From an uncultured Gammaproteobacteria bacterium (GTDB lineage Bacteria; Pseudomonadota; Gammaproteobacteria; PS1; Pseudothioglobaceae), in NCBI GenBank assembly GCA_902509905.1, contig CABWZI010000004.1, positions 1 through 64,000 of the forward strand: a stretch of 64,000 nt of DNA, given 5' to 3'. The notes beneath the pieces were generated by a model. The model was not told where the DNA came from. It saw nothing but the letters and a program-made list of their open reading frames with translations, and ran no database searches. The stretch's first letter is position 1; each line of letters starts with the position of its first letter. This document shows positions 1 to 64,000 of the stretch, piece after piece. Position numbers and translations under genes: made by a program.

Positions 1-870
1 AGTAGTTAGTAATTTATTGTTAGACTTCACAGGCTCATAACCGGTATTAATCAATACAAAACAGCCAGTTCCATAAGTCGACTTCACCATGCCAGGATGA
101 AAGCATGCCTGACCCACAAGGGCCGATGGCTGGTCACCAATTGATGCAGCAATGGCTATCTCTGAGCCGAAAATAGACTCATCAGCTACCCCGAAGTCAG
201 CAGCATTATCATAAACCTCAGGAAGCACTGATGCAGGAACATTAAAAAGGTCTAACATATCCTTATCCCAGCGGCCATCATGAATATTATACAAAAGGGT
301 TCGACAGGCATTAGTGGCATCAGTTGCGTGGATTTTTTGATTGCTTAAGCGCCACATCAGAAAGCAGTCTATTGTTCCAAAGAGGAGCTCACCTTTGTTT
401 GCCTTTTCACGAGCTCCATCCACGTTGTCAAGAATCCAGGCAATTTTAGTAGCACAAAAATAAGGATCAAGCAGAAGTCCTGTTTTTTGGTTAACTAGAG
501 ACTCATGGCCAAGATCCCTTAAACTTTGACACTGATCCGACGTTCTTCGATCTTGCCAAACAATGGCGTTATAAATTGGCCTTCCAGTCTCTTTGTCCCA
601 AACAACAGTCGTTTCTCTTTGATTGGTTATGCCTATCGCCTTAATTTGATTTGTATCAATTTTTGATTCCTTAATGGCACTTTTACAGCTCTCAAGGGTT
701 GATGACCATATTTCCTCAGGGTCATGCTCAACCCAACCAGAATCAGGGAAAAACTGTGTAAACTCATTCTGACCTATTGAAATAATTTCATAATTTTCAT
801 CAAATAAAACGCCTCTTGATGAGGTTGTACCTTGGTCAATCGATAGGATATATTGTTTATTTTTTGCCAT
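1..870 (-). CDS. glpK: Glycerol kinase (C-terminal part cut off by window edge)
   Basis: Phosphorylates glycerol to glycerol-3-phosphate in the cytoplasm. The 290 visible residues begin [19 protein letters not shown], the phosphate-1 motif of FGGY sugar kinases in its glycerol-kinase form. [12 protein letters not shown] and YGTGCF follow, both characteristic of GlpK. The family is about 500 residues, so roughly 210 are missing beyond position 1. The ATG at 868-870 has a purine-rich GAGA upstream. The gene is divergent from an IclR regulator, and the 188 bp between them carry an inverted repeat also found at the galactoside operon promoter. This links glycerol phosphorylation to galactoside use. 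No glycerol facilitator or glycerol-3-phosphate dehydrogenase is visible. Family assignment is firm; the metabolic link is inferred. Confidence 0.95.
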
Positions 871-945
871 CTTTTTCTCTTTCTAATTTGAGTAATGTTT
901 AAGTCTAAAAAAAGAATTTCCAAATAATGAAACTAGGTTTTACTA

Positions 946-975
946 TTGAAAACTTACTAAAATGTAGTATACATT
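946..975 (+). promoter_or_regulatory. Putative iclR promoter with overlapping operator
   Basis: TTGAAA at 946-951, a 16-base spacer, then TATACA at 968-973 form a plausible sigma70 promoter for the IclR gene. A perfect inverted repeat AATGTA-GTA-TACATT (961-975) covers the -10 element. A related inverted repeat overlaps the -10 of the galactoside operon at 14935-14962. This is what an autoregulated repressor site would look like. The pairing with IclR is inference; IclR proteins typically bind palindromes of about 15 bp. Confidence 0.5.
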
Positions 976-1058
976 ATCTGTTAAAATTTATTTAAAAATA
1001 GCTTTAAAAGTCTTATTATAAAGAGCTATTCTGATTAAAACATAAGGTTCATAAAGTT

Positions 1059-1847
1059 ATGGCAAACGAAAAAAGAGGCGATGGTACCGTAGGTAAAGCA
1101 CTAGATGTTCTTAGTGAGGTTGCAGAAATTGGTTCTCCAGTTAGATTCTCTAGCCTGCTTAAAACGAGTAAGTATCCAAAGGCAACTCTCTATAGACTGC
1201 TTCAAACACTTTTGAATCAAGATATGCTTAGCTACAATGAGGAAGAGCAAACCTATAAGCTAGGGCTTAAGCTTGTGAGAATGGCTCATTCGGCATGGCT
1301 TCAAAGTTCATTAGCTCCAGTAGCAGTCCCTTTTATTGATGATTTATCTGAAAAGGTTGGCGAAACTGTTCATTTGGCAGAGCTTGACAATGGCCAAGTC
1401 TTATACGTTGACAAACGGAACCCAGCCTCCCCTATCGAGATGTATTCGCAAGCTGGTAAAGTTGGACCTGCCTACTGCACTGGAGTTGGCAAGGCGATGA
1501 TGGCATTTTTGGACGAAGCCGAGCTAAATAAGGTTATTTCTAAACAGGCATTTCATAAATACACTGAGCATACAATTACTACTGCAAAAGCACTCAGAAA
1601 AGAGCTCGCTTTTATAAAAAAAGAAGGGATCTCATTTGACAGACAAGAGCATGAGGAAAAAATTATTTGTATCTCTTCCCCTATCCTTACTTCAAGCGGT
1701 AAAGTGATTGGTGGCCTCTCTATTACCAGTTCTATTGATATTCATAGCCTAAAAAGCCTTGAAAAATTTAAGCCTCAATTACTAGAAACTTCCGAATTGA
1801 TTGGAAAAGAGGCTGGATCTTGGAGCTTTCCTGAAAAAAATTATTAA
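1059..1847 (+). CDS. IclR-family transcriptional regulator
   Basis: A 262-residue DNA-binding regulator of normal IclR length. Residues about 8-75 form the N-terminal winged helix-turn-helix (KATLYRLLQTL is the recognition helix region). Residues about 80-250 form the IclR effector-binding domain, with the usual GxVGPAYCTGVGKAMMA segment. It lies 17 bp before the ABC ATPase gene, on the same strand, and is divergent from glycerol kinase. The likely target is the shared TATACAT inverted repeat found at its own promoter and at the galactoside operon. The effector is probably a sugar or sugar-acid intermediate, but the sequence does not say which. Confidence 0.9.
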   Translation: MANEKRGDGTVGKALDVLSEVAEIGSPVRFSSLLKTSKYPKATLYRLLQTLLNQDMLSYNEEEQTYKLGLKLVRMAHSAWLQSSLAPVAVPFIDDLSEKVGETVHLAELDNGQVLYVDKRNPASPIEMYSQAGKVGPAYCTGVGKAMMAFLDEAELNKVISKQAFHKYTEHTITTAKALRKELAFIKKEGISFDRQEHEEKIICISSPILTSSGKVIGGLSITSSIDIHSLKSLEKFKPQLLETSELIGKEAGSWSFPEKNY

Positions 1848-1864
1848 ATGAAATATTATTTGTT

Positions 1865-2923
1865 ATGGCATCCTTAAAAATATCTAAAGCTACTAAAAAA
1901 TATGATGAATTAGAGGTCATTCACGGTATCGATCTAGACATTCAAGACGGAGAGTTTTGCGTCTTTGTTGGGCCATCAGGCTGCGGAAAGTCTACTTTAC
2001 TCAGAATGATATCTGGACTAGAAGAGGTTACCAGCGGACAAATCCATATTGGAGACACAGATGTGACCACTCTGCACCCCGCAGACAGGGGTATAGCAAT
2101 GGTATTTCAGTCCTACGCACTGTACCCTCATATGACCGTTAGGGAGAATATGGGCTTTGGACTAAAAATGTCAAAAGTGCCTTCAAATGAAATTGAAAAA
2201 AAAGTGAATGAAGCAGCTGAAATTCTTCACTTAGAAGAATATCTCGACAGAAAACCTAAGACTCTTTCTGGCGGTCAGAGACAGAGAGTAGCAATTGGAA
2301 GATCAATTGTCAGAGGCCCTGAAGTGTTTCTATTTGATGAGCCTTTATCTAACCTTGACGCAGAGCTTAGGGTTGAGATGAGAGTTGAGATTTCTCGCCT
2401 TCATCGTGAACTCGGAACCACAATTATTTATGTGACTCATGACCAGGTCGAGGCAATGACCTTGGCAGATAAAATTGTAGTCCTGAAAGATGGCTTAATT
2501 CAACAAGTTGGTACCCCGTTGTCACTCTATGATGACCCAGAAAACGTTTTTGTGGCAGGTTTTATTGGTTCACCAACTATTAACTTTGTTAGGGGAGATA
2601 TTAACGGCTCTAAGCTCTCAATTCCAAGCCTTAAATCGATTAAACTCGAGATTGATAAATCTGTTGCCTCTTCTTACTCAGAAATACTCATTGGTCTTAG
2701 GCCTCAACACTTGACTCTTGCTGAGTCTGGCGACCTTGAGGTTGAGTTTACTGAAGCCTTGGGAGATATATCCTACATTTATCTCAAGACGCCTAACGGA
2801 GAGCGAATCGTTGTTGAGTCGAGGGAAGAAGAATTACCATCAACAGGAACTTTGGTTGGCGTTGAAGCTAAAGCCTCAAAAGCTTTGTTTTTTGACCCAA
2901 TAACAGAGCTTAGAATCAAATAA
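1865..2923 (+). CDS. Sugar ABC transporter ATP-binding protein (MsmK/UgpC type)
   Basis: The energy-coupling ATPase of a CUT1 carbohydrate importer, 352 residues. Walker A GPSGCGKS is at residues 36-43, the signature LSGGQ at 134-138 and Walker B VFLFDE at 154-159. The C-terminal 120 residues form the regulatory TOBE-type region (GLRPQHL). It almost certainly powers the two permeases at 11787-13525, which have no ATPase of their own. It is encoded on the opposite strand, after iclR, and its stop is one base from the stop of the convergent GH42 gene. So the transporter is split over two transcripts sharing one putative operator type. Function is firm; the partner assignment is strong inference from location. 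Confidence 0.93.
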   Translation: MASLKISKATKKYDELEVIHGIDLDIQDGEFCVFVGPSGCGKSTLLRMISGLEEVTSGQIHIGDTDVTTLHPADRGIAMVFQSYALYPHMTVRENMGFGLKMSKVPSNEIEKKVNEAAEILHLEEYLDRKPKTLSGGQRQRVAIGRSIVRGPEVFLFDEPLSNLDAELRVEMRVEISRLHRELGTTIIYVTHDQVEAMTLADKIVVLKDGLIQQVGTPLSLYDDPENVFVAGFIGSPTINFVRGDINGSKLSIPSLKSIKLEIDKSVASSYSEILIGLRPQHLTLAESGDLEVEFTEALGDISYIYLKTPNGERIVVESREEELPSTGTLVGVEAKASKALFFDPITELRIK

Positions 2924-2924
2924 A

Positions 2925-4826
2925 CTAGAGTTGCTCCCAAAACACTCCAGAAGCTGGAATTTTGATCGAGCCGACAGCTACTTCCTCTTCACTAAAATTA
3001 AACCAAAAGCGGTGATTTAAAGTGTCTCTCACTCTCACGCAATCAATCAGCTCTGTAGTTTGAATTCCTTGATCAGAGCAAACGCCGGAAAATATAACTT
3101 TTAGAGTGCCTTGGTCAGCCCAACCAGCAATATAAAGGTTTTTTCCATCTCCAATGATTGCTGGCCTGCCATCATCACATAACTCAATAATTTCATCAGA
3201 GTCAACCAAGGTCTCCATCCACTTTTTAAAGAAGCCATGATTTTGGATTGGGATGAGCGCATTAGGTCTTAGTGTTTCGACCCGTGCTACGGTTCCATTA
3301 ATTCGTGGCACTACTGGTGGAAGATTTTCAGGAATTGACATATCTAAAGTCTTTGATCCTGTTCTTGGACCTGAAATGACAACTCCATCAAACCCTTTGA
3401 TAGCGCTCTCAAGCTGCTCTCCAACATGCATTAAACCTGGCATTAGTAAGACTTGATAGCCGCTTAAGTTGCTTTCATTGGGAGACACTATATCTATTGA
3501 CAAACCTAACGATCTGAGCGCTCTGTAATAGTCGTAGACCAACTCAAAATAACTGGAGTCTTTTCCTTGCGGGAGAACATCCCATGCCCAGCAACTCTCA
3601 TAATCAAAAATTAGCGCCACTTTTGATTGAACTTGGTCAATACCATCAAAATTGTTTAGTTCTGCAAAAACCTGGGATGCTTCCTTTAATCCTGGGGCCT
3701 TAGCTCCATCTGGCCTATTCAGTCCAGCATGCATTTGCTCTTGAGCAAATGGAGCCTGTCTCCATCTAAAATAACTTACAACTTCAGCGCCATGCGCAAT
3801 CGCCTCCCAAGTCCACAATCTAACAGCCCCCTCTGCAGGCTCAGGATTATACGGCGCCCAATTGACTGGGCCCGGCTGCTGCTCCATAACCCACCAGCGC
3901 CCGTTTCCAACTGAACGGTATAGGTCATGATGAAATGACTGAAAATCAGGGTCTCCAAAGCGCATAAATTTACTCTTAAAGTCCTCACTTCGATTAGAGC
4001 GATCCTCCAAAAAACCCAAAGGGTAGCTGTCCCAACTCGCAATATCTAGATCTTGGCCTACCTCATAATGATCAAAGTCAGTAATTCGGCCCATATAGTT
4101 ATGAATTAATGGCGCTTGAGTATATTTCTTTAGGATTTGAGACTGACTTCGATTGAACTTAACAACCTGATCAGAGCTGAACCTTTTGAAGTCGAGAGCA
4201 TGGATTGGATTTGGATCGGTTACGGTTAAGTTAGGTAACTGAATTTGTTCAAAATCAATGTATTCCATTGACCAAAATACATTTTTCCAAGACTCATTGA
4301 GCCGATCAATCGTTTTATACTTTTTTGAAGTCCATACCCTAAAGGCTTTGAGAGCAGAATCACTATAAGAGAGCGTGGTGTCATGGCAGCCATATTCATT
4401 ATCCAACTGCCAGGCTTTTATGAATGGATTGCTCCCATATCGCTTTGCAACTATTTCTGAAATTCTTATCGCTTCCCCAAGGTATCCCTCATGTGAAAAG
4501 CAATAGTGTCTTCTTGAGCCAGAACGACGAGCTCTGCCCTCAGCATCAACAATTAGCATGTCTGGCCATTTATCAACAACCCATCGAGGAGGTGTTGCGG
4601 TCGGAGTGCTCATGACTATATTTAATCCAGCAGAGCCCAAAATAGAAATAGCGCGATCAAGCCAATCGAAGTTATGAACACCCTCTTTAGGCTCAATTCT
4701 GCTCCAAGCAAATTCGCCAATTCTCACCCAAGACAAGCCAGAAGTAATCATATCTTCAGCGTCTTTCCGCCACTGCTCTTCTGGCCAGTGTTCGGGATAA
4801 TAGCAGCTTCCTAATTTTGGGATCAT
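2925..4826 (-). CDS. GH42 beta-galactosidase
   Basis: Hydrolyses terminal beta-D-galactosides. The 633 residues match the usual GH42 size. The N-terminal TIM barrel starts CYYPEHWPEEQW. The acid/base Glu is residue 144 in QLDNEYG and the nucleophile Glu is residue 315 in VMEQQPGPVNW. A trimerisation-like middle domain and a C-terminal beta domain follow. There is no signal peptide, so hydrolysis is cytoplasmic after import. It is the last gene of the galactoside operon, 7 bp after the SMP-30 lactonase. GH42 enzymes often act on short galacto-oligosaccharides or galactosides rather than lactose. Together with the GH36 enzyme it could take apart an alpha,beta-digalactoside. Confidence 0.94.
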   Translation of the reverse strand: MIPKLGSCYYPEHWPEEQWRKDAEDMITSGLSWVRIGEFAWSRIEPKEGVHNFDWLDRAISILGSAGLNIVMSTPTATPPRWVVDKWPDMLIVDAEGRARRSGSRRHYCFSHEGYLGEAIRISEIVAKRYGSNPFIKAWQLDNEYGCHDTTLSYSDSALKAFRVWTSKKYKTIDRLNESWKNVFWSMEYIDFEQIQLPNLTVTDPNPIHALDFKRFSSDQVVKFNRSQSQILKKYTQAPLIHNYMGRITDFDHYEVGQDLDIASWDSYPLGFLEDRSNRSEDFKSKFMRFGDPDFQSFHHDLYRSVGNGRWWVMEQQPGPVNWAPYNPEPAEGAVRLWTWEAIAHGAEVVSYFRWRQAPFAQEQMHAGLNRPDGAKAPGLKEASQVFAELNNFDGIDQVQSKVALIFDYESCWAWDVLPQGKDSSYFELVYDYYRALRSLGLSIDIVSPNESNLSGYQVLLMPGLMHVGEQLESAIKGFDGVVISGPRTGSKTLDMSIPENLPPVVPRINGTVARVETLRPNALIPIQNHGFFKKWMETLVDSDEIIELCDDGRPAIIGDGKNLYIAGWADQGTLKVIFSGVCSDQGIQTTELIDCVRVRDTLNHRFWFNFSEEEVAVGSIKIPASGVFWEQL

Positions 4827-4833
4827 GTTAACT

Positions 4834-5697
4834 TCACAATTCTACTTGATACTCAGCCAGACCGAGTGTGTCAGATTCAAAGTGAAACACTTTACCAGCC
4901 AAAGGCTGAACTTTCAAATCATCATCACTAAGGCCCTGACTCGCTGACGTAACATAAATAGTATCGAAAGATTTGCCGCCAAATGCTGGGCACGTGACCT
5001 GTGATGCTGCAAAGCTCTCTACTCTGTCTAACCAACCTTCAGGGCTATATCTAGCTATCCTCGAGGCTCCATATTGAGCATTCCAAAGGAATCCTTCACT
5101 ATCACAAACTGACCCATCAGGATGGAGACCTTGGGCCTTAAAATCAATAAATATTATAGGTTCATTGATTGGCCAACCTGTATCTTGATCTAAGTCCTGC
5201 CTCCAGATTTTCTCTTGCCTTGTATCTGCAAAATAAACAAATTTTCTGTCAGGTGAAAAGCAAATACTATTTGGAATGGTCAGATCTTTATGCAATTGTT
5301 TCAACGTGCCTTTATAAAAACGATAGATTGAGCCCGCCTCTTTTTCTGCCTTAAGACCCATTGTGCCAATCCAAAAACCTCCCCATGGATCTGCTCTTCC
5401 ATCATTTGAGCGAGTATGCTGCATATCAGCTTCTAAATCAACTAAAACCTTTCTATGGTCCGATTCGAGAGAAAGTTTAATGAGAGAGGAGGCAGAGGCT
5501 ACGATTAGACTCTCCTCATCTATCCAGCCAGCGGCCGATACAGGTTCAGAAAAATTCCAAACCTTTAACTCATCTCCTTTCCAGCAAAACATCTTACAGG
5601 CATTGATGTCGAACCAAAATAGTAGCTCGAGTTTTGGATGCCATAGAGGCCCTTCCCCCAAACCACATGAATCAACCGGCAAATGCTCTTTAATCAT
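4834..5697 (-). CDS. SMP-30/gluconolactonase-family sugar lactonase
   Basis: Likely opens galactono-lactone to galactonate. The 287-residue six-bladed beta-propeller family is recognised by GEGPLWHP near the start (metal-ligand Glu), NDGRADPWGGFWIGTMG in the middle and the HPDGSVCDSEG stretch (catalytic Asp region). It overlaps the aldolase gene upstream by 4 bases (ATGA type) and precedes GH42. In this operon it sits between the SDR dehydrogenase step and the dehydratase step of the De Ley-Doudoroff pathway. Substrate is inferred from context; relatives act on arabinono-, glucono- and galactono-lactones. Confidence 0.88.
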   Translation of the reverse strand: MIKEHLPVDSCGLGEGPLWHPKLELLFWFDINACKMFCWKGDELKVWNFSEPVSAAGWIDEESLIVASASSLIKLSLESDHRKVLVDLEADMQHTRSNDGRADPWGGFWIGTMGLKAEKEAGSIYRFYKGTLKQLHKDLTIPNSICFSPDRKFVYFADTRQEKIWRQDLDQDTGWPINEPIIFIDFKAQGLHPDGSVCDSEGFLWNAQYGASRIARYSPEGWLDRVESFAASQVTCPAFGGKSFDTIYVTSASQGLSDDDLKVQPLAGKVFHFESDTLGLAEYQVEL

Positions 5698-6299
5698 TTT
5701 TTGGCTTGGTCATAAGACTGAACAACAAGGTTTGATTTAATGGACACGCTCTCAGGACTATCTCCAGCTTTATAAATTCCTGAACCAATTCCAAAGCCAG
5801 TTGCACCAGCTTTAAGCCATGAAGAGAAGTTTTCTGGGCCAACTCCACCAACCATAAACAGAGGTATGTTTTCTGGAAGAACAGCCTTTAAGGCAATTAA
5901 ATTAGACACACCCAAAAGTGTTGCCGGGAAAAATTTAAGCCCATCGGCGCCACAATTTAAAGCTGAAAAACATTCTGTTGGAGTAATCACTCCAGGATAA
6001 CTTAGCATGCCCCCTTGCTTGGTTGCCTCTACAACTTTTGGATCGAAGTTCGGTGAGACTATAAAGTCAATACCAATCTCCTTAAGGATCTTAACCTGAT
6101 TAGTATTAGTAACGGTTCCAGCACCAACAGATATGAAATCATTCATTTGATCATGGAGCAATTGGATGCTATCAAAAACATCCGGTGAGTTCATTGGAAC
6201 TTCTATTTGAGTTATTCCAGAGTCTACAATAGTGCGCGCAATTTCAAGCACCTCATCAGGCTTAACTCCTCTCAAAATAGCGATTATCTTTCTACTCAT
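5694..6299 (-). CDS. dgoA: 2-dehydro-3-deoxy-6-phosphogalactonate aldolase
   Basis: Cleaves KDPGal to pyruvate and D-glyceraldehyde-3-phosphate, the last step of the De Ley-Doudoroff route. The 201-residue class I aldolase of the KDPG/KDPGal family carries the catalytic Glu in QIEVPMNSP and the Schiff-base Lys in GLKFFPATLLG. The N-terminal IIAILRGVKPDE is typical of DgoA rather than Eda. It overlaps the lactonase by 4 bases and follows the KDGal kinase by 5. The kinase neighbour supports galactonate rather than gluconate chemistry. Confidence 0.9.
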   Translation of the reverse strand: MSRKIIAILRGVKPDEVLEIARTIVDSGITQIEVPMNSPDVFDSIQLLHDQMNDFISVGAGTVTNTNQVKILKEIGIDFIVSPNFDPKVVEATKQGGMLSYPGVITPTECFSALNCGADGLKFFPATLLGVSNLIALKAVLPENIPLFMVGGVGPENFSSWLKAGATGFGIGSGIYKAGDSPESVSIKSNLVVQSYDQAKK

Positions 6300-6304
6300 A
6301 AACC

Positions 6305-7222
6305 TTAACCAGAAATAAGATCTCTATAGGCTGAACTTAAACCAGACAATGTCGCAGTTTCAAGACTAAAGAATTGACTTTCACCGCCAAGAACCTTTAG
6401 TCCTTGATGATAATTATTAGACAAGAGCTCTGACCCAATAAGGGTGACGTTTTTACCTTTCCAGTAACTTTGAGCACCATTAAGCTCAACCCCTAAAAGA
6501 AGACCAGATAGAGTTGATCTTGCCTGATCCCGATCCAAGTTGTTGACAATTGACTCAGCACGAAGTGAAAAAAGATTTGATGCAATTAAGCCCGGATTCT
6601 TAAATCCATCATGAACGCCTTCTTCAAAGCTTTCTTGATCCCACCCTTTAATTGAGGTTGAGTGCCTAATAAGTGTATGGTTTGAGATAACTCCAAAGAG
6701 CTCTCCAGTCATAAAGGTTTTAAAGCTGGTTATTTGCCCTTCATTAATATTGACCCATTTTGCGTGCGTACCAGGTAGACATACGACACCTTTGAAGTTT
6801 GAAATTTTATTAATAAATCCAGCAATTTGAGTTTCTTCACCCCTCATAATATCTGCAGGGTGATTTTGCATGACGCCTGGGACAAGATGCACCTTGATCC
6901 TTTGATCATTGGTATTTGCAGTTGTTAGCTGGTTGTTGTCTATTGGCACGCAGGGTGTTTTCAGGTAAGGAGTTTCAACCCAACCTTGCTTAGCCCCAAC
7001 CATTCCACATGCCATTACAGTAGTCACTTTAGTATCATCAAGCCAGCTCTCAATAAGTCTTAATAGAACGGGTTCAAATTCATTTTGCTGAAGGTCCTTC
7101 ATGCCTTCGTTAGACTCCCTAAAGGCTAGCACGTTATCCTCTTCCCCAATAGCCCATGCACGCATATGGGTTGTTCCCCAGTCAGCAGCAATCCATTTAG
7201 CTTTAATATCACTCATCTTCAT
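6305..7222 (-). CDS. dgoK: 2-dehydro-3-deoxygalactonokinase
   Basis: Phosphorylates 2-keto-3-deoxygalactonate with ATP. The 305 residues show the DgoK N-terminal signature WIAADWGTTHMRAWAI and the internal MACGMVGAKQGWVE and LPGTHAKWVNI motifs. The start is MKMSDIK; the ATG at 7220-7222 has AGGA about 6 bases upstream, and the Met two codons later is an alternative. It lies 5 bp before the aldolase and 1 bp after the SDR gene. DgoK plus DgoA is the strongest sign that this operon breaks down galactose oxidatively and not through the Leloir pathway. Confidence 0.92.
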   Translation of the reverse strand: MKMSDIKAKWIAADWGTTHMRAWAIGEEDNVLAFRESNEGMKDLQQNEFEPVLLRLIESWLDDTKVTTVMACGMVGAKQGWVETPYLKTPCVPIDNNQLTTANTNDQRIKVHLVPGVMQNHPADIMRGEETQIAGFINKISNFKGVVCLPGTHAKWVNINEGQITSFKTFMTGELFGVISNHTLIRHSTSIKGWDQESFEEGVHDGFKNPGLIASNLFSLRAESIVNNLDRDQARSTLSGLLLGVELNGAQSYWKGKNVTLIGSELLSNNYHQGLKVLGGESQFFSLETATLSGLSSAYRDLISG

Positions 7223-7223
7223 A

Positions 7224-7994
7224 CTATCCTGTAACTACAACGCCGCCATCAACCACTAGTGCCTGACCGGTCATCATTCTGGATGCTTTTGAGGCCAAAA
7301 ATAGAGCTGAGTCAATTAAATCATTGGGCACTAAATGCTCCTTTAGTGACTGCTTTTTCATATGGCTGGCAAGGTCTTTGTCATTAGCCCAAAGCTTAAG
7401 CTGCCTGTCTGTTAAAACCCATCCAGGAACCAAGGTATTGACCCTAATACCATCACCCCCAAGCTCACGAGCCAAGGCTCGAGTCAAGCCCGTGATACCT
7501 GCTTTTGAAGCAACATAGGCTGGGTAACCAGCATTGCCCATCAGGTACGATGCTGAGGACAAGTTAATAATGCTTCCACCACCCTGAGCCTTCATAGAAT
7601 GAGCGACAGCTTGTGCAGTAAAAAAGTGAGGCTTTAGATTAATATTAATGGCCTGGTCCCATTCTTCAGGAGTCAACTCATCAAGCGAGTGTCTGGAGTC
7701 ATTTGCTGCGTTGTTAATAAGAACATTGATTGCACCATTGACCCTAATGGATTCTGAGATTGCACCCTTCAAATCGTTTGTATCTGTAATATCACATCTG
7801 ATAAATAACGGTTTATGTTTATACTTGGAGCTGATTTGGTCCACAAATTCATCACAATTTGACCTCTGAACGAAAGCCACTTTTGCCCCCTGCGATAGAA
7901 AACCTTCTACAATTGAGGCTCCAATTCCAGATCCTCCGCCAGTAATAAATACAGATGCGTCTTCAAGATCTTTAAAAGTTGCGTAATGGTTCAT
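7224..7994 (-). CDS. SDR-family dehydrogenase, probable galactose 1-dehydrogenase
   Basis: A classical short-chain dehydrogenase/reductase of 256 residues. It has the NAD(P)-binding TGGGSGIG near residue 18, the structural NNAAND motif and the catalytic Ser plus YxxxK (YPAYVASK). The C-terminal VVDGGVVVTG is normal for the group. In this operon the missing step is oxidation of D-galactose to galactonolactone, which is its likely reaction. It overlaps the dehydratase stop by one base. The sequence alone does not fix the substrate; fucose or arabinose dehydrogenase activity is possible. Confidence 0.85.
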   Translation of the reverse strand: MNHYATFKDLEDASVFITGGGSGIGASIVEGFLSQGAKVAFVQRSNCDEFVDQISSKYKHKPLFIRCDITDTNDLKGAISESIRVNGAINVLINNAANDSRHSLDELTPEEWDQAININLKPHFFTAQAVAHSMKAQGGGSIINLSSASYLMGNAGYPAYVASKAGITGLTRALARELGGDGIRVNTLVPGWVLTDRQLKLWANDKDLASHMKKQSLKEHLVPNDLIDSALFLASKASRMMTGQALVVDGGVVVTG

Positions 7995-9709
7995 TAGTGT
8001 GATTCTCGGTTAGGAAGGCGAGTATCTTTACCCACCAAAAAGTCTAAATCTGCGCCTTTATCAGCCTGCAAAACTGTCTCAATATAGAGCTTTGCATATC
8101 CACGTGAGTAGTTTACTTCTGGTTGTTTTTTAGCCTTTAGACGCTCTTTAATTTCTGTTTCAGGAACTAATAGCTCGAGCACTCCATTTAGAGCATCCAC
8201 TCGAATTCGATCTCCAGTCTCAACAATAGAGATTGGTCCGCCAACGTTAGCCTCAGGAGCAACATGCAAGACTATAGTTCCATATGCTGTGCCTGACATC
8301 CTTGCATCAGAAATACGAATCATATCTCTGACGCCCTTTTCAACAAGCACTCTAGGTATAGGCATATTGCCAACCTCTGGCATTCCGGGGTAGCCCTTGG
8401 GTCCGCACCCCTTTAAAACAAGAATAGAGTCTTTAGTGACTGGCAAGTCAGGTTTGTCGATATTTTCTTTTAATTCCTCAATATCCTCAAAAACATAAGC
8501 AATTCCCTCATGATTTAATAACTCTTCAGAAGCTGCAGCAGGTTTAATAATAGCCCCATTCGGTGCAAGATTCCCCCTGAGCACTTTCAATCCAGCGGAA
8601 GACTTGAGCGGTTTCTCAATTGTCTTGATAACATCTTCGTTCAGAATTTCAGCCTGATCAAAGTAATGCGTAATATCTTTGTTTAATATAGTGTTTGCTG
8701 GCTTAATAAAGCTCTTAATTTGCTTCATAACAGCTGGAATTCCACCGGCATAACAAAAGTCCTCCATTAAGAACTCTCCTGAAGGCATACAGTTGACCAG
8801 TAATGGAATATCTCCACCTTTTTCAAAGTCCTCTAAATTCAGATCAATTTCTGATCTTCCAGCTAAAGCTAGTAAGTGCATCACTGAATTTGTTGAGCCA
8901 CCAATTGCGCTATTCAAAGTAATAGCGTTCTGGAAACTTTCTTTAGTTATTACCTTAGATAAATTGAGCTCTTCTTCTACCATCTCTACAATTCTTTTTC
9001 CTGACAAATGAGCAAGTGTCATTCGTCTAGCATCGACTGCAGGAAGAGCTGCATTTGTTGGTAAACTGAGCCCCATCCCCTCTACCAAGCTTGCCATGGT
9101 TGAAGCTGTACCCATTGTCATACAAACACCTGAGGAGCGGCTCATACCGGTTTCAGCTGCCATGAACTCTTTAAGAGTCATATCACCTGCTCTTACTTCT
9201 TCCGAGAAACGCCAAACATCTGTCCCTGACCCTATGTCTTTACCTTTATATTTTCCATTAAGCATCGGGCCTGCAGAGACCACAATCGTGGGAAGATCAA
9301 CACTAGCTGCGCCCATAAGTTGGCCAGGGGTTGTTTTGTCACAGCCACCTAAAAGAACGACTCCATCCATTCCATAAGCCCGAATGCTCTCTTCAACATC
9401 CATTGACAATAGATTTCGAAAAAGCATTGCTGTTGGCTTCATTTGCGTTTCACCTAAAGACATAACAGGAAATTCTAGAGGGACTCCTCCTGCCTCCCAA
9501 ACACCTCGCTTGACTCCTTCTGCAAGATTCTTCAGGCCCGCATTACAAGGGGTAAGCTCTGACCAAGTATTGCAAATACCAATAATTGGTCTGCCATCAA
9601 ACACATGATCTGGAAGCCCTTGACTTTTCATCCAGCTTCGATGAATAAAGCCATCTTTATCCATTTTTCCGTACCAGTTTGAAGATCGTCGATTATTTGA
9701 TTTACTCAT
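7994..9709 (-). CDS. IlvD/Edd-family sugar-acid dehydratase (probable galactonate dehydratase)
   Basis: Dehydrates an aldonic acid to its 2-keto-3-deoxy form. The 571 residues are the length of the arabinonate/xylonate branch of the IlvD/Edd family. Three cysteines at 55, 123 and 196 have the spacing of the [2Fe-2S] ligands of that branch, and Lys125 in GGCDK is the expected carbamylated metal-binding lysine. In this operon the substrate should be galactonate. The enzyme therefore replaces the enolase-family DgoD of enteric bacteria. The gene overlaps the GH36 gene by 4 bases. True dihydroxy-acid dehydratase (IlvD) is unlikely because no branched-chain amino-acid genes are nearby. Confidence 0.9.
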   Translation of the reverse strand: MSKSNNRRSSNWYGKMDKDGFIHRSWMKSQGLPDHVFDGRPIIGICNTWSELTPCNAGLKNLAEGVKRGVWEAGGVPLEFPVMSLGETQMKPTAMLFRNLLSMDVEESIRAYGMDGVVLLGGCDKTTPGQLMGAASVDLPTIVVSAGPMLNGKYKGKDIGSGTDVWRFSEEVRAGDMTLKEFMAAETGMSRSSGVCMTMGTASTMASLVEGMGLSLPTNAALPAVDARRMTLAHLSGKRIVEMVEEELNLSKVITKESFQNAITLNSAIGGSTNSVMHLLALAGRSEIDLNLEDFEKGGDIPLLVNCMPSGEFLMEDFCYAGGIPAVMKQIKSFIKPANTILNKDITHYFDQAEILNEDVIKTIEKPLKSSAGLKVLRGNLAPNGAIIKPAAASEELLNHEGIAYVFEDIEELKENIDKPDLPVTKDSILVLKGCGPKGYPGMPEVGNMPIPRVLVEKGVRDMIRISDARMSGTAYGTIVLHVAPEANVGGPISIVETGDRIRVDALNGVLELLVPETEIKERLKAKKQPEVNYSRGYAKLYIETVLQADKGADLDFLVGKDTRLPNRESH

Positions 9710-11790
9710 GCCGCCTTCTCTCCCTCTATAACCATCATGTTGGCTGGAAAAACTTTAGGTAATTGCAGGCCTTTAGTCATCAAATATTGTCCACTTAGCT
9801 TTAATTTTTTAGTCATGAGTCCTTGCTGTAACTTGCCTAGTGATTTTATTTCTTTTTTATTGAGAAGAGAAATATTATACATCGACTGAGATTCAAGGCC
9901 TGCAAGCACTAGTGGAGCAGATGAGCTGAGTTCTGATGCAACATTTTGACCCGCAAAAACTACAAAATGGTCTCCATTTGAATTCATTTGGATTTCCGCA
10001 ATGACACTTTTATCAATGCAGGGAAGTCTAAGAATATTTGCATTCATCATCCAATCTCGATTCTCCTTCCACCATTGCGTTACATATTTAAGGATTAGCT
10101 TATCTTCAGAAGACAGCTCTCTTGGATCCATCTCAAAACCCATATGTCTCTGAGCTGCAACCCATGCCCTAAATGAAATCGACAACTCTCGTCCAGATGT
10201 ATGGCAAACTTTCGGGCCTACATGACTTCCAGTGACAGAGGTTGGCAGCCATAGAACTGCCTCATGCTGAATGCGCAATCTTTCGAGGGCATCGTTACTA
10301 TCGGACAACCAAACTCTTTGAGTATGCCCTAATACCCCATAATCAATCCTTCCACCGCCTGAGGAGCAGGATTCAATTTCTAGGCCGGGATGTGCCCCTC
10401 TTAGATCACCTAAAAGACTATATAGAGCCCTCGTTTGAGATGCATCTGGATAAGGAAGTACTCTATTATGATCCCACTTGATATATTCAATTGGATACTC
10501 ATTTAACAGTGAATCGATTCTTTCAAAAAGATATTCCTGCACTTTCTTGATAGAAATATCAAGAACATATTGTCCTCTTCCAAGAGATTGGCTTGCTTCT
10601 CCCATAATCCAGTCTGGATGAGAGCGAAATAAATCGCTATCTGGACTGACCATCTCGGGTTCAAACCAAAGCCCAAAAGTCATACCAGTAGAATGAATGT
10701 GCTTTATAAGCGGATGCAGACCTTCTGGATATTTTTGATTGTCGACAAACCAGTCACCTAGACTAGATTTGGCGTTGTTTCGACTCTTGAACCATCCATC
10801 ATCGAGAACGAATCTCTCAGCACCAATATCAGCGGCAAGGGTTACAATCTCTTTGAGTTCTTCAATGCTATGATCAAAATAAATTGCCTCCCAACAGTTA
10901 TAGTGAACAGGCCTAATCGAATCTTTTGGAAGATCAACAATTGAGTTAGACACAAAGCCTCTAAAGTTACAACCTACACCGCCTATTCCATCACTTGAGT
11001 GGGTAATATATAGTTTTGCGGTTTCAAAGCTTGTCCTAGGAGTTAATTCACTATTCTCTGTATGCCCAAATTGGATTTGTTTGCGTCCATCTTGGAGCTG
11101 CTCCGCAACCATACGATGACCACCAGACCAGCCATAGTGAAAACCATAGCAAGAGCCTGCATTCTCAGAACTTCCAACTGAAGGAATGATTAGTCCTGGA
11201 AAGTGAGCATGACTTGTGGTTCCAGTCCTAGATTCTCTTAGGTGAACGCCTGTAACCCATGGCGTAGTCTGCTTTCTGAATTCCCCACCCCAATGACCCC
11301 CATAATCGACCATCTCATCGCTGAGAAGAGAAGTCTCTATAACGGGTGCAGATAACCACTCCATAATGATTGGATCAATGCTTTCAATTTTGGCACCTAA
11401 AGCAAATACATCATCCTCGATCAGAGCATCAATCGTAGCTGTATACTTTAGTCCAAGATCCTTATCTTTGTAAATTAAAGTGACTGAGTTAGCACTTACC
11501 TTGTCAGCAGAAAAAACAAAACTGGATGAAAGTAGCTGTCCACTCAAATCTCTGAGCTTGCATCCTAACTGTCCAGCAAAGTTAGCAGTTTGCTCCGGTA
11601 AAATTGAAAGCTCTGGGACTAGGTCTATAAGGTTGTCTCCCCAGTCTTTTTTTGATGCCTCAAACATTTCATCTGGACTTTCATGACTAGGCAAACTGTC
11701 GCCCCAATAAATAACGCAAGGCAATCGATTACCTAAAGAGGACAACACCAATGATTGATTTTGAGTATCGAGACGCCATTGTTTTATCAT
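9706..11790 (-). CDS. GH36 alpha-galactosidase
   Basis: Removes terminal alpha-D-galactose. The 694 residues fit the usual GH36 length: an N-terminal beta-supersandwich (about 1-300), a TIM barrel (about 310-620) and a C-terminal sheet. The nucleophile is Asp440 in YIKWDHNR; the acid/base is probably Asp497 in WLSDSNDALER. FVLDDGWF and GLWFEPEMVS are further GH36 barrel motifs. No signal peptide is present, so it works in the cytoplasm on an imported substrate. It overlaps the permease gene before it and the dehydratase after it by 4 bases each, which suggests translational coupling of uptake, cleavage and oxidation. Confidence 0.95.
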   Translation of the reverse strand: MIKQWRLDTQNQSLVLSSLGNRLPCVIYWGDSLPSHESPDEMFEASKKDWGDNLIDLVPELSILPEQTANFAGQLGCKLRDLSGQLLSSSFVFSADKVSANSVTLIYKDKDLGLKYTATIDALIEDDVFALGAKIESIDPIIMEWLSAPVIETSLLSDEMVDYGGHWGGEFRKQTTPWVTGVHLRESRTGTTSHAHFPGLIIPSVGSSENAGSCYGFHYGWSGGHRMVAEQLQDGRKQIQFGHTENSELTPRTSFETAKLYITHSSDGIGGVGCNFRGFVSNSIVDLPKDSIRPVHYNCWEAIYFDHSIEELKEIVTLAADIGAERFVLDDGWFKSRNNAKSSLGDWFVDNQKYPEGLHPLIKHIHSTGMTFGLWFEPEMVSPDSDLFRSHPDWIMGEASQSLGRGQYVLDISIKKVQEYLFERIDSLLNEYPIEYIKWDHNRVLPYPDASQTRALYSLLGDLRGAHPGLEIESCSSGGGRIDYGVLGHTQRVWLSDSNDALERLRIQHEAVLWLPTSVTGSHVGPKVCHTSGRELSISFRAWVAAQRHMGFEMDPRELSSEDKLILKYVTQWWKENRDWMMNANILRLPCIDKSVIAEIQMNSNGDHFVVFAGQNVASELSSSAPLVLAGLESQSMYNISLLNKKEIKSLGKLQQGLMTKKLKLSGQYLMTKGLQLPKVFPANMMVIEGEKAA

Positions 11791-12635
11791 TTGACAGCAC
11801 CCAGAGTTAAGCCTGCAATAAAGTGTTTTTGCATTAGGAAAAACATTAGAACTGGAGGGAGTGCAGCGATAATGGAGCCTGCAGAAACCAAATGCTGGTT
11901 ATAAACCCACTGCCCGTTAAGAGAATTCAATCCTGCAGTAACAGGCATTGCTTCAGCGCCCTGAGTCAGCACAATAGCCCAAAAATAGTCATTCCAAATA
12001 AATGTAAAGATTAATACTGATAAAGCTGCCATTGCTGGGCGCATTAATGGAACAACAATGTACCAGAAAATTTTAAATTCAGAAACTCCCTCAACCCTAG
12101 CAGCTTCTATCAGTTCGTATGGCAATGCCCTTATAAAGTTACGCATGAAAAAAGTACAGAAGCCGGTTTGAAAAGCTATATGGAAGACCACTAACCCCCA
12201 TACAGAGTTGTATAAGCCAAGAGAAAGAGAAAGGTCTCTTACTGGGACCATAAGTATCTGGAAAGGGATAAAGTTCCCAGCAACAAACATAAAAAATACA
12301 AACAAGTTAAGCTTGAAACGATAAACACCCAACGCAAAACCAGTCAGGCTTGATAACACTATAGCTCCAATCACAGTTGGGATAGTGATCTTGAAACTAT
12401 TGAGTATGTAATAACCGAGTGGTGAATCTGTAAAAACTGCTGTATAGTTTTCAATAAAGTTAATTGAAGTTGGCATTCCCCAGTAGTTTCCAGAATTAAT
12501 GTCTGCTCCAGAGCGAATTGAGGTTAGAGCTACTGCGAGCAGCGGAAGCAGCCAAATAATAATAGAAATTGGAAGCGCTATCTTGTAAAGAAGTTGGGTC
12601 GATGGTTTTGTTCTTTCGATTGGAGTAGGAAACAT
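11787..12635 (-). CDS. Sugar ABC transporter permease (MalG-like)
   Basis: One of two membrane subunits of a CUT1 carbohydrate importer, 282 residues and about six transmembrane helices. The EAA loop is EAARVEGVSEFKIFWYIVVPLMRP, typical of MalG/LacG-type permeases, and the C-terminus TLGAVK is characteristic of that side of the pair. It lies 2 bp after the MalF-like gene and overlaps the GH36 start by 4 bases. It works with the ATPase at 1865-2923 and the binding protein at 13605-14843. Confidence 0.93.
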   Translation of the reverse strand: MFPTPIERTKPSTQLLYKIALPISIIIWLLPLLAVALTSIRSGADINSGNYWGMPTSINFIENYTAVFTDSPLGYYILNSFKITIPTVIGAIVLSSLTGFALGVYRFKLNLFVFFMFVAGNFIPFQILMVPVRDLSLSLGLYNSVWGLVVFHIAFQTGFCTFFMRNFIRALPYELIEAARVEGVSEFKIFWYIVVPLMRPAMAALSVLIFTFIWNDYFWAIVLTQGAEAMPVTAGLNSLNGQWVYNQHLVSAGSIIAALPPVLMFFLMQKHFIAGLTLGAVK

Positions 12636-12637
12636 AA

Positions 12638-13525
12638 TTAGCCGCCCTTCTCATCTCGATAAAGTCTATAAAGAATTGTCGCAATATAAACCATCATTAT
12701 CAATAAAAGTACGACTGCAATAGCTGCACCATACCCCATTCTAAAACCGTACTCAGAGAACGCTTTTTCATACATATAATAGGCGAGCACGCGACTAGAG
12801 CCCCAAGGCCCTCCCCCAGTCATTATATCAATCAGGTCAAAGGATCTTAATGCACCAATAATAGTCACAACAACTGCAATAAAAGTTGCAGGCTTAAGTT
12901 GAGGTAAAATTACGTACCAAAGCATTCTCCAACCTCTAGCATTATCAATTCGACCTGCTTCAATTTGCTCAGGGTCAACCGAGTTTAATCCGGTTAAATA
13001 CAGAATCATGCAGTAAGCCGTTTGAGGCCATAAACCTGCCGCAATAATTCCATAGGTAACATAGTCCTCCTCAGCAAGAATTGCAATTGTATCAAAACCA
13101 AAAAACTCTAGAATGATGTTGAGTAGTCCATTAGAGGGGTCATAAAACCAGCTAAAAACCAAGCCAACTACAACCTGAGATATGACAAAAGGAAAGAAAA
13201 ATATAGACTTATATATTCGTATCCCTCTGACTGTTTGATTAAGAAATAATGCTGCAAATAGTCCTGCTGGTACTGCCAAAAGATACAAAACTAGCCAAAT
13301 AACATTATTTTTTAATGAAACTATAAAATATTCATCATCTAAAAGTTCAATATAGTTTTCAGCTCCAATATAGGTTTTTTCTCCTAAACCATCCCACTGA
13401 TAAAAACTTAAATTGATTGATTGAAAGATAGGAAAGATAACATAAAGGGAAAACATCAAAATGCCAGGCGCCAAAAAAATCCATGGTGCAATCTTTAGTT
13501 GATTATTTTTCCAGTAAGAATACAT
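12638..13525 (-). CDS. Sugar ABC transporter permease (MalF-like)
   Basis: The other membrane subunit of the importer, 295 residues with six predicted helices and no large periplasmic loop. The EAA loop reads EAGRIDNARGWRMLWYVILPQLKP, and GLWPQTAYCMILYLTGL precedes it as in CUT1 permeases. It is separated from the binding-protein gene by 79 bp that hold a strong terminator-like hairpin, so it is probably transcribed at a lower level than the binding protein. Confidence 0.93.
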   Translation of the reverse strand: MYSYWKNNQLKIAPWIFLAPGILMFSLYVIFPIFQSINLSFYQWDGLGEKTYIGAENYIELLDDEYFIVSLKNNVIWLVLYLLAVPAGLFAALFLNQTVRGIRIYKSIFFFPFVISQVVVGLVFSWFYDPSNGLLNIILEFFGFDTIAILAEEDYVTYGIIAAGLWPQTAYCMILYLTGLNSVDPEQIEAGRIDNARGWRMLWYVILPQLKPATFIAVVVTIIGALRSFDLIDIMTGGGPWGSSRVLAYYMYEKAFSEYGFRMGYGAAIAVVLLLIMMVYIATILYRLYRDEKGG

Positions 13526-13545
13526 ACCTACTTAAGATTAAAAAA

Positions 13546-13588
13546 TTAAAAAAAAGTCCCGTGTCAAGAATACTTGAACACGGGACAT
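13546..13588 (-). terminator. Hairpin with T-tract after the sugar-binding protein gene
   Basis: GTCCCGTGTCAAG (13556-13568) pairs with CTTGAACACGGGAC (13573-13586). On the minus strand the stem is followed by a run of T. It sits between the binding-protein gene and the permeases, so it probably terminates some transcripts and lets others through, giving an excess of binding protein. Confidence 0.8.
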
Positions 13589-13604
13589 AGTAAAACCTTA
13601 TTGA

Positions 13605-14843
13605 TTAATAAAGTCTTTGACGAGCTTTTTCTAGACGCTCTAGAATCTTCTCTAAACGCTCAGGCTTAACCATGAACTCTTGAAAAGCTTCCATACCAAT
13701 AGAGGCCATTTCAGCTTTAGTGTCACGATCATAGAACTGAGCAACACCGCCTGGGGCGTCGTTATTCAGCATGCTAAATGCTTGGTTTAGGAACTTGTCA
13801 TTCGTCACTCCTGCACCAGCATTAGTTGGCAGTTGTCCAAGCGCTTTGTTCCAAGCTGTCTGAACATCAGGACGTGCTGCATAAGCTAAGAAACGCTTAG
13901 CATCTGCAACGTTTTTAGCACCAGAAGTCAAGTGGATTGTGTCCGTAGGCGCTTCTTCAGCCATAGGTATCCCTGGAGTTATTTCAGGAAACTGGAACAG
14001 TCCAAGAGTGCTATCATCAAGACCTAGCTCTTTTAATGGAGCTACAGCAAAGTTACCCATAATGTACATTGCAGCTTCACCGTTAGCCATTGGAGCTAAA
14101 GCTTCTTGCCAGCTCAGTGCAGCATGATTTTCTAGGAAGAAACCACCATCAATTAACTGCTGATAGTTCGCCATTGTTGCGCGCACTCTCTCATCAGTCC
14201 ATGCGATATCACCACTAGTAAGAGCCATATGGAAGTCATAGCCATTTGTACGAAGGTTTAAGTAGTCAAATACACCACCTGCAGTCCAAAGATACTTTGA
14301 ACCAATAGTGATTGGAGTAATGCCGTTAGCTTTTAAAGTTTCACCAGCAGCAATAAACTCATCCCAGTTAGTAGGAACAGCAATACCTAGGTCTTCAAAG
14401 ATATCTTGGCGGTAATAAACTCCCCAGTTGTAGTAAGTATATGGAATACCCCATTTCTGGCCATCCATCGTCATACCTGGAGCCGATGAAGCCATCAATG
14501 AATATAGACCCTGATCAGCCCATACATCATCAATTGGCGCAAATAATCCTGCCTCAACAAATGGAGCCATTCTATTTCCTGCATACCAGAATGCAATGTC
14601 TGGTGCATCAGCACTTAGGAAGTTACGAATTGCAGCCTTATAGCCTTCATGATCAAACAGGTTATAAACAACATCGACATCTGGGTTTTCAGCTTCGAAC
14701 CCATCTATAACAGCCTGAAATGCAGCCTTAGGTGCTGGATCTGAAGTGTCACCATTAATGACAAGTGTTCCAGCAACAGCAGAAGTACCAGCCAGAATAC
14801 CGGCGAGTGCTAAAGCTATTTGGTTTTTAAATATTTTTTTCAC
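13605..14843 (-). CDS. Galactoside ABC transporter substrate-binding protein
   Basis: Periplasmic receptor of the importer, 412 residues, solute-binding family 1 (MalE-like). A Sec signal peptide (basic MKKIFKN, hydrophobic ALALAGILAGTSAVAG) ends near residue 25. The mature part has the family fold, with WGIPYTYYNWGVYYRQDIFEDLGI and later GEAAMYIMGNF as recognisable ligand-cleft and hinge segments. A clear RBS (AGGAGAT) precedes the ATG. It is the first gene of the operon. The ligand is not readable from sequence; the enzymes downstream point to an alpha- and/or beta-galactoside. Confidence 0.92.
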   Translation of the reverse strand: MKKIFKNQIALALAGILAGTSAVAGTLVINGDTSDPAPKAAFQAVIDGFEAENPDVDVVYNLFDHEGYKAAIRNFLSADAPDIAFWYAGNRMAPFVEAGLFAPIDDVWADQGLYSLMASSAPGMTMDGQKWGIPYTYYNWGVYYRQDIFEDLGIAVPTNWDEFIAAGETLKANGITPITIGSKYLWTAGGVFDYLNLRTNGYDFHMALTSGDIAWTDERVRATMANYQQLIDGGFFLENHAALSWQEALAPMANGEAAMYIMGNFAVAPLKELGLDDSTLGLFQFPEITPGIPMAEEAPTDTIHLTSGAKNVADAKRFLAYAARPDVQTAWNKALGQLPTNAGAGVTNDKFLNQAFSMLNNDAPGGVAQFYDRDTKAEMASIGMEAFQEFMVKPERLEKILERLEKARQRLY

Positions 14844-14934
14844 TTTTTATCTCCTATTTTTTAAAAAAGTAAACTTCTTTTTTGATTACATACTTTTGTG
14901 AAGAAATTCACTTAAATATGACAAATCAAGAGTA

Positions 14935-14962
14935 AGTATACATCAATATGTATTCATGTGAA
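14935..14962 (-). promoter_or_regulatory. Putative galactoside-operon promoter and operator
   Basis: On the minus strand TTCACA (14957-14962), a 16-base spacer and TATACT (14935-14940) make a plausible sigma70 promoter about 90 bp before the binding-protein start. The inverted repeat ATACAT-CAAT-ATGTAT (14938-14953) overlaps the -10. The same architecture (16-bp spacer, operator over -10, shared AGTATACAT or GTATACAT core) occurs at iclR. The rest of the 260-bp gap (14844-15103) is AT-rich and shows no gene. Confidence 0.5.
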
Positions 14963-15103
14963 TAATTTTGTCCAACTATTAGTACAATGTTCCATTATAT
15001 GAAACTTAGTTAAAAAATTATAGGAATTTCAATACTATCACGTAATTAAATTCATTAAGTATTAGAGTGTAAAATATACGTATTCTTATTCAGGAGTAGC
15101 GTT

Positions 15104-15310
15104 ATGGGTATGCCAGGACCATTTGAACTAATTATTATTCTAGTGATTGTGCTTTTAATATTTGGTGGCAAAAGACTTAAAAATATTGGCAATGATCTTG
15201 GAGGCGCAATCAAAGGCTTCAGATCTTCGATGAAAGAATCAGAATCCAAAGAAAAGGATGAAGTCATTGAGGCTAAAGTTGAGGCTGATGACGAAACGAA
15301 TAAGAAGTAG
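15104..15310 (+). CDS. tatA: Twin-arginine translocase subunit TatA
   Basis: Pore-forming subunit of the Tat system, 68 residues. One N-terminal transmembrane helix (about 7-22) is followed by the conserved [20 protein letters not shown] hinge and amphipathic helix, then a charged tail. AGGAG lies 8 bases before the ATG. It is first in a tatABC operon. The molybdenum-containing xanthine dehydrogenase nearby is probably cytoplasmic, so the Tat clients lie elsewhere. Confidence 0.95.
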
Positions 15311-15335
15311 CTTTAATTTCTAATTACTCACTCTT

Positions 15336-15632
15336 ATGTTTGATTTTGGCTTCTGGGAAATTGCCATTGTTGGCATCATCACCCTTATTGTCGTTGGTCC
15401 AGAGAAGATGCCGTCTCTCGCGAGAAAGGCAGGACTTTACTTTGGCAAGCTCAATAGATTTTTCAATAAGGTAAAGTCAGACATTAACGAAGAGTTAAGA
15501 ATGGACGAAATAAAAGAGCAAATGTCCATGGATGAGGAAAAAATTATAATCTCTGAAGTTACAGAAGATATTCAGTCCAGCGTAGATTCTCTTAGAGAAG
15601 AAAATATTCTTTCTGACAAGAAGACAAAATAA
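15336..15632 (+). CDS. tatB: Twin-arginine translocase subunit TatB
   Basis: Works with TatC to bind twin-arginine signal peptides. The 98 residues begin MFDFGFWEIAIVGIITLIVVGPEKMP, the TatB signature with the conserved Glu in the membrane helix and the GPEKMP turn (GPE/RLP in most homologues). A long amphipathic and acidic helix follows. It lies 25 bp after tatA and 3 bp before tatC. Confidence 0.95.
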   Translation: MFDFGFWEIAIVGIITLIVVGPEKMPSLARKAGLYFGKLNRFFNKVKSDINEELRMDEIKEQMSMDEEKIIISEVTEDIQSSVDSLREENILSDKKTK

Positions 15633-15635
15633 CCG

Positions 15636-16490
15636 ATGACTGATCAAAAGTATTCAATGGAGAAACTTCCTTTAGTTCAGCATCTAATTGAGCTTAGACG
15701 ATCTCTGCTTCGCTCTGTCATTGCAATTACTATCTTTTTTGTTGTTCTGTTTCCTTTTGCTGATGAAATCTACAATTTCATAGCAGATCCTATTGTTCAA
15801 GCTATACCTGGATCAAATCTAATTGCTATCGGCGTTATTTCTCCCTTTTTAACGCCTCTAAAAATGTCCTTAATCCTGGCTATATATATAGCTATGCCCT
15901 ATCTTCTCTATCAGTTATGGATGTTTGTAGCACCAGCACTTTATAGACATGAAAAAAGACTGGTGCTGCCCCTTGTTGTCTCATCAACGCTTTTGTTTTA
16001 TGCTGGAATAGTTTTTTCCTTTTATATAGTTTTTCCAGTCATCTTTGGATTTTTAGCCGGAGTGGGTCCTGACTCGGTTAACTTTGCCCCTGATATTCAG
16101 TACTATTTAGATTTTATACTGAAAGTGTCTTTTGCTTTTGGTGTGGCTTTTGAGGTTCCAGTTGTTACAATCCTTTTGATCATTTTTGGTGTGACAACAC
16201 CACAAAAACTCAAGAAAAATCGATCTTATATTATTATTGGATCATTCGTTATTGGTATGATTCTTACACCTCCCGATGTCATATCACAATTTTTAATAGC
16301 AATCCCCATTTGGCTTTTATTTGAGGGAGGTTTAATATTTTCTTCGTTTTTTAAAGTTCGTGAGAATGGTAAACAAAGAGGCTCTAACAGCTCCGAAAAT
16401 GATTGGACATCTAAATCTCATAATGACATGATGGACAAGGTGGAGCAAGAAATGAATGACAATGTTAAGAATAATGAATTAAAGAAGTAA
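15636..16490 (+). CDS. tatC: Twin-arginine translocase subunit TatC
   Basis: Six-helix membrane receptor for twin-arginine precursors, 284 residues. Conserved features are HLIELRRSLLRS near the N-terminus, the PF(L)TPLK loop after helix 1, YQLWMFVAPALYRHEKR, and the F.FGVAFEVPV segment with the conserved Glu in helix 4. The tail after about residue 245 is hydrophilic and variable. No clear terminator follows in the 81 bp before the convergent gene. Confidence 0.96.
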   Translation: MTDQKYSMEKLPLVQHLIELRRSLLRSVIAITIFFVVLFPFADEIYNFIADPIVQAIPGSNLIAIGVISPFLTPLKMSLILAIYIAMPYLLYQLWMFVAPALYRHEKRLVLPLVVSSTLLFYAGIVFSFYIVFPVIFGFLAGVGPDSVNFAPDIQYYLDFILKVSFAFGVAFEVPVVTILLIIFGVTTPQKLKKNRSYIIIGSFVIGMILTPPDVISQFLIAIPIWLLFEGGLIFSSFFKVRENGKQRGSNSSENDWTSKSHNDMMDKVEQEMNDNVKNNELKK

Positions 16491-16571
16491 CCTAAAAGAT
16501 TTGATTAGGAATTTCCTATATATCTATCTCCGATGTCGAAAGCCCGCCCTAAATTAAAATTAGTAATTAGT

Positions 16572-17321
16572 TTAAATTGGAATCGCTTGATTTCTATTTA
16601 ATCCTGTATTTGGATCAATAATTGGCTCTGATGAATATTGAGCTAGATAAGCTGTTCTTGTTTTGGTTGATTGATTTACTCCGGAGGCATGAGGCGTAAG
16701 ACTAGAAAATACCACGAGAGTTCCTGCAGAAACAAGCAAAGTCTTTGATTTGGCTTCATCGACGTCAATAAATAGGTCATTTGATTTATCTGACCATTGG
16801 TGGGTTAATACTTCTGGAGTGGTCTCTAAATTTGTAGGGATAACCGATAAGGGTCCATTCAATGAATGTGTTTCATCAAGCGCCAGCCAAGTTGACAAAT
16901 AGGGTTTATGTTCAAAATTTATGTATCCTGAGTCTTGATGCCAATTAAAACTTGATGGAGTTTTTGGCTCTTTCATTACGAATTGTTCATTGAAAATAAA
17001 TGCTTCACCATCAAGTAACTTTGTCGCAACCTCCTTTATAGGTTTGCTTTTAAGGTATCTCTGAATCGTAGGGTAATATCTACTTTGATTTTTAAGAAAT
17101 TTTCGGCCATCTTTTGAAATATCGCCGTAATGCTTATTATCGTATGACTGTTTTAATCTATTTGAGTCATTATCAATTTCATTAAAGATGCTTTCCAGAG
17201 ATTCCTTGAATTCTAACAATACTTCTGAACCAACAAAATCTTCAAATATAAGATAGCCTTGAGATTTGAATTCATTGACTTTTTGTTGTGTTAACTTTTG
17301 CATGCTGAAATTATAAGTCAA
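16572..17321 (-). CDS. Phytanoyl-CoA dioxygenase (PhyH)-family protein
   Basis: A non-heme Fe(II)/2-oxoglutarate oxygenase of 249 residues. The iron-binding triad is visible as His and Asp in NWHQDSGY (about residue 126) and a distal His in LTPHASG (about 211). The Arg in TRTAYLAQYS would hold 2-oxoglutarate. The first methionine at 17319-17321 precedes MQKL five codons in, which is an alternative start. It is transcribed alone, convergent with tatC and followed on the other side by the purine operon. Family members hydroxylate many substrates (fatty acyl-CoA, ectoine, phosphonates); nothing here fixes which. Confidence 0.85.
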   Translation of the reverse strand: MTYNFSMQKLTQQKVNEFKSQGYLIFEDFVGSEVLLEFKESLESIFNEIDNDSNRLKQSYDNKHYGDISKDGRKFLKNQSRYYPTIQRYLKSKPIKEVATKLLDGEAFIFNEQFVMKEPKTPSSFNWHQDSGYINFEHKPYLSTWLALDETHSLNGPLSVIPTNLETTPEVLTHQWSDKSNDLFIDVDEAKSKTLLVSAGTLVVFSSLTPHASGVNQSTKTRTAYLAQYSSEPIIDPNTGLNRNQAIPI

Positions 17322-17406
17322 CTTATACTAAAGTCCAAATTTCGTTTGATGTGTAAGTGAGGGTGTATACATCTATCTAAGATGTCATGATGGTATTTCT
17401 AGGACA

Positions 17407-17436
17407 AAAAAAACGCGCCAATAAGGCGCGTTTTTA
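17407..17436 (-). terminator. Rho-independent terminator of the purine-degradation operon
   Basis: AAAAACGCGCC (17409-17419) and GGCGCGTTTTT (17425-17435) form a GC-rich stem with a five-base loop, 18 bp after the stop of the BMP-type binding-protein gene. T-runs are present on both strands, so it can also work for transcripts coming the other way. Confidence 0.92.
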
Positions 17437-17453
17437 GTTTTGCTTGATGGATT

Positions 17454-18536
17454 TTAGTTTGGATATTGACTATCAATACCTTCTACATAGAAATCCATTG
17501 TTAGTAGATCAGGGAAGTTAGGTGGCGTTTCACCTTCTGCTAACCATGGGCTACCATCTTGCTTATTGATTGGACCTGTAAATGGATGAATTGCTCCCAT
17601 TGATAAATCAATAATTGCTTGCATTGCTTCATTCTTAACCTCAGTAGGCATATTATTGTTCATTGGCGCAAACTTAACCATGCCTTGCTGAACACCTGCA
17701 AAGGTATCAGAAGAAGTCCAAGTTCCATCTCTTACTGCAGCAATTCTGTCTGCATAGTAAGGACCCCAATCATTAATAATTCCAGTTAACTGAGCATTTG
17801 GACCCCATTCACGCATGTTAGAAGCTTGTCCAAACGCATGAACACCTTTCTCTTCAGCAACTGTCATTGCTGCAGTAGAGTCAGTATGCTGCATTAAGAC
17901 ATCAGCACCTTGAGCAATTAGAGCATTCGCAGCATCAGCTTCTTTACCAGGATCATACCAAGAGTAAACCCATACAACCTTGATTTGAACATCAGGATTA
18001 ACTGACTTTGCAGCTAAAAACGCTGAGTTAATTCCACGGATTACCTCTGGAATTGGGAATGATGCAATGTAACCGATAACATTGCTTTCAGTCATTCTTC
18101 CAGCAATCTTACCAATGACATGCCTTCCTTCATAGAATCTCGCTGAGTATACAGACACGTTATCCTCTAACATATATCCTGTAGCATGCTCAAACTTAAC
18201 ATCTGGATAACGCTTAGCAACCTTAATAGTTGGATTCATATAACCAAATGAAGTTGTGAAAACAATATCATTTTTACGGGCAAGACTCGTAATAACTCTC
18301 TCAGAGTCAGAGTTTTCTGCAACGTTTTCAATCGTTGTCACTATTACGTCATCACCCAACTTTTCCTTAGCATACTTGACCCCTTCATCATGCGCATAAG
18401 TCCATCCATGGTCACCAGTTGGGCCAATATAAACGAACGCTGCTTTGACAGGATCAGCTGAGACATTACTAGTAAATGCTAAAACTGCACTTAAAACAGA
18501 CAGTTTTAAAATACTAGAGAATCTACCTTTAGACAT
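17454..18536 (-). CDS. BMP-family ABC transporter substrate-binding protein (purine operon)
   Basis: Periplasmic receptor of the basic-membrane-protein (Med/PnrA) family that binds nucleosides or related purines. I start it at the ATG 18534-18536 because AAAGGAGAG lies just before it and the product then opens with a proper signal peptide (MSKGRFSSILKL...AFTSNVSA). An in-frame start 60 bases further upstream would add a basic, unlikely leader. The 360 residues carry AAFVYIGPTGDHGWTYAHD, the family's ligand-binding N-terminal strand. It is the last gene of the purine operon, 68 bp after the permease and before a strong terminator. Ligand could be a nucleobase, urate, or allantoin; undetermined. 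Confidence 0.88.
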   Translation of the reverse strand: MSKGRFSSILKLSVLSAVLAFTSNVSADPVKAAFVYIGPTGDHGWTYAHDEGVKYAKEKLGDDVIVTTIENVAENSDSERVITSLARKNDIVFTTSFGYMNPTIKVAKRYPDVKFEHATGYMLEDNVSVYSARFYEGRHVIGKIAGRMTESNVIGYIASFPIPEVIRGINSAFLAAKSVNPDVQIKVVWVYSWYDPGKEADAANALIAQGADVLMQHTDSTAAMTVAEEKGVHAFGQASNMREWGPNAQLTGIINDWGPYYADRIAAVRDGTWTSSDTFAGVQQGMVKFAPMNNNMPTEVKNEAMQAIIDLSMGAIHPFTGPINKQDGSPWLAEGETPPNFPDLLTMDFYVEGIDSQYPN

Positions 18537-18604
18537 ACTTCTCTCTCCTTTTAATTGTTGAACAAATTTACTTACTTTCTTACTTCTTAAATACAATCAC
18601 CTAA

Positions 18605-19534
18605 CTAGGATGTTGAATGAAATATTCTACCCAAACAATTAGGGACTGTGCGATTTGTTTTATTTTTTAGTCGTATTCTTAAACTCACTAAAATGATAAT
18701 AGTTGCAAGGTACGGCAACATCGATAGATATTGAGCACTTATTCTAATATCGAAACCTTGAGCATGGAGCTGAAGAACAGTGATTCCCCCAAAGAGAATT
18801 GCACCTAAAATAATTCTAAATGGCTGCCATGAAGCAAACACAACCAACCCAAGTGCAATCCAACCCCTGCCTGCCGTCATGTCTTCACCCCAAATTGGGA
18901 CTTGAACAAGGGACAAAAAGGCGCCACCAACTCCAGCCATAGCTCCACCAAACAAAATGGCCATAAATCTATACCTGACTACATTGTGGCCAATTGCATG
19001 GGCTGCATCATGATTATCACCAATGGATCGCAAAATTAGGCCTTGCTTAGTCTTAAAAAGGAACCACCATACCAAATACACCATAAGGAATGCTAAGTAA
19101 ACTAGCGGATTCATGGAGAAAACTAATGGGCCAATAAACGGAATGTCGGACAAAACAGGGATATGAATCGCCTTAATTAAAACTATCGTTTCCTCAGTAT
19201 AGCCTCGTCCTGCAAATGCAGAAAAACCTAATCCAAAAAGAGTTAACGCAAGACCAGTTGCAACCTGATTCGTTAACAAAAATTGGGTTAAAAAAGCAAA
19301 AATAGAGGAAATTGCCATTCCACCCAAAAGGGCAGCAAAGACTGCTAAGAATGGGTTTCCAGTATGGAACTGAACAATAAAGCCCAGAAGTGCACCTACA
19401 ATCATCATTCCTTCAACGCCGAGATTTAAGACTCCTGAGCGCTCTACTAGGAGCTCACCAATTGCTGCAAAAATAAGTGGAGTCGAGGCAATACTGATTC
19501 CAATGATGATATTTATAAATAAGCTTTCATTCAT
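18605..19534 (-). CDS. BMP-type ABC transporter permease (second permease)
   Basis: Membrane subunit, 309 residues with about eight hydrophobic segments, of the family typified by the nucleoside permeases NupC/YufQ. Characteristic stretches are FAAIGELLVERSGVLNLGVEGMM near the start and IGDNHDAAHAIGHNVVRYR, a typical loop of this permease group. It lies 6 bp after its partner permease. With the ATPase and the BMP protein it makes one complete importer inside the purine-degradation operon. Confidence 0.92.
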   Translation of the reverse strand: MNESLFINIIIGISIASTPLIFAAIGELLVERSGVLNLGVEGMMIVGALLGFIVQFHTGNPFLAVFAALLGGMAISSIFAFLTQFLLTNQVATGLALTLFGLGFSAFAGRGYTEETIVLIKAIHIPVLSDIPFIGPLVFSMNPLVYLAFLMVYLVWWFLFKTKQGLILRSIGDNHDAAHAIGHNVVRYRFMAILFGGAMAGVGGAFLSLVQVPIWGEDMTAGRGWIALGLVVFASWQPFRIILGAILFGGITVLQLHAQGFDIRISAQYLSMLPYLATIIILVSLRIRLKNKTNRTVPNCLGRIFHSTS

Positions 19535-19540
19535 AGTCTT

Positions 19541-20611
19541 TTAATTTTTAGTTTTATTTAATACAACTTTGTATTTAATTAATATGTCGCATGCAAGAAA
19601 ATAAAAAAGCAGCATACCTTGAAAAATTTGAGTGATTGAGCTCGGGAGATTGTACTCAATCTGAACCTCCTCTCCGCCAACATAACTGAGCGCAATTAAT
19701 AAAGATGAAAATAGAATTCCAATGGGATGAAGTCGCGCTAAGAATGCAACAATAATTGCGGTAAACCCATAAAACTGAGGGAGTCCTGGAGTTAATTGAC
19801 CAGCAGGTCCAGACGCCTCAAAGAAACCAGCCAATCCAGCTAATCCGCCAGATATAAGCAAAGAATACAAAACTGTTTTATTATCATTAAAACCTGCAAA
19901 TTTAGCTGCCCTAGGGGCGCTTCCAGTAATCTTAATCTGCATCCCAAACATATGCTTCTTAATACCAAACCAGGCAACGAGTGAAATAATAATAGCAATA
20001 ATAAACCCAATATGGAGACGAGTGCCCTCCCATATGATTGGCAGCATAGCGCTGTCATGAAATATTCTGCTTTCTGGGAAGTTAAATCCTGCAGGATTTC
20101 TTAGAGGACCTTGGAGCATTGCACTGAGAAACAATACAGCAACATAGGTCAACATCAAAGTTACCAATATTTCATTAACCTGATAACGAATACGGAGAAA
20201 AGCAGCAATACTTGCATAGAACATCCCACCTAAAATTGACGCTATAGCCATTAAAGGCAGGAGCCAAAAACCCTCAACATTATAGAAATAAAGTCCTACT
20301 GCGCCGCCCGCAATGCCACCAATTACATATTGACCCTCAGCTCCAATATTCCATATTCCAGCCCTAAAGCCTATGGATAATCCAAGACCAATAATCATTA
20401 ATGGAGCTGCCTTTACTAATAATTCTGGAAATAAGTAGGAGTCAGTAAGTGGCAAAACAAAGAGCGTGAAAAAAACGCTTGAAACTTTGATGTCATCCAA
20501 AATAAAAATAAATATTATTAGTGCTGATAACGCTGTAAGTGTCATTGCAAGCAATGGAGATAATAAAATCATTGCTTTAGAATTTTCAACTCTTGGGATA
20601 AGTTTAATCAT
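19541..20611 (-). CDS. BMP-type ABC transporter permease (first permease)
   Basis: The larger membrane subunit, 356 residues, about nine hydrophobic helices. The segment LGLSIGFRAGIWNIGAEGQYVIGG is diagnostic for the YufP/NupB permease family. Its start codon overlaps the last base of the ATPase gene, so the two are translationally coupled. Substrate is shared with the neighbouring BMP protein, most likely a purine compound. Confidence 0.92.
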   Translation of the reverse strand: MIKLIPRVENSKAMILLSPLLAMTLTALSALIIFIFILDDIKVSSVFFTLFVLPLTDSYLFPELLVKAAPLMIIGLGLSIGFRAGIWNIGAEGQYVIGGIAGGAVGLYFYNVEGFWLLPLMAIASILGGMFYASIAAFLRIRYQVNEILVTLMLTYVAVLFLSAMLQGPLRNPAGFNFPESRIFHDSAMLPIIWEGTRLHIGFIIAIIISLVAWFGIKKHMFGMQIKITGSAPRAAKFAGFNDNKTVLYSLLISGGLAGLAGFFEASGPAGQLTPGLPQFYGFTAIIVAFLARLHPIGILFSSLLIALSYVGGEEVQIEYNLPSSITQIFQGMLLFYFLACDILIKYKVVLNKTKN

Positions 20612-22107
20612 TAGCTTTCACCTCCAACCATGAGCTGCGAAATCTTCTCTAGGCCATTATTTTTCATATCAACTGCCTCTGAAAGCTTGCCTTCTGACAA
20701 AACATGAATCTGCTCACAGAGACTTAGGATTTCATCTAAATCTTGTGAAATAATCAAAATAGCTGAACCATTGTCTGCGAGTGAGATTAATGACTGATGA
20801 ATGTTATTTGCAGATCCTGCATCCACTCCCCAGGTAGGCTGAGAAACTATAAGCAGTTCTGGGTTTCTGATGAGCTCTCTTCCGACCATAAATTTTTGTA
20901 AGTTTCCTCCTGAGAGGGACTTAGCCAGCATTTTGCTAGAAGGCGTTTGAACATTAAAATCATCAATGACCTTCTCAGAATAACTAGCAACGCTACTCCA
21001 ATCGATCACCCCACTTGAAGTCATACCAGAAGAGTCTGGCCTACTCAACAACATGTTCTCATCAAGACTCATATCAGGTACTGCACCATGCCCTAAACGC
21101 TCTTCTGGAATAAAGAACATTGAAAGCTGTCTTCGCTCATGGGAGCCCAATAAGCCGACATCTTGACCATTAAAACTGAGAACACCATCGCCTGAAGATT
21201 TTTCTCCTATTAGGAGCTCCATCAACTCGTCCTGACCATTGCCAGCTACGCCAGCAATTCCAACAATACTCCCTTGCCTAATAGTCAAATTAATATTTTC
21301 TAAATCTACTCCATACAAATCGTCACTTTTTTTGCTTAAATTATTTATAGAAAAAATCTCAGATCCAACGTTTATTTTGCTTCTAGCTAGCTCGGTAAGT
21401 TTTTTTCCAATCATCATTTCAGCAAGTTCTTTTTGGGAATGATCTTGAGGTACACAGCTTTGAACTAACCGACCTCCTCTGAGAATAGTCGCTTCACTAC
21501 AAATCTCACGAACCTCTTCGAGTTTGTGCGAAATATAGAGAATAGAACAACCATCAGCTGCAAGCTTTTTTAGAGTAACAAACAAGTCAGAAACTTCTTG
21601 TGGTGTCAAAACTGAAGTAGGCTCATCCATAATTAATAATTTTGGATTTTGAAGTAAGCAGCGAATGATTTCGACCCTCTGTCTTGCGCCAACAGAAAGG
21701 TCACCAACAACTTGTTGAGGATTCACATCCAGCCCATATTGCTTAGAGTACTTTAAGATTTCATCAGTAAAGTTTTGGTTAAGCCCGACTCCATCCAGTC
21801 CCAAAATAATGTTCTCTTCAACAGTTAAAGACTCAAATAATGAAAAATGCTGAAAGACCATTGCAATTCCATTCTCTCTGGCCTCAAATGGATTTTTAGG
21901 GCTATAACTATTTCCACCCCACCTCATTTCACCACTATCTGGCATCAATGAGCCATAAATTATTTTTACTAATGTTGATTTTCCAGCACCATTTTCCCCC
22001 AAAAGTGCATGGATACTGGAGTCCTTAATGTTCAAAGAAACAGTATCGTTTGCCTTAAGGTCACCATAAGATTTAGTAATATTGGAAACTTCTAATTGAT
22101 AATTCAT
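20611..22107 (-). CDS. BMP-type ABC transporter ATPase, two nucleotide-binding domains
   Basis: A duplicated ATPase of 498 residues. Domain 1 has Walker A GENGAGKST (about 37-45), signature LSVGARQR and Walker B LLIMDEP. Domain 2 has degenerate Walker A GVAGNGQDE, signature LSGGNLQK and VSQPTWG in place of a usual Walker B, as is common in the NupA/MglA type. It lies 5 bp after xdhC and overlaps the permease by one base. The coupling suggests import and oxidation of the same purines. Confidence 0.93.
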   Translation of the reverse strand: MNYQLEVSNITKSYGDLKANDTVSLNIKDSSIHALLGENGAGKSTLVKIIYGSLMPDSGEMRWGGNSYSPKNPFEARENGIAMVFQHFSLFESLTVEENIILGLDGVGLNQNFTDEILKYSKQYGLDVNPQQVVGDLSVGARQRVEIIRCLLQNPKLLIMDEPTSVLTPQEVSDLFVTLKKLAADGCSILYISHKLEEVREICSEATILRGGRLVQSCVPQDHSQKELAEMMIGKKLTELARSKINVGSEIFSINNLSKKSDDLYGVDLENINLTIRQGSIVGIAGVAGNGQDELMELLIGEKSSGDGVLSFNGQDVGLLGSHERRQLSMFFIPEERLGHGAVPDMSLDENMLLSRPDSSGMTSSGVIDWSSVASYSEKVIDDFNVQTPSSKMLAKSLSGGNLQKFMVGRELIRNPELLIVSQPTWGVDAGSANNIHQSLISLADNGSAILIISQDLDEILSLCEQIHVLSEGKLSEAVDMKNNGLEKISQLMVGGES

Positions 22108-22112
22108 AGCGC

Positions 22113-23198
22113 TTAAATTTGTTTTTTATTTTCAATAAAATTAATTAAGTCCATTGCAATGGTTACAGCAATCGCAGTGGGAGACTTTAAAAATTTTTGT
22201 TTTTCACCAATTGGGCAAGTAAATTTATTAACCACTTCTTCAGGATAATTCTTTTGAATGAATCGATCTCTAAATTTTTTCCCCTTAATTGTTGAGCCAA
22301 TCATACCCAAATAACTGAAGTTGTTTTGAAGAATCATTTGTTCTGAAATCTCAAAATCAATTTTGTGACTATAGGTGATTACTAAACAGTAAACATTGTT
22401 TGGGAGTTCTGAAACACTCTCAACTATATCATCACAGATAATTTTTACTTGCGAAGTATCTCCTTGAAACTTATCAAATTGTTCTTGGCGATCATCGATC
22501 CAAAATAATTTAACAGGGAGATTGATGAGGATAGGCATTAGAGCCCGAGATATATGTCCAGCGCCAAAGACTGCTACTGGTAATAAATCACTTGAAGTTA
22601 CCTTTTCCAAACAAATATCAGTCTTTAAACCTGCCTCATCCTCAAACTCAACGAGCGTTGAGCTTTGAGTGTTTTGTAAAAGTTTTGATGAATAGTCCTC
22701 TACAAATGTAGATAATTTTTTGTTATTAGATGAAGAAAAAAAGTGTTTTTTTGTGAAGAGAAATTTTTGTTTATCTAGCTGTGGATTTTTGTCATTATCA
22801 ATGCTAGTGCCCAAGATAAAATTTTCGCTCTCTTGATAGAGGCTGGATACTTTTTCAACCCATGAGTCTTTGTCTTTAAGAGATGAATTATTAGTTACGA
22901 AGCTCTCGAATAGAACCTTTACATAGCCACCACAACACTGCCCCAAAGTCGCCCCCAAAGGGTATTTTATGAGTTGATTGCTATTGCCTTTGAGTTCAAG
23001 CATTTCTTTAGCAAGGGATAATGCTTTAAATTCGAGATTTCCTCCTCCAATACTGCCAAACACAGCGTCATTTGACGTGTAAACAATCTTATCACCGTTA
23101 GTGCATGGAGTAGAGCCTTTAGTGGCAATGATTGTTATGACTACAAGGCCATTGTTTAATGCAATTGATGTCCTTAGGTGCTTAAGCCAACTATTCAT
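22113..23198 (-). CDS. xdhC: Xanthine dehydrogenase accessory protein XdhC
   Basis: Binds the molybdenum cofactor and helps insert it, sulfurated, into xanthine dehydrogenase. The 361-residue protein has the N-terminal XdhC/CoxI domain (TIIATKGSTPCTNGDKIVY, then GSIGGGNLEFKAL and GQCCGGYVKVLFE) and a C-terminal Rossmann domain (VAVFGAGHISRAL, then LGMIGSTIKGKKF). It follows xdhB by 9 bp. About 60 residues in the middle (145-190) are low-complexity and poorly conserved, making it longer than many homologues. Confidence 0.92.
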   Translation of the reverse strand: MNSWLKHLRTSIALNNGLVVITIIATKGSTPCTNGDKIVYTSNDAVFGSIGGGNLEFKALSLAKEMLELKGNSNQLIKYPLGATLGQCCGGYVKVLFESFVTNNSSLKDKDSWVEKVSSLYQESENFILGTSIDNDKNPQLDKQKFLFTKKHFFSSSNNKKLSTFVEDYSSKLLQNTQSSTLVEFEDEAGLKTDICLEKVTSSDLLPVAVFGAGHISRALMPILINLPVKLFWIDDRQEQFDKFQGDTSQVKIICDDIVESVSELPNNVYCLVITYSHKIDFEISEQMILQNNFSYLGMIGSTIKGKKFRDRFIQKNYPEEVVNKFTCPIGEKQKFLKSPTAIAVTIAMDLINFIENKKQI

Positions 23199-23207
23199 AA
23201 TTATGTT

Positions 23208-25529
23208 TTAAGAACTTTTATTTAAGCTGAAAAATACTTGCTCAAAACTTGCAGGTGCATTAAGCCCACTAATATTTTCATTGTTTGCATTAAAAATAGC
23301 ATTTTTGATAGAAAGCCAAGTTGAGATTGCAAGCATTAAGGGTGGCTCACCAACCGCTTTTGATTTGTGAATGGTATTTTCATGATTGGAGATATGGGGC
23401 TTAATTTTTACCTCAAAACGCTCTGGAGTATCTCCTATTGCAGGAATCTTATAAGTCGAAGCTCCTGTTGTTAGAAGAGCGCCCGAATCATTCCATTTTA
23501 ACTCTTCTGAGCAAAGCCAACCCATGCCCTGAATGTAGCCACCAACTATTTGACCAATATCGATAGCAGGGTTTAGAGAAGCCCCCACATCATGCAAAAT
23601 ATCAACAGCTAAAAGCTTATACTCACCTGTCAAGCAATCTACTATTACTTCACTAACACACGCACCATAGGAGTAATAAAAGAATGGACGACCTTTTTGA
23701 GTAGCTGGGTCAAAATGAATTTTAGGTGTTTTATAAAAACCATTACTAAATAATTCCACACGATTCAAATAGGCCAAAGAAATAAACTCATCAAAAGGAA
23801 TTTGTTTCTTGTCTACTAAAATTGTTGAATCTTCAAATTTGATTGCACTCTCACTGGCATCAAAATATTCTTTAGCGAAATTAATTAAATTACTCTTAAT
23901 TCGAAGACAAGCTTCTCTTGCTGCCATACCATTAAGATCTGAGCCAGATGAGGCCGCGGTTGGAGAGGTATTTGGAACTTTTGCTGTTGAGGTTGCAGAT
24001 ACTTTGACTCTTGAGACATCTACACCGAATTCATTTGCGACGACCTGAGCTACCTTGATAAATAACCCCTGACCCATTTCTGTACCACCATGATTCAAGT
24101 GAATACTGCCATCTTTGTATATACTTACCAAAGCGCCCGCTTGATTCAGAAATTGTGTGGTGAATGAGATCCCAAACTTGACGGGCGAGAATGCCAGTCC
24201 TTTTTTTAAATATCTATTGTCCTTATTGAATTTATCGATTTCTTTTCTTCTCGAGTGATAATTACTATCTGATATCAATTCATCTGTAATTTCACTAATA
24301 ATGTTATCCTCAATCACCTGACTGTATGGGGTTACATTATTTTCATTTTTTTGATAGAAATTTGACCTTCTGACCTCTAAAGGATCCAGACCCAGTGTAT
24401 TTGCAATCTCTTCAACTATATTTTCAATTGCAAGCATGCCTTGTGGTCCTCCAAAGCCCCTAAATGCAGTATTTGAAGCAGTATTTGTTTTGCACAAATA
24501 ACCTGTAAAGGTAGCGTTTGGAATGAAATAAGCATTGTCTGAATGAAAAAGTGCTCGGGAAACAATTGCCATAGAAAGATCTAATGAATATCCACATCTA
24601 GCAGCAAGGTCCATAGTTATGCCTTTAATTAAGCCTTGGTCATCAAACCCAACCTCATAATTTGCAACAAAATCATGACGCTTTCCAGTCAACAACATAT
24701 CGTCCTTTCTGGACAATCTTGCTTTGACAGGTCTTTTTGTTTTTTCTGAGAAAATAGCACAAACACATGCCAATTGAGAAGCATCTGTCTCTTTGCCGCC
24801 AAAGCCTCCCCCCATTCTCCGAGTAACGACCTCAATCGCATTCTGAGGAACGTTTAATACATGCGAGACTAGATGCTGCACTTCGGTTGGGTTTTGAGTT
24901 GACGAATGAATCACCATTTCGTTGTCTTCAGTTGGAATTGAAATAGCCACCTGACCTTCTAAATAGTAATGCTCTTGGCCCCCTATTTCTAATGATCCAG
25001 TTAGTTGGTTGCTGGCACTTTTAATTGCTGATTTGGAGTCACCCGAACTAACGACAATCGGATCATCTAGAAAGCTTTTTGCTTTCATTGCTTGTTGGAT
25101 AGTTACGATGGGTTTTAACTCTTCTATTTCAGCACTCACCAATAGCGCTGCTTTTTTTGCTAGATCGTGACTGTCAGCTAAAACTGCAGCAATTGCTTGT
25201 CCAAAAAATAAAACCTCTTTTGATGCAAGAATAGGCTCGTCATGGCGAATAGGTCCAATTAATAAATGTTCTATTTCTTCTGCAATTAAAACACTATGGA
25301 CTCCTTGTGCCTTCTTCGCATCATCAACATTAATACTTTGAATCTTTCCATGAGCGACGTTGCTGAGAGCAAAAGCGACATGGAGAGTTCCATTTGGTTC
25401 AGCAATATCATCAATATACTGCGCGCTTCCTTGCACATGCATTCGAGCACTATCATGCTGGAGTGGAAGACCAACTGGGCTTTTTGTTTGACCTAAATTT
25501 TGTGCCTTTTGACTGATGTTAACTCCCAC
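23208..25529 (-). CDS. xdhB: Xanthine dehydrogenase, molybdopterin-binding subunit
   Basis: Large catalytic subunit that hydroxylates hypoxanthine to xanthine and xanthine to urate, 773 residues. Motifs in order: GSAQYIDDI (N-terminal), MGGGFGGKETDAS (cofactor binding), AFRGFGGPQGM (substrate Arg), GGTEMGQGLFIKVAQV, and the C-terminal GEPPLMLA whose Glu is the base catalyst. Length and order match the XdhB type of two-subunit bacterial enzymes. It is 2 bp after xdhA. Confidence 0.95.
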   Translation of the reverse strand: MGVNISQKAQNLGQTKSPVGLPLQHDSARMHVQGSAQYIDDIAEPNGTLHVAFALSNVAHGKIQSINVDDAKKAQGVHSVLIAEEIEHLLIGPIRHDEPILASKEVLFFGQAIAAVLADSHDLAKKAALLVSAEIEELKPIVTIQQAMKAKSFLDDPIVVSSGDSKSAIKSASNQLTGSLEIGGQEHYYLEGQVAISIPTEDNEMVIHSSTQNPTEVQHLVSHVLNVPQNAIEVVTRRMGGGFGGKETDASQLACVCAIFSEKTKRPVKARLSRKDDMLLTGKRHDFVANYEVGFDDQGLIKGITMDLAARCGYSLDLSMAIVSRALFHSDNAYFIPNATFTGYLCKTNTASNTAFRGFGGPQGMLAIENIVEEIANTLGLDPLEVRRSNFYQKNENNVTPYSQVIEDNIISEITDELISDSNYHSRRKEIDKFNKDNRYLKKGLAFSPVKFGISFTTQFLNQAGALVSIYKDGSIHLNHGGTEMGQGLFIKVAQVVANEFGVDVSRVKVSATSTAKVPNTSPTAASSGSDLNGMAAREACLRIKSNLINFAKEYFDASESAIKFEDSTILVDKKQIPFDEFISLAYLNRVELFSNGFYKTPKIHFDPATQKGRPFFYYSYGACVSEVIVDCLTGEYKLLAVDILHDVGASLNPAIDIGQIVGGYIQGMGWLCSEELKWNDSGALLTTGASTYKIPAIGDTPERFEVKIKPHISNHENTIHKSKAVGEPPLMLAISTWLSIKNAIFNANNENISGLNAPASFEQVFFSLNKSS

Positions 25530-25531
25530 TT

Positions 25532-27013
25532 TTAGGATTTCGATTCTGAGAAATGAGCAAGATCTTCAACTGCATAACCTTGAAGCATCAAAGAAGACTT
25601 TTTCGCTAGACCAGCTGAAACTTTTAGACGATACTCAGCAGACGCTCTTACGTCAGTGAATGGAGAAAATTCTCGATTCAAGGCCTCATATGCCGCTTCA
25701 AGAAGCTCATCTTTAGCCCAACTCTCTTTAAAAACTTTTTCAAGCTCAGTTGCTCTTTGAGGAATCCCTGACATGCCTCCCATCCCAATCTTTACTGATA
25801 AAGACGAAGACTCGATACCCTTTACATTAATTGCCATACAAACTGCTGAAATGTCGTCTTCATATCTCTTTGATATTTTATGAGTAATGAGTCGCTCTCC
25901 ATTGGAGGGCATTGGGATTACAATACTTTCAATAAATTCTGAAGGTTCTAGCAATGTTTTTTTATAGCTTACGAAGAAATCCTCAAGTACAATTATTCGA
26001 CTCGACACCCCTTTTCTGAGTTTTAACTTTGACTCAAGAGCTATAAGAACTGGAGCCATATCGCCAATGGGTGAGGCATTAGCTATATTGCCGCCAATAG
26101 TTGCCCAGTTTTTAATAGGTAATGACGCAAACCGCTCAAGAAATGAGTCTAAGTCTGGCCAGTTTTTGACTAATACTGATTTTGCTTCTTCATAGCTAAC
26201 AGCTGCACCAATTTCGATTTCTGAATCTTGCTCATTAATCTGTTTGAGCTCTGAGACTCTATTGACGCTGACAATATGGCTAAACTCATTCTTAGATTGG
26301 GTAATCTCTAGATTTAAGTCAGTTCCAGCAGCAAGAATATTTGCAGATGGGTTTTCAGATAAGAGCTCAGAAAGATCATTAAGATTTGATGGCGCATCAA
26401 AGAGAAGTGTCTTATTTCCATCGTTAAATCTTAAGTTAATATTTTTCTGATTTTTAAGGCCATTTAAAGCTTCAACAAACTCAGATTGATTCCTTTCATA
26501 AAAATCAAGTTGGCCTTTCTCTTTTTCTCTAAAAGACTTGTATGCAGCACTAATAATAGGCTTATAACCGGTACATCTACATAAATTTCCAGATAAAGCA
26601 TCATTGATCTTTGTTGAATCCAGCGACTTTTCATTATGATACAAAGCAAATAGAGACATCACAAAACCAGGTGTACAGAATCCGCACTGAGATCCATTTT
26701 CTGTAATCATTGACTTCTGAACTGGGTGAAGATCTTCACCCTCTGATAAACCCTCAACCGTAATTAAATGCTTTCCTATAAGCGTGTATGCAAGCGCAAT
26801 ACACGTGTTGATGCTTTTGTACTGAATCAAGTCCTTATTGTTAATGTTTACAAGTTCACCAACAACAGCAGTACAAGCACCACAGTCTCCCGAAGCGCAA
26901 CCCTCCTTAGTACCAACCAATTGATTACTTCTTAGCCATTCAAGCACAGTAGTATTGGGGTTAATTTCTCCCAAGTCAAATGGAACATAGCTTTGATTCA
27001 ATAAAATTGACAC
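25532..27013 (-). CDS. xdhA: Xanthine dehydrogenase, FAD and iron-sulfur subunit
   Basis: Electron-transfer subunit, 493 residues. The plant-type [2Fe-2S] domain has GCASGDCGACTAVVGE near residue 39. The second cluster uses CGFCTPGF and GNLCRCTGYKPI. The FAD domain starts near residue 200, with ILAAGTDLNLEI and ATIGGNIANASPIGDM. It starts one base inside the HIU hydrolase stop, so the operon is very tight here. Confidence 0.95.
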   Translation of the reverse strand: MSILLNQSYVPFDLGEINPNTTVLEWLRSNQLVGTKEGCASGDCGACTAVVGELVNINNKDLIQYKSINTCIALAYTLIGKHLITVEGLSEGEDLHPVQKSMITENGSQCGFCTPGFVMSLFALYHNEKSLDSTKINDALSGNLCRCTGYKPIISAAYKSFREKEKGQLDFYERNQSEFVEALNGLKNQKNINLRFNDGNKTLLFDAPSNLNDLSELLSENPSANILAAGTDLNLEITQSKNEFSHIVSVNRVSELKQINEQDSEIEIGAAVSYEEAKSVLVKNWPDLDSFLERFASLPIKNWATIGGNIANASPIGDMAPVLIALESKLKLRKGVSSRIIVLEDFFVSYKKTLLEPSEFIESIVIPMPSNGERLITHKISKRYEDDISAVCMAINVKGIESSSLSVKIGMGGMSGIPQRATELEKVFKESWAKDELLEAAYEALNREFSPFTDVRASAEYRLKVSAGLAKKSSLMLQGYAVEDLAHFSESKS

Positions 27014-27357
27014 TAGCTTCCTCGATAGGTTGAATAACCGAAAGGTGATATTAATAAAGGCACATGATAGCTTTCATCAGCATTCGAAATATAAAAACGA
27101 ATCACAACATCTTTTAAAAAAGGGCAGTCTATGTCTTTTTTTGCATAATATTGATCTATATTAAATTCAAGCTCATAACAACCCTCTTCAAATGCATCTC
27201 CTGACAATAAAGGCTCATTGCATCGACCATCTCTGTTTGTTTCTGCTGAATTAATGAGTGTCAGGGAAGAATCATTTATCTTATAAAGTTTAATCTCAAC
27301 TCTTTCAGCAGGACATCCCATTGATGTGTCGAGTATGTGTGTAGTCAGTTTTCCCAT
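27013..27357 (-). CDS. uraH: 5-hydroxyisourate hydrolase (transthyretin-like)
   Basis: Opens 5-hydroxyisourate, the product of urate oxidation, to OHCU. The 114 residues have the family markers at both ends: LTTHILDTSMGCPA with the catalytic His7, and the C-terminal YRGS at 111-114. There is no signal peptide. It lies between guanine deaminase and xdhA. Its partner for the next step, OHCU decarboxylase, is encoded upstream in the same operon. Confidence 0.95.
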   Translation of the reverse strand: MGKLTTHILDTSMGCPAERVEIKLYKINDSSLTLINSAETNRDGRCNEPLLSGDAFEEGCYELEFNIDQYYAKKDIDCPFLKDVVIRFYISNADESYHVPLLISPFGYSTYRGS

Positions 27358-27366
27358 AGATTATTC

Positions 27367-28680
27367 CTATTTTTTATAAGTTCTTTGGCCCATGATATAA
27401 ACCTCATCTATAAGTCTATCATCCCCAAGAGTCATTAAATTAAATAGTGTCTCTTTAATACTGGATGAAATTTTGTTTTTTTGACTTATTATTTCAGTGG
27501 CATTTAAATCAATAACAATAAAATCAGCCTCCTTGCCTGGCTCTAAATTACCAATGGAGTCATCCATATTTAAAACCTTTGCAGCGCCCAGAGTAGTCAA
27601 ATAAAACGCTTTCACTGGGTCTAAATTAAAATCATTCATTCGGCTCACTTTATAAGCCTCATTCATGACTTGAAACATTGAAAAACTATCTCCTCCACCA
27701 ACATCTGACGCCAAAGAAACATCAATACCGTAACTCTCTAATTTCTCTAGTTCAAACAACCCACTCCCCAGAAAAAGGTTTGACCTTGGACAAAGAGAAA
27801 CCTTGGAGCCAGTCTCAGCCATTTTTAGATATTCATCATCTGTGTTGTGAATGCAATGCCCAAAAACAGAATTGCTACCTGTAATTCGAAGATCATCATA
27901 GACACCGAAATAATTATCAGAGTCTGGAAACAGTTCTTTGACCCAGCCTATCTCCTCATCATTTTCATTTAGATGAGTCTGAAGCAAGACGCCCTTTTGT
28001 CCATCTTCATCTGGGTATTCACTCAACAGCTTAGAGGCCTGCTCTAGTTGAGACTTTGAGGATGTAATGGCAAATCTTGGGGTGACGGCATATCTCAACC
28101 TCCCATTATTGTGCCATTTCTCAATCAGTTCTTTCGAATCAATGTAACTGTCTTCAGAGCTGTCACAAAGCATTTCAGGAGCGTTTCTATCCATCATTAC
28201 TTTTCCTGCAACCATCCTTAAATTTCTTTGTTGTGATGCATTAAAAAAAGCATCAACTGATTGCTTAAAGGAAGCACAAAAAGTCATCGCAGTTGTTGTG
28301 CCATTTTTAATGAGCTCGTCTAAAAACAGGTTAGCTATATGATCAGCATAATCCTCATCTGCAAATCTTTGCTCTTCAACAAATGTGTACTGATTTAACC
28401 ACTCTAATAAGCTAGTTCCATATGATGCAATTACCTTGTACTGAGGGTAATGAACATGGGTATCAACAAAGCCAGACATGATTAAACGATCCTTAAAATG
28501 AATCAAATTACTTGATACGTCATAACCTGATTCAATGTCTGAAAAGTTGCCAACATCAATAATTTTTCCTGAATCAATATCAACAACCAACAGGCCATCC
28601 TCAAAATAAACAGGTGTTAGACTCGCACTTCTCTCAACGCAGTGATAGATTGAACTTCGAAAGTAACTATTGTTGCCCAT
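27367..28680 (-). CDS. guaD: Guanine deaminase
   Basis: Converts guanine to xanthine, feeding xanthine dehydrogenase. The 437-residue amidohydrolase has the zinc motif DTHVHYPQ (about 74-81), VEEQRFAD, a later QTHLNEN, GHCIHNT and the Asp of ASDVGGGDSFSMF. These are the GuaD versions of the amidohydrolase motifs. Its start overlaps the PuuD stop by one base. Confidence 0.93.
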   Translation of the reverse strand: MGNNSYFRSSIYHCVERSASLTPVYFEDGLLVVDIDSGKIIDVGNFSDIESGYDVSSNLIHFKDRLIMSGFVDTHVHYPQYKVIASYGTSLLEWLNQYTFVEEQRFADEDYADHIANLFLDELIKNGTTTAMTFCASFKQSVDAFFNASQQRNLRMVAGKVMMDRNAPEMLCDSSEDSYIDSKELIEKWHNNGRLRYAVTPRFAITSSKSQLEQASKLLSEYPDEDGQKGVLLQTHLNENDEEIGWVKELFPDSDNYFGVYDDLRITGSNSVFGHCIHNTDDEYLKMAETGSKVSLCPRSNLFLGSGLFELEKLESYGIDVSLASDVGGGDSFSMFQVMNEAYKVSRMNDFNLDPVKAFYLTTLGAAKVLNMDDSIGNLEPGKEADFIVIDLNATEIISQKNKISSSIKETLFNLMTLGDDRLIDEVYIMGQRTYKK

Positions 28681-29855
28681 TAATTTGCCTCAATCCAAAC
28701 GCCTAACTTCTCTCTCTCCTGGTCAGTCATGTTTGTAGTGTTAACTATTGGCATTGCTTTAGATAAAACTGCCTGCTTATATATTTGATCTTTATGCGTC
28801 ATAATTTTTTCGATGGTGTCAAGCATAATGCCTTTTGGAGCAATCGCAAAAGCTTTGTTTGAAGGCTCTTCCGCGTGACAACTAACGCAATGTTTTTCAA
28901 TAATCATTTGAGCTTCAGCAATAGTAACTTCGCCTTTATTCTGAACCTGAACTTTGCTTTGTGATGGAGCCAGTACATAGATTAAAGCTAACGTTGATAA
29001 TGCAATAACAGCGATTAGGCTATTCTTTGCTTTACCAACCCCCCTTAAATTAAAGTAATGACGAACCATGACTAAAATTCCAATGACTGCAATTAATACG
29101 AGCCAGCCATATTCTCCGCTATATATAGTAGGATAGTGCCCACTGATCATCATAAATAGCACTGGCAAGGTGAAGTAATTGTTGTGTCGAGAGCGAATAT
29201 AGCCTGTTTTTCCGAGTTCCAAACTAACCTCTGTGGAGTTTTCACAAGCCTCAACAAGCTTTTTCTGCACCGGGATAATTACAAAGAAAACATTGGCAAC
29301 CATAACCGTTCCAACCATAGCGCCAATTTGCATATAGACAGCCCTAGGATTGAAAATGTTGCTGTAGAAAAACGCAAAACATGAAACGACTATAAATATA
29401 ATTGCAATAAATACTGCTGATTTATTAACCAATTTTGACTTACATAAAAGGTCATATATCAGCCAGAAAAGTATTAATCCTAATAAGCTTAAACCAACAC
29501 CATAAATTGCAGATATTGAGCTATTCGTAGCTAATAAATAGGTGCTCGCATTAAAATAATATACAACCGAGAGGAGCGATATTCCTGACAGCCAGGTCAC
29601 ATATGCCTCCCACTTAAACCAGTGCAATGGCTCTGGTAGAGTTTGAGGGTATTTCTTATATTTCTCTAGATGATAAAAACCGCCTCCATGAACTGCCCAT
29701 AGGTTACCTGCAATTTCATCTCTGTTATTTAATCGATCAAGCTTGTTTTCGAGCCAGTTAAAATAAAATGATGCTCCAATCCAAGCAATTCCAGCAATGA
29801 CATGGAGCAGCTTTAATGCCAAATTTAGCCAGTCAAGTAAGTATATTTGCATCAT
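28680..29855 (-). CDS. puuD: Membrane-bound urate oxidase PuuD with cytochrome c domain
   Basis: Oxidises urate to 5-hydroxyisourate using the respiratory chain rather than free oxygen, as established for PuuD proteins. The 391 residues include about eight or nine transmembrane helices (residues 1-295) and a C-terminal periplasmic cytochrome c domain with the heme motif CVSCH at 323-327. The N-terminal LLHVIAGIAWIGASFYFNWLENKLDR is typical. It overlaps the AllA gene by 4 bases. No soluble uricase or FAD-dependent HpxO is encoded nearby, so this is the sole urate-oxidising candidate here. Confidence 0.92.
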   Translation of the reverse strand: MMQIYLLDWLNLALKLLHVIAGIAWIGASFYFNWLENKLDRLNNRDEIAGNLWAVHGGGFYHLEKYKKYPQTLPEPLHWFKWEAYVTWLSGISLLSVVYYFNASTYLLATNSSISAIYGVGLSLLGLILFWLIYDLLCKSKLVNKSAVFIAIIFIVVSCFAFFYSNIFNPRAVYMQIGAMVGTVMVANVFFVIIPVQKKLVEACENSTEVSLELGKTGYIRSRHNNYFTLPVLFMMISGHYPTIYSGEYGWLVLIAVIGILVMVRHYFNLRGVGKAKNSLIAVIALSTLALIYVLAPSQSKVQVQNKGEVTIAEAQMIIEKHCVSCHAEEPSNKAFAIAPKGIMLDTIEKIMTHKDQIYKQAVLSKAMPIVNTTNMTDQEREKLGVWIEAN

Positions 29856-30373
29856 AAGCCTAACTCCAAAACCACTTTAATGTCACCTAAAGAAACCTCT
29901 TCACACTGCTCAATCGTATCGAGCTCTTCATTATATTTTCTGTCTATGACAATAAATTGTGAATTGTCATTCATACTGATAAGAGGAAAATGCCAAACAC
30001 CCCGTGAATAACTTATCCCTTGATCACCGTTAGTTATAAAAGCTTTAAGTTTTTCAATTGATGGCTTCTCTGCAGGAGGCGCTACTACCACTAAAAATGG
30101 TGATGAATGCCTTGGTATAAAGGTTTGACTGAAAAAAGGATGCTTCTCTAACATTGAGATATGAAGAGGAAATTGTCTGCTTTTAGCTACAAAGATATGA
30201 ACACTTGTATGACCTTGCTCTTCATTTGTATCCAATAAAGCAACATCAGAGTATTTACTAGCAAAGCCATTATTGATTGTTTTTGATTCTTTATTATGGA
30301 TGGATACAACCTCACCAAAATCAGCAAAATTGTATTCAGTCAACTTTTCAGGAATAAGTGTAATATTTTTCAT
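29852..30373 (-). CDS. allA: Ureidoglycolate lyase
   Basis: Splits ureidoglycolate into glyoxylate and urea. The 173-residue AllA-family cupin carries HISMLEKHPFFSQTFIPRHSSPFLVVVAP and GVWHFPLI, both family hallmarks. It lies 2 bp after allantoicase. The operon therefore ends purine carbon as glyoxylate and releases urea. No ureidoglycolate amidohydrolase is seen. Confidence 0.92.
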   Translation of the reverse strand: MKNITLIPEKLTEYNFADFGEVVSIHNKESKTINNGFASKYSDVALLDTNEEQGHTSVHIFVAKSRQFPLHISMLEKHPFFSQTFIPRHSSPFLVVVAPPAEKPSIEKLKAFITNGDQGISYSRGVWHFPLISMNDNSQFIVIDRKYNEELDTIEQCEEVSLGDIKVVLELGL

Positions 30374-30375
30374 AT

Positions 30376-31374
30376 CTAAATAAATTTACCAATAAACTTC
30401 AAACGAGCAATCCCGCCATCAGGATAAATATCAATTCGAACATGGCTAAAGGGCTCATTATGCAATATGTCGTTTTTTTCAAAAGTGTGGATTTGATTCA
30501 TGCCCAGTTTTTGTTGGTCTAACAGTTTTTTCCAAGACATACTGTCTTCTAGAATGACCGATTCCTCTACATCAGAAATATGTGCAGTAGAAATAGAGAA
30601 TTTATGGGGAAAGTTACCCTTGAAATGTTTTGTATCTACAATGATTTTATCAACCTGAGCAGGCTTTGAGAGCGCTAGAACTCCCCAATCATTTCCCGGT
30701 TCTCTTCTTCTTCTAGTTTCCCAGCCATCAGCCATACTCAATGGCTCATGCTTCTCTAATATATTACTCAATCTGCCAAAATGCTCATCATTTGCGTAAA
30801 TAGCTCTAGCACCATTCTCTTTAGAAAGAACATTAACACCATCAAAACTAGGATCTCTTTTTTCTTCCCAAAATTCACCATAAGCCCTAAACCTGGCAAT
30901 ACCTCCATCTGGGTGAAGTGTAATTTTTAAATGTGTAATTGGATTATTCACAGGGCATTCAAAACGATTGTGCGAGTCCCCCATAATTTCTTTTTTGCCA
31001 AGAAGATCAAACCATTCTGAAACTGCACTACCGTCAACAACTAAATCGTCTGTCGTGCCTCCAGGGACTGAGCAGCCCTGAATTGAGATGCCAGGAGCAA
31101 AATTTCCAGTAAAGTGGGTTGTATCGATATTAAAACTATGGATAGATGCTTTCTTACCTAAACGAATAAAGCAAAAATCATTCTTTCCATCTCTTCTGCG
31201 TCGGCTCTCCCATCCATCCATCCATTTTCCATTGTCATCATATTTACCTTCAACCCAGACTGGATTACTAGATTGAAGCATTCGAGAAGAGTCAGCAAAG
31301 AACTCATCACTACAATAAATTACCTTAGTTCCATTATCAGAACAAGCAACATCAATGAGCTTATTGTTTTCCAT
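30376..31374 (-). CDS. alc: Allantoicase
   Basis: Hydrolyses allantoate to ureidoglycolate and urea. The 332 residues are built from two homologous jelly-roll halves, with the repeated motifs GWESRRRRDGKNDFCFIRLG (near 55) and GWETRRRREPGNDWGVLALS (near 215), and HPDGGIARFRAYGEFW / YPDGGIARLKFIGKF at the ends of each half. The start overlaps the OHCU decarboxylase end by 14 bases. Confidence 0.95.
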   Translation of the reverse strand: MENNKLIDVACSDNGTKVIYCSDEFFADSSRMLQSSNPVWVEGKYDDNGKWMDGWESRRRRDGKNDFCFIRLGKKASIHSFNIDTTHFTGNFAPGISIQGCSVPGGTTDDLVVDGSAVSEWFDLLGKKEIMGDSHNRFECPVNNPITHLKITLHPDGGIARFRAYGEFWEEKRDPSFDGVNVLSKENGARAIYANDEHFGRLSNILEKHEPLSMADGWETRRRREPGNDWGVLALSKPAQVDKIIVDTKHFKGNFPHKFSISTAHISDVEESVILEDSMSWKKLLDQQKLGMNQIHTFEKNDILHNEPFSHVRIDIYPDGGIARLKFIGKFI

Positions 31375-31885
31375 AAATCTCCTTAATTCTAAGCCAGGCT
31401 ATCTTGTTAATTTGTTCCAAAGCATTAGCTCTTTCTTCCTCTTTAGAATTATTTTTCCGCATCATAAAGCTTGAAATAATTTCTGATTTATTTTTCTCTT
31501 TTACAGCCATTATGAATGGAAAGCTAAACTTTGAAAAATACTCTTCATTAAGCTTTTCAAAAAGCTTAATTTCGTCATCAGTACAATCATTTAATCCTGC
31601 TGATTTTTGTTCAGTTGTTGAGAAATCTGTTAACTCATTATTTTGAGCCTTTTTTCCCGCCAACATTGGATGAGCAGTAATTAAATTATTTTGCATATCA
31701 GTATCTGATGCAAGCATAATTTCACAAAGTAATTTGTGGAATGTTTCTAAGTTGTCGTACTTTTCATCTGTTATTACCTTCTCTATAGATTGCTCTACAA
31801 ACCATGGCGAGTGTTCATATAAATTTTTAAAAACATCTAAAAACTTATCTGTCGATTGTTTTGCTAATTCATGAGGTAACTTCAT
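31361..31885 (-). CDS. uraD: OHCU decarboxylase
   Basis: Converts 2-oxo-4-hydroxy-4-carboxy-5-ureidoimidazoline to S-allantoin. The 174-residue all-helical protein has the catalytic His72 in AHPMLAGK and the SxxEQKSAGL motif. It lies 10 bp after PuuE. Encoded with uraH, puuD and puuE, it completes a cofactor-independent urate-to-allantoate path. Confidence 0.93.
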   Translation of the reverse strand: MKLPHELAKQSTDKFLDVFKNLYEHSPWFVEQSIEKVITDEKYDNLETFHKLLCEIMLASDTDMQNNLITAHPMLAGKKAQNNELTDFSTTEQKSAGLNDCTDDEIKLFEKLNEEYFSKFSFPFIMAVKEKNKSEIISSFMMRKNNSKEEERANALEQINKIAWLRIKEIYGKQ

Positions 31886-31895
31886 ATCTTTAAAT

Positions 31896-32822
31896 CTAAA
31901 AATTCTTATACCAATGATCTGCTATCTCCCTTCTAGAGCAGAACCAAACATCATTAAAAGTTGATACATATTCAAGAAATTTTCTCATAGCCATAATCCT
32001 GCCAGGTCTTCCTAAAATTCGAGCATGCATGCCCACTGACATCATTTTTGGGGCTACCTCTCCCTCTAGATACAAGGCATCAAAACTGTCCTTGAGATAA
32101 TTAAAAAATTGGTCTCCCGAATTAAATCCTTGTGGGGATGCAAAGCGCATGTCATTGACATCTAAAGTGTAAGGAATAACAAGGTGCTTTTTATCAGTCT
32201 CAAAATCATTAGCCCAATAAGGCAAATCATCATCGTATGCATCACTGTCATATAAAAAGCCGCCCTCTTCAATAACGAGTTTTCTGGTATTTGGACTGTT
32301 TCTTCCGGTATACCACCCCTCAGGTCGCTTACCTAAAAATTCTGTCATGATTGCTATGCAGTCTTGCATATGTTCACGTTCAACACTTTCTTCAACAAAT
32401 TGATAATCTATCCATCTAAAGCCATGGGCACAAATATCATAATCATGCTCAGCAAGATAATCAGCTAGCTCTCTATTTCTGGCAATCGCAAGTCCGACAG
32501 CAAAAATAGTAATTGGAATATCAAATTCCTTGAAAAGCCTAAGTATTCTCCAAACCCCAACCCTAGAACCATATTCGTAGATTGACTCCATACTCATATG
32601 TCTTGCACCTTCATATGCCTTAGCACCAATTATTTCAGAAAGAAATGTTTCAGAAGCATGGTCTCCATGAAGAATAGAGTTCTCCCCACCTTCCTCGTAA
32701 TTCAAAACAAATTGAACTGCAACCCTTGCTTTGTTTGGCCAGTTTGGATGAACTGAGTCTTTTCCATAACCAGTCATATTGCGAGGATAGCTACTTAAAC
32801 TTTGGGAGACTTTCTTATTCAT
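31896..32822 (-). CDS. puuE: Allantoinase PuuE (polysaccharide-deacetylase fold)
   Basis: Hydrolyses allantoin to allantoate. It belongs to the metal-independent PuuE type with a polysaccharide-deacetylase-like fold, not the amidohydrolase AllB. The 308 residues carry PRNMTGYGKDSVHPNWPN, YEEGGENSILHGD and HGFRWIDYQ, all PuuE hallmarks. It follows the GntR regulator by 5 bp. Confidence 0.94.
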   Translation of the reverse strand: MNKKVSQSLSSYPRNMTGYGKDSVHPNWPNKARVAVQFVLNYEEGGENSILHGDHASETFLSEIIGAKAYEGARHMSMESIYEYGSRVGVWRILRLFKEFDIPITIFAVGLAIARNRELADYLAEHDYDICAHGFRWIDYQFVEESVEREHMQDCIAIMTEFLGKRPEGWYTGRNSPNTRKLVIEEGGFLYDSDAYDDDLPYWANDFETDKKHLVIPYTLDVNDMRFASPQGFNSGDQFFNYLKDSFDALYLEGEVAPKMMSVGMHARILGRPGRIMAMRKFLEYVSTFNDVWFCSRREIADHWYKNF

Positions 32823-32827
32823 GATTT

Positions 32828-33526
32828 TTAGCTAAATATGTTGCTGTAACTTCTGTTTCTAATAGTTTTTTTAAAATCAAGTGACTTGACGCAGTTATCT
32901 AGATGTTTTTTAATTGATCTAGAGGCTCTATTCAAGTCATTACTTTTAATTGCCTGAATGAGATCACTATGCTCTGCATAAGAGCAAAAGCTAGATTCTG
33001 GATTCGAGTAAACTGATGCTGCAAGAGTGCTTAATGGAATTAGAGGCTTAAGGCTCTCCACTATATATTTGTTTCCACATAACTCTGCCAGAGTTAGATG
33101 AAAGTCGCATGATAGTTTTGTATGCTCATCATTTTGAGAAGTGTTGTGCAGGCGTTTCTCTTCAGAAATCAAATCATCTATTGCAGAGAGATCTAAATTT
33201 TGACTCTGGTGCTTATTAACCAGTATTGTAATGACAGCGTTTTCAATAGCCTGCCTCGCTTCATAAATCTGAGTCGTCTCTTCTTTAGTTGGGCAAGCCA
33301 CCCTGACTCCTTGGTTCTTCTTATGTTGCAGCAGGCCTGAATCAACTAGCTTATCAAATCCCTGTCTAACAACTGAGCGACTGTAGCCAAACTCTTCCTG
33401 CAAAGATATTTCTGAAAGTCTTACACCAGGCTTTAGGCGATTCTTTAGAATTGCTTCAAAAACTAGGTCAACCACCTCATCAGAATTTTTATGAATTTCA
33501 GTATTCATTAACTCAGCCTTAATCAT
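32828..33526 (-). CDS. GntR-family regulator with FCD domain
   Basis: First gene of the purine-degradation operon, 232 residues. An N-terminal winged helix (about 12-78; LSEISLQEEFGYSRSVVRQGFDKL) is followed by an all-helical FCD effector domain with the usual metal-ligand pattern (Asp in SCDFHLTLAELCGN plus later His). Starts at Met1 or Met7 are both possible. Tandem TTGT-NN-ACAA sites lie about 32-54 bp before the gene and are a natural operator for this class. The effector is unknown; allantoin or a ureide is a reasonable guess. Confidence 0.9.
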   Translation of the reverse strand: MIKAELMNTEIHKNSDEVVDLVFEAILKNRLKPGVRLSEISLQEEFGYSRSVVRQGFDKLVDSGLLQHKKNQGVRVACPTKEETTQIYEARQAIENAVITILVNKHQSQNLDLSAIDDLISEEKRLHNTSQNDEHTKLSCDFHLTLAELCGNKYIVESLKPLIPLSTLAASVYSNPESSFCSYAEHSDLIQAIKSNDLNRASRSIKKHLDNCVKSLDFKKTIRNRSYSNIFS

Positions 33527-33542
33527 TTAATCTAAAGCTTTT

Positions 33543-33580
33543 ATTATATGCCTAAATTTGTTGACAATTATTGTAAACAA
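33543..33580 (-). promoter_or_regulatory. Tandem palindromic operator and -10 of the purine operon
   Basis: TTGTTGACAA (33558-33567) and TTGTAAACAA (33571-33580) are two copies of TTGT-NN-ACAA spaced 13 bp apart, centred between the two divergent operons. On the minus strand a TATAAT (33543-33548) lies 17 bases before the regulator start. Assignment to the adjacent GntR regulator is inference. The remainder of this 317-bp gap (33527-33843) is AT-rich and holds the plus-strand promoter but no gene. Confidence 0.55.
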
Positions 33581-33674
33581 TCATTATTTATTATAAAAAT
33601 ATTACAGAAAAAAAACACCCAACTTAATTTAAGGATGCCAATTTAGAAAGATTGAAAAATATATCGATTTTTTT

Positions 33675-33703
33675 TTGACAAAGACCATTTTCAAGAATAG
33701 AAT
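33675..33703 (+). promoter_or_regulatory. Sigma70-type promoter of the nucleoside operon
   Basis: TTGACA (33675-33680), a 17-base spacer and TAGAAT (33698-33703) give a near-consensus promoter. The leader to the first start codon is about 130 bases. A perfect -35 with optimal spacing suggests strong expression unless repressed. Confidence 0.7.
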
Positions 33704-33843
33704 ATTCATAACTCGGGAATTTAATTTCTATATACTTTTAAGAACAAAACTTGAGTTAATACTAAAGATATTTTGACTGTCTTTTTTTTAATGACGGTTT
33801 TTTTCTATTAAAAATTAAGATTAATAACTAAGGAGAGTACACA

Positions 33844-34884
33844 ATGAAAAACATGAAACGTTCACATTTTAGTGGATTGCTCAAAAAAACTGGCTTAGCG
33901 GTTATTGCTTCTACGTTTCTTTTAGCAGCACCAATTGCTCAAGCTGATGGTCATGTCAAGCCAGCAGTCGTTTATGACACTGCCGGAAAAAATGACAAGT
34001 CATTCAACGAGGCTGTTTATGTAAACGGTGTAATGAAGTTTATGAATGACACTGGTATTGCGGTTACAGAATTAGAGCCAACTAACGAGGCAATGATGGA
34101 GCAAAGCCTTAAGAAGTTTGCTCAGCGTGGCTATTCACCAGTTATTGCAGTGGGATTCACTATGGCTAATGCAGTTGCAGCAGCTGCAGCTGAATATCCA
34201 GACACTCAGTTCACTATTATCGATGGTGTAGTTGATGCTCCAAATGTTCAAAACGTCATCTTTAAAGAGCATGAAGGCTCTTTCCTAGTGGGAGTTATGG
34301 CAGCTATGGCGTCAAACTCTGGGACTGTAGGTTTTGTTGGTGGAATGGATATTCCATTAATTAGTCGTTTCGAATGCGGCTACAAGCAAGGTGTTGCACA
34401 TGCTGATAGCTCTATGAATGTTCTAGCCCAGATGACAGGATCAACTCCTGCAGCTTGGGGCAACCCAACTAAGGGTGGTGAAATAACTCGTAGCCAAGTT
34501 GAAAATGGTGCTGACGTAGTTTATGCTGCTGCTGGTGGAACTGGAATCGGTGTATACCAAACAGCTGCAGATATGGGTGTGTTAGCAATTGGTGTAGACT
34601 CAAACCAGAACTACATGCAACCAGGAACTATGCTGACTTCAATGTACAAGAAAGTTGGTTTAGCTGCATATGAAAGCTTTGCTGCTGCTGTTGATGGAAC
34701 ATGGTCAGGTGGCTTTAAAGTAAATGGAGTAGCTGAAGATGGTGTTGGTGCCGCAATGGACGAGTACAACGCTGATCTGGTTTCTTCTGACATGCTTGCC
34801 GCTGTAGATGCAGCAAGAGCTGGAATTATCGATGGCTCTATTGTTGTTCATGACTACATGTCTGATAATAGCTGCCCTTTATAA
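33844..34884 (+). CDS. BMP-family ABC transporter substrate-binding protein (nucleoside operon)
   Basis: Periplasmic nucleoside receptor of the PnrA/BmpA family, 346 residues. The signal peptide is MKNMKRSHFSGLLKKTG plus a hydrophobic stretch ending AAPIAQA near residue 34. The mature protein opens KPAVVYDTAGKNDKSFNEA, and FVGGMDIPLISRFECGYKQG is the typical hinge segment. AAGGAGAG precedes the ATG. It heads an operon of nucleoside phosphorylases and deaminases, so purine and pyrimidine nucleosides are the likely ligands. A terminator-like hairpin follows the gene. Confidence 0.93.
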   Translation: MKNMKRSHFSGLLKKTGLAVIASTFLLAAPIAQADGHVKPAVVYDTAGKNDKSFNEAVYVNGVMKFMNDTGIAVTELEPTNEAMMEQSLKKFAQRGYSPVIAVGFTMANAVAAAAAEYPDTQFTIIDGVVDAPNVQNVIFKEHEGSFLVGVMAAMASNSGTVGFVGGMDIPLISRFECGYKQGVAHADSSMNVLAQMTGSTPAAWGNPTKGGEITRSQVENGADVVYAAAGGTGIGVYQTAADMGVLAIGVDSNQNYMQPGTMLTSMYKKVGLAAYESFAAAVDGTWSGGFKVNGVAEDGVGAAMDEYNADLVSSDMLAAVDAARAGIIDGSIVVHDYMSDNSCPL

Positions 34885-34904
34885 CAAGCAGTTCTTTTTA
34901 GATT

Positions 34905-34939
34905 AAAACATCCGGCTCTAGGGCCGGATGTTTTTTTTT
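34905..34939 (+). terminator. Hairpin with T-tract after nucleoside-binding protein gene
   Basis: AACATCCGGC (34907-34916) pairs with GCCGGATGTT (34923-34932), followed by nine or more T. It lies between the binding-protein gene and its ATPase, so it probably limits readthrough and raises the ratio of binding protein to membrane subunits. Confidence 0.85.
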
Positions 34940-35010
34940 AACTTTTATATATAAAAGTTTCAAATCTATATAACTATAATAAATCTATTTCTTGGTTAAA
35001 ATAAGTAGCT

Positions 35011-36567
35011 ATGACTGAGTCGAACATTGCCATTGAGCTAATCAATGTTGATAAACATTTTGGTGCTGTGCACGCTAATGACAAGGTCAATCTGAGTGTC
35101 CAAACTGGAACAATTCATGGAATTGTTGGTGAGAATGGTGCCGGTAAGTCAACGCTAATGAGTATCTTGTATGGCTTTTATCAGGCAGACTCTGGACAAA
35201 TTAAAGTTTTCAATAAAGACTTCAGAGCAATAAGTTCAAAACAATCCATTGAGGCAGGTATTGGAATGGTCCATCAACACTTTATGTTGGTAGATAACTT
35301 TACGGTCCTTGAGAATGTTGTTCTTGGGAGTGAAGGTGGCGCATTGATTTCTGAAAGCCTTGCCAATGCAAGAATTGAACTCACTAGACTTGCAAAAGAA
35401 TATGGTCTAGAGGTCGATCTAGATGTTGCTATTGAAGACCTTTCAGTGGGCATGCAACAAAGAGTAGAGATCTTAAAGGGACTTTATAAAGGCGCTAAAG
35501 TTTTAATTCTTGACGAACCCACTGGAGTGCTAACGCCTCAAGAATCAGACGAACTGTTTCGTATATTTGAGGCACTCAAAAAGCAAGGCGTAACAATTAT
35601 TTTGATTACTCATAAGCTTCGTGAAATCATGAGCATAACCGACAATGTTTCAGTAATGCGTGCTGGCAAAATGGTTGCTCACAGGGAGACAAGTAAAACC
35701 AATCCAGAAGAGCTAGCAGAACTCATGATTGGAAGAAAAGTTCTACTCAACATTAAAAAATCTAAAGCAAAGTCTGGAAGCCCTGCTCTGATTGCGAAAA
35801 ACCTTGAAATAATGAATGAACAAGGCTTAAAGAGAGTTTCAGATGTCAGTTTTGAAGCTCGCTCAGGAGAAATCTTGGGAATTGCTGGTGTGACTGGAAA
35901 TGGTCAAGGAACTCTTTTAAAAGCCTTGGCTGGAATACTTCCAATTTCAAAAGGCTCAATTGAGATAATGGGCGAAACGATTACCTCTAACAACACTTTA
36001 AATCCCGAGCAATTAAGAAACCTAGGCGTTGCCCATGTCCCTGAAGACAGACAAAGAATGGGAATGATCTCAGAATTTACTGCCAGTGAAACTGCATTAT
36101 TAGGTTATCACAATGACAAAACAATCAACCAAGGGGTTTGGCTAAAGCGTGCTTCTGTGAAAGCTAACTGCGAATCAATGATGGAAGCATTTGATGTCCG
36201 TCCAAGCAACCCCAACCTGATGTCTTCGAATTTTTCAGGTGGTAATCAGCAGAAACTTATTTTAGCTAGAGAGTTTGAGAGAGACCCAGACCTTCTCATT
36301 ATTGGCCAGCCTACCCGAGGTGTCGATATTGGTGCAATCGAGTTTATTAGAAAAAGAATTATTGAGATGAGAGATGCTGGCAAAGCGATCATTTTAATCT
36401 CAGTTGAACTAGAAGAGATAATGTCATTAAGTGACCGGATTGTTGTAATGTGTGACGGTGAAATTACAGGAACAGTAAACGGATCAGAAGCAGATGAGGC
36501 GACACTGGGAATGATGATGGCTAATGCGCTTGAATCTGAAGATTCATTAAAGGGAGCCAAAGTATGA
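35011..36567 (+). CDS. Nucleoside ABC transporter ATPase, two nucleotide-binding domains
   Basis: A duplicated ATPase of 518 residues. Domain 1 has Walker A GENGAGKST, the signature LSVGMQQR and Walker B VLILDEPTG. Domain 2 has degenerate Walker A GVTGNGQGT, signature FSGGNQQK and LLIIGQPTRG. This is the same architecture as the ATPase at 20611-22107, but the two sequences are clearly diverged, so they are not a recent duplication. Its stop overlaps the permease start by 4 bases. Confidence 0.94.
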   Translation: MTESNIAIELINVDKHFGAVHANDKVNLSVQTGTIHGIVGENGAGKSTLMSILYGFYQADSGQIKVFNKDFRAISSKQSIEAGIGMVHQHFMLVDNFTVLENVVLGSEGGALISESLANARIELTRLAKEYGLEVDLDVAIEDLSVGMQQRVEILKGLYKGAKVLILDEPTGVLTPQESDELFRIFEALKKQGVTIILITHKLREIMSITDNVSVMRAGKMVAHRETSKTNPEELAELMIGRKVLLNIKKSKAKSGSPALIAKNLEIMNEQGLKRVSDVSFEARSGEILGIAGVTGNGQGTLLKALAGILPISKGSIEIMGETITSNNTLNPEQLRNLGVAHVPEDRQRMGMISEFTASETALLGYHNDKTINQGVWLKRASVKANCESMMEAFDVRPSNPNLMSSNFSGGNQQKLILAREFERDPDLLIIGQPTRGVDIGAIEFIRKRIIEMRDAGKAIILISVELEEIMSLSDRIVVMCDGEITGTVNGSEADEATLGMMMANALESEDSLKGAKV

Positions 36568-37664
36568 CTCGTGAGAGACGCTTATCATGGATTAACGGAT
36601 TATTGTTACCCTTCCTCAATGTTTTAACCGCATTTATTGCGACGGCTATTGTATTTATTCTAATTGGTGTAGATCCTATTGAGGCAACAAAAATCTTAAT
36701 TTATGGTGCACTCGGATATGATGAGGGTTTAGGCTACACGCTTTATTATGCAACCAACTTTGTATTTACTGGTTTAGCTGTAGCGGTTGCCTTTCATGCT
36801 GGATTATTTAATATTGGTGGTGAAGGTCAGGCATATGTTGGCGGCCTAGGCACTGCTATAGTTGCGTTATACTTAAATCCTGCATTAAGTGCATGGATAG
36901 TTATCCCTCTAGCAATTTCTGGAGGGCTTCTCTTTGGCGCTCTATGGGCTATTATTCCTGCCTATTTGCAGGCTTATAGAGGAAGCCATATTGTTATAAC
37001 AACGATTATGTTCAACTTTTTAGCCTCTGCATTGATGGTTTATGTCTTAGTCAATGTTTTAAGAGAAGTTGGTGAAATGTCTCCAGAAAGTGCAGATTTT
37101 ATCAAAGCCTCTTGGCTGCCTTTTGTCCATGATGTTTTTGCTAGTTTTGGCTATAAGATTGCAAAATCACCACTTAATTTATCTATCCTTGTGGCACTAT
37201 TTTTCTCAGGATTAGTTTGGTTTTTTCTTTGGCATACTCGCTGGGGCTATGCTATTCGAGCGGTTGGAAAAAGTAACGATGCTGCTGTCTATGGTGGAAT
37301 CAACCCAAAAAAGATTATTATTGTCACCATGTGTATTTCTGGTGCTTTAGCAGGTCTGGTAGGAATCAATGAACTTATGGGCGTTCAGCACCGCCTATTC
37401 CTCAATTTTAATTATGGCTATGGTTTTGGTGGTATTGCTGTAGCTCTGATGGGTCGTAATCATCCCGTTGGAATTCTGATTGCGGCCTTTCTCTTTGGAA
37501 TCCTGTATCAAGGGGGTGCAGAGCTAGACTTTGAACTTCAGAATGTCTCTAGGGATATTGTTGTTGTTATGCAGGGACTTGTTATTCTATTTTGTGGTGG
37601 CCTTGAGTACTTGTACAGGCCAATTTTAATTCGCTTTTTAGCTCCAATTGAGGCAACAGAATGA
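36564..37664 (+). CDS. Nucleoside ABC transporter permease (first)
   Basis: Membrane subunit of 366 residues with about nine hydrophobic helices. AFHAGLFNIGGEGQAYVGGLG is the YufP/NupB-type signature. It overlaps its neighbours by 4 bases on both sides, so ATPase, permease and permease are translated as a coupled unit. Confidence 0.93.
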   Translation: MTRERRLSWINGLLLPFLNVLTAFIATAIVFILIGVDPIEATKILIYGALGYDEGLGYTLYYATNFVFTGLAVAVAFHAGLFNIGGEGQAYVGGLGTAIVALYLNPALSAWIVIPLAISGGLLFGALWAIIPAYLQAYRGSHIVITTIMFNFLASALMVYVLVNVLREVGEMSPESADFIKASWLPFVHDVFASFGYKIAKSPLNLSILVALFFSGLVWFFLWHTRWGYAIRAVGKSNDAAVYGGINPKKIIIVTMCISGALAGLVGINELMGVQHRLFLNFNYGYGFGGIAVALMGRNHPVGILIAAFLFGILYQGGAELDFELQNVSRDIVVVMQGLVILFCGGLEYLYRPILIRFLAPIEATE

Positions 37665-38635
37665 GTGATATCTTTTTAAGTACGGTATTAACCTTAGATG
37701 CTTCTGTTCGCGTCTGTGTCCCTCTCATTTTCGCTTCAATGGCAGGACTATTTGCAGAACGCTCTGGAGTAGTCGATATTGGACTAGAAGGTAAATTACT
37801 TATGTCAGCATTTATTGCTGCAAGTGCCGCAGTAGTATTTGGCTCACCATGGATTGGGCTACTGGCAGGAATCATTGCCTCTTCAGTGCTAGCCATGGTT
37901 CATGGCTTCGCATCGATTACTTATAAAGGTAATCAGATTGTCAGTGGCGTTGCTATAAATATCTTGGCAGCTGGACTGACCATGATTCTTAGTCTTGCCT
38001 GGTTCAAAAAGGCTGGAATTACTCCTACTTTAAATAATGACCAAAGATTCCTTTCGATTGATTTGCCTGGCCTTGATCTTATCGACCATGTTCCAATTTT
38101 AGGAGTTATCTATAGGGAGCTAATCAGCGGTCATAACATCTTGGTATACCTTGCTTTTGTCATTGTCCCAATGGTATGGTGGGTAGTCTTTAAAACTCGT
38201 TTTGGTCTTCGACTTAGAGCTGTAGGAGAGAATCCAAAAGCGGTGGATACGGCTGGAATCTCTGTTGAGTCTCTTCGCTATAAAGCCCTTTTAATTGGTG
38301 GAATATTGTGTGGTATAGGTGGTGTGTATCTCTCTACTGCATACAACGCTCAGTTTGTTAAAGATATGACTGCTGGAAGCGGATTCATTGCTCTTGCAGC
38401 TCTTATTTTTGGAAAGTGGCATCCCTACAAGGTCCTTGCAGCATGCTTCTTATTTGCTTTTTTAGACGCTATCTCGATTAGACTTCAGGGCATAGTTATT
38501 CCGGGTGTTGGGGAAATTCCTGTCCAGCTTATCGAAGCTACACCTTATATTCTTACCATTATTCTTTTGGCTGGGTTTATTGGCAAAGCCGTCCCGCCTA
38601 AAGCCTCAGCACAGCCTTATATTAAGGAGTTATAG
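37661..38635 (+). CDS. Nucleoside ABC transporter permease (second)
   Basis: Membrane subunit of 324 residues. FASMAGLFAERSGVVDIGLEGKLL is the YufQ/NupC-type signature and VGENPKAVDTAGISVESLRYK is the conserved cytoplasmic loop. The stop is 1 bp before the cytidine deaminase ATG and the deaminase RBS lies within its last codons. Confidence 0.93.
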   Translation: MSDIFLSTVLTLDASVRVCVPLIFASMAGLFAERSGVVDIGLEGKLLMSAFIAASAAVVFGSPWIGLLAGIIASSVLAMVHGFASITYKGNQIVSGVAINILAAGLTMILSLAWFKKAGITPTLNNDQRFLSIDLPGLDLIDHVPILGVIYRELISGHNILVYLAFVIVPMVWWVVFKTRFGLRLRAVGENPKAVDTAGISVESLRYKALLIGGILCGIGGVYLSTAYNAQFVKDMTAGSGFIALAALIFGKWHPYKVLAACFLFAFLDAISIRLQGIVIPGVGEIPVQLIEATPYILTIILLAGFIGKAVPPKASAQPYIKEL

Positions 38636-38636
38636 A

Positions 38637-39029
38637 ATGACTGAAGACAGCCATATACAATTAACCAAAGAAGCAATGAGTAAGGCCTATGTTCCCTATT
38701 CAAAGTATCCTGTTGGGGTATTAATTATTACCGACAAGGGTAGTGAATATAGTGGCTGCAATGTTGAAAACGCTAGCTATCCCCTTGGTAACTGCGCTGA
38801 AGCTTCTGCAATCGCATCTATGGTTATGGGAGGTGAACATAAAATTAACAAAATCTATGTCATGACCAAAAACGATGAAGGAGGAATTCCTTGTGGTGGA
38901 TGTAGGCAAAGAATAAGAGAGTTTTCTGATGCATCTACCGAGGTCATAATGTGCTCGACAGAAGGCATTAAGAATCGTATGCATTTATCCGATCTTCTTC
39001 CGCAATCATTCGGACCGGAGCACCTGTAA
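38637..39029 (+). CDS. cdd: Cytidine deaminase
   Basis: Deaminates cytidine and deoxycytidine to uridine forms. I start it at the ATG 38637-38639, preceded by AAGGAG at 38624-38629. The 130-residue product is then the normal length for the short homotetrameric class. Zinc motifs are NCAEASAIASM (Cys plus catalytic Glu) and PCGGCRQ. GCNVENASYPLGNCAE is the usual substrate-binding lead-in. A longer in-frame reading from 38505 would overlap the permease and lacks family similarity. Its stop overlaps the PNP start by one base. Confidence 0.95.
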   Translation: MTEDSHIQLTKEAMSKAYVPYSKYPVGVLIITDKGSEYSGCNVENASYPLGNCAEASAIASMVMGGEHKINKIYVMTKNDEGGIPCGGCRQRIREFSDASTEVIMCSTEGIKNRMHLSDLLPQSFGPEHL

Positions 39030-39832
39030 TGACCCAAGTGCAAGAATGTGTTGAGATTATTAATCAACACGTCAAAGGCTTTAAGCCAAAAATTGGACTC
39101 ATTCTTGGCTCAGGTCTTGGTCAATTTTGTGACAACATCAATATAAAAAGCACTCTAAATTTTACTTCTTTGCCTGGGTTTCCAGTTGCAGGAGTCGGTG
39201 GTCATGCGGGAAAACTATTGTTTGGTGAGGTTCAAGGTACTAGTGTTGTTGTTATGCAAGGAAGGGCTCATTACTATGAGCATGGTAAGGCAGATATTAT
39301 GGCTGTTGCTATTGAGGTATTGAATGCGATAGGCTGCGAAAGTTTAGTTTTAACAAATGCTGCTGGAAGCACTTTAGAAAAGGCATCTCCAGGAAGCGTC
39401 ATGCTCATTACAGATCATATTAATATGACAGGGGTTTCCCCTTTATTTGGAGCTGATGGTAACGAGCGATTCGTCAACATGGTCAACGCTTACGACCCAA
39501 AACTAAGCAATGACATGAGGATTGCTGCAAAGGCTAATAATATCAATTTATTTGAGGGTGTCTATGCTTGGTTCAGTGGCCCACAGTTTGAAACGCCTGC
39601 TGAAATAAGGGCGGTAAAAATGCTTGGGGCTGACGCTGTTGGAATGTCAACTGTTCCAGAGGTCATTCTAGCTCGCCACCAAGGCATTCAACTTTGTGCG
39701 CTCTCAGTCATTACAAATTATGCCGCGGGAATGAGTGAAAGCGATATTAGTCATGAACAGACTATTGCTTTTGCAAGTAAAGCAGCAGATACTGTAGAGA
39801 AATTATTAAATTCTTACCTAAAAAACCAGTAA
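39029..39832 (+). CDS. punA: Purine nucleoside phosphorylase (trimeric class)
   Basis: Phosphorolyses inosine, guanosine and deoxy forms to free base plus (deoxy)ribose-1-phosphate. The 267 residues match the trimeric PNP family, with LILGSGLGQF (phosphate loop), VMQGRAHYYEHG, LTNAAGS and the base-binding FSGPQFETPAEIRAVKMLGADAVGMSTVPE. The bases can then enter the guanine deaminase and xanthine dehydrogenase steps of the divergent operon; the sugar phosphates go to DeoB and DeoC. Confidence 0.95.
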   Translation: MTQVQECVEIINQHVKGFKPKIGLILGSGLGQFCDNINIKSTLNFTSLPGFPVAGVGGHAGKLLFGEVQGTSVVVMQGRAHYYEHGKADIMAVAIEVLNAIGCESLVLTNAAGSTLEKASPGSVMLITDHINMTGVSPLFGADGNERFVNMVNAYDPKLSNDMRIAAKANNINLFEGVYAWFSGPQFETPAEIRAVKMLGADAVGMSTVPEVILARHQGIQLCALSVITNYAAGMSESDISHEQTIAFASKAADTVEKLLNSYLKNQ

Positions 39833-39853
39833 GATCAATTGGTTAGGAATATT

Positions 39854-40900
39854 ATGAATACAAATAAAAATTCAACAAAAAACGAAGCATTACAAGAAGA
39901 CAAGAAAATTCTTAATCTTGTTGAATCTGATGAGATAGAAACCACTCATAGTGATTTAAGAAATCCTGGGATAGACTTTAGTCTTGATCTGATTTCGAGC
40001 ATATCTGTAAACCGAAGCGCTGTGGAGAGAAGATGTGCAAATTATGGCCCTAGACGAAGCATCAAAAAAGAGAATCAAGCTGCATGGTTATTAAAAGCTA
40101 TTACTTTAATGGACTTAACCACTTTATCTGGTGACGATACAGTCGCACGAGTAAGAAGACTTTGCAGCAAGGCAAGGCAACCTATCAGCATTAATCTTGA
40201 GAAAGAATTGGGCATTGAATCTTTAAATCTAAGTGTTGCTGCTGTGTGTGTTTATCATGACATGCTAGATGCTGCTAAACAAGCCATTAAAGGCTCCTCA
40301 ATAAATCTTGCTGCTGTATCTACAGGCTTCCCTGCTGGACTCTCCCCGCTTCCACTGAGACTTCAAGAAATAGAATATTCTGTCAATGAAGGAGCCAATG
40401 AAATCGATATAGTGATCAGTAGAAGGCATGTTTTAGAGGGCAATTGGAAGGCACTTTATGAAGAAGTCAAGATGTTTCGTGAACAATGTGGCGATGCCCA
40501 CATGAAAACTATCTTGGCGACTGGAGAATTAGGGAACCTTACAAATATTGCAAAAGCTTCCCAAATTTGTATGATGGCTGGTGCTGATTTTATTAAGACA
40601 TCGACTGGCAAAGAGTCAGTCAACGCCACCCTTCCTGTAAGTCTTGTCATGGTTAGAATGATTAGAGATTATTATATTAAAACTGGTATTTCAGTTGGTT
40701 TTAAGGCTGCAGGTGGCATCAGTGATACTAAGACAGCACTTTTATATATGACTATGATTAAAGAAGAGTTAGGTCGTCGATGGTTAGAGCCTGATTTGTT
40801 TAGATTTGGTGCATCGAGTCTTCTTGGTGATATTGAGCGTCAATTAGATCACTACTCAACTGGCTTCTACTCATCATCGTATCGTCACCCATTAGCATAG
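39854..40900 (+). CDS. deoC: Deoxyribose-phosphate aldolase with N-terminal extension
   Basis: Splits deoxyribose-5-phosphate into acetaldehyde and glyceraldehyde-3-phosphate. I choose the ATG at 39854, with AGGA about 7 bases upstream, over a TTG five codons earlier, giving 348 residues. The Schiff-base Lys is residue 248 in DFIKTSTGKES; the activating Asp is about 185 in NEIDIVISRRH. E. coli DeoC is 259 residues. The extra N-terminal portion resembles the longer DERA subgroup in layout. It is followed 9 bp later by an aldehyde dehydrogenase that can remove the acetaldehyde. Confidence 0.93.
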   Translation: MNTNKNSTKNEALQEDKKILNLVESDEIETTHSDLRNPGIDFSLDLISSISVNRSAVERRCANYGPRRSIKKENQAAWLLKAITLMDLTTLSGDDTVARVRRLCSKARQPISINLEKELGIESLNLSVAAVCVYHDMLDAAKQAIKGSSINLAAVSTGFPAGLSPLPLRLQEIEYSVNEGANEIDIVISRRHVLEGNWKALYEEVKMFREQCGDAHMKTILATGELGNLTNIAKASQICMMAGADFIKTSTGKESVNATLPVSLVMVRMIRDYYIKTGISVGFKAAGGISDTKTALLYMTMIKEELGRRWLEPDLFRFGASSLLGDIERQLDHYSTGFYSSSYRHPLA

Positions 40901-40909
40901 GATTTAATT

Positions 40910-43267
40910 ATGACAATTCTAAAATCTTTTGATAGTCTTGAATATAGCGAAGCATTTGAAAGCAGCAAAGAGGCCCATGCGTGGTTAGAAAAAAATAATC
41001 GAAGATTTGGTCAGCTCATTAATGGTCAATTTGTTTCAAATAATAAATCAGACTTGATCGCCACTCTTGACCCCTCAAATGGAGAGCTTTTAGCTAACAT
41101 TGAAATTGCCAACTCTAAACAATTAGATTCTGCTGTTTCTGCCGCCAGAAAAGCGCAGCCTGCTTGGGAAAATCTTGGAGGTCATAAGAGAGCTAAAGTT
41201 CTTTATGCGCTCGCGCGATTAATCCAAAAACACTCAAGACTTATAGCCGTCCTTGAGTCTCTAGACAATGGGAAACCAATTAGGGAAAGTAGAGACATCG
41301 ATATACCTCTGGCGATTAGGCATTTTTATTACCATGCAGGCTGGTCACAGCTACAAGCAAAAGAGTTCTCAAGTTATAAAGCCATTGGTGTTGTGGCACA
41401 AATTGTTCCCTGGAACTTCCCACTCTTGATGCTTTCTTGGAAGATTGCACCAGCACTTGCCATGGGAAATACTATTGTCTTTAAAGCAGCTGAACAAACG
41501 CCATTGACCGCTATGTTTTTTGCTCAACTCTGTGAAGAAGCAGGCCTTCCACCCGGGGTCATTAATATGATTAATGGGGATGGCGCAATTGGTGCTGAGC
41601 TTGCAGCACACATTGGCGTTGACAAAGTTGCATTTACTGGCTCAACAGCTGTTGGAAGATCAATCAGGGAGAGCACTGCGGGACAAGGAAAAAAACTAAC
41701 ACTTGAGCTTGGAGGTAAGTCCGCATTTATTGTATTTGAAGATGCTGATCTTGATGCTGCTGTTGAAGGATTAGTTGACTCAATCTGGTTTAATCAGGGT
41801 GAGGTCTGCTGCGCCGGATCCAGATTATTAGTGCAAGCTGATGTCGCAGATGAGCTTCACCAAAAGATTAAAAGAAGAATAAAAACACTTCGACTTGGAT
41901 CGTCACTTGACAAATCAACGGACATAGGGAGTCTCGTTAGTAAAACTCAATTTCAAAGAGTTAGCGAAATGGTTGATGGTGGACTTATCCATGGTGGAGA
42001 GCTCTATCAGGCCTGTGATCTTGACTCAGAAAAGAATTACTATCCACCAACGCTCATCACTGAGGTCGATTCAAGTCATCCGCTTGTTCAAGAGGAAATT
42101 TTTGGACCAGTTCTGGTTTCAATGACTTTTAGAACTCAATCTGAAGCCATTGAGTTGGCCAATAATAGTCGATATGGACTCGCTGCAAGCATATGGAGTG
42201 AAAATATTAATCGCGCTATGGATGTAGCGCCAAAAGTCAAAGCTGGAGTCGTCTGGATAAATTGCCACAATCAATTTGATGCTTCTTGCGGCTTTGGTGG
42301 TATTAAAGAGTCCGGCTTTGGAAGAGAAGGCGGCAAAGAGGGTTTATATGAGTACCTCAAACCTGAAGGACTTCAAACATCAACTAAGCCCCCTACTTCA
42401 TCAGCTTCATCTAAAGAAGAAGCGATAGATCGCACTCTCAAGTTTTATATTGGTGGAAAACAAGTCAGACCAGATGGTGGCCATAGCATTGCAACTTTCA
42501 ATGCAGATGGTTCACTCGCCGCTTATGTTGGCTCTGGAAACAGAAAAGACATTAGAAACGCTATTAGTGCTGCCTCAAAGGCATCATCATGGGGATTACT
42601 TAGTGGTCATGGAAAAGCTCAGATAATTTATTTTATTGCTGAGAATTTATCAATACGAGAGTCAGAATGGGTTGATCGTCTCATCAATCTTTGTGGAATC
42701 ACTAAGAAACAAGCAAAAGCTGAGTTCGATGAAAGTATCAGTCGATTATTTAGTTATGCCGCCTGGGCTGATAAATACGACGGCGCTGTTCATAGTGCTC
42801 CATATAGAGGCGTCACCATGGCTCTACCAGAGCCTGTAGGTATTCTTGCTCAAATTGCGCCAGAGCATTCGCCACTTCTTTCAACAATTTCATTAATTGC
42901 TCCTGCAATTGCTATGGGCAATCGCGTTGTATTTGTTCCCAGCCAAAAATTTGCTAGTGTTGCTTTAGAGCTTGTCCAAACCTTTGAAACTTCAGATATT
43001 CCAGCTGGCGTTATCAATATTGTTAGTGGTAACAAACAAGATCTCGCTGAACAACTTGCAGGTCATGCTGATGCTAACGCAATGTGGTGCTGGGCTGACC
43101 AAAATGTAATTGCCTCAGTGGAATCTATCAGCGCTCAGGATTTAAAGCGTTTATGGGTCAATGAGGATTTGGATAGAAACTGGATTGACCCAATGCAAGG
43201 TGAGGGTCTGGAATTCCTAAGAAATGCTACAGAAATTAAAAACATTTGGACTCCTTATGGAGACTAG
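40910..43267 (+). CDS. Two-domain aldehyde dehydrogenase (ALDH16 type)
   Basis: A 785-residue protein with a full aldehyde dehydrogenase domain (about 30-485) and a second, shorter ALDH-like domain (about 505-770). Domain 1 has the catalytic Cys300 in FNQGEVCCAGSR, the general base Glu266 in LELGGKSA and the NAD-binding FTGSTAVG. Domain 2 keeps PVGILAQIAPEHSPLLS and IPAGVINIVSG but has no catalytic cysteine motif. This is the layout of ALDH16, where the second domain is structural. Next to deoC it most likely oxidises the acetaldehyde released there, to acetate. Substrate assignment is from context. Confidence 0.88.
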   Translation: MTILKSFDSLEYSEAFESSKEAHAWLEKNNRRFGQLINGQFVSNNKSDLIATLDPSNGELLANIEIANSKQLDSAVSAARKAQPAWENLGGHKRAKVLYALARLIQKHSRLIAVLESLDNGKPIRESRDIDIPLAIRHFYYHAGWSQLQAKEFSSYKAIGVVAQIVPWNFPLLMLSWKIAPALAMGNTIVFKAAEQTPLTAMFFAQLCEEAGLPPGVINMINGDGAIGAELAAHIGVDKVAFTGSTAVGRSIRESTAGQGKKLTLELGGKSAFIVFEDADLDAAVEGLVDSIWFNQGEVCCAGSRLLVQADVADELHQKIKRRIKTLRLGSSLDKSTDIGSLVSKTQFQRVSEMVDGGLIHGGELYQACDLDSEKNYYPPTLITEVDSSHPLVQEEIFGPVLVSMTFRTQSEAIELANNSRYGLAASIWSENINRAMDVAPKVKAGVVWINCHNQFDASCGFGGIKESGFGREGGKEGLYEYLKPEGLQTSTKPPTSSASSKEEAIDRTLKFYIGGKQVRPDGGHSIATFNADGSLAAYVGSGNRKDIRNAISAASKASSWGLLSGHGKAQIIYFIAENLSIRESEWVDRLINLCGITKKQAKAEFDESISRLFSYAAWADKYDGAVHSAPYRGVTMALPEPVGILAQIAPEHSPLLSTISLIAPAIAMGNRVVFVPSQKFASVALELVQTFETSDIPAGVINIVSGNKQDLAEQLAGHADANAMWCWADQNVIASVESISAQDLKRLWVNEDLDRNWIDPMQGEGLEFLRNATEIKNIWTPYGD

Positions 43268-43273
43268 TCAAGG

Positions 43274-44623
43274 ATGAGTGAGCTATTTTTACCTCAAGAA
43301 CTCATCAGAAAAAAACGTGACGGAATTTCGTTGAGTGACCCTGAAATTGGATACATGGTTCAAGGCATCACTGACGGAAGCTTAACGGATGCTCAACTAG
43401 GAGCCTTCGCTATGGCTGTCTTCAAATGCGGCATGAGTATGGATGAAAGGGTTAACTTAACTAGGCATATGATGAACTCTGGAGATACCTTAAACTGGGA
43501 TCAGCTCAATCTAAATGGCCCTGTAGTAGACAAGCATTCAACTGGCGGAGTCGGGGATAAAATTAGTTTAATGTTGGCGCCAATTGTGGCCTCTTGTGGA
43601 GGCTATGTACCCATGATTTCAGGGCGTGGACTGGGTCACACAGGAGGGACTCTCGATAAACTTGAGAGCATTCCTGGATATGATGGGACGCCTGACAACT
43701 CAACTTTTCAGTCTCTCGTTAAGCAAGTGGGATGTGCAATTATTGGGCAAACGGCAAACCTAGCTCCTGCAGACCAGCGCTTCTATGCAACACGAGATGT
43801 TACTGCTACCGTAGAGTCTATTGATTTAATTACTGCTTCGATTTTATCTAAGAAGCTAGCATCAGGCCTTGATGCTCTTGTCATGGATATTAAAACAGGT
43901 AATGGTGCCTTCGCTGCTAATTACAAAATGGCTCAAGAGTTGGCACAAAGTATTGCCAATGTTTCGAGTAATTCTGGAGTTCCAACAAGTTGTTTAATAA
44001 CCGACATGGACCAGGTTCTAGGACACAGTGTTGGCAATGCAATCGAAGTGATTGAGTGTATTGACTTCTTAAAAGATCCTCACAATGCTGATCAAAGACT
44101 TTTAGAGCTAACTCTTGAATTATCCGCCTATATGCTTCAGCTGAGCGGATTGGAGTCAGATTTAGATAGCGCTAGAAATAAATCCAAAATCGCATTAGAG
44201 TCTGGAGAAGCCGCAACAATATTTGGAAAAATGATTGCTGAGCTTGGAGGCCCAGTTGATTTGATTGAAATTCCAGAAAAACACTTAAAACCAATGCCTG
44301 TGGTTGCATCTATTCAGTCAAATGCATCTGGATACGTCACTGAAGTCGATGCCAGAGCAATCGGACTTAGCATGATTCATTTAAAGGCCGGCAGAACAAA
44401 ATCTAGTGACCCTATTGATCATGGTGTTGGTCTCAGTGAAATAGTCAGCAAAGGGCAATGGTTAGATAAAGGAGAGCCCATTGCGATGGCGCATTGTCGT
44501 GATCAAAAACAACTCGATTTTCTGCAATCTCAGATTCCTAAACTCATTCATTTCAATCAAAAAAAACCTAGTGTTACAAATTTAATCAAAGAAGTACTCA
44601 CCTCAAATGAAGGTCTAAACTGA
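43274..44623 (+). CDS. deoA: Thymidine phosphorylase
   Basis: Phosphorolyses thymidine and deoxyuridine. The 449 residues show the family signature DKHSTGGVGDKISLMLAPIV and SGRGLGHTGGTLDKLESIPG, plus the C-terminal pyrimidine-nucleoside-phosphorylase domain. Length is close to E. coli DeoA (440) and larger than the broad-specificity Pdp of firmicutes. It overlaps deoB by one base. Confidence 0.94.
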   Translation: MSELFLPQELIRKKRDGISLSDPEIGYMVQGITDGSLTDAQLGAFAMAVFKCGMSMDERVNLTRHMMNSGDTLNWDQLNLNGPVVDKHSTGGVGDKISLMLAPIVASCGGYVPMISGRGLGHTGGTLDKLESIPGYDGTPDNSTFQSLVKQVGCAIIGQTANLAPADQRFYATRDVTATVESIDLITASILSKKLASGLDALVMDIKTGNGAFAANYKMAQELAQSIANVSSNSGVPTSCLITDMDQVLGHSVGNAIEVIECIDFLKDPHNADQRLLELTLELSAYMLQLSGLESDLDSARNKSKIALESGEAATIFGKMIAELGGPVDLIEIPEKHLKPMPVVASIQSNASGYVTEVDARAIGLSMIHLKAGRTKSSDPIDHGVGLSEIVSKGQWLDKGEPIAMAHCRDQKQLDFLQSQIPKLIHFNQKKPSVTNLIKEVLTSNEGLN

Positions 44624-45837
44624 TGAAAAGAGCAATCATTTTAGTTCTAGATTCTCTTGGACTTGGTTCCAGTGATGATGCCCACCTCTATGGGGATCAA
44701 GGATCAGATACGTTTGGACATATTATTGAAGCGTGTGATTCAGGTAAAGCCAATAATTCAGATCGAAGTGGGCCTCTCAAAATTCCTAACCTATTAAGGT
44801 GGGGGCTTGGTGAGGCCGCCATTGAAAGCCGAGGAAGCTCTCTTCCAATTGAGAGAGTTAAGCCAGAAGGAGCGTTCGGCTTCGCCAAAGAAGTTAGTGC
44901 TGGAAAAGACACTCCTAGTGGGCACTGGGAAATCTGTGGTCTACCAGTCCCATTTGAATGGGGAACCTTTCCAAAAATTGACAATTGCTTTCCAAGGAGT
45001 CTGATTGATGAGCTATTGACACAAGGAAATATTCCAGGAACGCTTGCAAATAAACACGCCTCAGGAACTCAAGTGATTGAAGAGTTTGGAGATAAGCATA
45101 TCCAATCTGGATTCCCAATATGTTATACCTCAGCAGACTCTGTCTTTCAAATTGCGGCTCATGAAGAGCACTTCGGCCTCGAGAGACTTTACGAGCTCTG
45201 TAAAGTTGCCAAAACTCTAGTCGACCCATTAAATATAACAAGAGTTATCGCAAGACCTTTTGTCGGTAACTCTAAAGATGGCTTTAAAAGAACCTCAAAC
45301 CGCAAGGATTTAACAACGCCTCCAAATGACTTCACTCTGCTAGATCAAATTCAGGAGGCCAATGGACAAGTTATTTCAGTGGGCAAAATCGGTGATATTT
45401 TTTCGAATCAAGGCGTTTCTTATACTGTTAAAGCTTCTAACAATATGGGTTTAGTTGACCAACTAATTCATGAAATGGATAAAGTTAAGGATGGCTTAAT
45501 TTTTGTAAACCTTGTTGACTTTGATACACATTATGGTCATCGAAGGGATGTCCCTGGCTACGCATTAGCGCTTGAAGAATTTGATAAGCGTATTCCAGAA
45601 ATCGAATCCAAGCTTATTGATGATGATCTTGTCCTCATTACAGCTGATCATGGTTGCGATCCAACTTGGCCTGGGAGTGATCATACTCGTGAGCACGTCC
45701 CTGTAGTCTTTTATGGAAAGTCCATTCAAGCCCAAAATCTAGGCAAAAGAGAGACTTTTGCTGATATGGGACAAACTATTGCTCAGCACCTCAAGATAAA
45801 GCCCCTTGCCAATGGCAAGGCGTGCGAGCTAAATTAA
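44623..45837 (+). CDS. deoB: Phosphopentomutase
   Basis: Interconverts (deoxy)ribose-1- and 5-phosphates, linking the phosphorylases to DeoC. The 404-residue alkaline-phosphatase-fold enzyme has LVLDSLGLGSSDDA with its metal Asp, AGKDTPSGHWEICG with the phosphorylated Thr, and the later metal motifs FVNLVDFDTHYGHR, TADHGCDPT and SDHTREHVPVV. It is one base before add. Confidence 0.95.
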   Translation: MKRAIILVLDSLGLGSSDDAHLYGDQGSDTFGHIIEACDSGKANNSDRSGPLKIPNLLRWGLGEAAIESRGSSLPIERVKPEGAFGFAKEVSAGKDTPSGHWEICGLPVPFEWGTFPKIDNCFPRSLIDELLTQGNIPGTLANKHASGTQVIEEFGDKHIQSGFPICYTSADSVFQIAAHEEHFGLERLYELCKVAKTLVDPLNITRVIARPFVGNSKDGFKRTSNRKDLTTPPNDFTLLDQIQEANGQVISVGKIGDIFSNQGVSYTVKASNNMGLVDQLIHEMDKVKDGLIFVNLVDFDTHYGHRRDVPGYALALEEFDKRIPEIESKLIDDDLVLITADHGCDPTWPGSDHTREHVPVVFYGKSIQAQNLGKRETFADMGQTIAQHLKIKPLANGKACELN

Positions 45838-46836
45838 ATGCAAGACCAAGTCTACAGAGTTCCAAAAGTAGAGCTTCACAGTCACCTTGAAGGCACCATC
45901 AAGCCTTCGCTTGCCCAAGCGATTGCAAAGCGTAACGCTGTCTCCTTAGATAAAAATCTTTTTCTTGCTAATGGTAGTTACGCATGGAGTGATTTCCCTA
46001 GTTTTTTGACGGCCTATGATAACGTTAGCTCTTGCTTAAGATCGGGCAAAGATTATGCGGACATTACCTATGAATACCTCAAAGACTGTGCAAAAGACAA
46101 CGTAGTTTATGCAGAAACCTTTATCTCTCCAGACCATGCTGCAGAATGCGGTATCAGTTACGATGATATGATTTCAGGCATTACCAACGGAATAAATGAT
46201 GCCGAACGTGATTTTGGAATCATTGGTCGCATTATCGTTACCTGCGTCAGGCACTTAGGACCTAAACAAGGCTTCAATGTTGTTCAAACCATGGTTCAAA
46301 ACCCTCACCCCTATGTTGTCGGCTTTGGAATGGGAGGCGATGAAAACGCATATACATTAGAGGAGTTTGCGGAAGTCTATAAGATTGCTGAAAAGGCAGG
46401 TTACTCCTGTACAGTTCACGCTGGAGAGATCTGTGGACCTGAAAGCGTTTGGGACGCAATCAATTACCTGCCTGTAAGTAGGATTGGTCACGGTGTGAAT
46501 TGTATTAATGACGAAAAACTAATGAATAAGCTTGTTGAACAAAATATCCATCTAGAGATTTGTCCAGGAAGCAATTTATCGCTATCCATTTTTTCTGATT
46601 GGGACACCCACCCTCTTCCATCAATAATGGAAAAGGGTATAAGTATTAGTCTTAATTCTGACGACCCTCCATTTTTTAATACCACTGTTGGCCAAGAATA
46701 TTATGACAGTGCTAAACACTTTAACTTAGATATTGAAAAGCTAAAGCAGATTTCGCTCATGGCTATGGAGGCCTCGTTTGCTGACTCTGAAATTAAATCT
46801 AGGTTGTTAGAAGAAATTCAGAAATTTAAAAGCTAA
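45838..46836 (+). CDS. add: Adenosine deaminase
   Basis: Converts (deoxy)adenosine to (deoxy)inosine for PNP. The 332 residues have zinc ligands in VELHSHLEGTIKP, HAGEICGPE, GHGVNC and the Asp pair in SLNSDDPPFF. The start abuts the deoB stop with no gap. Related adenine deaminases share these motifs, but position in a nucleoside operon favours adenosine. Confidence 0.92.
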   Translation: MQDQVYRVPKVELHSHLEGTIKPSLAQAIAKRNAVSLDKNLFLANGSYAWSDFPSFLTAYDNVSSCLRSGKDYADITYEYLKDCAKDNVVYAETFISPDHAAECGISYDDMISGITNGINDAERDFGIIGRIIVTCVRHLGPKQGFNVVQTMVQNPHPYVVGFGMGGDENAYTLEEFAEVYKIAEKAGYSCTVHAGEICGPESVWDAINYLPVSRIGHGVNCINDEKLMNKLVEQNIHLEICPGSNLSLSIFSDWDTHPLPSIMEKGISISLNSDDPPFFNTTVGQEYYDSAKHFNLDIEKLKQISLMAMEASFADSEIKSRLLEEIQKFKS

Positions 46837-46877
46837 AAACCCTTTAAAATTTAAGTATTAAATTTCGGAACCCTTCT

Positions 46878-47444
46878 ATGTCAATTGCAAAAAAATATAT
46901 CACCGCTGATGAACTTCTTCATGACTCATATAAATTAGGAGTTCAAATTCACAATAGTGGCTTCAAACCTGACTTTATTGTTGGCGTTTGGAGGGGAGGA
47001 ACACCAGTTGGAATAGCCATTCAGGAAATACTAGCATACCTAGGAAATGACTCTGATCATATCGCTATTCGCACCTCATCATATTACGGCATTAATCAGC
47101 AATCCAAAGAGGTTAGAGTTCACGGCATAGACTATCTTATCAGCCACATGAATGCTGAAGATAAATTACTGATAGTTGATGATGTTTTTGATTCTGGAAG
47201 AAGTATTAAAGCAATTCTTGACACACTAAAAGAAAAGTCTAGAAAGAATATTCCTCATGATATTAGAATGGCAATGCCCTGGTACAAGCCTGAAAGAAAT
47301 ATCATTGAAGTTGAGCCAGATTATTTTGTTCATGAGACTGATGATTGGTTAGTGTTTCCTCACGAAATGGATGGGCTCACTGAAGAGGAGATTTTTGAAA
47401 ACAAAAAAGGTATGAAGGAGATTCTTTCAAAGGTTAAAAAGTAA
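46878..47444 (+). CDS. Purine phosphoribosyltransferase
   Basis: A type I phosphoribosyltransferase of 188 residues that converts a purine base and PRPP to the nucleotide. The PRPP loop is LLIVDDVFDSGRSIKAIL at about 97-114. FIVGVWRGGTPVG is the preceding substrate loop. The C-terminal region PDYFVHETDDWLVFPHE resembles hypoxanthine/xanthine-type enzymes. It ends the nucleoside operon after a 41-bp gap, giving a salvage branch that competes with the degradation route. Base specificity is not readable here. Confidence 0.85.
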   Translation: MSIAKKYITADELLHDSYKLGVQIHNSGFKPDFIVGVWRGGTPVGIAIQEILAYLGNDSDHIAIRTSSYYGINQQSKEVRVHGIDYLISHMNAEDKLLIVDDVFDSGRSIKAILDTLKEKSRKNIPHDIRMAMPWYKPERNIIEVEPDYFVHETDDWLVFPHEMDGLTEEEIFENKKGMKEILSKVKK

Positions 47445-47454
47445 ATTAATGTTA

Positions 47455-47586
47455 TTAACTTTTAATTAAATCCCACAGACCATAGAAAATAGCTAGCCAT
47501 ATCAACCCCTTGATTAGAAAAAATAAAAAAGGCACTACAATTAAAAGCCATTTATTTTTAGCGCGCTTCTTTAGGTAATTAATCAT
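47455..47586 (-). CDS. Possible 43-residue membrane protein at the end of the Opp operon
   Basis: Starting at the ATG 47584-47586, which overlaps the last bases of the oppF-like gene, the frame encodes a short basic N-terminus (MINYLKKRAKNKW) and one or two hydrophobic stretches to the stop at 47455. The ATG/stop overlap looks like translational coupling. I do not recognise the sequence. It might be a small helper of the transporter or a chance frame; a longer version extending back into oppF is less credible. Confidence 0.4.
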   Translation of the reverse strand: MINYLKKRAKNKWLLIVVPFLFFLIKGLIWLAIFYGLWDLIKS

Positions 47587-48565
47587 GGAAGTGGCAAGCA
47601 ACACTATGGTCTTTCGATAAGCCCTTAAAATCAGGCTTTTCATTTGCACAGACCTCCTGAGCTTTATGGCACCTGGTTCTAAATACGCAGCCTGAAGGTG
47701 GATTAATTGGTGATGGTAATTCACCCTCAATCAAGATTAAATCTTTATTTTTTTCAACACTAGGGTCTGGAATCGGAACAGCAGAAATGAGCGCTTGAGT
47801 GTAAGGGTGGCTTGGTGCTTTATAAATGTCTTCACTATTCGCTAGCTCAACCATATTGCCCAGATAAAGAACCATGATTTTAGTGCTAATGTGTTTCACA
47901 ACGCTTAGATCATGAGCGATGAATATTAAAGCCAAGTCCATCTCTTCCTGCAAATCCATCAACAGGTTGACGACTTGAGCCTGGATGGACACATCTAGTG
48001 CTGAGACAGGCTCATCACATATAATAAGTTTAGGTTTCAAAATTAGAGCGCGAGCAATACCAATTCTCTGGCACTGGCCTCCAGAGAACTCATGCGGATA
48101 GCGATTCATTAAATTATCTAGGAGTCCAACTTTATTCATTACATCACTCACTCTGGCTTGGACATCCGACTCTGGTGTTTTCGGGTAATGCGTCCTCAGA
48201 GGCTCTGCTATGATTTCTCCAATGTTCATTCTTGGATTGAGGCTTGCTAAAGGGTCCTGAAAAATCATTTGAATTTGTTTACGATATGGCCTTATTTCAG
48301 CGCTACTCATCCCAAGCAAGTCATTGCCAAGCCAAACAACCTCTCCAGATTCTGCGGGCACCATTTTGACAATAGCTCTTGCAAGAGTCGACTTTCCACA
48401 CCCAGACTCTCCAACCACTCCAAGCGTTTCTCCAGCCTTTAAGGAGAAAGATACATCGTTCACTGCTTTGAGCTTCTTTGCCTTTGTCCATGGCATATCC
48501 CCCTCTGACCTAACATCAAAGTTAACCTTTAAGTTTTTGACTTCAAGAATTTCCTGATTACTCAT
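47579..48565 (-). CDS. oppF: Oligopeptide/dipeptide ABC transporter ATPase (OppF/DppF type)
   Basis: ATPase of 328 residues with Walker A GESGCGKST, Q-loop, signature FSGGQCQR and Walker B LIICDEPVSALD. The C-terminal cysteine-containing region INPPSGCVFRTRCHKAQEVC is the Fe-S-cluster-type Opp/Dpp tail, typical of peptide importers. It overlaps the oppD start region by 4 bases. It forms the ATPase heterodimer with the next gene. Confidence 0.92.
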   Translation of the reverse strand: MSNQEILEVKNLKVNFDVRSEGDMPWTKAKKLKAVNDVSFSLKAGETLGVVGESGCGKSTLARAIVKMVPAESGEVVWLGNDLLGMSSAEIRPYRKQIQMIFQDPLASLNPRMNIGEIIAEPLRTHYPKTPESDVQARVSDVMNKVGLLDNLMNRYPHEFSGGQCQRIGIARALILKPKLIICDEPVSALDVSIQAQVVNLLMDLQEEMDLALIFIAHDLSVVKHISTKIMVLYLGNMVELANSEDIYKAPSHPYTQALISAVPIPDPSVEKNKDLILIEGELPSPINPPSGCVFRTRCHKAQEVCANEKPDFKGLSKDHSVACHFHD

Positions 48566-49530
48566 GATATCTTTTCTTTAGCAACGTGACATGCCCTGAA
48601 GTGATTATCACTCACTTTTGCTAGAACGGGTGAGTCACTATTACATTTGTCTAGTGTGTAATTACATCTAGGAGCGAAAGGACAGCCCTCTGGAGCCTTC
48701 ATCATATTTGGAGGGTTGCCCGGAATTGTAGTCAACCTCTCCTCAGAGTCATTAAGCCTTGGAACCGCGCTCATTAACCCCTGAGTATATGGGTGGGTTG
48801 GTGAGGAATATATGTCCTCTGTCTTACCAATTTCCATGATTTCACCGCCATACATCACTAGCATGTCATCACTGCTTCCTGCAACCACTCCAAGGTCATG
48901 AGTAATAAGAATGATTGACATCCCAAAGTCTTTCTGTAGGTCTGCCAAAAGCTTCATAATTTGCGCCTGAACTGTAACATCAAGGGCAGTTGTTGGCTCA
49001 TCAGCAATGAGTAATTTAGGTCGACAAAGTAGTGACATAGCAATCATTACTCTCTGTCGCATACCTCCTGAAAATTCATGCGGATACATTCTGATACGGT
49101 TGACTGCATCCGGAATTCGAACTGCATCAAGCATACTGATAGATTGTTTTAGTGCATCTGATTTTGATAGGCCTTGGTGATGAATTAAAACTTCGGTCAT
49201 CTGCTCAGAGACTCTGACATAGGGATTAAGACTTGTCATAGGGTCTTGAAAAATCATGGCTATTTTTTCCGCTCTGATTTGATTTAATTTTTCATTAGAT
49301 AGGTTAAGGATCTCTTCGCCTTCAAACATGACACTGCCAGTAGCTTTGCCGTTATGATCAAGGAGTCCAGTCATTCCAAATACAGTTTGACTTTTTCCAC
49401 TTCCAGACTCGCCAACAATGGCTAAAATTTTTCCTTCATCAATAGAAAAGTTAACGTTGTTCACTGCACTCACTACGCCGTCTGCGGTTTCAAATTCAAC
49501 CTTTAGATTTTTAACGTCAAGCAGACTCAT
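48562..49530 (-). CDS. oppD: Oligopeptide/dipeptide ABC transporter ATPase (OppD/DppD type)
   Basis: ATPase of 322 residues with Walker A GESGSGKSQ (the final Thr/Ser is Ser, followed by Gln, as in many OppD), signature FSGGMRQR and Walker B LLIADEPTTALD. The tail APEGCPFAPRCNYTLDKC holds the clustered cysteines of the family. It lies 6 bp after the permease gene. Confidence 0.92.
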   Translation of the reverse strand: MSLLDVKNLKVEFETADGVVSAVNNVNFSIDEGKILAIVGESGSGKSQTVFGMTGLLDHNGKATGSVMFEGEEILNLSNEKLNQIRAEKIAMIFQDPMTSLNPYVRVSEQMTEVLIHHQGLSKSDALKQSISMLDAVRIPDAVNRIRMYPHEFSGGMRQRVMIAMSLLCRPKLLIADEPTTALDVTVQAQIMKLLADLQKDFGMSIILITHDLGVVAGSSDDMLVMYGGEIMEIGKTEDIYSSPTHPYTQGLMSAVPRLNDSEERLTTIPGNPPNMMKAPEGCPFAPRCNYTLDKCNSDSPVLAKVSDNHFRACHVAKEKIS

Positions 49531-49536
49531 TTTGGA

Positions 49537-50463
49537 CTACCTCTCCTTAGGGTCAAGCGCATCACGAAGGCCATCACCGATAAAGTAAAAACAAAAAAGA
49601 CTGACGACAAAAAAAGCAAGTGGAAAGAGTAGTTGCCACTCCGTGTCATAACTAATAGTTCCTGCACCCTCTTTAATGAGAGCACCCCAGCTTGTTGAGG
49701 GCTCCTGAACTCCAAGCCCAAGGAATGAAATAAAGCTTTCAGCCAAGATTATCCCTGGAACCAGCAAGGTTGCATAAACTGCAACGATGCCTAATAAATT
49801 AGGAACAATATGCCTTGTAATAATTTTAAAATCACTGACACCAGTTACCCTAGCGGCCTCAATAAACTCTTTGTTCTTTAAGTTTAAAGTTTGACCACGA
49901 ACAATCCTACTCATATCCAGCCATGACAGAAGCCCAATTCCGATAAACAACATTCCAATAGACCTTCCAAAAACCACAAGAAGAAGAATTAGAACAAACA
50001 TGTAAGGTATTGACATTAGTATGTCAACGATTCGCATCATGATTTGGTCTGTTCTTCCGCCTAGATAACCAGAGGTAGCGCCATAAAGCGTCCCAACAAT
50101 GACTGCAACAGTGGCCCCTAAAACTCCAACCATAAGGGATATTTGTGTCCCCTGTATCACCCTTGAGTATAGATCTCGGCCCAAGTCATCTGTCCCAAAG
50201 AAGTGACCACTTTCAATTGAAGGCATTCCAACTCTTGCAGCCGAACCCATAGCATTCCAATCAATTTGTTCATAACTCCAAACAGCAAAGTAAGGCCCAA
50301 TGAAAGAGAATAAAACGATAGAAAGTAAAATAAAAAGGCTTATTGTTGCCGCTTTGTTTTGCATAAATCGCATGCGGGCATCCTTCCATAGTGAGCGACC
50401 TGCACCAGACTCAGAAAGGTTTTCTGCCATCTTTTTAATCTTGCCTTTTTTCCCTACTATCAT
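49537..50463 (-). CDS. oppC: Oligopeptide/dipeptide ABC transporter permease (OppC/DppC type)
   Basis: Membrane subunit of 308 residues with an N-terminal cytoplasmic tail (about 40 residues) and six helices. HFFGTDDLGRDLYSRVIQGTQISLMVG is the OppC signature and EAARVTGVSDFKIITRHIVPN the EAA loop. The C-terminus LRDALDPKER is conserved in the family. The first 10 residues are basic; Met12 (MAENLSE) is an alternative start. Confidence 0.93.
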   Translation of the reverse strand: MIVGKKGKIKKMAENLSESGAGRSLWKDARMRFMQNKAATISLFILLSIVLFSFIGPYFAVWSYEQIDWNAMGSAARVGMPSIESGHFFGTDDLGRDLYSRVIQGTQISLMVGVLGATVAVIVGTLYGATSGYLGGRTDQIMMRIVDILMSIPYMFVLILLLVVFGRSIGMLFIGIGLLSWLDMSRIVRGQTLNLKNKEFIEAARVTGVSDFKIITRHIVPNLLGIVAVYATLLVPGIILAESFISFLGLGVQEPSTSWGALIKEGAGTISYDTEWQLLFPLAFFVVSLFCFYFIGDGLRDALDPKER

Positions 50464-50467
50464 TTGA

Positions 50468-51391
50468 TTAATACCTTATTTTTGGATCAATCCATGCATA
50501 CAACAAATCGGCAATCAAGCTAAATAGAATGGTCAAGCTGCCGACAACAATTGTAATTCCCATCATGACTGAGTAGTCTCGGTTAAATGCTGCGTTTACA
50601 AAGAAGTAGCCCATGCCACCTGTTGAGAAATAAATATCAATAAGGACTGAACCTGTAATTAGTCCCACAAACGCTGGTCCAAGGTAAGAGATAACTGGAA
50701 GAAGTGAAGGCTTTAGTACGTGTCTAAAGAAAATAACCTTCGTTGGTAAGCCTTTGGATCTAGCTGTCCTGATGTAGTTTGTATTTAAAACTTCAAGCAT
50801 AGAAGACCTTGTGATACGCGCAATAGAGGCCATATAGCTGGTAGAAAGAGCTATGACTGGCATAACAAGGTACTGCCACGCTCCCCCATTCCAGCCTCCT
50901 CCTGGAAGCCAGTCAAGCCACAAAGTGAAAACAATAATCAGCAAAGGCGCCATGACGAAGTTTGGAAGCACCTGAGCACCTATAGATACGCCAACAGCAA
51001 GATAATCAATCCAAGTATTTTTTCGGATAGCTGCAATAGCGCCGAGGGGAATACCTACCCCAACCGCAACGATAAATGACCAGAATCCATACTTCAAGGT
51101 GATTGGGAAGCCATGACCTATAATCTCATTGACCGTCCTGTCGTGATATTTATAAGAAGGTCCAAAATCAAACTCAGTAATGACGCCCCATAAATAGTTA
51201 ATCATTTGGCGCCATATTGGCTGATCTAAGCCATATTTAGCCTCTATGTTTGCAAGCACTTGCGCTGGTAATGGTCTCTCAGAGGTGAATGGCCCTCCAG
51301 GTGCAGCATGCATCAAGTAGAAGCTCACTGCTATAAGGATTAAGAGTGTCGGAATGGCAATTCCAATTCGCTTAATTATGTAGTTGATCAT
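50468..51391 (-). CDS. oppB: Oligopeptide/dipeptide ABC transporter permease (OppB/DppB type)
   Basis: Membrane subunit of 307 residues, six helices. The N-terminus MINYIIKRIGIAIPTLLILIAVSF and the loop TARSKGLPTKVIFFRHVLKPSLLPVIS are diagnostic of OppB. The C-terminus DLLYAWIDPKIRY is a family hallmark. A hairpin with T-tract separates it from the binding-protein gene. Confidence 0.93.
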   Translation of the reverse strand: MINYIIKRIGIAIPTLLILIAVSFYLMHAAPGGPFTSERPLPAQVLANIEAKYGLDQPIWRQMINYLWGVITEFDFGPSYKYHDRTVNEIIGHGFPITLKYGFWSFIVAVGVGIPLGAIAAIRKNTWIDYLAVGVSIGAQVLPNFVMAPLLIIVFTLWLDWLPGGGWNGGAWQYLVMPVIALSTSYMASIARITRSSMLEVLNTNYIRTARSKGLPTKVIFFRHVLKPSLLPVISYLGPAFVGLITGSVLIDIYFSTGGMGYFFVNAAFNRDYSVMMGITIVVGSLTILFSLIADLLYAWIDPKIRY

Positions 51392-51441
51392 ATCCGAAAT
51401 TGACCAGAAAGAAATTTATTGAATTATTGTACCGTACAAAC

Positions 51442-51476
51442 AAAAAAAAGCACCACACAATGATGTATGGTGCTTT
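51442..51476 (-). terminator. Hairpin with T-tract between oppA and oppB
   Basis: AAAGCACCA (51447-51455) pairs with TGGTGCTTT (51468-51476). On the minus strand a T-run follows. It lies 20 bp after the binding-protein stop and should cause partial termination, as at the two other binding-protein genes that head operons in this window. Confidence 0.82.
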
Positions 51477-51495
51477 ATTTTTTTAGAACTAAATG

Positions 51496-53121
51496 TTACT
51501 TCGCAACTTTATATAAATTACGAGAATACCAGTTTTGTTCTACGTTGTTATATGGCCAGCCCTTGACGTTAGTCTTAAGCATGAATACACCTGCGTAGTG
51601 GTATACCGGAATCACTGGCATTTCATTTGCCAAGATTTCCTCAACGCGTGTGTAGTTAGCCGATGCATCGTCCATAGTTCTTGCATCTAACATTAATGAA
51701 TCTACCTCAGCATTGCTGAATTTACCATCGTTATAACCAGATGGTGTTGTAAGTAGATCAAGGAATGTAGAAGCTTCGTTATAGTCACCACACCAAGCAC
51801 CACGAGCTAGCTCAAAGTCTTGAGAGCCACGCGTCTTCAGGAATGTTTTCCACTCCTGGTTAGCTAGTGTAACTTCAGCACCAAGTACCTCTTTCCACAT
51901 TTGCTGAGCAGCAATTGCAATCTTCTTATGTCCTTCTGAAGTATTGTAGATGTACTCGAAGCTCAGCGGGTTTCCTGGACCATAACCTGCGTCAGTTAAA
52001 AGCTCTTGAGCTTTCGCTTCACGGTCTGCTTGAGACATTTGACCAAAAGCTACTGGAGGAACTTCAAAACCTGCAGTTGCACCAGGCGTAAAGGTGAATG
52101 CATTAATTTGACCTGCCTGAAGAATCTTTTCAGTAATCACAGAACGATCAAGCGCGTATGCAAGTGCTTGACGAACCCTAACGTCTTTAAAGATTTCAGG
52201 ACCGCTATCTGACAAGTTAAATGTCATGTAATAGTTACAAAGTCTTGGGAATGAAGTCGCTTCATCAGGGTAATCCTGCTTCAAGCGAATAAATTGACCA
52301 GAAGGAACCGTACCTTTATCAAGCTCATTGGCTAGATAACGAGTGAAGTCAACATTCTCATCATTGATTACTAGAGCAACTACCTTTTCTAAAATAGTAG
52401 CATCATCATTCCAATACATAGAGTTACGCTCGCGAACTGAACGTTCATTAGGAATGTGCTCAGTTAAAACATAAGCACCATTAGATACAATATTTCCTGG
52501 CTTAGTCCAATCATTTCCAAACGTTCTCACTCTCCATTCTGGAGTTGGGAATGTTGATGAATGAGTTGTCATTGCAGCAAAATAAGGAAGTGATGATGTT
52601 AACCTTACCTCAAGAGTATGATTATCCAAAGCAGTGACACCTAGAGTTTCTGGTGATGCATCACCTGACATAACAGCCCCTACATTCTCAAGCGCCATAA
52701 TTTCAGCGAACCAAGAATAAGGTGAAGCAGTAGCAGGATCTGCAAGACGCCTCCAAGCATAAACAAAGTCGTGAGCAGTAACAGGGTTACCGTCAGACCA
52801 CATTGCATTGTCACGAAGTGTAAATGTGTATACATCCTTTGCATCGTTAGTTGTATATCCAGTTGCTACACCTGGAACAAGATTACCATCAGCATCTTGA
52901 TTCATTAAACCTTCAAAAAGGTCGCGAACAATGTCAGAACCAGAAACATCTTCAACAATTTGAGGGTCGACTGACGTGAATTCATCGAGCAAACTGTATG
53001 TGAATGTTTGATCATCAGCAAGAGTTTCTCCTGTTACTGGGTGAGTTGCAGCCATCACTGATGAGGATGCAAAAATCGCCAATAAGAAACCCGTAGCCAA
53101 AGATTTTGGCAAATAGTTCAT
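51496..53121 (-). CDS. oppA: Peptide ABC transporter substrate-binding protein (OppA type)
   Basis: Periplasmic receptor of 541 residues, solute-binding family 5. The signal peptide (MNYLPKSLATGFLLAIFASSSVMA) ends near residue 24. ATHPVTGETLADDQTFTY.LLDEFTSVDPQ is the OppA-like entry, and WSDGNPVTAHDFVYAWRRLADP the conserved family motif. AAGGAGAG lies before the ATG. It is first in the operon. OppA-like sequence favours oligopeptides, but families overlap with murein-peptide and dipeptide receptors. Confidence 0.92.
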   Translation of the reverse strand: MNYLPKSLATGFLLAIFASSSVMAATHPVTGETLADDQTFTYSLLDEFTSVDPQIVEDVSGSDIVRDLFEGLMNQDADGNLVPGVATGYTTNDAKDVYTFTLRDNAMWSDGNPVTAHDFVYAWRRLADPATASPYSWFAEIMALENVGAVMSGDASPETLGVTALDNHTLEVRLTSSLPYFAAMTTHSSTFPTPEWRVRTFGNDWTKPGNIVSNGAYVLTEHIPNERSVRERNSMYWNDDATILEKVVALVINDENVDFTRYLANELDKGTVPSGQFIRLKQDYPDEATSFPRLCNYYMTFNLSDSGPEIFKDVRVRQALAYALDRSVITEKILQAGQINAFTFTPGATAGFEVPPVAFGQMSQADREAKAQELLTDAGYGPGNPLSFEYIYNTSEGHKKIAIAAQQMWKEVLGAEVTLANQEWKTFLKTRGSQDFELARGAWCGDYNEASTFLDLLTTPSGYNDGKFSNAEVDSLMLDARTMDDASANYTRVEEILANEMPVIPVYHYAGVFMLKTNVKGWPYNNVEQNWYSRNLYKVAK

Positions 53122-53423
53122 ATTTCTCTCCTTAATAATAAAAAATTATAAATCCACCATATTTAAATGAGGATATACAGAAGTTTATACTTTTTTTAAG
53201 AATAGAGCTAAGTTTTTCAGCAAATTACTATTGAAAACTTCATCATAAATTCATCATTTCAACACGAACAAAATCTGGACAATTAATATAATTTAATTTT
53301 GGTCTCCTAAGGCTATTGTGAGATTAGCCATAAATGATAGTAGTTTCTCTCACATCAAAGGTCCTCCTTTTCTTTGATTAACTACTACCACCCTTCTCTT
53401 AATATAAGAATCAGTGTTCAAAC
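53122..53423. other. 302-bp intergenic region with possible structured RNA
   Basis: No protein gene is supported here. Positions 53311-53387 contain two hairpins: GGCTA/TAGCC (53311-53315 with 53325-53329), and a two-part stem TAGTAGTT/AACTACTA (53338-53345 with 53380-53387) enclosing ATCAAAG/CTTTGAT (53354-53360 with 53372-53378). The loop of the first (TGTGAGA, 53317-53323) is fully complementary to the internal loop of the second (TCTCACA, 53348-53354), so a pseudoknot is possible. On the minus strand this would be a long oppA leader; on the plus strand the apical loop reads CCTCC, like an anti-Shine-Dalgarno. No known RNA family is recognised. Confidence 0.45.
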
Positions 53424-53867
53424 TTAAATAAACTTAATCTCTGTTTTTTCGAGCTCAATAATCCTTTCTTTAATCACTTCAGGTATGGATGTTTTTTTGT
53501 TTTTTTCGTAATCAAACATCACAACTTTAGCATCCCCAATAGCTACAAGCCTCTGATTATTATTACTAATCACAGCATACTTCATGGTGAAGTAATCATT
53601 AGCTATTGAGTCAACTCTTGCACCAATGACTATAGTATCTGGATATTTAAGCGGATAAATGAATTTGCACTGTGTAGATGCCAATATAGTTGAAATCCGG
53701 GACTCAGTAAACAGGTTGTCTGAATTATTTTTTTCAAAATAAGCAATGCGAGCCTTTTGAAAGTATTTGAAATATTCAACATTATTTACGTGTTGAAGAG
53801 CGTCCATATCACCCCACTCAACATGCATTTCTAATTGAAAAGCAAACTCATCTAGTAATTTATTCAT
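53424..53867 (-). CDS. Acyl-CoA thioesterase (hotdog fold, 4HBT/YbgC-like)
   Basis: A 147-residue single-hotdog thioesterase. VEWGDMDALQHVNNVEYFKYFQKAR contains the Asp and His-Val-Asn pattern of the 4-hydroxybenzoyl-CoA thioesterase family. It lacks the extra features that would place it with YbgC of the Tol-Pal cluster, and no tol genes are near. It is transcribed alone. The natural acyl-CoA is unknown. Confidence 0.87.
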   Translation of the reverse strand: MNKLLDEFAFQLEMHVEWGDMDALQHVNNVEYFKYFQKARIAYFEKNNSDNLFTESRISTILASTQCKFIYPLKYPDTIVIGARVDSIANDYFTMKYAVISNNNQRLVAIGDAKVVMFDYEKNKKTSIPEVIKERIIELEKTEIKFI

Positions 53868-53920
53868 GATTAAATTTTATTATAGAAATAAGATATTAAT
53901 GAGTCTAAAAATAGTTCAAA

Positions 53921-55051
53921 ATGATTTTTAAAAAAATATCTCTAAAAAATACTCGTTTATATTTAATGAAGCATTTAATTTTAGTTGAAGAGGCCAATCA
54001 GTTTGCCAAATTGAGTGAATTTAGTAAGGCTATTAGTTCTTATGAAGAGGCGATTTCAATTCAGCCAGGCTACGTAGAGGCCTACTACAATCTTGGTAAC
54101 TTATATCATCAGATGGGGGAGCTTGACAAAGCAGTCAGAAACTTTAAAAAAGTTGTAGCGTTAGATCCTGATTACTCAAAAGTGCATCCTAACAAAACAC
54201 TTCTAGTCATTTATTTCTTCTCAAAAGGTGAAATTAATAACGCCCTAGAAACGCTCCAAGTATGGATTAAATCAAACCCAGATGATGCTCTTTTACTCAA
54301 CATGATGGGTGGCTGTTATTTGAGTCTAAGGGAATTTAAAATGTCAATTCAGAGTTATGAGAAAGCGCTTGAATTAAAACCAGATTATGCCATTCCTCAG
54401 CACATGATTAACTCATTAAAAGGACACACAAGTAAATCACCGCCTAAAGAGTATGTTAAAAATCTTTTTGATGATTACGCTGAGAGATTTAATGATTCAT
54501 TAGTTCAAGGTTTGCAATACAAACTTCCCTTCATAATTATCGACCTTATTCAAAATATATCTTCAAAATCTAGATTCACAAAAACGATTGATCTAGGTTG
54601 TGGAACTGGTCTGTCTGGAAACGGATTAAGTAAGATTAGCGAACACCTTAGCGGTATTGATATTTCTGAAAATATGATTTCGAAGGCAGATGAGCTTTAT
54701 GTTTATGATAATTTGTATACTGGAGATATTGTTGAGGTACTGAATGCAGTCCAAGAAAATTTTGATTTATTTGTTGCTCTAGATGTTTTAATCTATGTTG
54801 GAGATGTTGAGTCCATATTTAATACCGTTCACAAATACTCTAATCCTGAATCAATCTTTGTTTTTTCAACTGAAATACAAGAAGAAAGTGGTTACTCGCT
54901 ACTATCAAGCTCAAGATATTCTCACTCTGATAGCTACATTATGAATCAAGCTTCTGAAAAATTTGTTTTGATCAAATCAAAAGATACAGTTATCAGAAAA
55001 GAGGGAAATAATTTGATTCATGGAAAAATATATTTTTTTAAGCCTGTATAG
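53921..55051 (+). CDS. TPR-repeat protein with C-terminal SAM methyltransferase domain
   Basis: A 376-residue fusion. Three to four tetratricopeptide repeats cover about residues 20-165 (AKLSEFSKAISSYEEAISIQPG, YVEAYYNLGNLYHQMGELDKA, then a third near 140-158). YVKNLFDDYAERFNDSLVQGLQY is the typical linker. The class I methyltransferase domain starts near 220 with motif I DLGCGTG at 224-230. The start is uncertain: the first ATG has no RBS and Met16 would remove a basic leader. Related TPR-methyltransferases act on proteins or quinone-like small molecules; the target here is unknown. Confidence 0.85.
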   Translation: MIFKKISLKNTRLYLMKHLILVEEANQFAKLSEFSKAISSYEEAISIQPGYVEAYYNLGNLYHQMGELDKAVRNFKKVVALDPDYSKVHPNKTLLVIYFFSKGEINNALETLQVWIKSNPDDALLLNMMGGCYLSLREFKMSIQSYEKALELKPDYAIPQHMINSLKGHTSKSPPKEYVKNLFDDYAERFNDSLVQGLQYKLPFIIIDLIQNISSKSRFTKTIDLGCGTGLSGNGLSKISEHLSGIDISENMISKADELYVYDNLYTGDIVEVLNAVQENFDLFVALDVLIYVGDVESIFNTVHKYSNPESIFVFSTEIQEESGYSLLSSSRYSHSDSYIMNQASEKFVLIKSKDTVIRKEGNNLIHGKIYFFKPV

Positions 55052-55065
55052 TTAATTGAACTGAT

Positions 55066-55095
55066 AAAAAAAGGCCTTCATCTCTGAAGGCCTTT
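55066..55095 (-). terminator. Terminator downstream of the lysine tRNA 3' half
   Basis: AAAGGCCTTCA (55070-55080) and TGAAGGCCTTT (55085-55095) form a perfect 11-bp stem with a TCTC loop. On the minus strand it is followed by seven T. It lies 8 bp after the tRNA CCA end, where a native tRNA terminator is expected; it may also stop the plus-strand TPR gene. Confidence 0.88.
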
Positions 55096-55102
55096 AGTTG
55101 TA

Positions 55103-55203
55103 TGGTGGGGCGTGAGCGATTCGAACGCTCGACCAGCGGATTAAAAGTCCGATGGCTTACACCACCCATCTCAACAAGTTGAGGATGGGTGCCCTACCAC
55201 ACC
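55103..55203 (-). tRNA. Lysine tRNA (TTT)-like, 3' half normal, 5' half aberrant; possible attachment-site remnant
   Basis: Read on the minus strand, the last 50 bases are a good tRNA: anticodon arm with loop CTTTTAA (anticodon TTT), variable loop, T-arm GAGCG-TTCGAAT-CGCTC, acceptor strand ACGCCCC, then ACCA with CCA encoded (55103-55105). The 5' side does not fit. The expected GGGGCGT acceptor partner is absent (GGTGTGG gives two mismatches) and the D-arm is replaced by a 12-bp hairpin at 55163-55191 (CACCCATC/GATGGGTG plus TCAA/TTGA). At 101 bases it is about 25 too long. It may be the displaced 3' end of a tRNA gene used for integration, a tRNA pseudogene, or a real tRNA with an odd D-arm. 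Confidence 0.6.
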
Positions 55204-55275
55204 TATTCTAACAACAATCTTAGGTTTTCATGCAATGAACTCATTATAGCAAAAAACCAGCTTTTCAAAGACAAT

Positions 55276-55340
55276 TGCACGATTAGTGCACGAAATTTGC
55301 ACGATTTTTTAAGGGGGTATGTATGCACCATGGGGGGTAT
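55276..55340. repeat. Phased TGCACGA repeats and paired GGGGGTAT repeats near the island edge
   Basis: TGCACGA occurs three times at 55276, 55287 and 55298, exactly 11 bp apart, so all copies face the same side of the helix. Two GGGGGTAT copies follow at 55313-55320 and 55333-55340, 20 bp apart. Such arrays are typical of binding sites for integrase arms, excisionases or repressors. They lie between the tRNA-like remnant and the first island gene. The rest of 55204-55461 shows no gene. Confidence 0.6.
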
Positions 55341-55461
55341 CTAGTATGTATTTATAACAGTCGCACTTTTTAGGAAAGAAATAACTGTTTACCAGTTTGT
55401 TTATTACTTCATGCATCAAACGAAATTTGGTCTCTAGTCCAAGTTGACATATAATTAGTGT

Positions 55462-57084
55462 ATGAAAAAACTACTCATACTTCTATTCTCTCTTCTGATT
55501 TCCTTTGCCTCTTATGGAGAGGAAGAAGAACTCGATTTCTCATTGGATACTTTTTGCGACCAATCACCTAAAGCACAAGTAAGAAATGGTCTTTTTTACC
55601 TTCCAAATCAAGAAGAGCCATACTCTGGTGAAAACCTTTGTGTTTATTTAAGTAATGGACAATATTATAGTAAGGGAGAAATAAAAGATGGACTTCGACA
55701 TGGTTCATGGAGTTATTGGAAAGAAAATGGTCAGAACTTGAGTGATAAATTGTTTTTTGAGGATGAGATTGTTAGTGAAACTGAATATGAATATTATGAA
55801 AATGGTCAGTTACAATATAAAACAACATTCCAGGATGGAGAAATAGTTGGTGTAGCGACAAGATGGTATGAAAATGGTCAAAAATCGCAAGAAGGTATTT
55901 GTTTGGGATGTATAAATTCAGAAATAAAGTCATGGTATGAAAATGGTCAGATTCAGATGGAGACATCCTATAAAGATGGTATGCCAGATGGGAAGTTTAC
56001 TTTGTGGTATGAAAATGGTCGGATGCAAGGTGTGGGATACCACAATAATCTACTTCCAGATGGAAATTGGATGACATGGTTTGAAAATGGTTTGCAGTCA
56101 GGTGAAGGAAATTTTAAAGATGGAACGGGTCAATTTATTGAGTTTTATGAAAATAATCAGAAATTACATGAAATGGTTTACCAAGATGGAATTGGAAAAG
56201 AGACTCGTTGGTATGATGATGGTCAGATATCCAGTGAAAAAAATTACAAAGACGGTAAGAATAATGGCAAATTCACTAAGTGGTATGAGAATGGTCAGCT
56301 CATGATAGAAGGAAACTATATAGACGATAAGAAGGAAGGCAAGTGGACTGAGTGGTATGAGAATGGTCAGATAGAGTTTGAGTTATTTTTTAAAAGTGGT
56401 GAAGTAATTAGTGAAAAAGCTAGAGAAGCTGAAATACTTGCACAAGAGGTTGCAAAACAAGTCAAGAAAGCTGAAGAGAAGCGAAAACTAGAAGAGCAAA
56501 AACTAGAAGAGCAAAAACTAGAAGAGCAAAAACGTAAGCCAGAAGAAGAAAAGGTAAAAGAAGCTGAAGAGAAACGAAAGCTTGAAGAAGAGAGAGCTAA
56601 ATTAGCTGAAAAAGAAAAAGATGAATCCAAGAGACTTACAGAGGAAGAGCGAATCAGATTAGATGAGTTAGAGGCTGAGAGAACAGCTCAGCAGTTAGCT
56701 TTAGAAAATGAACAATACCTTCGTTTATTGACTGAAGAAGTTCTATCTGAGCAAGCTGAAGAAGAGGAAAGAAAATTAAAAATTAAAAATCAACAAGAGG
56801 CTCTTAAGATTGCTTGGATTAATAATATTGCAGCAAGAATTTATACGCACTGGCGATATCAAGGTGCAGAGGATGATTGGACTGCAGAGGTCTATGTCCT
56901 TCAAGATAGGGATGGCACAGTATTGGCTGTAGATGTTCGAAAAGCAAATGTTGGTGATAGTGCTAAAGCAAAATCATTTAAAGACTCTATAAGAAGAGCG
57001 GTTTACAAAGCATCACCACTTCCATCTGCTCCTGATGAAGCAGTATTTGATAGTGAATTAATGATTACATTTAGTGTGAATTAA
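55462..57084 (+). CDS. Secreted YwqK/MORN-type repeat protein with coiled coil and TolA-like C-terminus
   Basis: A 540-residue protein of unusual architecture. A signal peptide (MKKLLILLFSLLISFASYG) is followed by about ten repeats of roughly 22-24 residues centred on WYENGQ (residues 60-310), the YwqK/MORN-like pattern. A long charged helix (about 318-445) includes three perfect 15-bp DNA repeats encoding LEEQK. The last 85 residues (IYTHWRYQG...PLPSAPDEAVFDSELMITF) match the C-terminal domain of TolA/TonB-type proteins. It lacks the N-terminal membrane anchor of TolA. Function unknown; an envelope-spanning or colicin/phage-receptor-like role is only a guess. A TATAAT at 55450-55455 lies so close that the mRNA may be almost leaderless. 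Confidence 0.85.
   Translation: MKKLLILLFSLLISFASYGEEEELDFSLDTFCDQSPKAQVRNGLFYLPNQEEPYSGENLCVYLSNGQYYSKGEIKDGLRHGSWSYWKENGQNLSDKLFFEDEIVSETEYEYYENGQLQYKTTFQDGEIVGVATRWYENGQKSQEGICLGCINSEIKSWYENGQIQMETSYKDGMPDGKFTLWYENGRMQGVGYHNNLLPDGNWMTWFENGLQSGEGNFKDGTGQFIEFYENNQKLHEMVYQDGIGKETRWYDDGQISSEKNYKDGKNNGKFTKWYENGQLMIEGNYIDDKKEGKWTEWYENGQIEFELFFKSGEVISEKAREAEILAQEVAKQVKKAEEKRKLEEQKLEEQKLEEQKRKPEEEKVKEAEEKRKLEEERAKLAEKEKDESKRLTEEERIRLDELEAERTAQQLALENEQYLRLLTEEVLSEQAEEEERKLKIKNQQEALKIAWINNIAARIYTHWRYQGAEDDWTAEVYVLQDRDGTVLAVDVRKANVGDSAKAKSFKDSIRRAVYKASPLPSAPDEAVFDSELMITFSVN
56488..56532 (+). repeat. Three perfect 15-bp tandem repeats inside the coiled-coil coding region
   Basis: CTAGAAGAGCAAAAA is repeated three times without change, in frame, encoding LEEQK units of the charged helix. 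Perfect identity at DNA level suggests recent slippage, and copy number may vary between strains. Confidence 0.9.
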
Positions 57085-57091
57085 TACATAT

Positions 57092-57448
57092 ATGGATATC
57101 TATAATTATCTTGAAGAAAACAAAGTAGTCTGTCCTTACCCTCAAGCTTGGCAAGCTATCTTTAATCAAATTATTAAAGAAGCTGGTTTTGAAGATAAAA
57201 AATTAAATTGGAAAGAATGGTCTGAATTGGGCATGCCAAATCCACTTGTTCTTAGTAGGTGGCTATCCAGTGATAATGAAAAGAAAGCAGTCTTTCATGC
57301 ACAAATTGAGTTTGCAAAAAAGCATGATGTTATTCATATTATTGAAAACTGGATAGATGAATACGATATGGATATATTCTTCACTGGAAACCATTTTGTA
57401 GAACCCGATACAAATCTTGTGGGAGATATCGGAGATTCATATAACTAA
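57092..57448 (+). CDS. Hypothetical protein, 118 residues
   Basis: I do not recognise this small acidic protein. It starts at an ATG 7 bp after the repeat protein, so the two are probably cotranscribed. It has no signal peptide or membrane helix, is rich in Trp, Asp and Glu, and looks like a mostly helical cytoplasmic protein. Its 3' end overlaps the next gene by about 30 bases. The pairing with an exported TolA-like neighbour is the only context clue. Confidence 0.6.
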   Translation: MDIYNYLEENKVVCPYPQAWQAIFNQIIKEAGFEDKKLNWKEWSELGMPNPLVLSRWLSSDNEKKAVFHAQIEFAKKHDVIHIIENWIDEYDMDIFFTGNHFVEPDTNLVGDIGDSYN

Positions 57449-58316
57449 ATACCTTCTTAATCACTGGCAAGGAGGTCATTCATTAGTAAAGGCTTTTTGG
57501 ATAAACAGCGTTCTTATCTTTGGCGTTTTTAACCTCTTACTTGAGCAAATTAGTACGCTCAACAATCCCGCAACAATCATTACCTATGCAAGAATCTATT
57601 TACTTTTAACTTTAGCCTTTTTTTTAGTTATCTTTCCATGGCAAATTATTGGTCTAGCAAGAACTTTAATAAGATATATCAAAAGTAAAAAACAGCTCGT
57701 AACTTCATTTTTAGTTATTGTTTTTCTTCTTTGGGAACTAACAATCCTATCTCTAATAATCGTTAAGTCTCCTCAAAAACTAATAGAGTCTGTGTATATC
57801 AGTTTCAGCTCCTATGAAACAGGTGGCTATAAGCTATCTGTTCAAGAGAATACTCTATTGTTAGATGGCAAGATTAGTTATGGTATTTCAAAGGATTTTG
57901 AACAAGTATTGGATGAGAATCCCCAAGTCAAAACTATTACATTTTTTAGCCAAGGTGGTCTTGAATATGAAGCGAGGAATATATCCTCAATCATTAAAGA
58001 AAGAGGACTGAATACTTATGTTCCTGAATACTGCGTGTCTGCCTGCACATCTGCTTTTCTTGGCGGCAAGAAAAGACAAATGTCCTCAAAGGCTTTACTT
58101 GGGTTTCACCAAGGAAAACCTTCCTTTAATAAAAGCAAATTCTCCGAAGAAGAGATAAAAGATAAACTCTATGACACCATTAAGTTTTATAAACAAAATG
58201 GAATAGATAAAGAGTTTGTTAAGAGGTTTTACAGAACTCCTCCAGAGGAGATGTGGTATCCCAGAGATGAAGAGTTATTAAAGCAAGGAATAGTGACTGA
58301 AATAATTGATGAATAA
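57417..58316 (+). CDS. Membrane-anchored ClpP-like (COG3904-type) protein
   Basis: A 299-residue protein with three hydrophobic segments (about 21-43, 55-85, 92-117) and a C-terminal domain of the ClpP/crotonase type. The second part has TFFSQGGLEYEA (oxyanion-type loop), YCVSACTSAFLGGKKRQ (Ser198 in the nucleophile position) and LLGFHQG (His221). These match the uncharacterised COG3904 periplasmic family. No ATG is available near the N-terminus: the frame opens at a TTG (57417) and a start a few codons later is possible. It may cleave membrane or periplasmic proteins, but activity is unproven. Confidence 0.75.
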   Translation: MWEISEIHITKYLLNHWQGGHSLVKAFWINSVLIFGVFNLLLEQISTLNNPATIITYARIYLLLTLAFFLVIFPWQIIGLARTLIRYIKSKKQLVTSFLVIVFLLWELTILSLIIVKSPQKLIESVYISFSSYETGGYKLSVQENTLLLDGKISYGISKDFEQVLDENPQVKTITFFSQGGLEYEARNISSIIKERGLNTYVPEYCVSACTSAFLGGKKRQMSSKALLGFHQGKPSFNKSKFSEEEIKDKLYDTIKFYKQNGIDKEFVKRFYRTPPEEMWYPRDEELLKQGIVTEIIDE

Positions 58317-58456
58317 ATTGAATGCGATAGTTCTACTGATAAATTACTAATATCTCTATTTTGCCTATATGAAGGCTTTTACAGGGCATTAACTAGAGAA
58401 TATTAAAGCTCACTAAAGTTACGAGTAATAGTAGGGAATTATCTTAGAGAGTCTCT

Positions 58457-59938
58457 TTACGGAAACCCTCGAGAAACCCGCCATTCATTTTCTCTTTGAT
58501 TATATTGTTTAAAGTTATTAATTCCTTCTTTAGTAATATTTATTAGTTCATTTCCTGTTATTGGCTCTCTTAAGCCTTTATAGTTTATTTGGTCTTTAAC
58601 TAAAGGTCTTTCTTGTTCTTGTTGTTCTAGTATTTTCCTTATCGATTCTTTTTTATCTGTTATTGCTTCTGTAGTTAAAACCTCTTCATAGGCTTTATTC
58701 ATTTCATCTTTTAAGTCGTTTATATGGCTCATTCTTACAATAAAACTATCATGCACTGGTAAGGCGACTATATTGTCTCTAGCAAGCCTTAAAATGACCT
58801 TTTCGGCTATTTGTGAGTCAAGGTATTGAAGCTCTATTCCGATGCCTGTAGCGAAGTATTTGGAAATCTTAGGATGCTTAAGTTCTAGCTGGTTAAAGAT
58901 ATCTTGAGCTGACTTATTCTTTGGAAGTGTTAGCTCACTATTAATGGAGTAAATAGCTTCTTTCTTGGTTTTCGCATTGATGATTGTATTCAATGCAACT
59001 TTTACTTGGTCTCTGTATTTTCTTCCAAATCCTTCTATTAGGTATGTATCTTCAGAGCCAATCTCTATATCTTCGAACGCATAGAGCATTCTGATATGAA
59101 TCCCTGAGAAGTCTTCTTCCTCAACTCGTTTACCGCTTATGGTTATATATTTTCTATAGGCACTTGGTATTTCTTGCCACCATCCATGATAGAAGCGTCC
59201 ACCATTCTCAAAGCTAGAGTTATTGAATATGCGTCTTAGCTTTCTTCTGGTGAAGTCAATCGGGTTTTTATCTGGCTTCTTATCCAATGCTTTATTAAGC
59301 TTGGTGTGTTCTTTATCCGATATTTCTATATCTAACCAAGTTCTATCTAATAGAGCATTTATTTCTTCCAGATTGCTCCTCATTTTATTTGTAGTAGGAT
59401 TATCTATATAGTCGACTAAATCCTTTCTATTCGGGTTTATAGACTCGTCTTTGGACTTCTTTAGGATGATTGTTTCTTCGTCTTTATCGTTAGTAATCAT
59501 TGCAGTTGAAATACTATAAGATTTGAAGCATTTAATGAGCTTGGTATTGGCTCGTACTCTAGAGCGATTGCCTGATGCAGTTATCGGGTCATAATGACCG
59601 GGGTGGTATTCAATATATTTAAGTTTTGTTATTACATTGAAAATCTTAATAAAGACTCTATAGCCTATGTTTCTAGTGTTATATCTTTTATTTGAGTACT
59701 CTCCCGAAGTCCTTGAAACTGCGAGATACATCTTTGGGCTTACCGAATAGGTTACGAACAGATTGAGAAGCAATACTTTGAGATTACTTTTGTATTTAGT
59801 TTTATTGAATCGCTTCAAATGAAGCTCTGATTGAATCTCCTCAAGCAACTTAGAGACTAGGTTATCTATCTCTTCGAACTCAGACCAAAGGCTATCTTTA
59901 AAGGGTTTGGAGTGTTTTAGTTTTGAAGCTTTATCCAT
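58457..59938 (-). CDS. Family-A polymerase-like protein, function unknown
   Basis: A 493-residue protein with the palm motifs of the DNA polymerase A / T7 RNA polymerase superfamily in the right order. Motif A is EEDFSGIHIRMLYA (Asp276), motif B is RDQVK (Arg309, Lys313) and motif C is VHDSF (His396, Asp397). FENGGRFYHGWWQEIPSAYRKYI precedes motif A. No exonuclease domain is present, and the aromatic residue expected after the motif B lysine is not conserved. I know similar proteins only as hypotheticals near mobile elements. It could synthesise DNA or RNA for a mobile element or be a non-catalytic relative. It is the last gene of the minus-strand island operon. Confidence 0.7.
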   Translation of the reverse strand: MDKASKLKHSKPFKDSLWSEFEEIDNLVSKLLEEIQSELHLKRFNKTKYKSNLKVLLLNLFVTYSVSPKMYLAVSRTSGEYSNKRYNTRNIGYRVFIKIFNVITKLKYIEYHPGHYDPITASGNRSRVRANTKLIKCFKSYSISTAMITNDKDEETIILKKSKDESINPNRKDLVDYIDNPTTNKMRSNLEEINALLDRTWLDIEISDKEHTKLNKALDKKPDKNPIDFTRRKLRRIFNNSSFENGGRFYHGWWQEIPSAYRKYITISGKRVEEEDFSGIHIRMLYAFEDIEIGSEDTYLIEGFGRKYRDQVKVALNTIINAKTKKEAIYSINSELTLPKNKSAQDIFNQLELKHPKISKYFATGIGIELQYLDSQIAEKVILRLARDNIVALPVHDSFIVRMSHINDLKDEMNKAYEEVLTTEAITDKKESIRKILEQQEQERPLVKDQINYKGLREPITGNELINITKEGINNFKQYNQRENEWRVSRGFP

Positions 59939-59968
59939 TAATTAGAATATAAAAGCGAACAATCTTGT

Positions 59969-60427
59969 CTAAAAGATTTCACATCTAGCTAAGATTGCAA
60001 TTACATAATCACCATTATTTTTACTGTAACTAAAGTGCCCACCACCATCATTCTCATTCTCTCTATCTGTATAAAGCATGTCATGAGCATGACCATCATT
60101 AGCCCAAAAGACTTCAAAGTCAGACTCAGAGTCATTGGGGTTGGCAAGATATTCTTCAACAAATAATTCTAGTAGTTGAACCTTTTCCCATGCATCTATT
60201 CTTTTAAGATAGTTTGAAGGGTTAAAAGCCACTATTAACTGACTCGAGTCCCATATATCCTTAGTCAATTTGAATGAAAAATTCTCAAGCTCTCGGTTAT
60301 ATACTCGATTGTCATCCAAAAAAATATTTTGTGTCATCTTGCAATTATATAAATCACCAATACCTGCTATGCTATGACTTGATATCATAAATAAGAATAG
60401 AAGTATTGATAGTTTTTTCATAAGCAT
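59969..60427 (-). CDS. Hypothetical secreted protein, 152 residues
   Basis: A Sec signal peptide (MLMKKLSILLFLFMISSHSIAG) is followed by a mature domain of about 130 residues with two cysteines and a C-terminal HFSYSKNNGDYVIAILARCEIF. The start abuts the stop of the repeat-protein gene upstream. No family recognised. Likely a periplasmic partner of the repeat proteins in this operon. Confidence 0.7.
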   Translation of the reverse strand: MLMKKLSILLFLFMISSHSIAGIGDLYNCKMTQNIFLDDNRVYNRELENFSFKLTKDIWDSSQLIVAFNPSNYLKRIDAWEKVQLLELFVEEYLANPNDSESDFEVFWANDGHAHDMLYTDRENENDGGGHFSYSKNNGDYVIAILARCEIF

Positions 60428-61012
60428 TTACTCATCACTCAACTTTCCAATTGTTGTAATTTTCCAATTTTGTAATTCTCCCATCTTATAGTATCGCTCT
60501 TCCATTATTTGACCATTCTCATTCCACTCAGTCCATTTACCTTCAGCTCTATTTGTTCGGTAGCATCTTTCTAATTTCTTCTGCCCGTTCTCAAACCACT
60601 CAGTAAACATACCATCTGCGATAGCTTTAGACATGCCCGGCAATCCGCCATCCTTATAATTTCTTACATATTTTTTATTGCCATTCTCATACCAAGAAGT
60701 CCATTTCCCAATGACTCTTCCACATTCATAATTTTGTTCTCTTTTCTTATGACCATTCTCATACCACTCAGTCCACTTTCCATGTTTACTATCCCTAGCT
60801 GGAAATACATACCGACTACTTCGCTCCCATCTTTCATCATTAGGGAGTACTTCATAAGGCTTAAAGTTTCCCTTTAACTTGACTTGACCATTCTCATACC
60901 AATAAGTCCATTTACCCTCTAACATTCCGTCGTTGTAACTCTCCTCTGACAATTGCTTTCCATTATCAAAGTATCTTTTATATACACCGTTTTTACGGAC
61001 TCGTTTAGTCAT
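60428..61012 (-). CDS. YwqK/MORN-type repeat protein, cytoplasmic
   Basis: A 194-residue protein made of six repeats with the core WYENGQ (YFDNGK, YWYENGQ, EWYENGH, SWYENGN, EWFENGQ, EWNENGQ). No signal peptide. Similar repeat proteins are labelled YwqK-family antitoxins, but that name says little about function in a Gram-negative cell. It overlaps the upstream gene by 4 bases. Confidence 0.8.
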   Translation of the reverse strand: MTKRVRKNGVYKRYFDNGKQLSEESYNDGMLEGKWTYWYENGQVKLKGNFKPYEVLPNDERWERSSRYVFPARDSKHGKWTEWYENGHKKREQNYECGRVIGKWTSWYENGNKKYVRNYKDGGLPGMSKAIADGMFTEWFENGQKKLERCYRTNRAEGKWTEWNENGQIMEERYYKMGELQNWKITTIGKLSDE

Positions 61013-61632
61013 AATGAACTTCTAAAATAGTTCCAAATTCTCTGAAAAATTGATGTGTTTTTATATACTTTAACTTCTATATGCCTTTCTCTTGCTATTT
61101 TCCGCTCGGCATGTTCTTTTGCTCTTTTTTGTTTATATTCTTTTTTGAGAGCCTTCATTCTTCTACTATCTTCCTGTTGTTGCTTCATTAGAGCATCATG
61201 CCTTGAAATGTTTATTGCTTTTTGATGAACAACTTCTCCGAAATCTTCATAAGTATCACAACCACTATGAGTTTTAGAGCCTGTTGGCGCATAGGGGTTT
61301 TTCCCTCGATTGGCAAAGCCAAACTCATAGAGCTCTTTGGTTTCATCATAATCTGAATCAGAGTCTAATCTTTCCTCTATATTCCGAAGCACCCAAGCAG
61401 TGTTGGTAGCAGAGCCAACAAACCACTCAAAATGCTTTTCACATAGAACTATGCCTTTGTAGAGAAGTTTGAGGTCATCAAGGGAACAATCATCACAATT
61501 CTCGGGATAGCGAGCCCTTTGCCATTGCCCCTCTCTTAGATAACTGAACTCTGAATCAGGTATGGTTGGAATAATCTCTGTACGACCAATTTCGATGAGC
61601 TGCTTGATTAAATCGTCGTAGAATTTTTCCAT
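61009..61632 (-). CDS. Hypothetical protein with a probable zinc site
   Basis: A 207-residue protein. Cys46-x2-Cys49 (CDDC) and Cys64-x2-His67 (CEKH) look like a treble-clef or zinc-ribbon site. The C-terminal 55 residues are strongly basic and helical (KKEYKQKRAKEHAERK), suited to nucleic acid or membrane surface binding. No family recognised. It overlaps the next gene (repeat protein) by 4 bases. Confidence 0.65.
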   Translation of the reverse strand: MEKFYDDLIKQLIEIGRTEIIPTIPDSEFSYLREGQWQRARYPENCDDCSLDDLKLLYKGIVLCEKHFEWFVGSATNTAWVLRNIEERLDSDSDYDETKELYEFGFANRGKNPYAPTGSKTHSGCDTYEDFGEVVHQKAINISRHDALMKQQQEDSRRMKALKKEYKQKRAKEHAERKIARERHIEVKVYKNTSIFQRIWNYFRSSL

Positions 61633-61658
61633 TTACCCCTTGCCACACTGATACATAA

Positions 61659-62006
61659 TTAATAATCCCACCACATATTATTAAGGTTCTGTTGATTAAT
61701 GTTTCTTTGATAGTTGCCACCTGAATTGATGTTATTCCACATCTGTGAAGATTGAATAGACATAATCGCAGCATTCTGCTCATCCATCTTCCAAGCGATT
61801 ACTTCGTGGTCAGTCATAGCATCCTGTTCATAGGTAAAGTTCCCATTACCATCGAAACATTTAATTCGTTTAGGTGAAATGACTTGATAACTTTGACACG
61901 CAGCACCACCAATATCCTTATAGAAATAACCATCATCTAACATTTGGTTGGTAGCACAACCAATTAAGCTAAAAGAGATTAATAATAGTAGGAGTAGTTT
62001 TTTCAT
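61659..62006 (-). CDS. Small lipoprotein, 115 residues
   Basis: A lipoprotein signal (MKKLLLLLLISFSLIGCATNQ) has a LIGC lipobox with acylation at Cys17. The mature part is hydrophilic, rich in Asn and Gln near the C-terminus. No family recognised. The second mature residue is Ala, so outer-membrane sorting is expected under the usual +2 rule. Confidence 0.8.
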   Translation of the reverse strand: MKKLLLLLLISFSLIGCATNQMLDDGYFYKDIGGAACQSYQVISPKRIKCFDGNGNFTYEQDAMTDHEVIAWKMDEQNAAIMSIQSSQMWNNINSGGNYQRNINQQNLNNMWWDY

Positions 62007-62047
62007 AATAAATCAGAGAAACTGGTTAAAGTATGTAATTTAAAAAT

Positions 62048-62677
62048 TCAGCTTTGAGGGTGCGATGCAATGTAGGCTTCAAAATCACTTTTCGTATTAA
62101 AGGTAATGCCATCTATTGAATATTTTTTTTCTTTAATATGATATGAGCTGTCTTCGCCTTTATGACTTGATGAATAATTTTTTTCATCGATTTCAGTCTC
62201 AGCGGCTTCTATTGCCTCCTTTATTCTTTTATCTAAAGCTTCCTTGTCCTCAGGACTCGATTTTTCAGCAGCTTTTTTTAGTTCACCTGTGTAAATTTCA
62301 AAGTCCTTTTTTGACCTAAATTTAATACCATTAATTGCGTATTTGGATAGTTTCTTTTCCTTTGCAGCTTTGCTTTTATTGGCTTTAACAGTTGTTGCTT
62401 CAATTTTTTTAGACTCTTGAAGTGCTTCATATGCTTTAGCGCTCTCTCTTTCATTTATCTGCTGAGTTTCTATATCATCCATAATAGATTGAACTCTAAG
62501 CTTGAGATAAATACCGTCAGCTTTTTCTTTATCTCCCTCTGCTTTTGATAAAGCTTTTGCGTACAATCCTTTGCGGATTTCACCACTTTCCACTTCTTCA
62601 AGGGCAGCCTCATAAAGCTTTTCCTCATAGAGTCTTGATTTAATTGTAGTCTTTTTGACTTTGTCGAACATTCCCAT
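62048..62677 (-). CDS. Hypothetical helical protein with a duplicated 19-residue motif
   Basis: A 209-residue cytoplasmic protein. The N-terminal half is helical (LYAKALSKAEGDKEKADGIYLKLRVQSI, a pattern I recall from unrelated hypothetical proteins). The motif KYAINGIKFRSKKDFEIYT at 112-130 recurs as KYSIDGITFNTKSDFEAYI at 185-203, so the C-terminal half holds two copies of a small module separated by a charged linker. Function unknown. Confidence 0.65.
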   Translation of the reverse strand: MGMFDKVKKTTIKSRLYEEKLYEAALEEVESGEIRKGLYAKALSKAEGDKEKADGIYLKLRVQSIMDDIETQQINERESAKAYEALQESKKIEATTVKANKSKAAKEKKLSKYAINGIKFRSKKDFEIYTGELKKAAEKSSPEDKEALDKRIKEAIEAAETEIDEKNYSSSHKGEDSSYHIKEKKYSIDGITFNTKSDFEAYIASHPQS

Positions 62678-62684
62678 AAGCTAA

Positions 62685-63077
62685 TTATATTTGAACATTG
62701 TTTTTTATAGCTTTAGTTTTTACTACTAATCCATTCTCAAAGGTTAGATGCATTTCAGTTTCATATCTTGTAATATCCCAGCTAGAGCCTTGAATCTTGT
62801 CTCCAGTCGCAACCTGTCCAACACCTGTAATCCAATCAGCTAGAATTGGGAGATTAACTAGAACGTCATACATACCGCTGGAAAAATCAATAAGATAAAG
62901 CTTATCATCTTTAATTTCCCAAGTTCCTACATATCCACGCCAGCAATTAGATGATTTTTCAATAAACCCTTTTCTTTTTATTTGTATTATTGATTCATCC
63001 TCAGGCAATGACAGAGAATTTATTAAGGGATATCTTTCACCTTCAATAATGATTCGTTCTTGAACTTGAGTTGTCAT
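62685..63077 (-). CDS. Hypothetical beta-rich protein, 130 residues
   Basis: No signal peptide or membrane helix. Alternating hydrophobic strands (GYVGTWEIKDDKLYLIDF, ITRYETEMHLTFENGLVV) suggest a small beta domain. Its start overlaps the zinc-ribbon gene stop by one base. No family recognised. Confidence 0.6.
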   Translation of the reverse strand: MTTQVQERIIIEGERYPLINSLSLPEDESIIQIKRKGFIEKSSNCWRGYVGTWEIKDDKLYLIDFSSGMYDVLVNLPILADWITGVGQVATGDKIQGSSWDITRYETEMHLTFENGLVVKTKAIKNNVQI

Positions 63078-63355
63078 TAGTTAACTCCAGTTCTAAAGAG
63101 ACTTGTATTTTCATTGTCACTAGAGTTATGAAGCTTTTTCAATGGCTTGCCACCAAATGATTTTTTACATTTTTTACAATATTCAGTTGCTTCAGAAATT
63201 TTACATCCACCCCAAGCATACTCTCCTTGTTTACCCCTCTCTATCCTTGCTTCCTTAGACATAAGCCCATAGACAAATGGTATTAATGAATAAGAATTAC
63301 ACGCAGGGCATTTGATATTAGAATTTTTCAATATCTCTTCTTTATCATTAATCAT
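63077..63355 (-). CDS. Small zinc-ribbon protein
   Basis: A 92-residue protein with CPAC at 16-19 and CKKC at 60-63 as a zinc-ribbon pair; Cys51 is a further candidate ligand. Rubredoxin-like knuckles of this kind occur in many small island proteins. It overlaps the membrane-protein gene by 4 bases and the next gene by 1. Confidence 0.65.
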   Translation of the reverse strand: MINDKEEILKNSNIKCPACNSYSLIPFVYGLMSKEARIERGKQGEYAWGGCKISEATEYCKKCKKSFGGKPLKKLHNSSDNENTSLFRTGVN

Positions 63356-63756
63356 CTAGAATTAAGGACAAGCATTGATATGTTCCATATCGCTACAAAG
63401 AAAATATAATAACCAATTGGCAGAAGAATACAGGCAGTAATATAATGAAAACCTATGAATTTCTTAGAATAAAAGCCCATAATTAGCCCTCCCCATTTAC
63501 CAATAAACACAAGAGCAAAAAAGGTAAGAACACCAGCAATTAATCCTGAAAATAAGAAAACATATATTGATGCGAGAAATAAACTAGGAATACCAGCAAG
63601 AATAAACCATTCTGAAGATGGATGTTCAAAGACAAGAGGCAAGTCAAATTCATCGGTTATTTTGAACATTTTGACAGCCTTCATTACATAATAACAATAA
63701 CCCATCATTATTGAAAAAGGTATTAAACTTCCCCCGTAATAAAACCATTCTTTCAT
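63352..63756 (-). CDS. Hypothetical integral membrane protein, 134 residues
   Basis: Four hydrophobic segments (about 7-28, 50-70, 72-93, 103-128) make a compact membrane protein. It is first in the minus-strand island operon, about 100 bp from the divergent repeat-protein gene. No family recognised. Confidence 0.65.
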   Translation of the reverse strand: MKEWFYYGGSLIPFSIMMGYCYYVMKAVKMFKITDEFDLPLVFEHPSSEWFILAGIPSLFLASIYVFLFSGLIAGVLTFFALVFIGKWGGLIMGFYSKKFIGFHYITACILLPIGYYIFFVAIWNISMLVLNSR

Positions 63757-63856
63757 TCTATTAATTAACTGATTGAGTAATCTTTAATTGTAGAGCAAAA
63801 TGAATTCAATATTTATATCTTTGGTACAATTTATCTAAACGTATTTAACTTCCAAA

Positions 63857-64000
63857 ATGAGCATTTCAAAAAAAAATTCAAAGCTTAAGCTAATTACTAG
63901 ATATCATCCGAATGGTCAGAAGCATTTTGAGGGCTATTATGATGAGTCAGAACCAGTAGGCGACCATAAAGCTTGGTATGAAAATGGTAATATAGAGCAT
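63857..64000 (+). CDS. YwqK/MORN-type repeat protein (3' part outside window)
   Basis: The first 48 residues are visible from the ATG at 63857. YHPNGQKHFEGYYDESEP and WYENGNIEH show the same repeat type as the two other repeat proteins in the island. No signal peptide. Divergent from the membrane-protein gene. The gene runs off the window edge. Confidence 0.75.
   Translation, partial: MSISKKNSKLKLITRYHPNGQKHFEGYYDESEPVGDHKAWYENGNIEH

Follow-up and report, generated by a model that had tools for sequence, protein, structure and literature searches.

A predicted A-family polymerase, homologous to phage divPolA2, in a tRNA-Lys island of a Pseudothioglobaceae bacterium

Divergent polymerases without a nuclease domain have been described under separate names. 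The divPolA2 proteins are additional polymerases of Caudoviricetes phages, up to three per genome, which lie in variable neighbourhoods and have an N-terminal domain of unknown kind; the phages with divPolA2 homologues already encode a replicative polymerase, and repair or transcription have been proposed as possible roles (Yutin et al., 2024; PMC11348598). TV-Pol, a predicted primase-polymerase with a bihelical thumb module, was described with four features, and the neighbours listed for it include integrase, resolvase, transposase and restriction genes, and also a D5-like helicase (Iyer, Abhiman & Aravind, 2008; PMC2579912). No experimental test of this kind of protein was found in the literature. 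Among other element-borne enzymes, the CcPol-MP and PolA-SSB primases have an A-family core linked to recombinases (PMC7581432; PMC10061031). CcPol-MP has primase activity and prefers dNTPs (PMC7581432), and it works with an OB-fold ssDNA-binding partner and a helicase. Pipolins are integrative elements with a tyrosine recombinase and their own polymerase, piPolB (PMC7385651), and in small marine satellites, the PICMI, the integrase is accompanied by a primase that replication requires (PMC10803314).

The polymerase gene described here, P0001, is the last in a tightly spaced minus-strand run of genes (63756-58457) within the window, the whole stretch of 64,000 nt that was analysed (Table 1). 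It is not an undescribed kind, being homologous to phage divPolA2 and, judging from motifs and neighbourhood, probably to TV-Pol. New here are the exact borders of the island, the likely winged-helix N-terminus, the coupled His/Asn pair, the association with integrases and the fixed-locus copies.

Table 1. Features of the island and of the polymerase gene P0001. Positions are those of the window unless marked as contig positions.
Feature	Position	Strand	Remarks
Island part inside the window	55099..64000		Rest reaches 68738 of the contig
Left border: displaced 3′ half of tRNA-Lys	55099..55154	-	Forms a perfect 56-bp direct repeat with contig 68683-68738
MORN_2 repeat protein with TonB C-terminal domain, cargo	55462..57084	+	Pfam
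Polymerase gene P0001, 493 aa	58457..59938	-	Intact, ATG to stop
Motif C, residues 393-401, H396-D397-S398	58736..58762	-	Profile alignment and conservation
Motif B, residues 309-321, R309-x3-K313	58976..59014	-	N321 where Pol I has Y766
Motif A, residues 274-286, catalytic D276	59081..59119	-	H281 where Pol I has E710
Hairpin motif GRFYHGWWQEIPSAYR, residues 247-262	59153..59200	-	Aligned to Pol I GRLSS..PNLQNIP..R (hhalign)
N-terminal domain, likely winged-helix-like, about residues 22-140	59519..59875	-	Separate AlphaFold2 model and Foldseek
152-aa protein next upstream of the polymerase, same run	59969..60427	-	Apparent signal peptide (by eye); no Pfam match
MORN_2 repeat protein, same run as the polymerase	60428..61012	-	Pfam
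209-aa protein	62048..62677	-	Related proteins adjoin polymerase genes in L031 and L033 and also occur in polymerase-free island L178
Tyrosine integrase, just outside the window	contig 67582-68592	-	Adjoins tRNA-Lys(ttt)
tRNA-Lys(ttt)	contig 68687-68762	-	Island insertion site

P0001 matched no family in Pfam or NCBIfam and no PADLOC model of anti-phage defence, and a search of the PDB with its sequence alone gave nothing meaningful. Its only match was PHROG 4756 (E=1.1e-57), a phage protein family without an assigned function. This PHROG independently retrieves a Pol I gene (G488, E=2.4e-5), at the same place where PF00476 scores E=1.5e-155. The host assembly is 1.52 Mb, and the searched genomes of its order are all from one family. 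P0001 was dropped as a candidate for the host's own Pol I, which is a separate, intact gene.

The motif residues of family-A polymerases are present in P0001 as R262, D276, D297/Y299, R309-x3-K313 and H396-D397. The original prediction had placed D276, R309, K313 and H396-D397 at these same positions, and had noted that the aromatic residue after the motif B lysine is missing (K+4 is N317 and K+8, the Pol I Y766 position, is N321) and that there is no exonuclease or primase domain, for neither of which was there a Pfam match; all of this holds. In a profile-profile alignment of the family with Pol I the four motifs are collinear: DFSGIHIRML of P0001 aligns with the motif A DYSQIELRIM, R309-x3-K313 falls on the motif B RxxxK, and HDS falls on HDE. 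The single local profile-profile matches to Pol I are weak (P=0.008 and 0.037; reversed-profile control P=0.26), and what counts in this alignment is the order of the motifs rather than any one local match. Outside the motifs, confidence in the full-length MAC alignment with Pol I is low, and it was used at the motifs only.

Conservation was counted in 62 aligned relatives, 51 of which are outside one side branch of 11. R248, R262, D276 and Y299 are invariant in these 51 rows (D276, 51/51). All 49 rows that have a residue at the D397 position keep the Asp, K313 is conserved in 49/50 and R309 in 48/49, and H396 is present in nearly all. The catalytic Asp residues are lost in G063 and G070, both in the side branch. 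An AlphaFold2 model of P0001, built from ten sequences, has a pLDDT of 75.8, and its 50 best Foldseek matches in the PDB are all A-family DNA polymerases and single-subunit (mitochondrial) RNA polymerases. Because the query TM-scores are about 0.2-0.34 (best E=5e-4), these matches support the fold class, not its detail. Among viral proteins, Foldseek matched uncharacterised ones of phages and a Barba-phage 'DNA polymerase', with E down to 3.5e-22. Helices 181-199 and 208-219 lie before the hairpin in the model and are candidate thumb helices. P0001 almost certainly belongs to the A-family polymerase fold. The divergent minimal A-family polymerase without a nuclease domain that had been proposed is supported by fold and motifs and withstood both of the refuting checks set for it, with a palm/fingers model and with catalytic Asp residues that are kept among homologues apart from the two side-branch copies. 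A chance ORF was dropped as a candidate, given the 62 members of the family and the fold class.

The family profile retrieves the divPolA2 representative AUR84708, itself absent from the profile, at E=9.6e-45, and a Barba19A protein was found by tblastn (E=9e-6). Like divPolA2, P0001 has intact palm motifs, an extra N-terminal domain and no 3′ exonuclease; it differs in being island-borne rather than phage-borne, and has an H/N sugar pair and HDS in motif C, whereas AUR84708 has E/Y and FDE. With TV-Pol it shares the hairpin Arg (R262), the two Asp residues (D276 and D397), the fingers Asp (D297) and the RxxxK (R309/K313), and with the N-domain subset of TV-Pol also the lack of a nuclease, the extra N-terminal domain, and integrase, resolvase, transposase and restriction neighbours. 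Unlike TV-Pol, P0001 is in an island without a D5-like helicase, and its N-domain models as a winged helix, not as all-helical. Most likely, TV-Pol with the N-domain, divPolA2 and P0001 would be one family, to which TV-Pol is joined by inference from motifs and neighbourhood, not from aligned sequences. P0001 would in this way connect two groups of polymerases that were named independently, the TV-Pol proteins from mobile elements and divPolA2 from phages, the latter with a homologue in ICP1.

This homologue is ORF100 of Vibrio cholerae phage ICP1 (L049 4020-5687), annotated as a conserved hypothetical protein, for which no functional study was found in the literature. Microcystis phage Ma-LMM01 is said to hold TV-Pol; a search of its genome outside 100001-112109 gave only the weak candidate MAP_030 (E=0.16), which lies beside transposase genes (L104 22746-24266). 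Two divergent polymerase homologues lie within one element (L071 3087-4397 and 7816-8835), and several Vibrio and Aeromonas phage records have two or three match places per genome, as reported for divPolA2. A scan of the genome contigs with P0001 alone gave one relative; the full-family alignment was too divergent for the viral-contig scan, and narrower scans yielded few loci.

P0001 shares with Pol I and the T7-like RNA polymerases the palm/fingers fold and motifs A, B and C, but has neither exonuclease nor promoter-binding parts, and differs at the positions of E710 and Y766. Among the relatives the E710 position is mostly His and the Y766 position mostly Asn, and the two are coupled, Asn accompanying His in 27/30 His rows versus 4/20 other rows (Fisher p=7e-7, shared descent ignored). 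P0001 has this pair, as H281 and N321. It also has N317 at the F762 position, and so does not have the Pol I-type ribose gate (E710, F762) that is kept in CcPol. As the pair is His/Asn here, Glu/Tyr in AUR84708 and E710/F762 in CcPol, the choice between dNTPs and NTPs is unreadable from sequence. T7 RNA polymerase has Gly at the gate position. The coupled change at the two sugar-choice residues of Pol I provides a testable handle.

A second such handle is the N-terminal domain. For residues 15-200 modelled alone with AlphaFold2 (pLDDT 77.7), most Foldseek matches are winged helices of the MarR, PadR, Fur and similar types, all of them weak (best E=0.019), and the family profile also touches a PadR-like protein (E=0.03). 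As these two weak, independent hints agree, the N-terminal domain is likely, not proven, to be a winged helix.

The island is 13.6 kb, is inserted in tRNA-Lys and extends past the window. Its repeat is the 3′ half of tRNA-Lys plus a few bases, and its GC content is 0.344 versus 0.39-0.40. In the relative G020, genes for HU and a TPR-methyltransferase flank an uninterrupted tRNA-Lys, which is the empty site. The repeat, the integrase and the empty site confirm the mobile island of the original prediction, with the integrase and the right border just beyond the window. Five MORN_2 proteins are encoded in the island (the two in Table 1, and contig 63857-64402, 66419-66883 and 66902-67555), and relatives of these recur in sister islands. 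The 83-aa protein at contig 65293-65544 consists of little beyond a sigma-70 region 4 domain (Pfam E=1.8e-18) and is possibly a regulator. The 19 other island proteins gave no helicase or SSB match in Pfam, which MP-type proteins escape. The ssDNA-binding partner and helicase of CcPol were not seen here, and no initiator, nuclease, ligase or recombination protein was recognised beside the polymerase in the island. There were no plasmid relatives of the first 5 kb of the island at the DNA level, and literature searches on elements of the host group found nothing relevant.

The tRNA-Lys site is an integration hot spot. In G008 it holds a sister island of about 15.9 kb (L178 279-16215) with 59-bp repeats, a 90% identical integrase, a cytosine methyltransferase and likely, judging from the neighbour of this gene, a restriction enzyme. 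In G021 the sister island is about 5.7 kb (L179 10515-16232), with 57-bp repeats, outer-membrane-like proteins as cargo and a 79% identical integrase that appears in two frames. Neither of these islands has the polymerase, which is therefore optional in this type of element.

Across 21 genomes (about 97 Mb), in which PF00589 integrases were counted 174 times, at least 14 of the 22 polymerase loci have an integrase no more than 8 kb away, versus 0.63 expected, and many of the integrases near a polymerase adjoin a tRNA gene. The 122 neighbours of homologues include nine integrases, seven resolvases, three transposase cores and several restriction-modification families. It had been suggested that homologues be checked for integrases or defence genes in their context. 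The integrases are indeed in excess; the defence genes are less telling, because restriction-modification neighbours beside integrases, resolvases and transposases are to be expected as mobile-element cargo. A compact case is in G027 (L033 7939-14837), a 6.8-kb element bounded by 60-bp tRNA-His repeats, with an integrase and the polymerase as its recognisable core and a few other genes. In the single-contig genome G041, pieces of a broken integrase and polymerase lie near tRNA-Pro/Arg/His (L042 8294-10510) and are a decayed element of the same kind. The G027 element is similar in size to the PICMI satellites, which the P0001 island resembles as a small integrative island with an integrase and a replication enzyme. 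PICMI, however, have AlpA, an unrelated type of primase and a fis site, and no helper phage is known for the P0001 island.

In a tree of the 62 rows, P0001 groups with copies of other bacteria (support 90/79, moderate), and the 11 copies of the host's own family form one clade (100/100) with P0001 outside. Because of this grouping, P0001 is best read as a putative horizontal acquisition. Within the own-family clade, four genomes of two genera share one polymerase locus, with DDS instead of HDS in motif C (L036 9204-10475, L038 9741-11012, L039 9298-10569 and L040 4786-6057). The genes at this locus, named by eye, are radical SAM-like, polymerase, aminotransferase, uvrB-like and queE-like; in G080 the first is cut and farther away. 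Another locus is shared by G070 and G063, with NNS or NGS in motif C (L034 2965-4239 and L037 9349-10626) and, in L037, Glu in place of the motif A Asp. No integrase is present at the loci of the fixed copies L034 and L036-L040. For own-family-clade pairs with usable estimates dN/dS is 0.08-0.17; synonymous sites are near saturation in distant pairs, and 0.10-0.15 holds for close pairs. The fixed-locus copies are thus under purifying selection, and have likely been domesticated and are likely in part non-catalytic. Together with the complete enzymes of the elements they make up a natural series, at whose other end stand chromosomal copies with changed active sites, and which is useful for the study of polymerase recruitment to new roles.

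With confidence just short of even, P0001 is tentatively read as an element-borne A-family DNA polymerase that serves the element's own replication and probably primes itself. It would be a minimal polymerase that has a palm, fingers, helices where a thumb would be and a winged-helix-like N-terminus, but lacks a nuclease. The winged helix would most likely bring it to particular DNA, the palm would, judging from motifs and fold, copy DNA with D276 and D397 holding two metal ions, and strands would probably be started primer-free, as by the distant relative CcPol-MP. This reading draws on the fold class, the Pol I-collinear motifs, the kept catalytic residues, the island with its att repeat, integrase and empty site, the integrase association, the compact G027 element, the AUR84708 match and the winged-helix hints. 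It is rated as it is because CcPol-MP primes DNA and because small marine satellites have a primase alongside their integrase, and no higher because sister islands without the polymerase, and phages that already have one, leave room for other roles. These same sister islands speak against an indispensable role; also against the reading are the lack of a recognised helicase or initiator, the one clade in which copies have changed or lost catalytic residues yet stay conserved, and the distance of CcPol, with its E710/F762 that P0001 lacks. The optional polymerase among islands with nearly the same integrase, its place as a second polymerase in phages with variable neighbourhoods and the repair role proposed by Yutin et al. 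would suit an accessory DNA polymerase, which fills gaps or takes part in recombination or repair of element or phage DNA from a host-supplied primer. This is unlikely, since the nuclease, ligase or recombination protein that might accompany it was not recognised beside it in this island. The defence role raised in the original prediction is also improbable. On such a reading the polymerase would be cargo against phages or competing elements, and invading DNA would be its template or its trigger for nucleic acid synthesis, in the manner of reverse-transcriptase defence. The methyltransferase and likely restriction enzyme in the polymerase's place in the sister island, and the restriction-modification genes that often adjoin homologues, would suit it, but PADLOC has no match, no partner gene with which it could make up a system was seen to be conserved, phages themselves commonly carry homologues, and the neighbours fit mobile-element cargo in general.

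Decidedly unlikely is that P0001 is a single-subunit RNA polymerase for the transcription of genes of the element or of phages, in which the winged helix would read promoters. This possibility, also raised by Yutin et al. (PMC11348598), would agree with the mitochondrial RNA polymerases among the top Foldseek matches, the HDS of motif C, which is that of T7 RNA polymerase, and the loss of the ribose gate Glu of Pol I; however, the scores of A-family DNA polymerases are just as good, the gate His is bulky compared with the Gly of T7 RNA polymerase, and the characterised relative CcPol prefers dNTPs. A non-catalytic DNA-binding regulator derived from a polymerase is very unlikely for P0001, whose catalytic residues are all intact and which falls, with moderate support, among element copies of other bacteria, although the own-family fixed-locus copies, with altered or lost catalytic residues yet a dN/dS of about 0.1, point in that direction.

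Beyond the replication reading for P0001 itself, there may be a widespread class of Pseudomonadota tRNA elements that replicate with a self-priming, winged-helix-steered A-family polymerase with a His/Asn site, which phages use as a second polymerase, some bacteria have domesticated and some copies of which are non-catalytic; in this full form the proposal is rather doubtful. If true, such elements would be to family A what pipolins are to family B, and the sugar-selection site of their polymerase would have been rebuilt; the likeness is the integrative element with a tyrosine recombinase and its own polymerase, and the difference is that the polymerase of pipolins is of family B. In the single-contig genome G041, pieces of a broken integrase and polymerase lie near tRNA-Pro/Arg/His (L042 8294-10510) and are a decayed element of the same kind.
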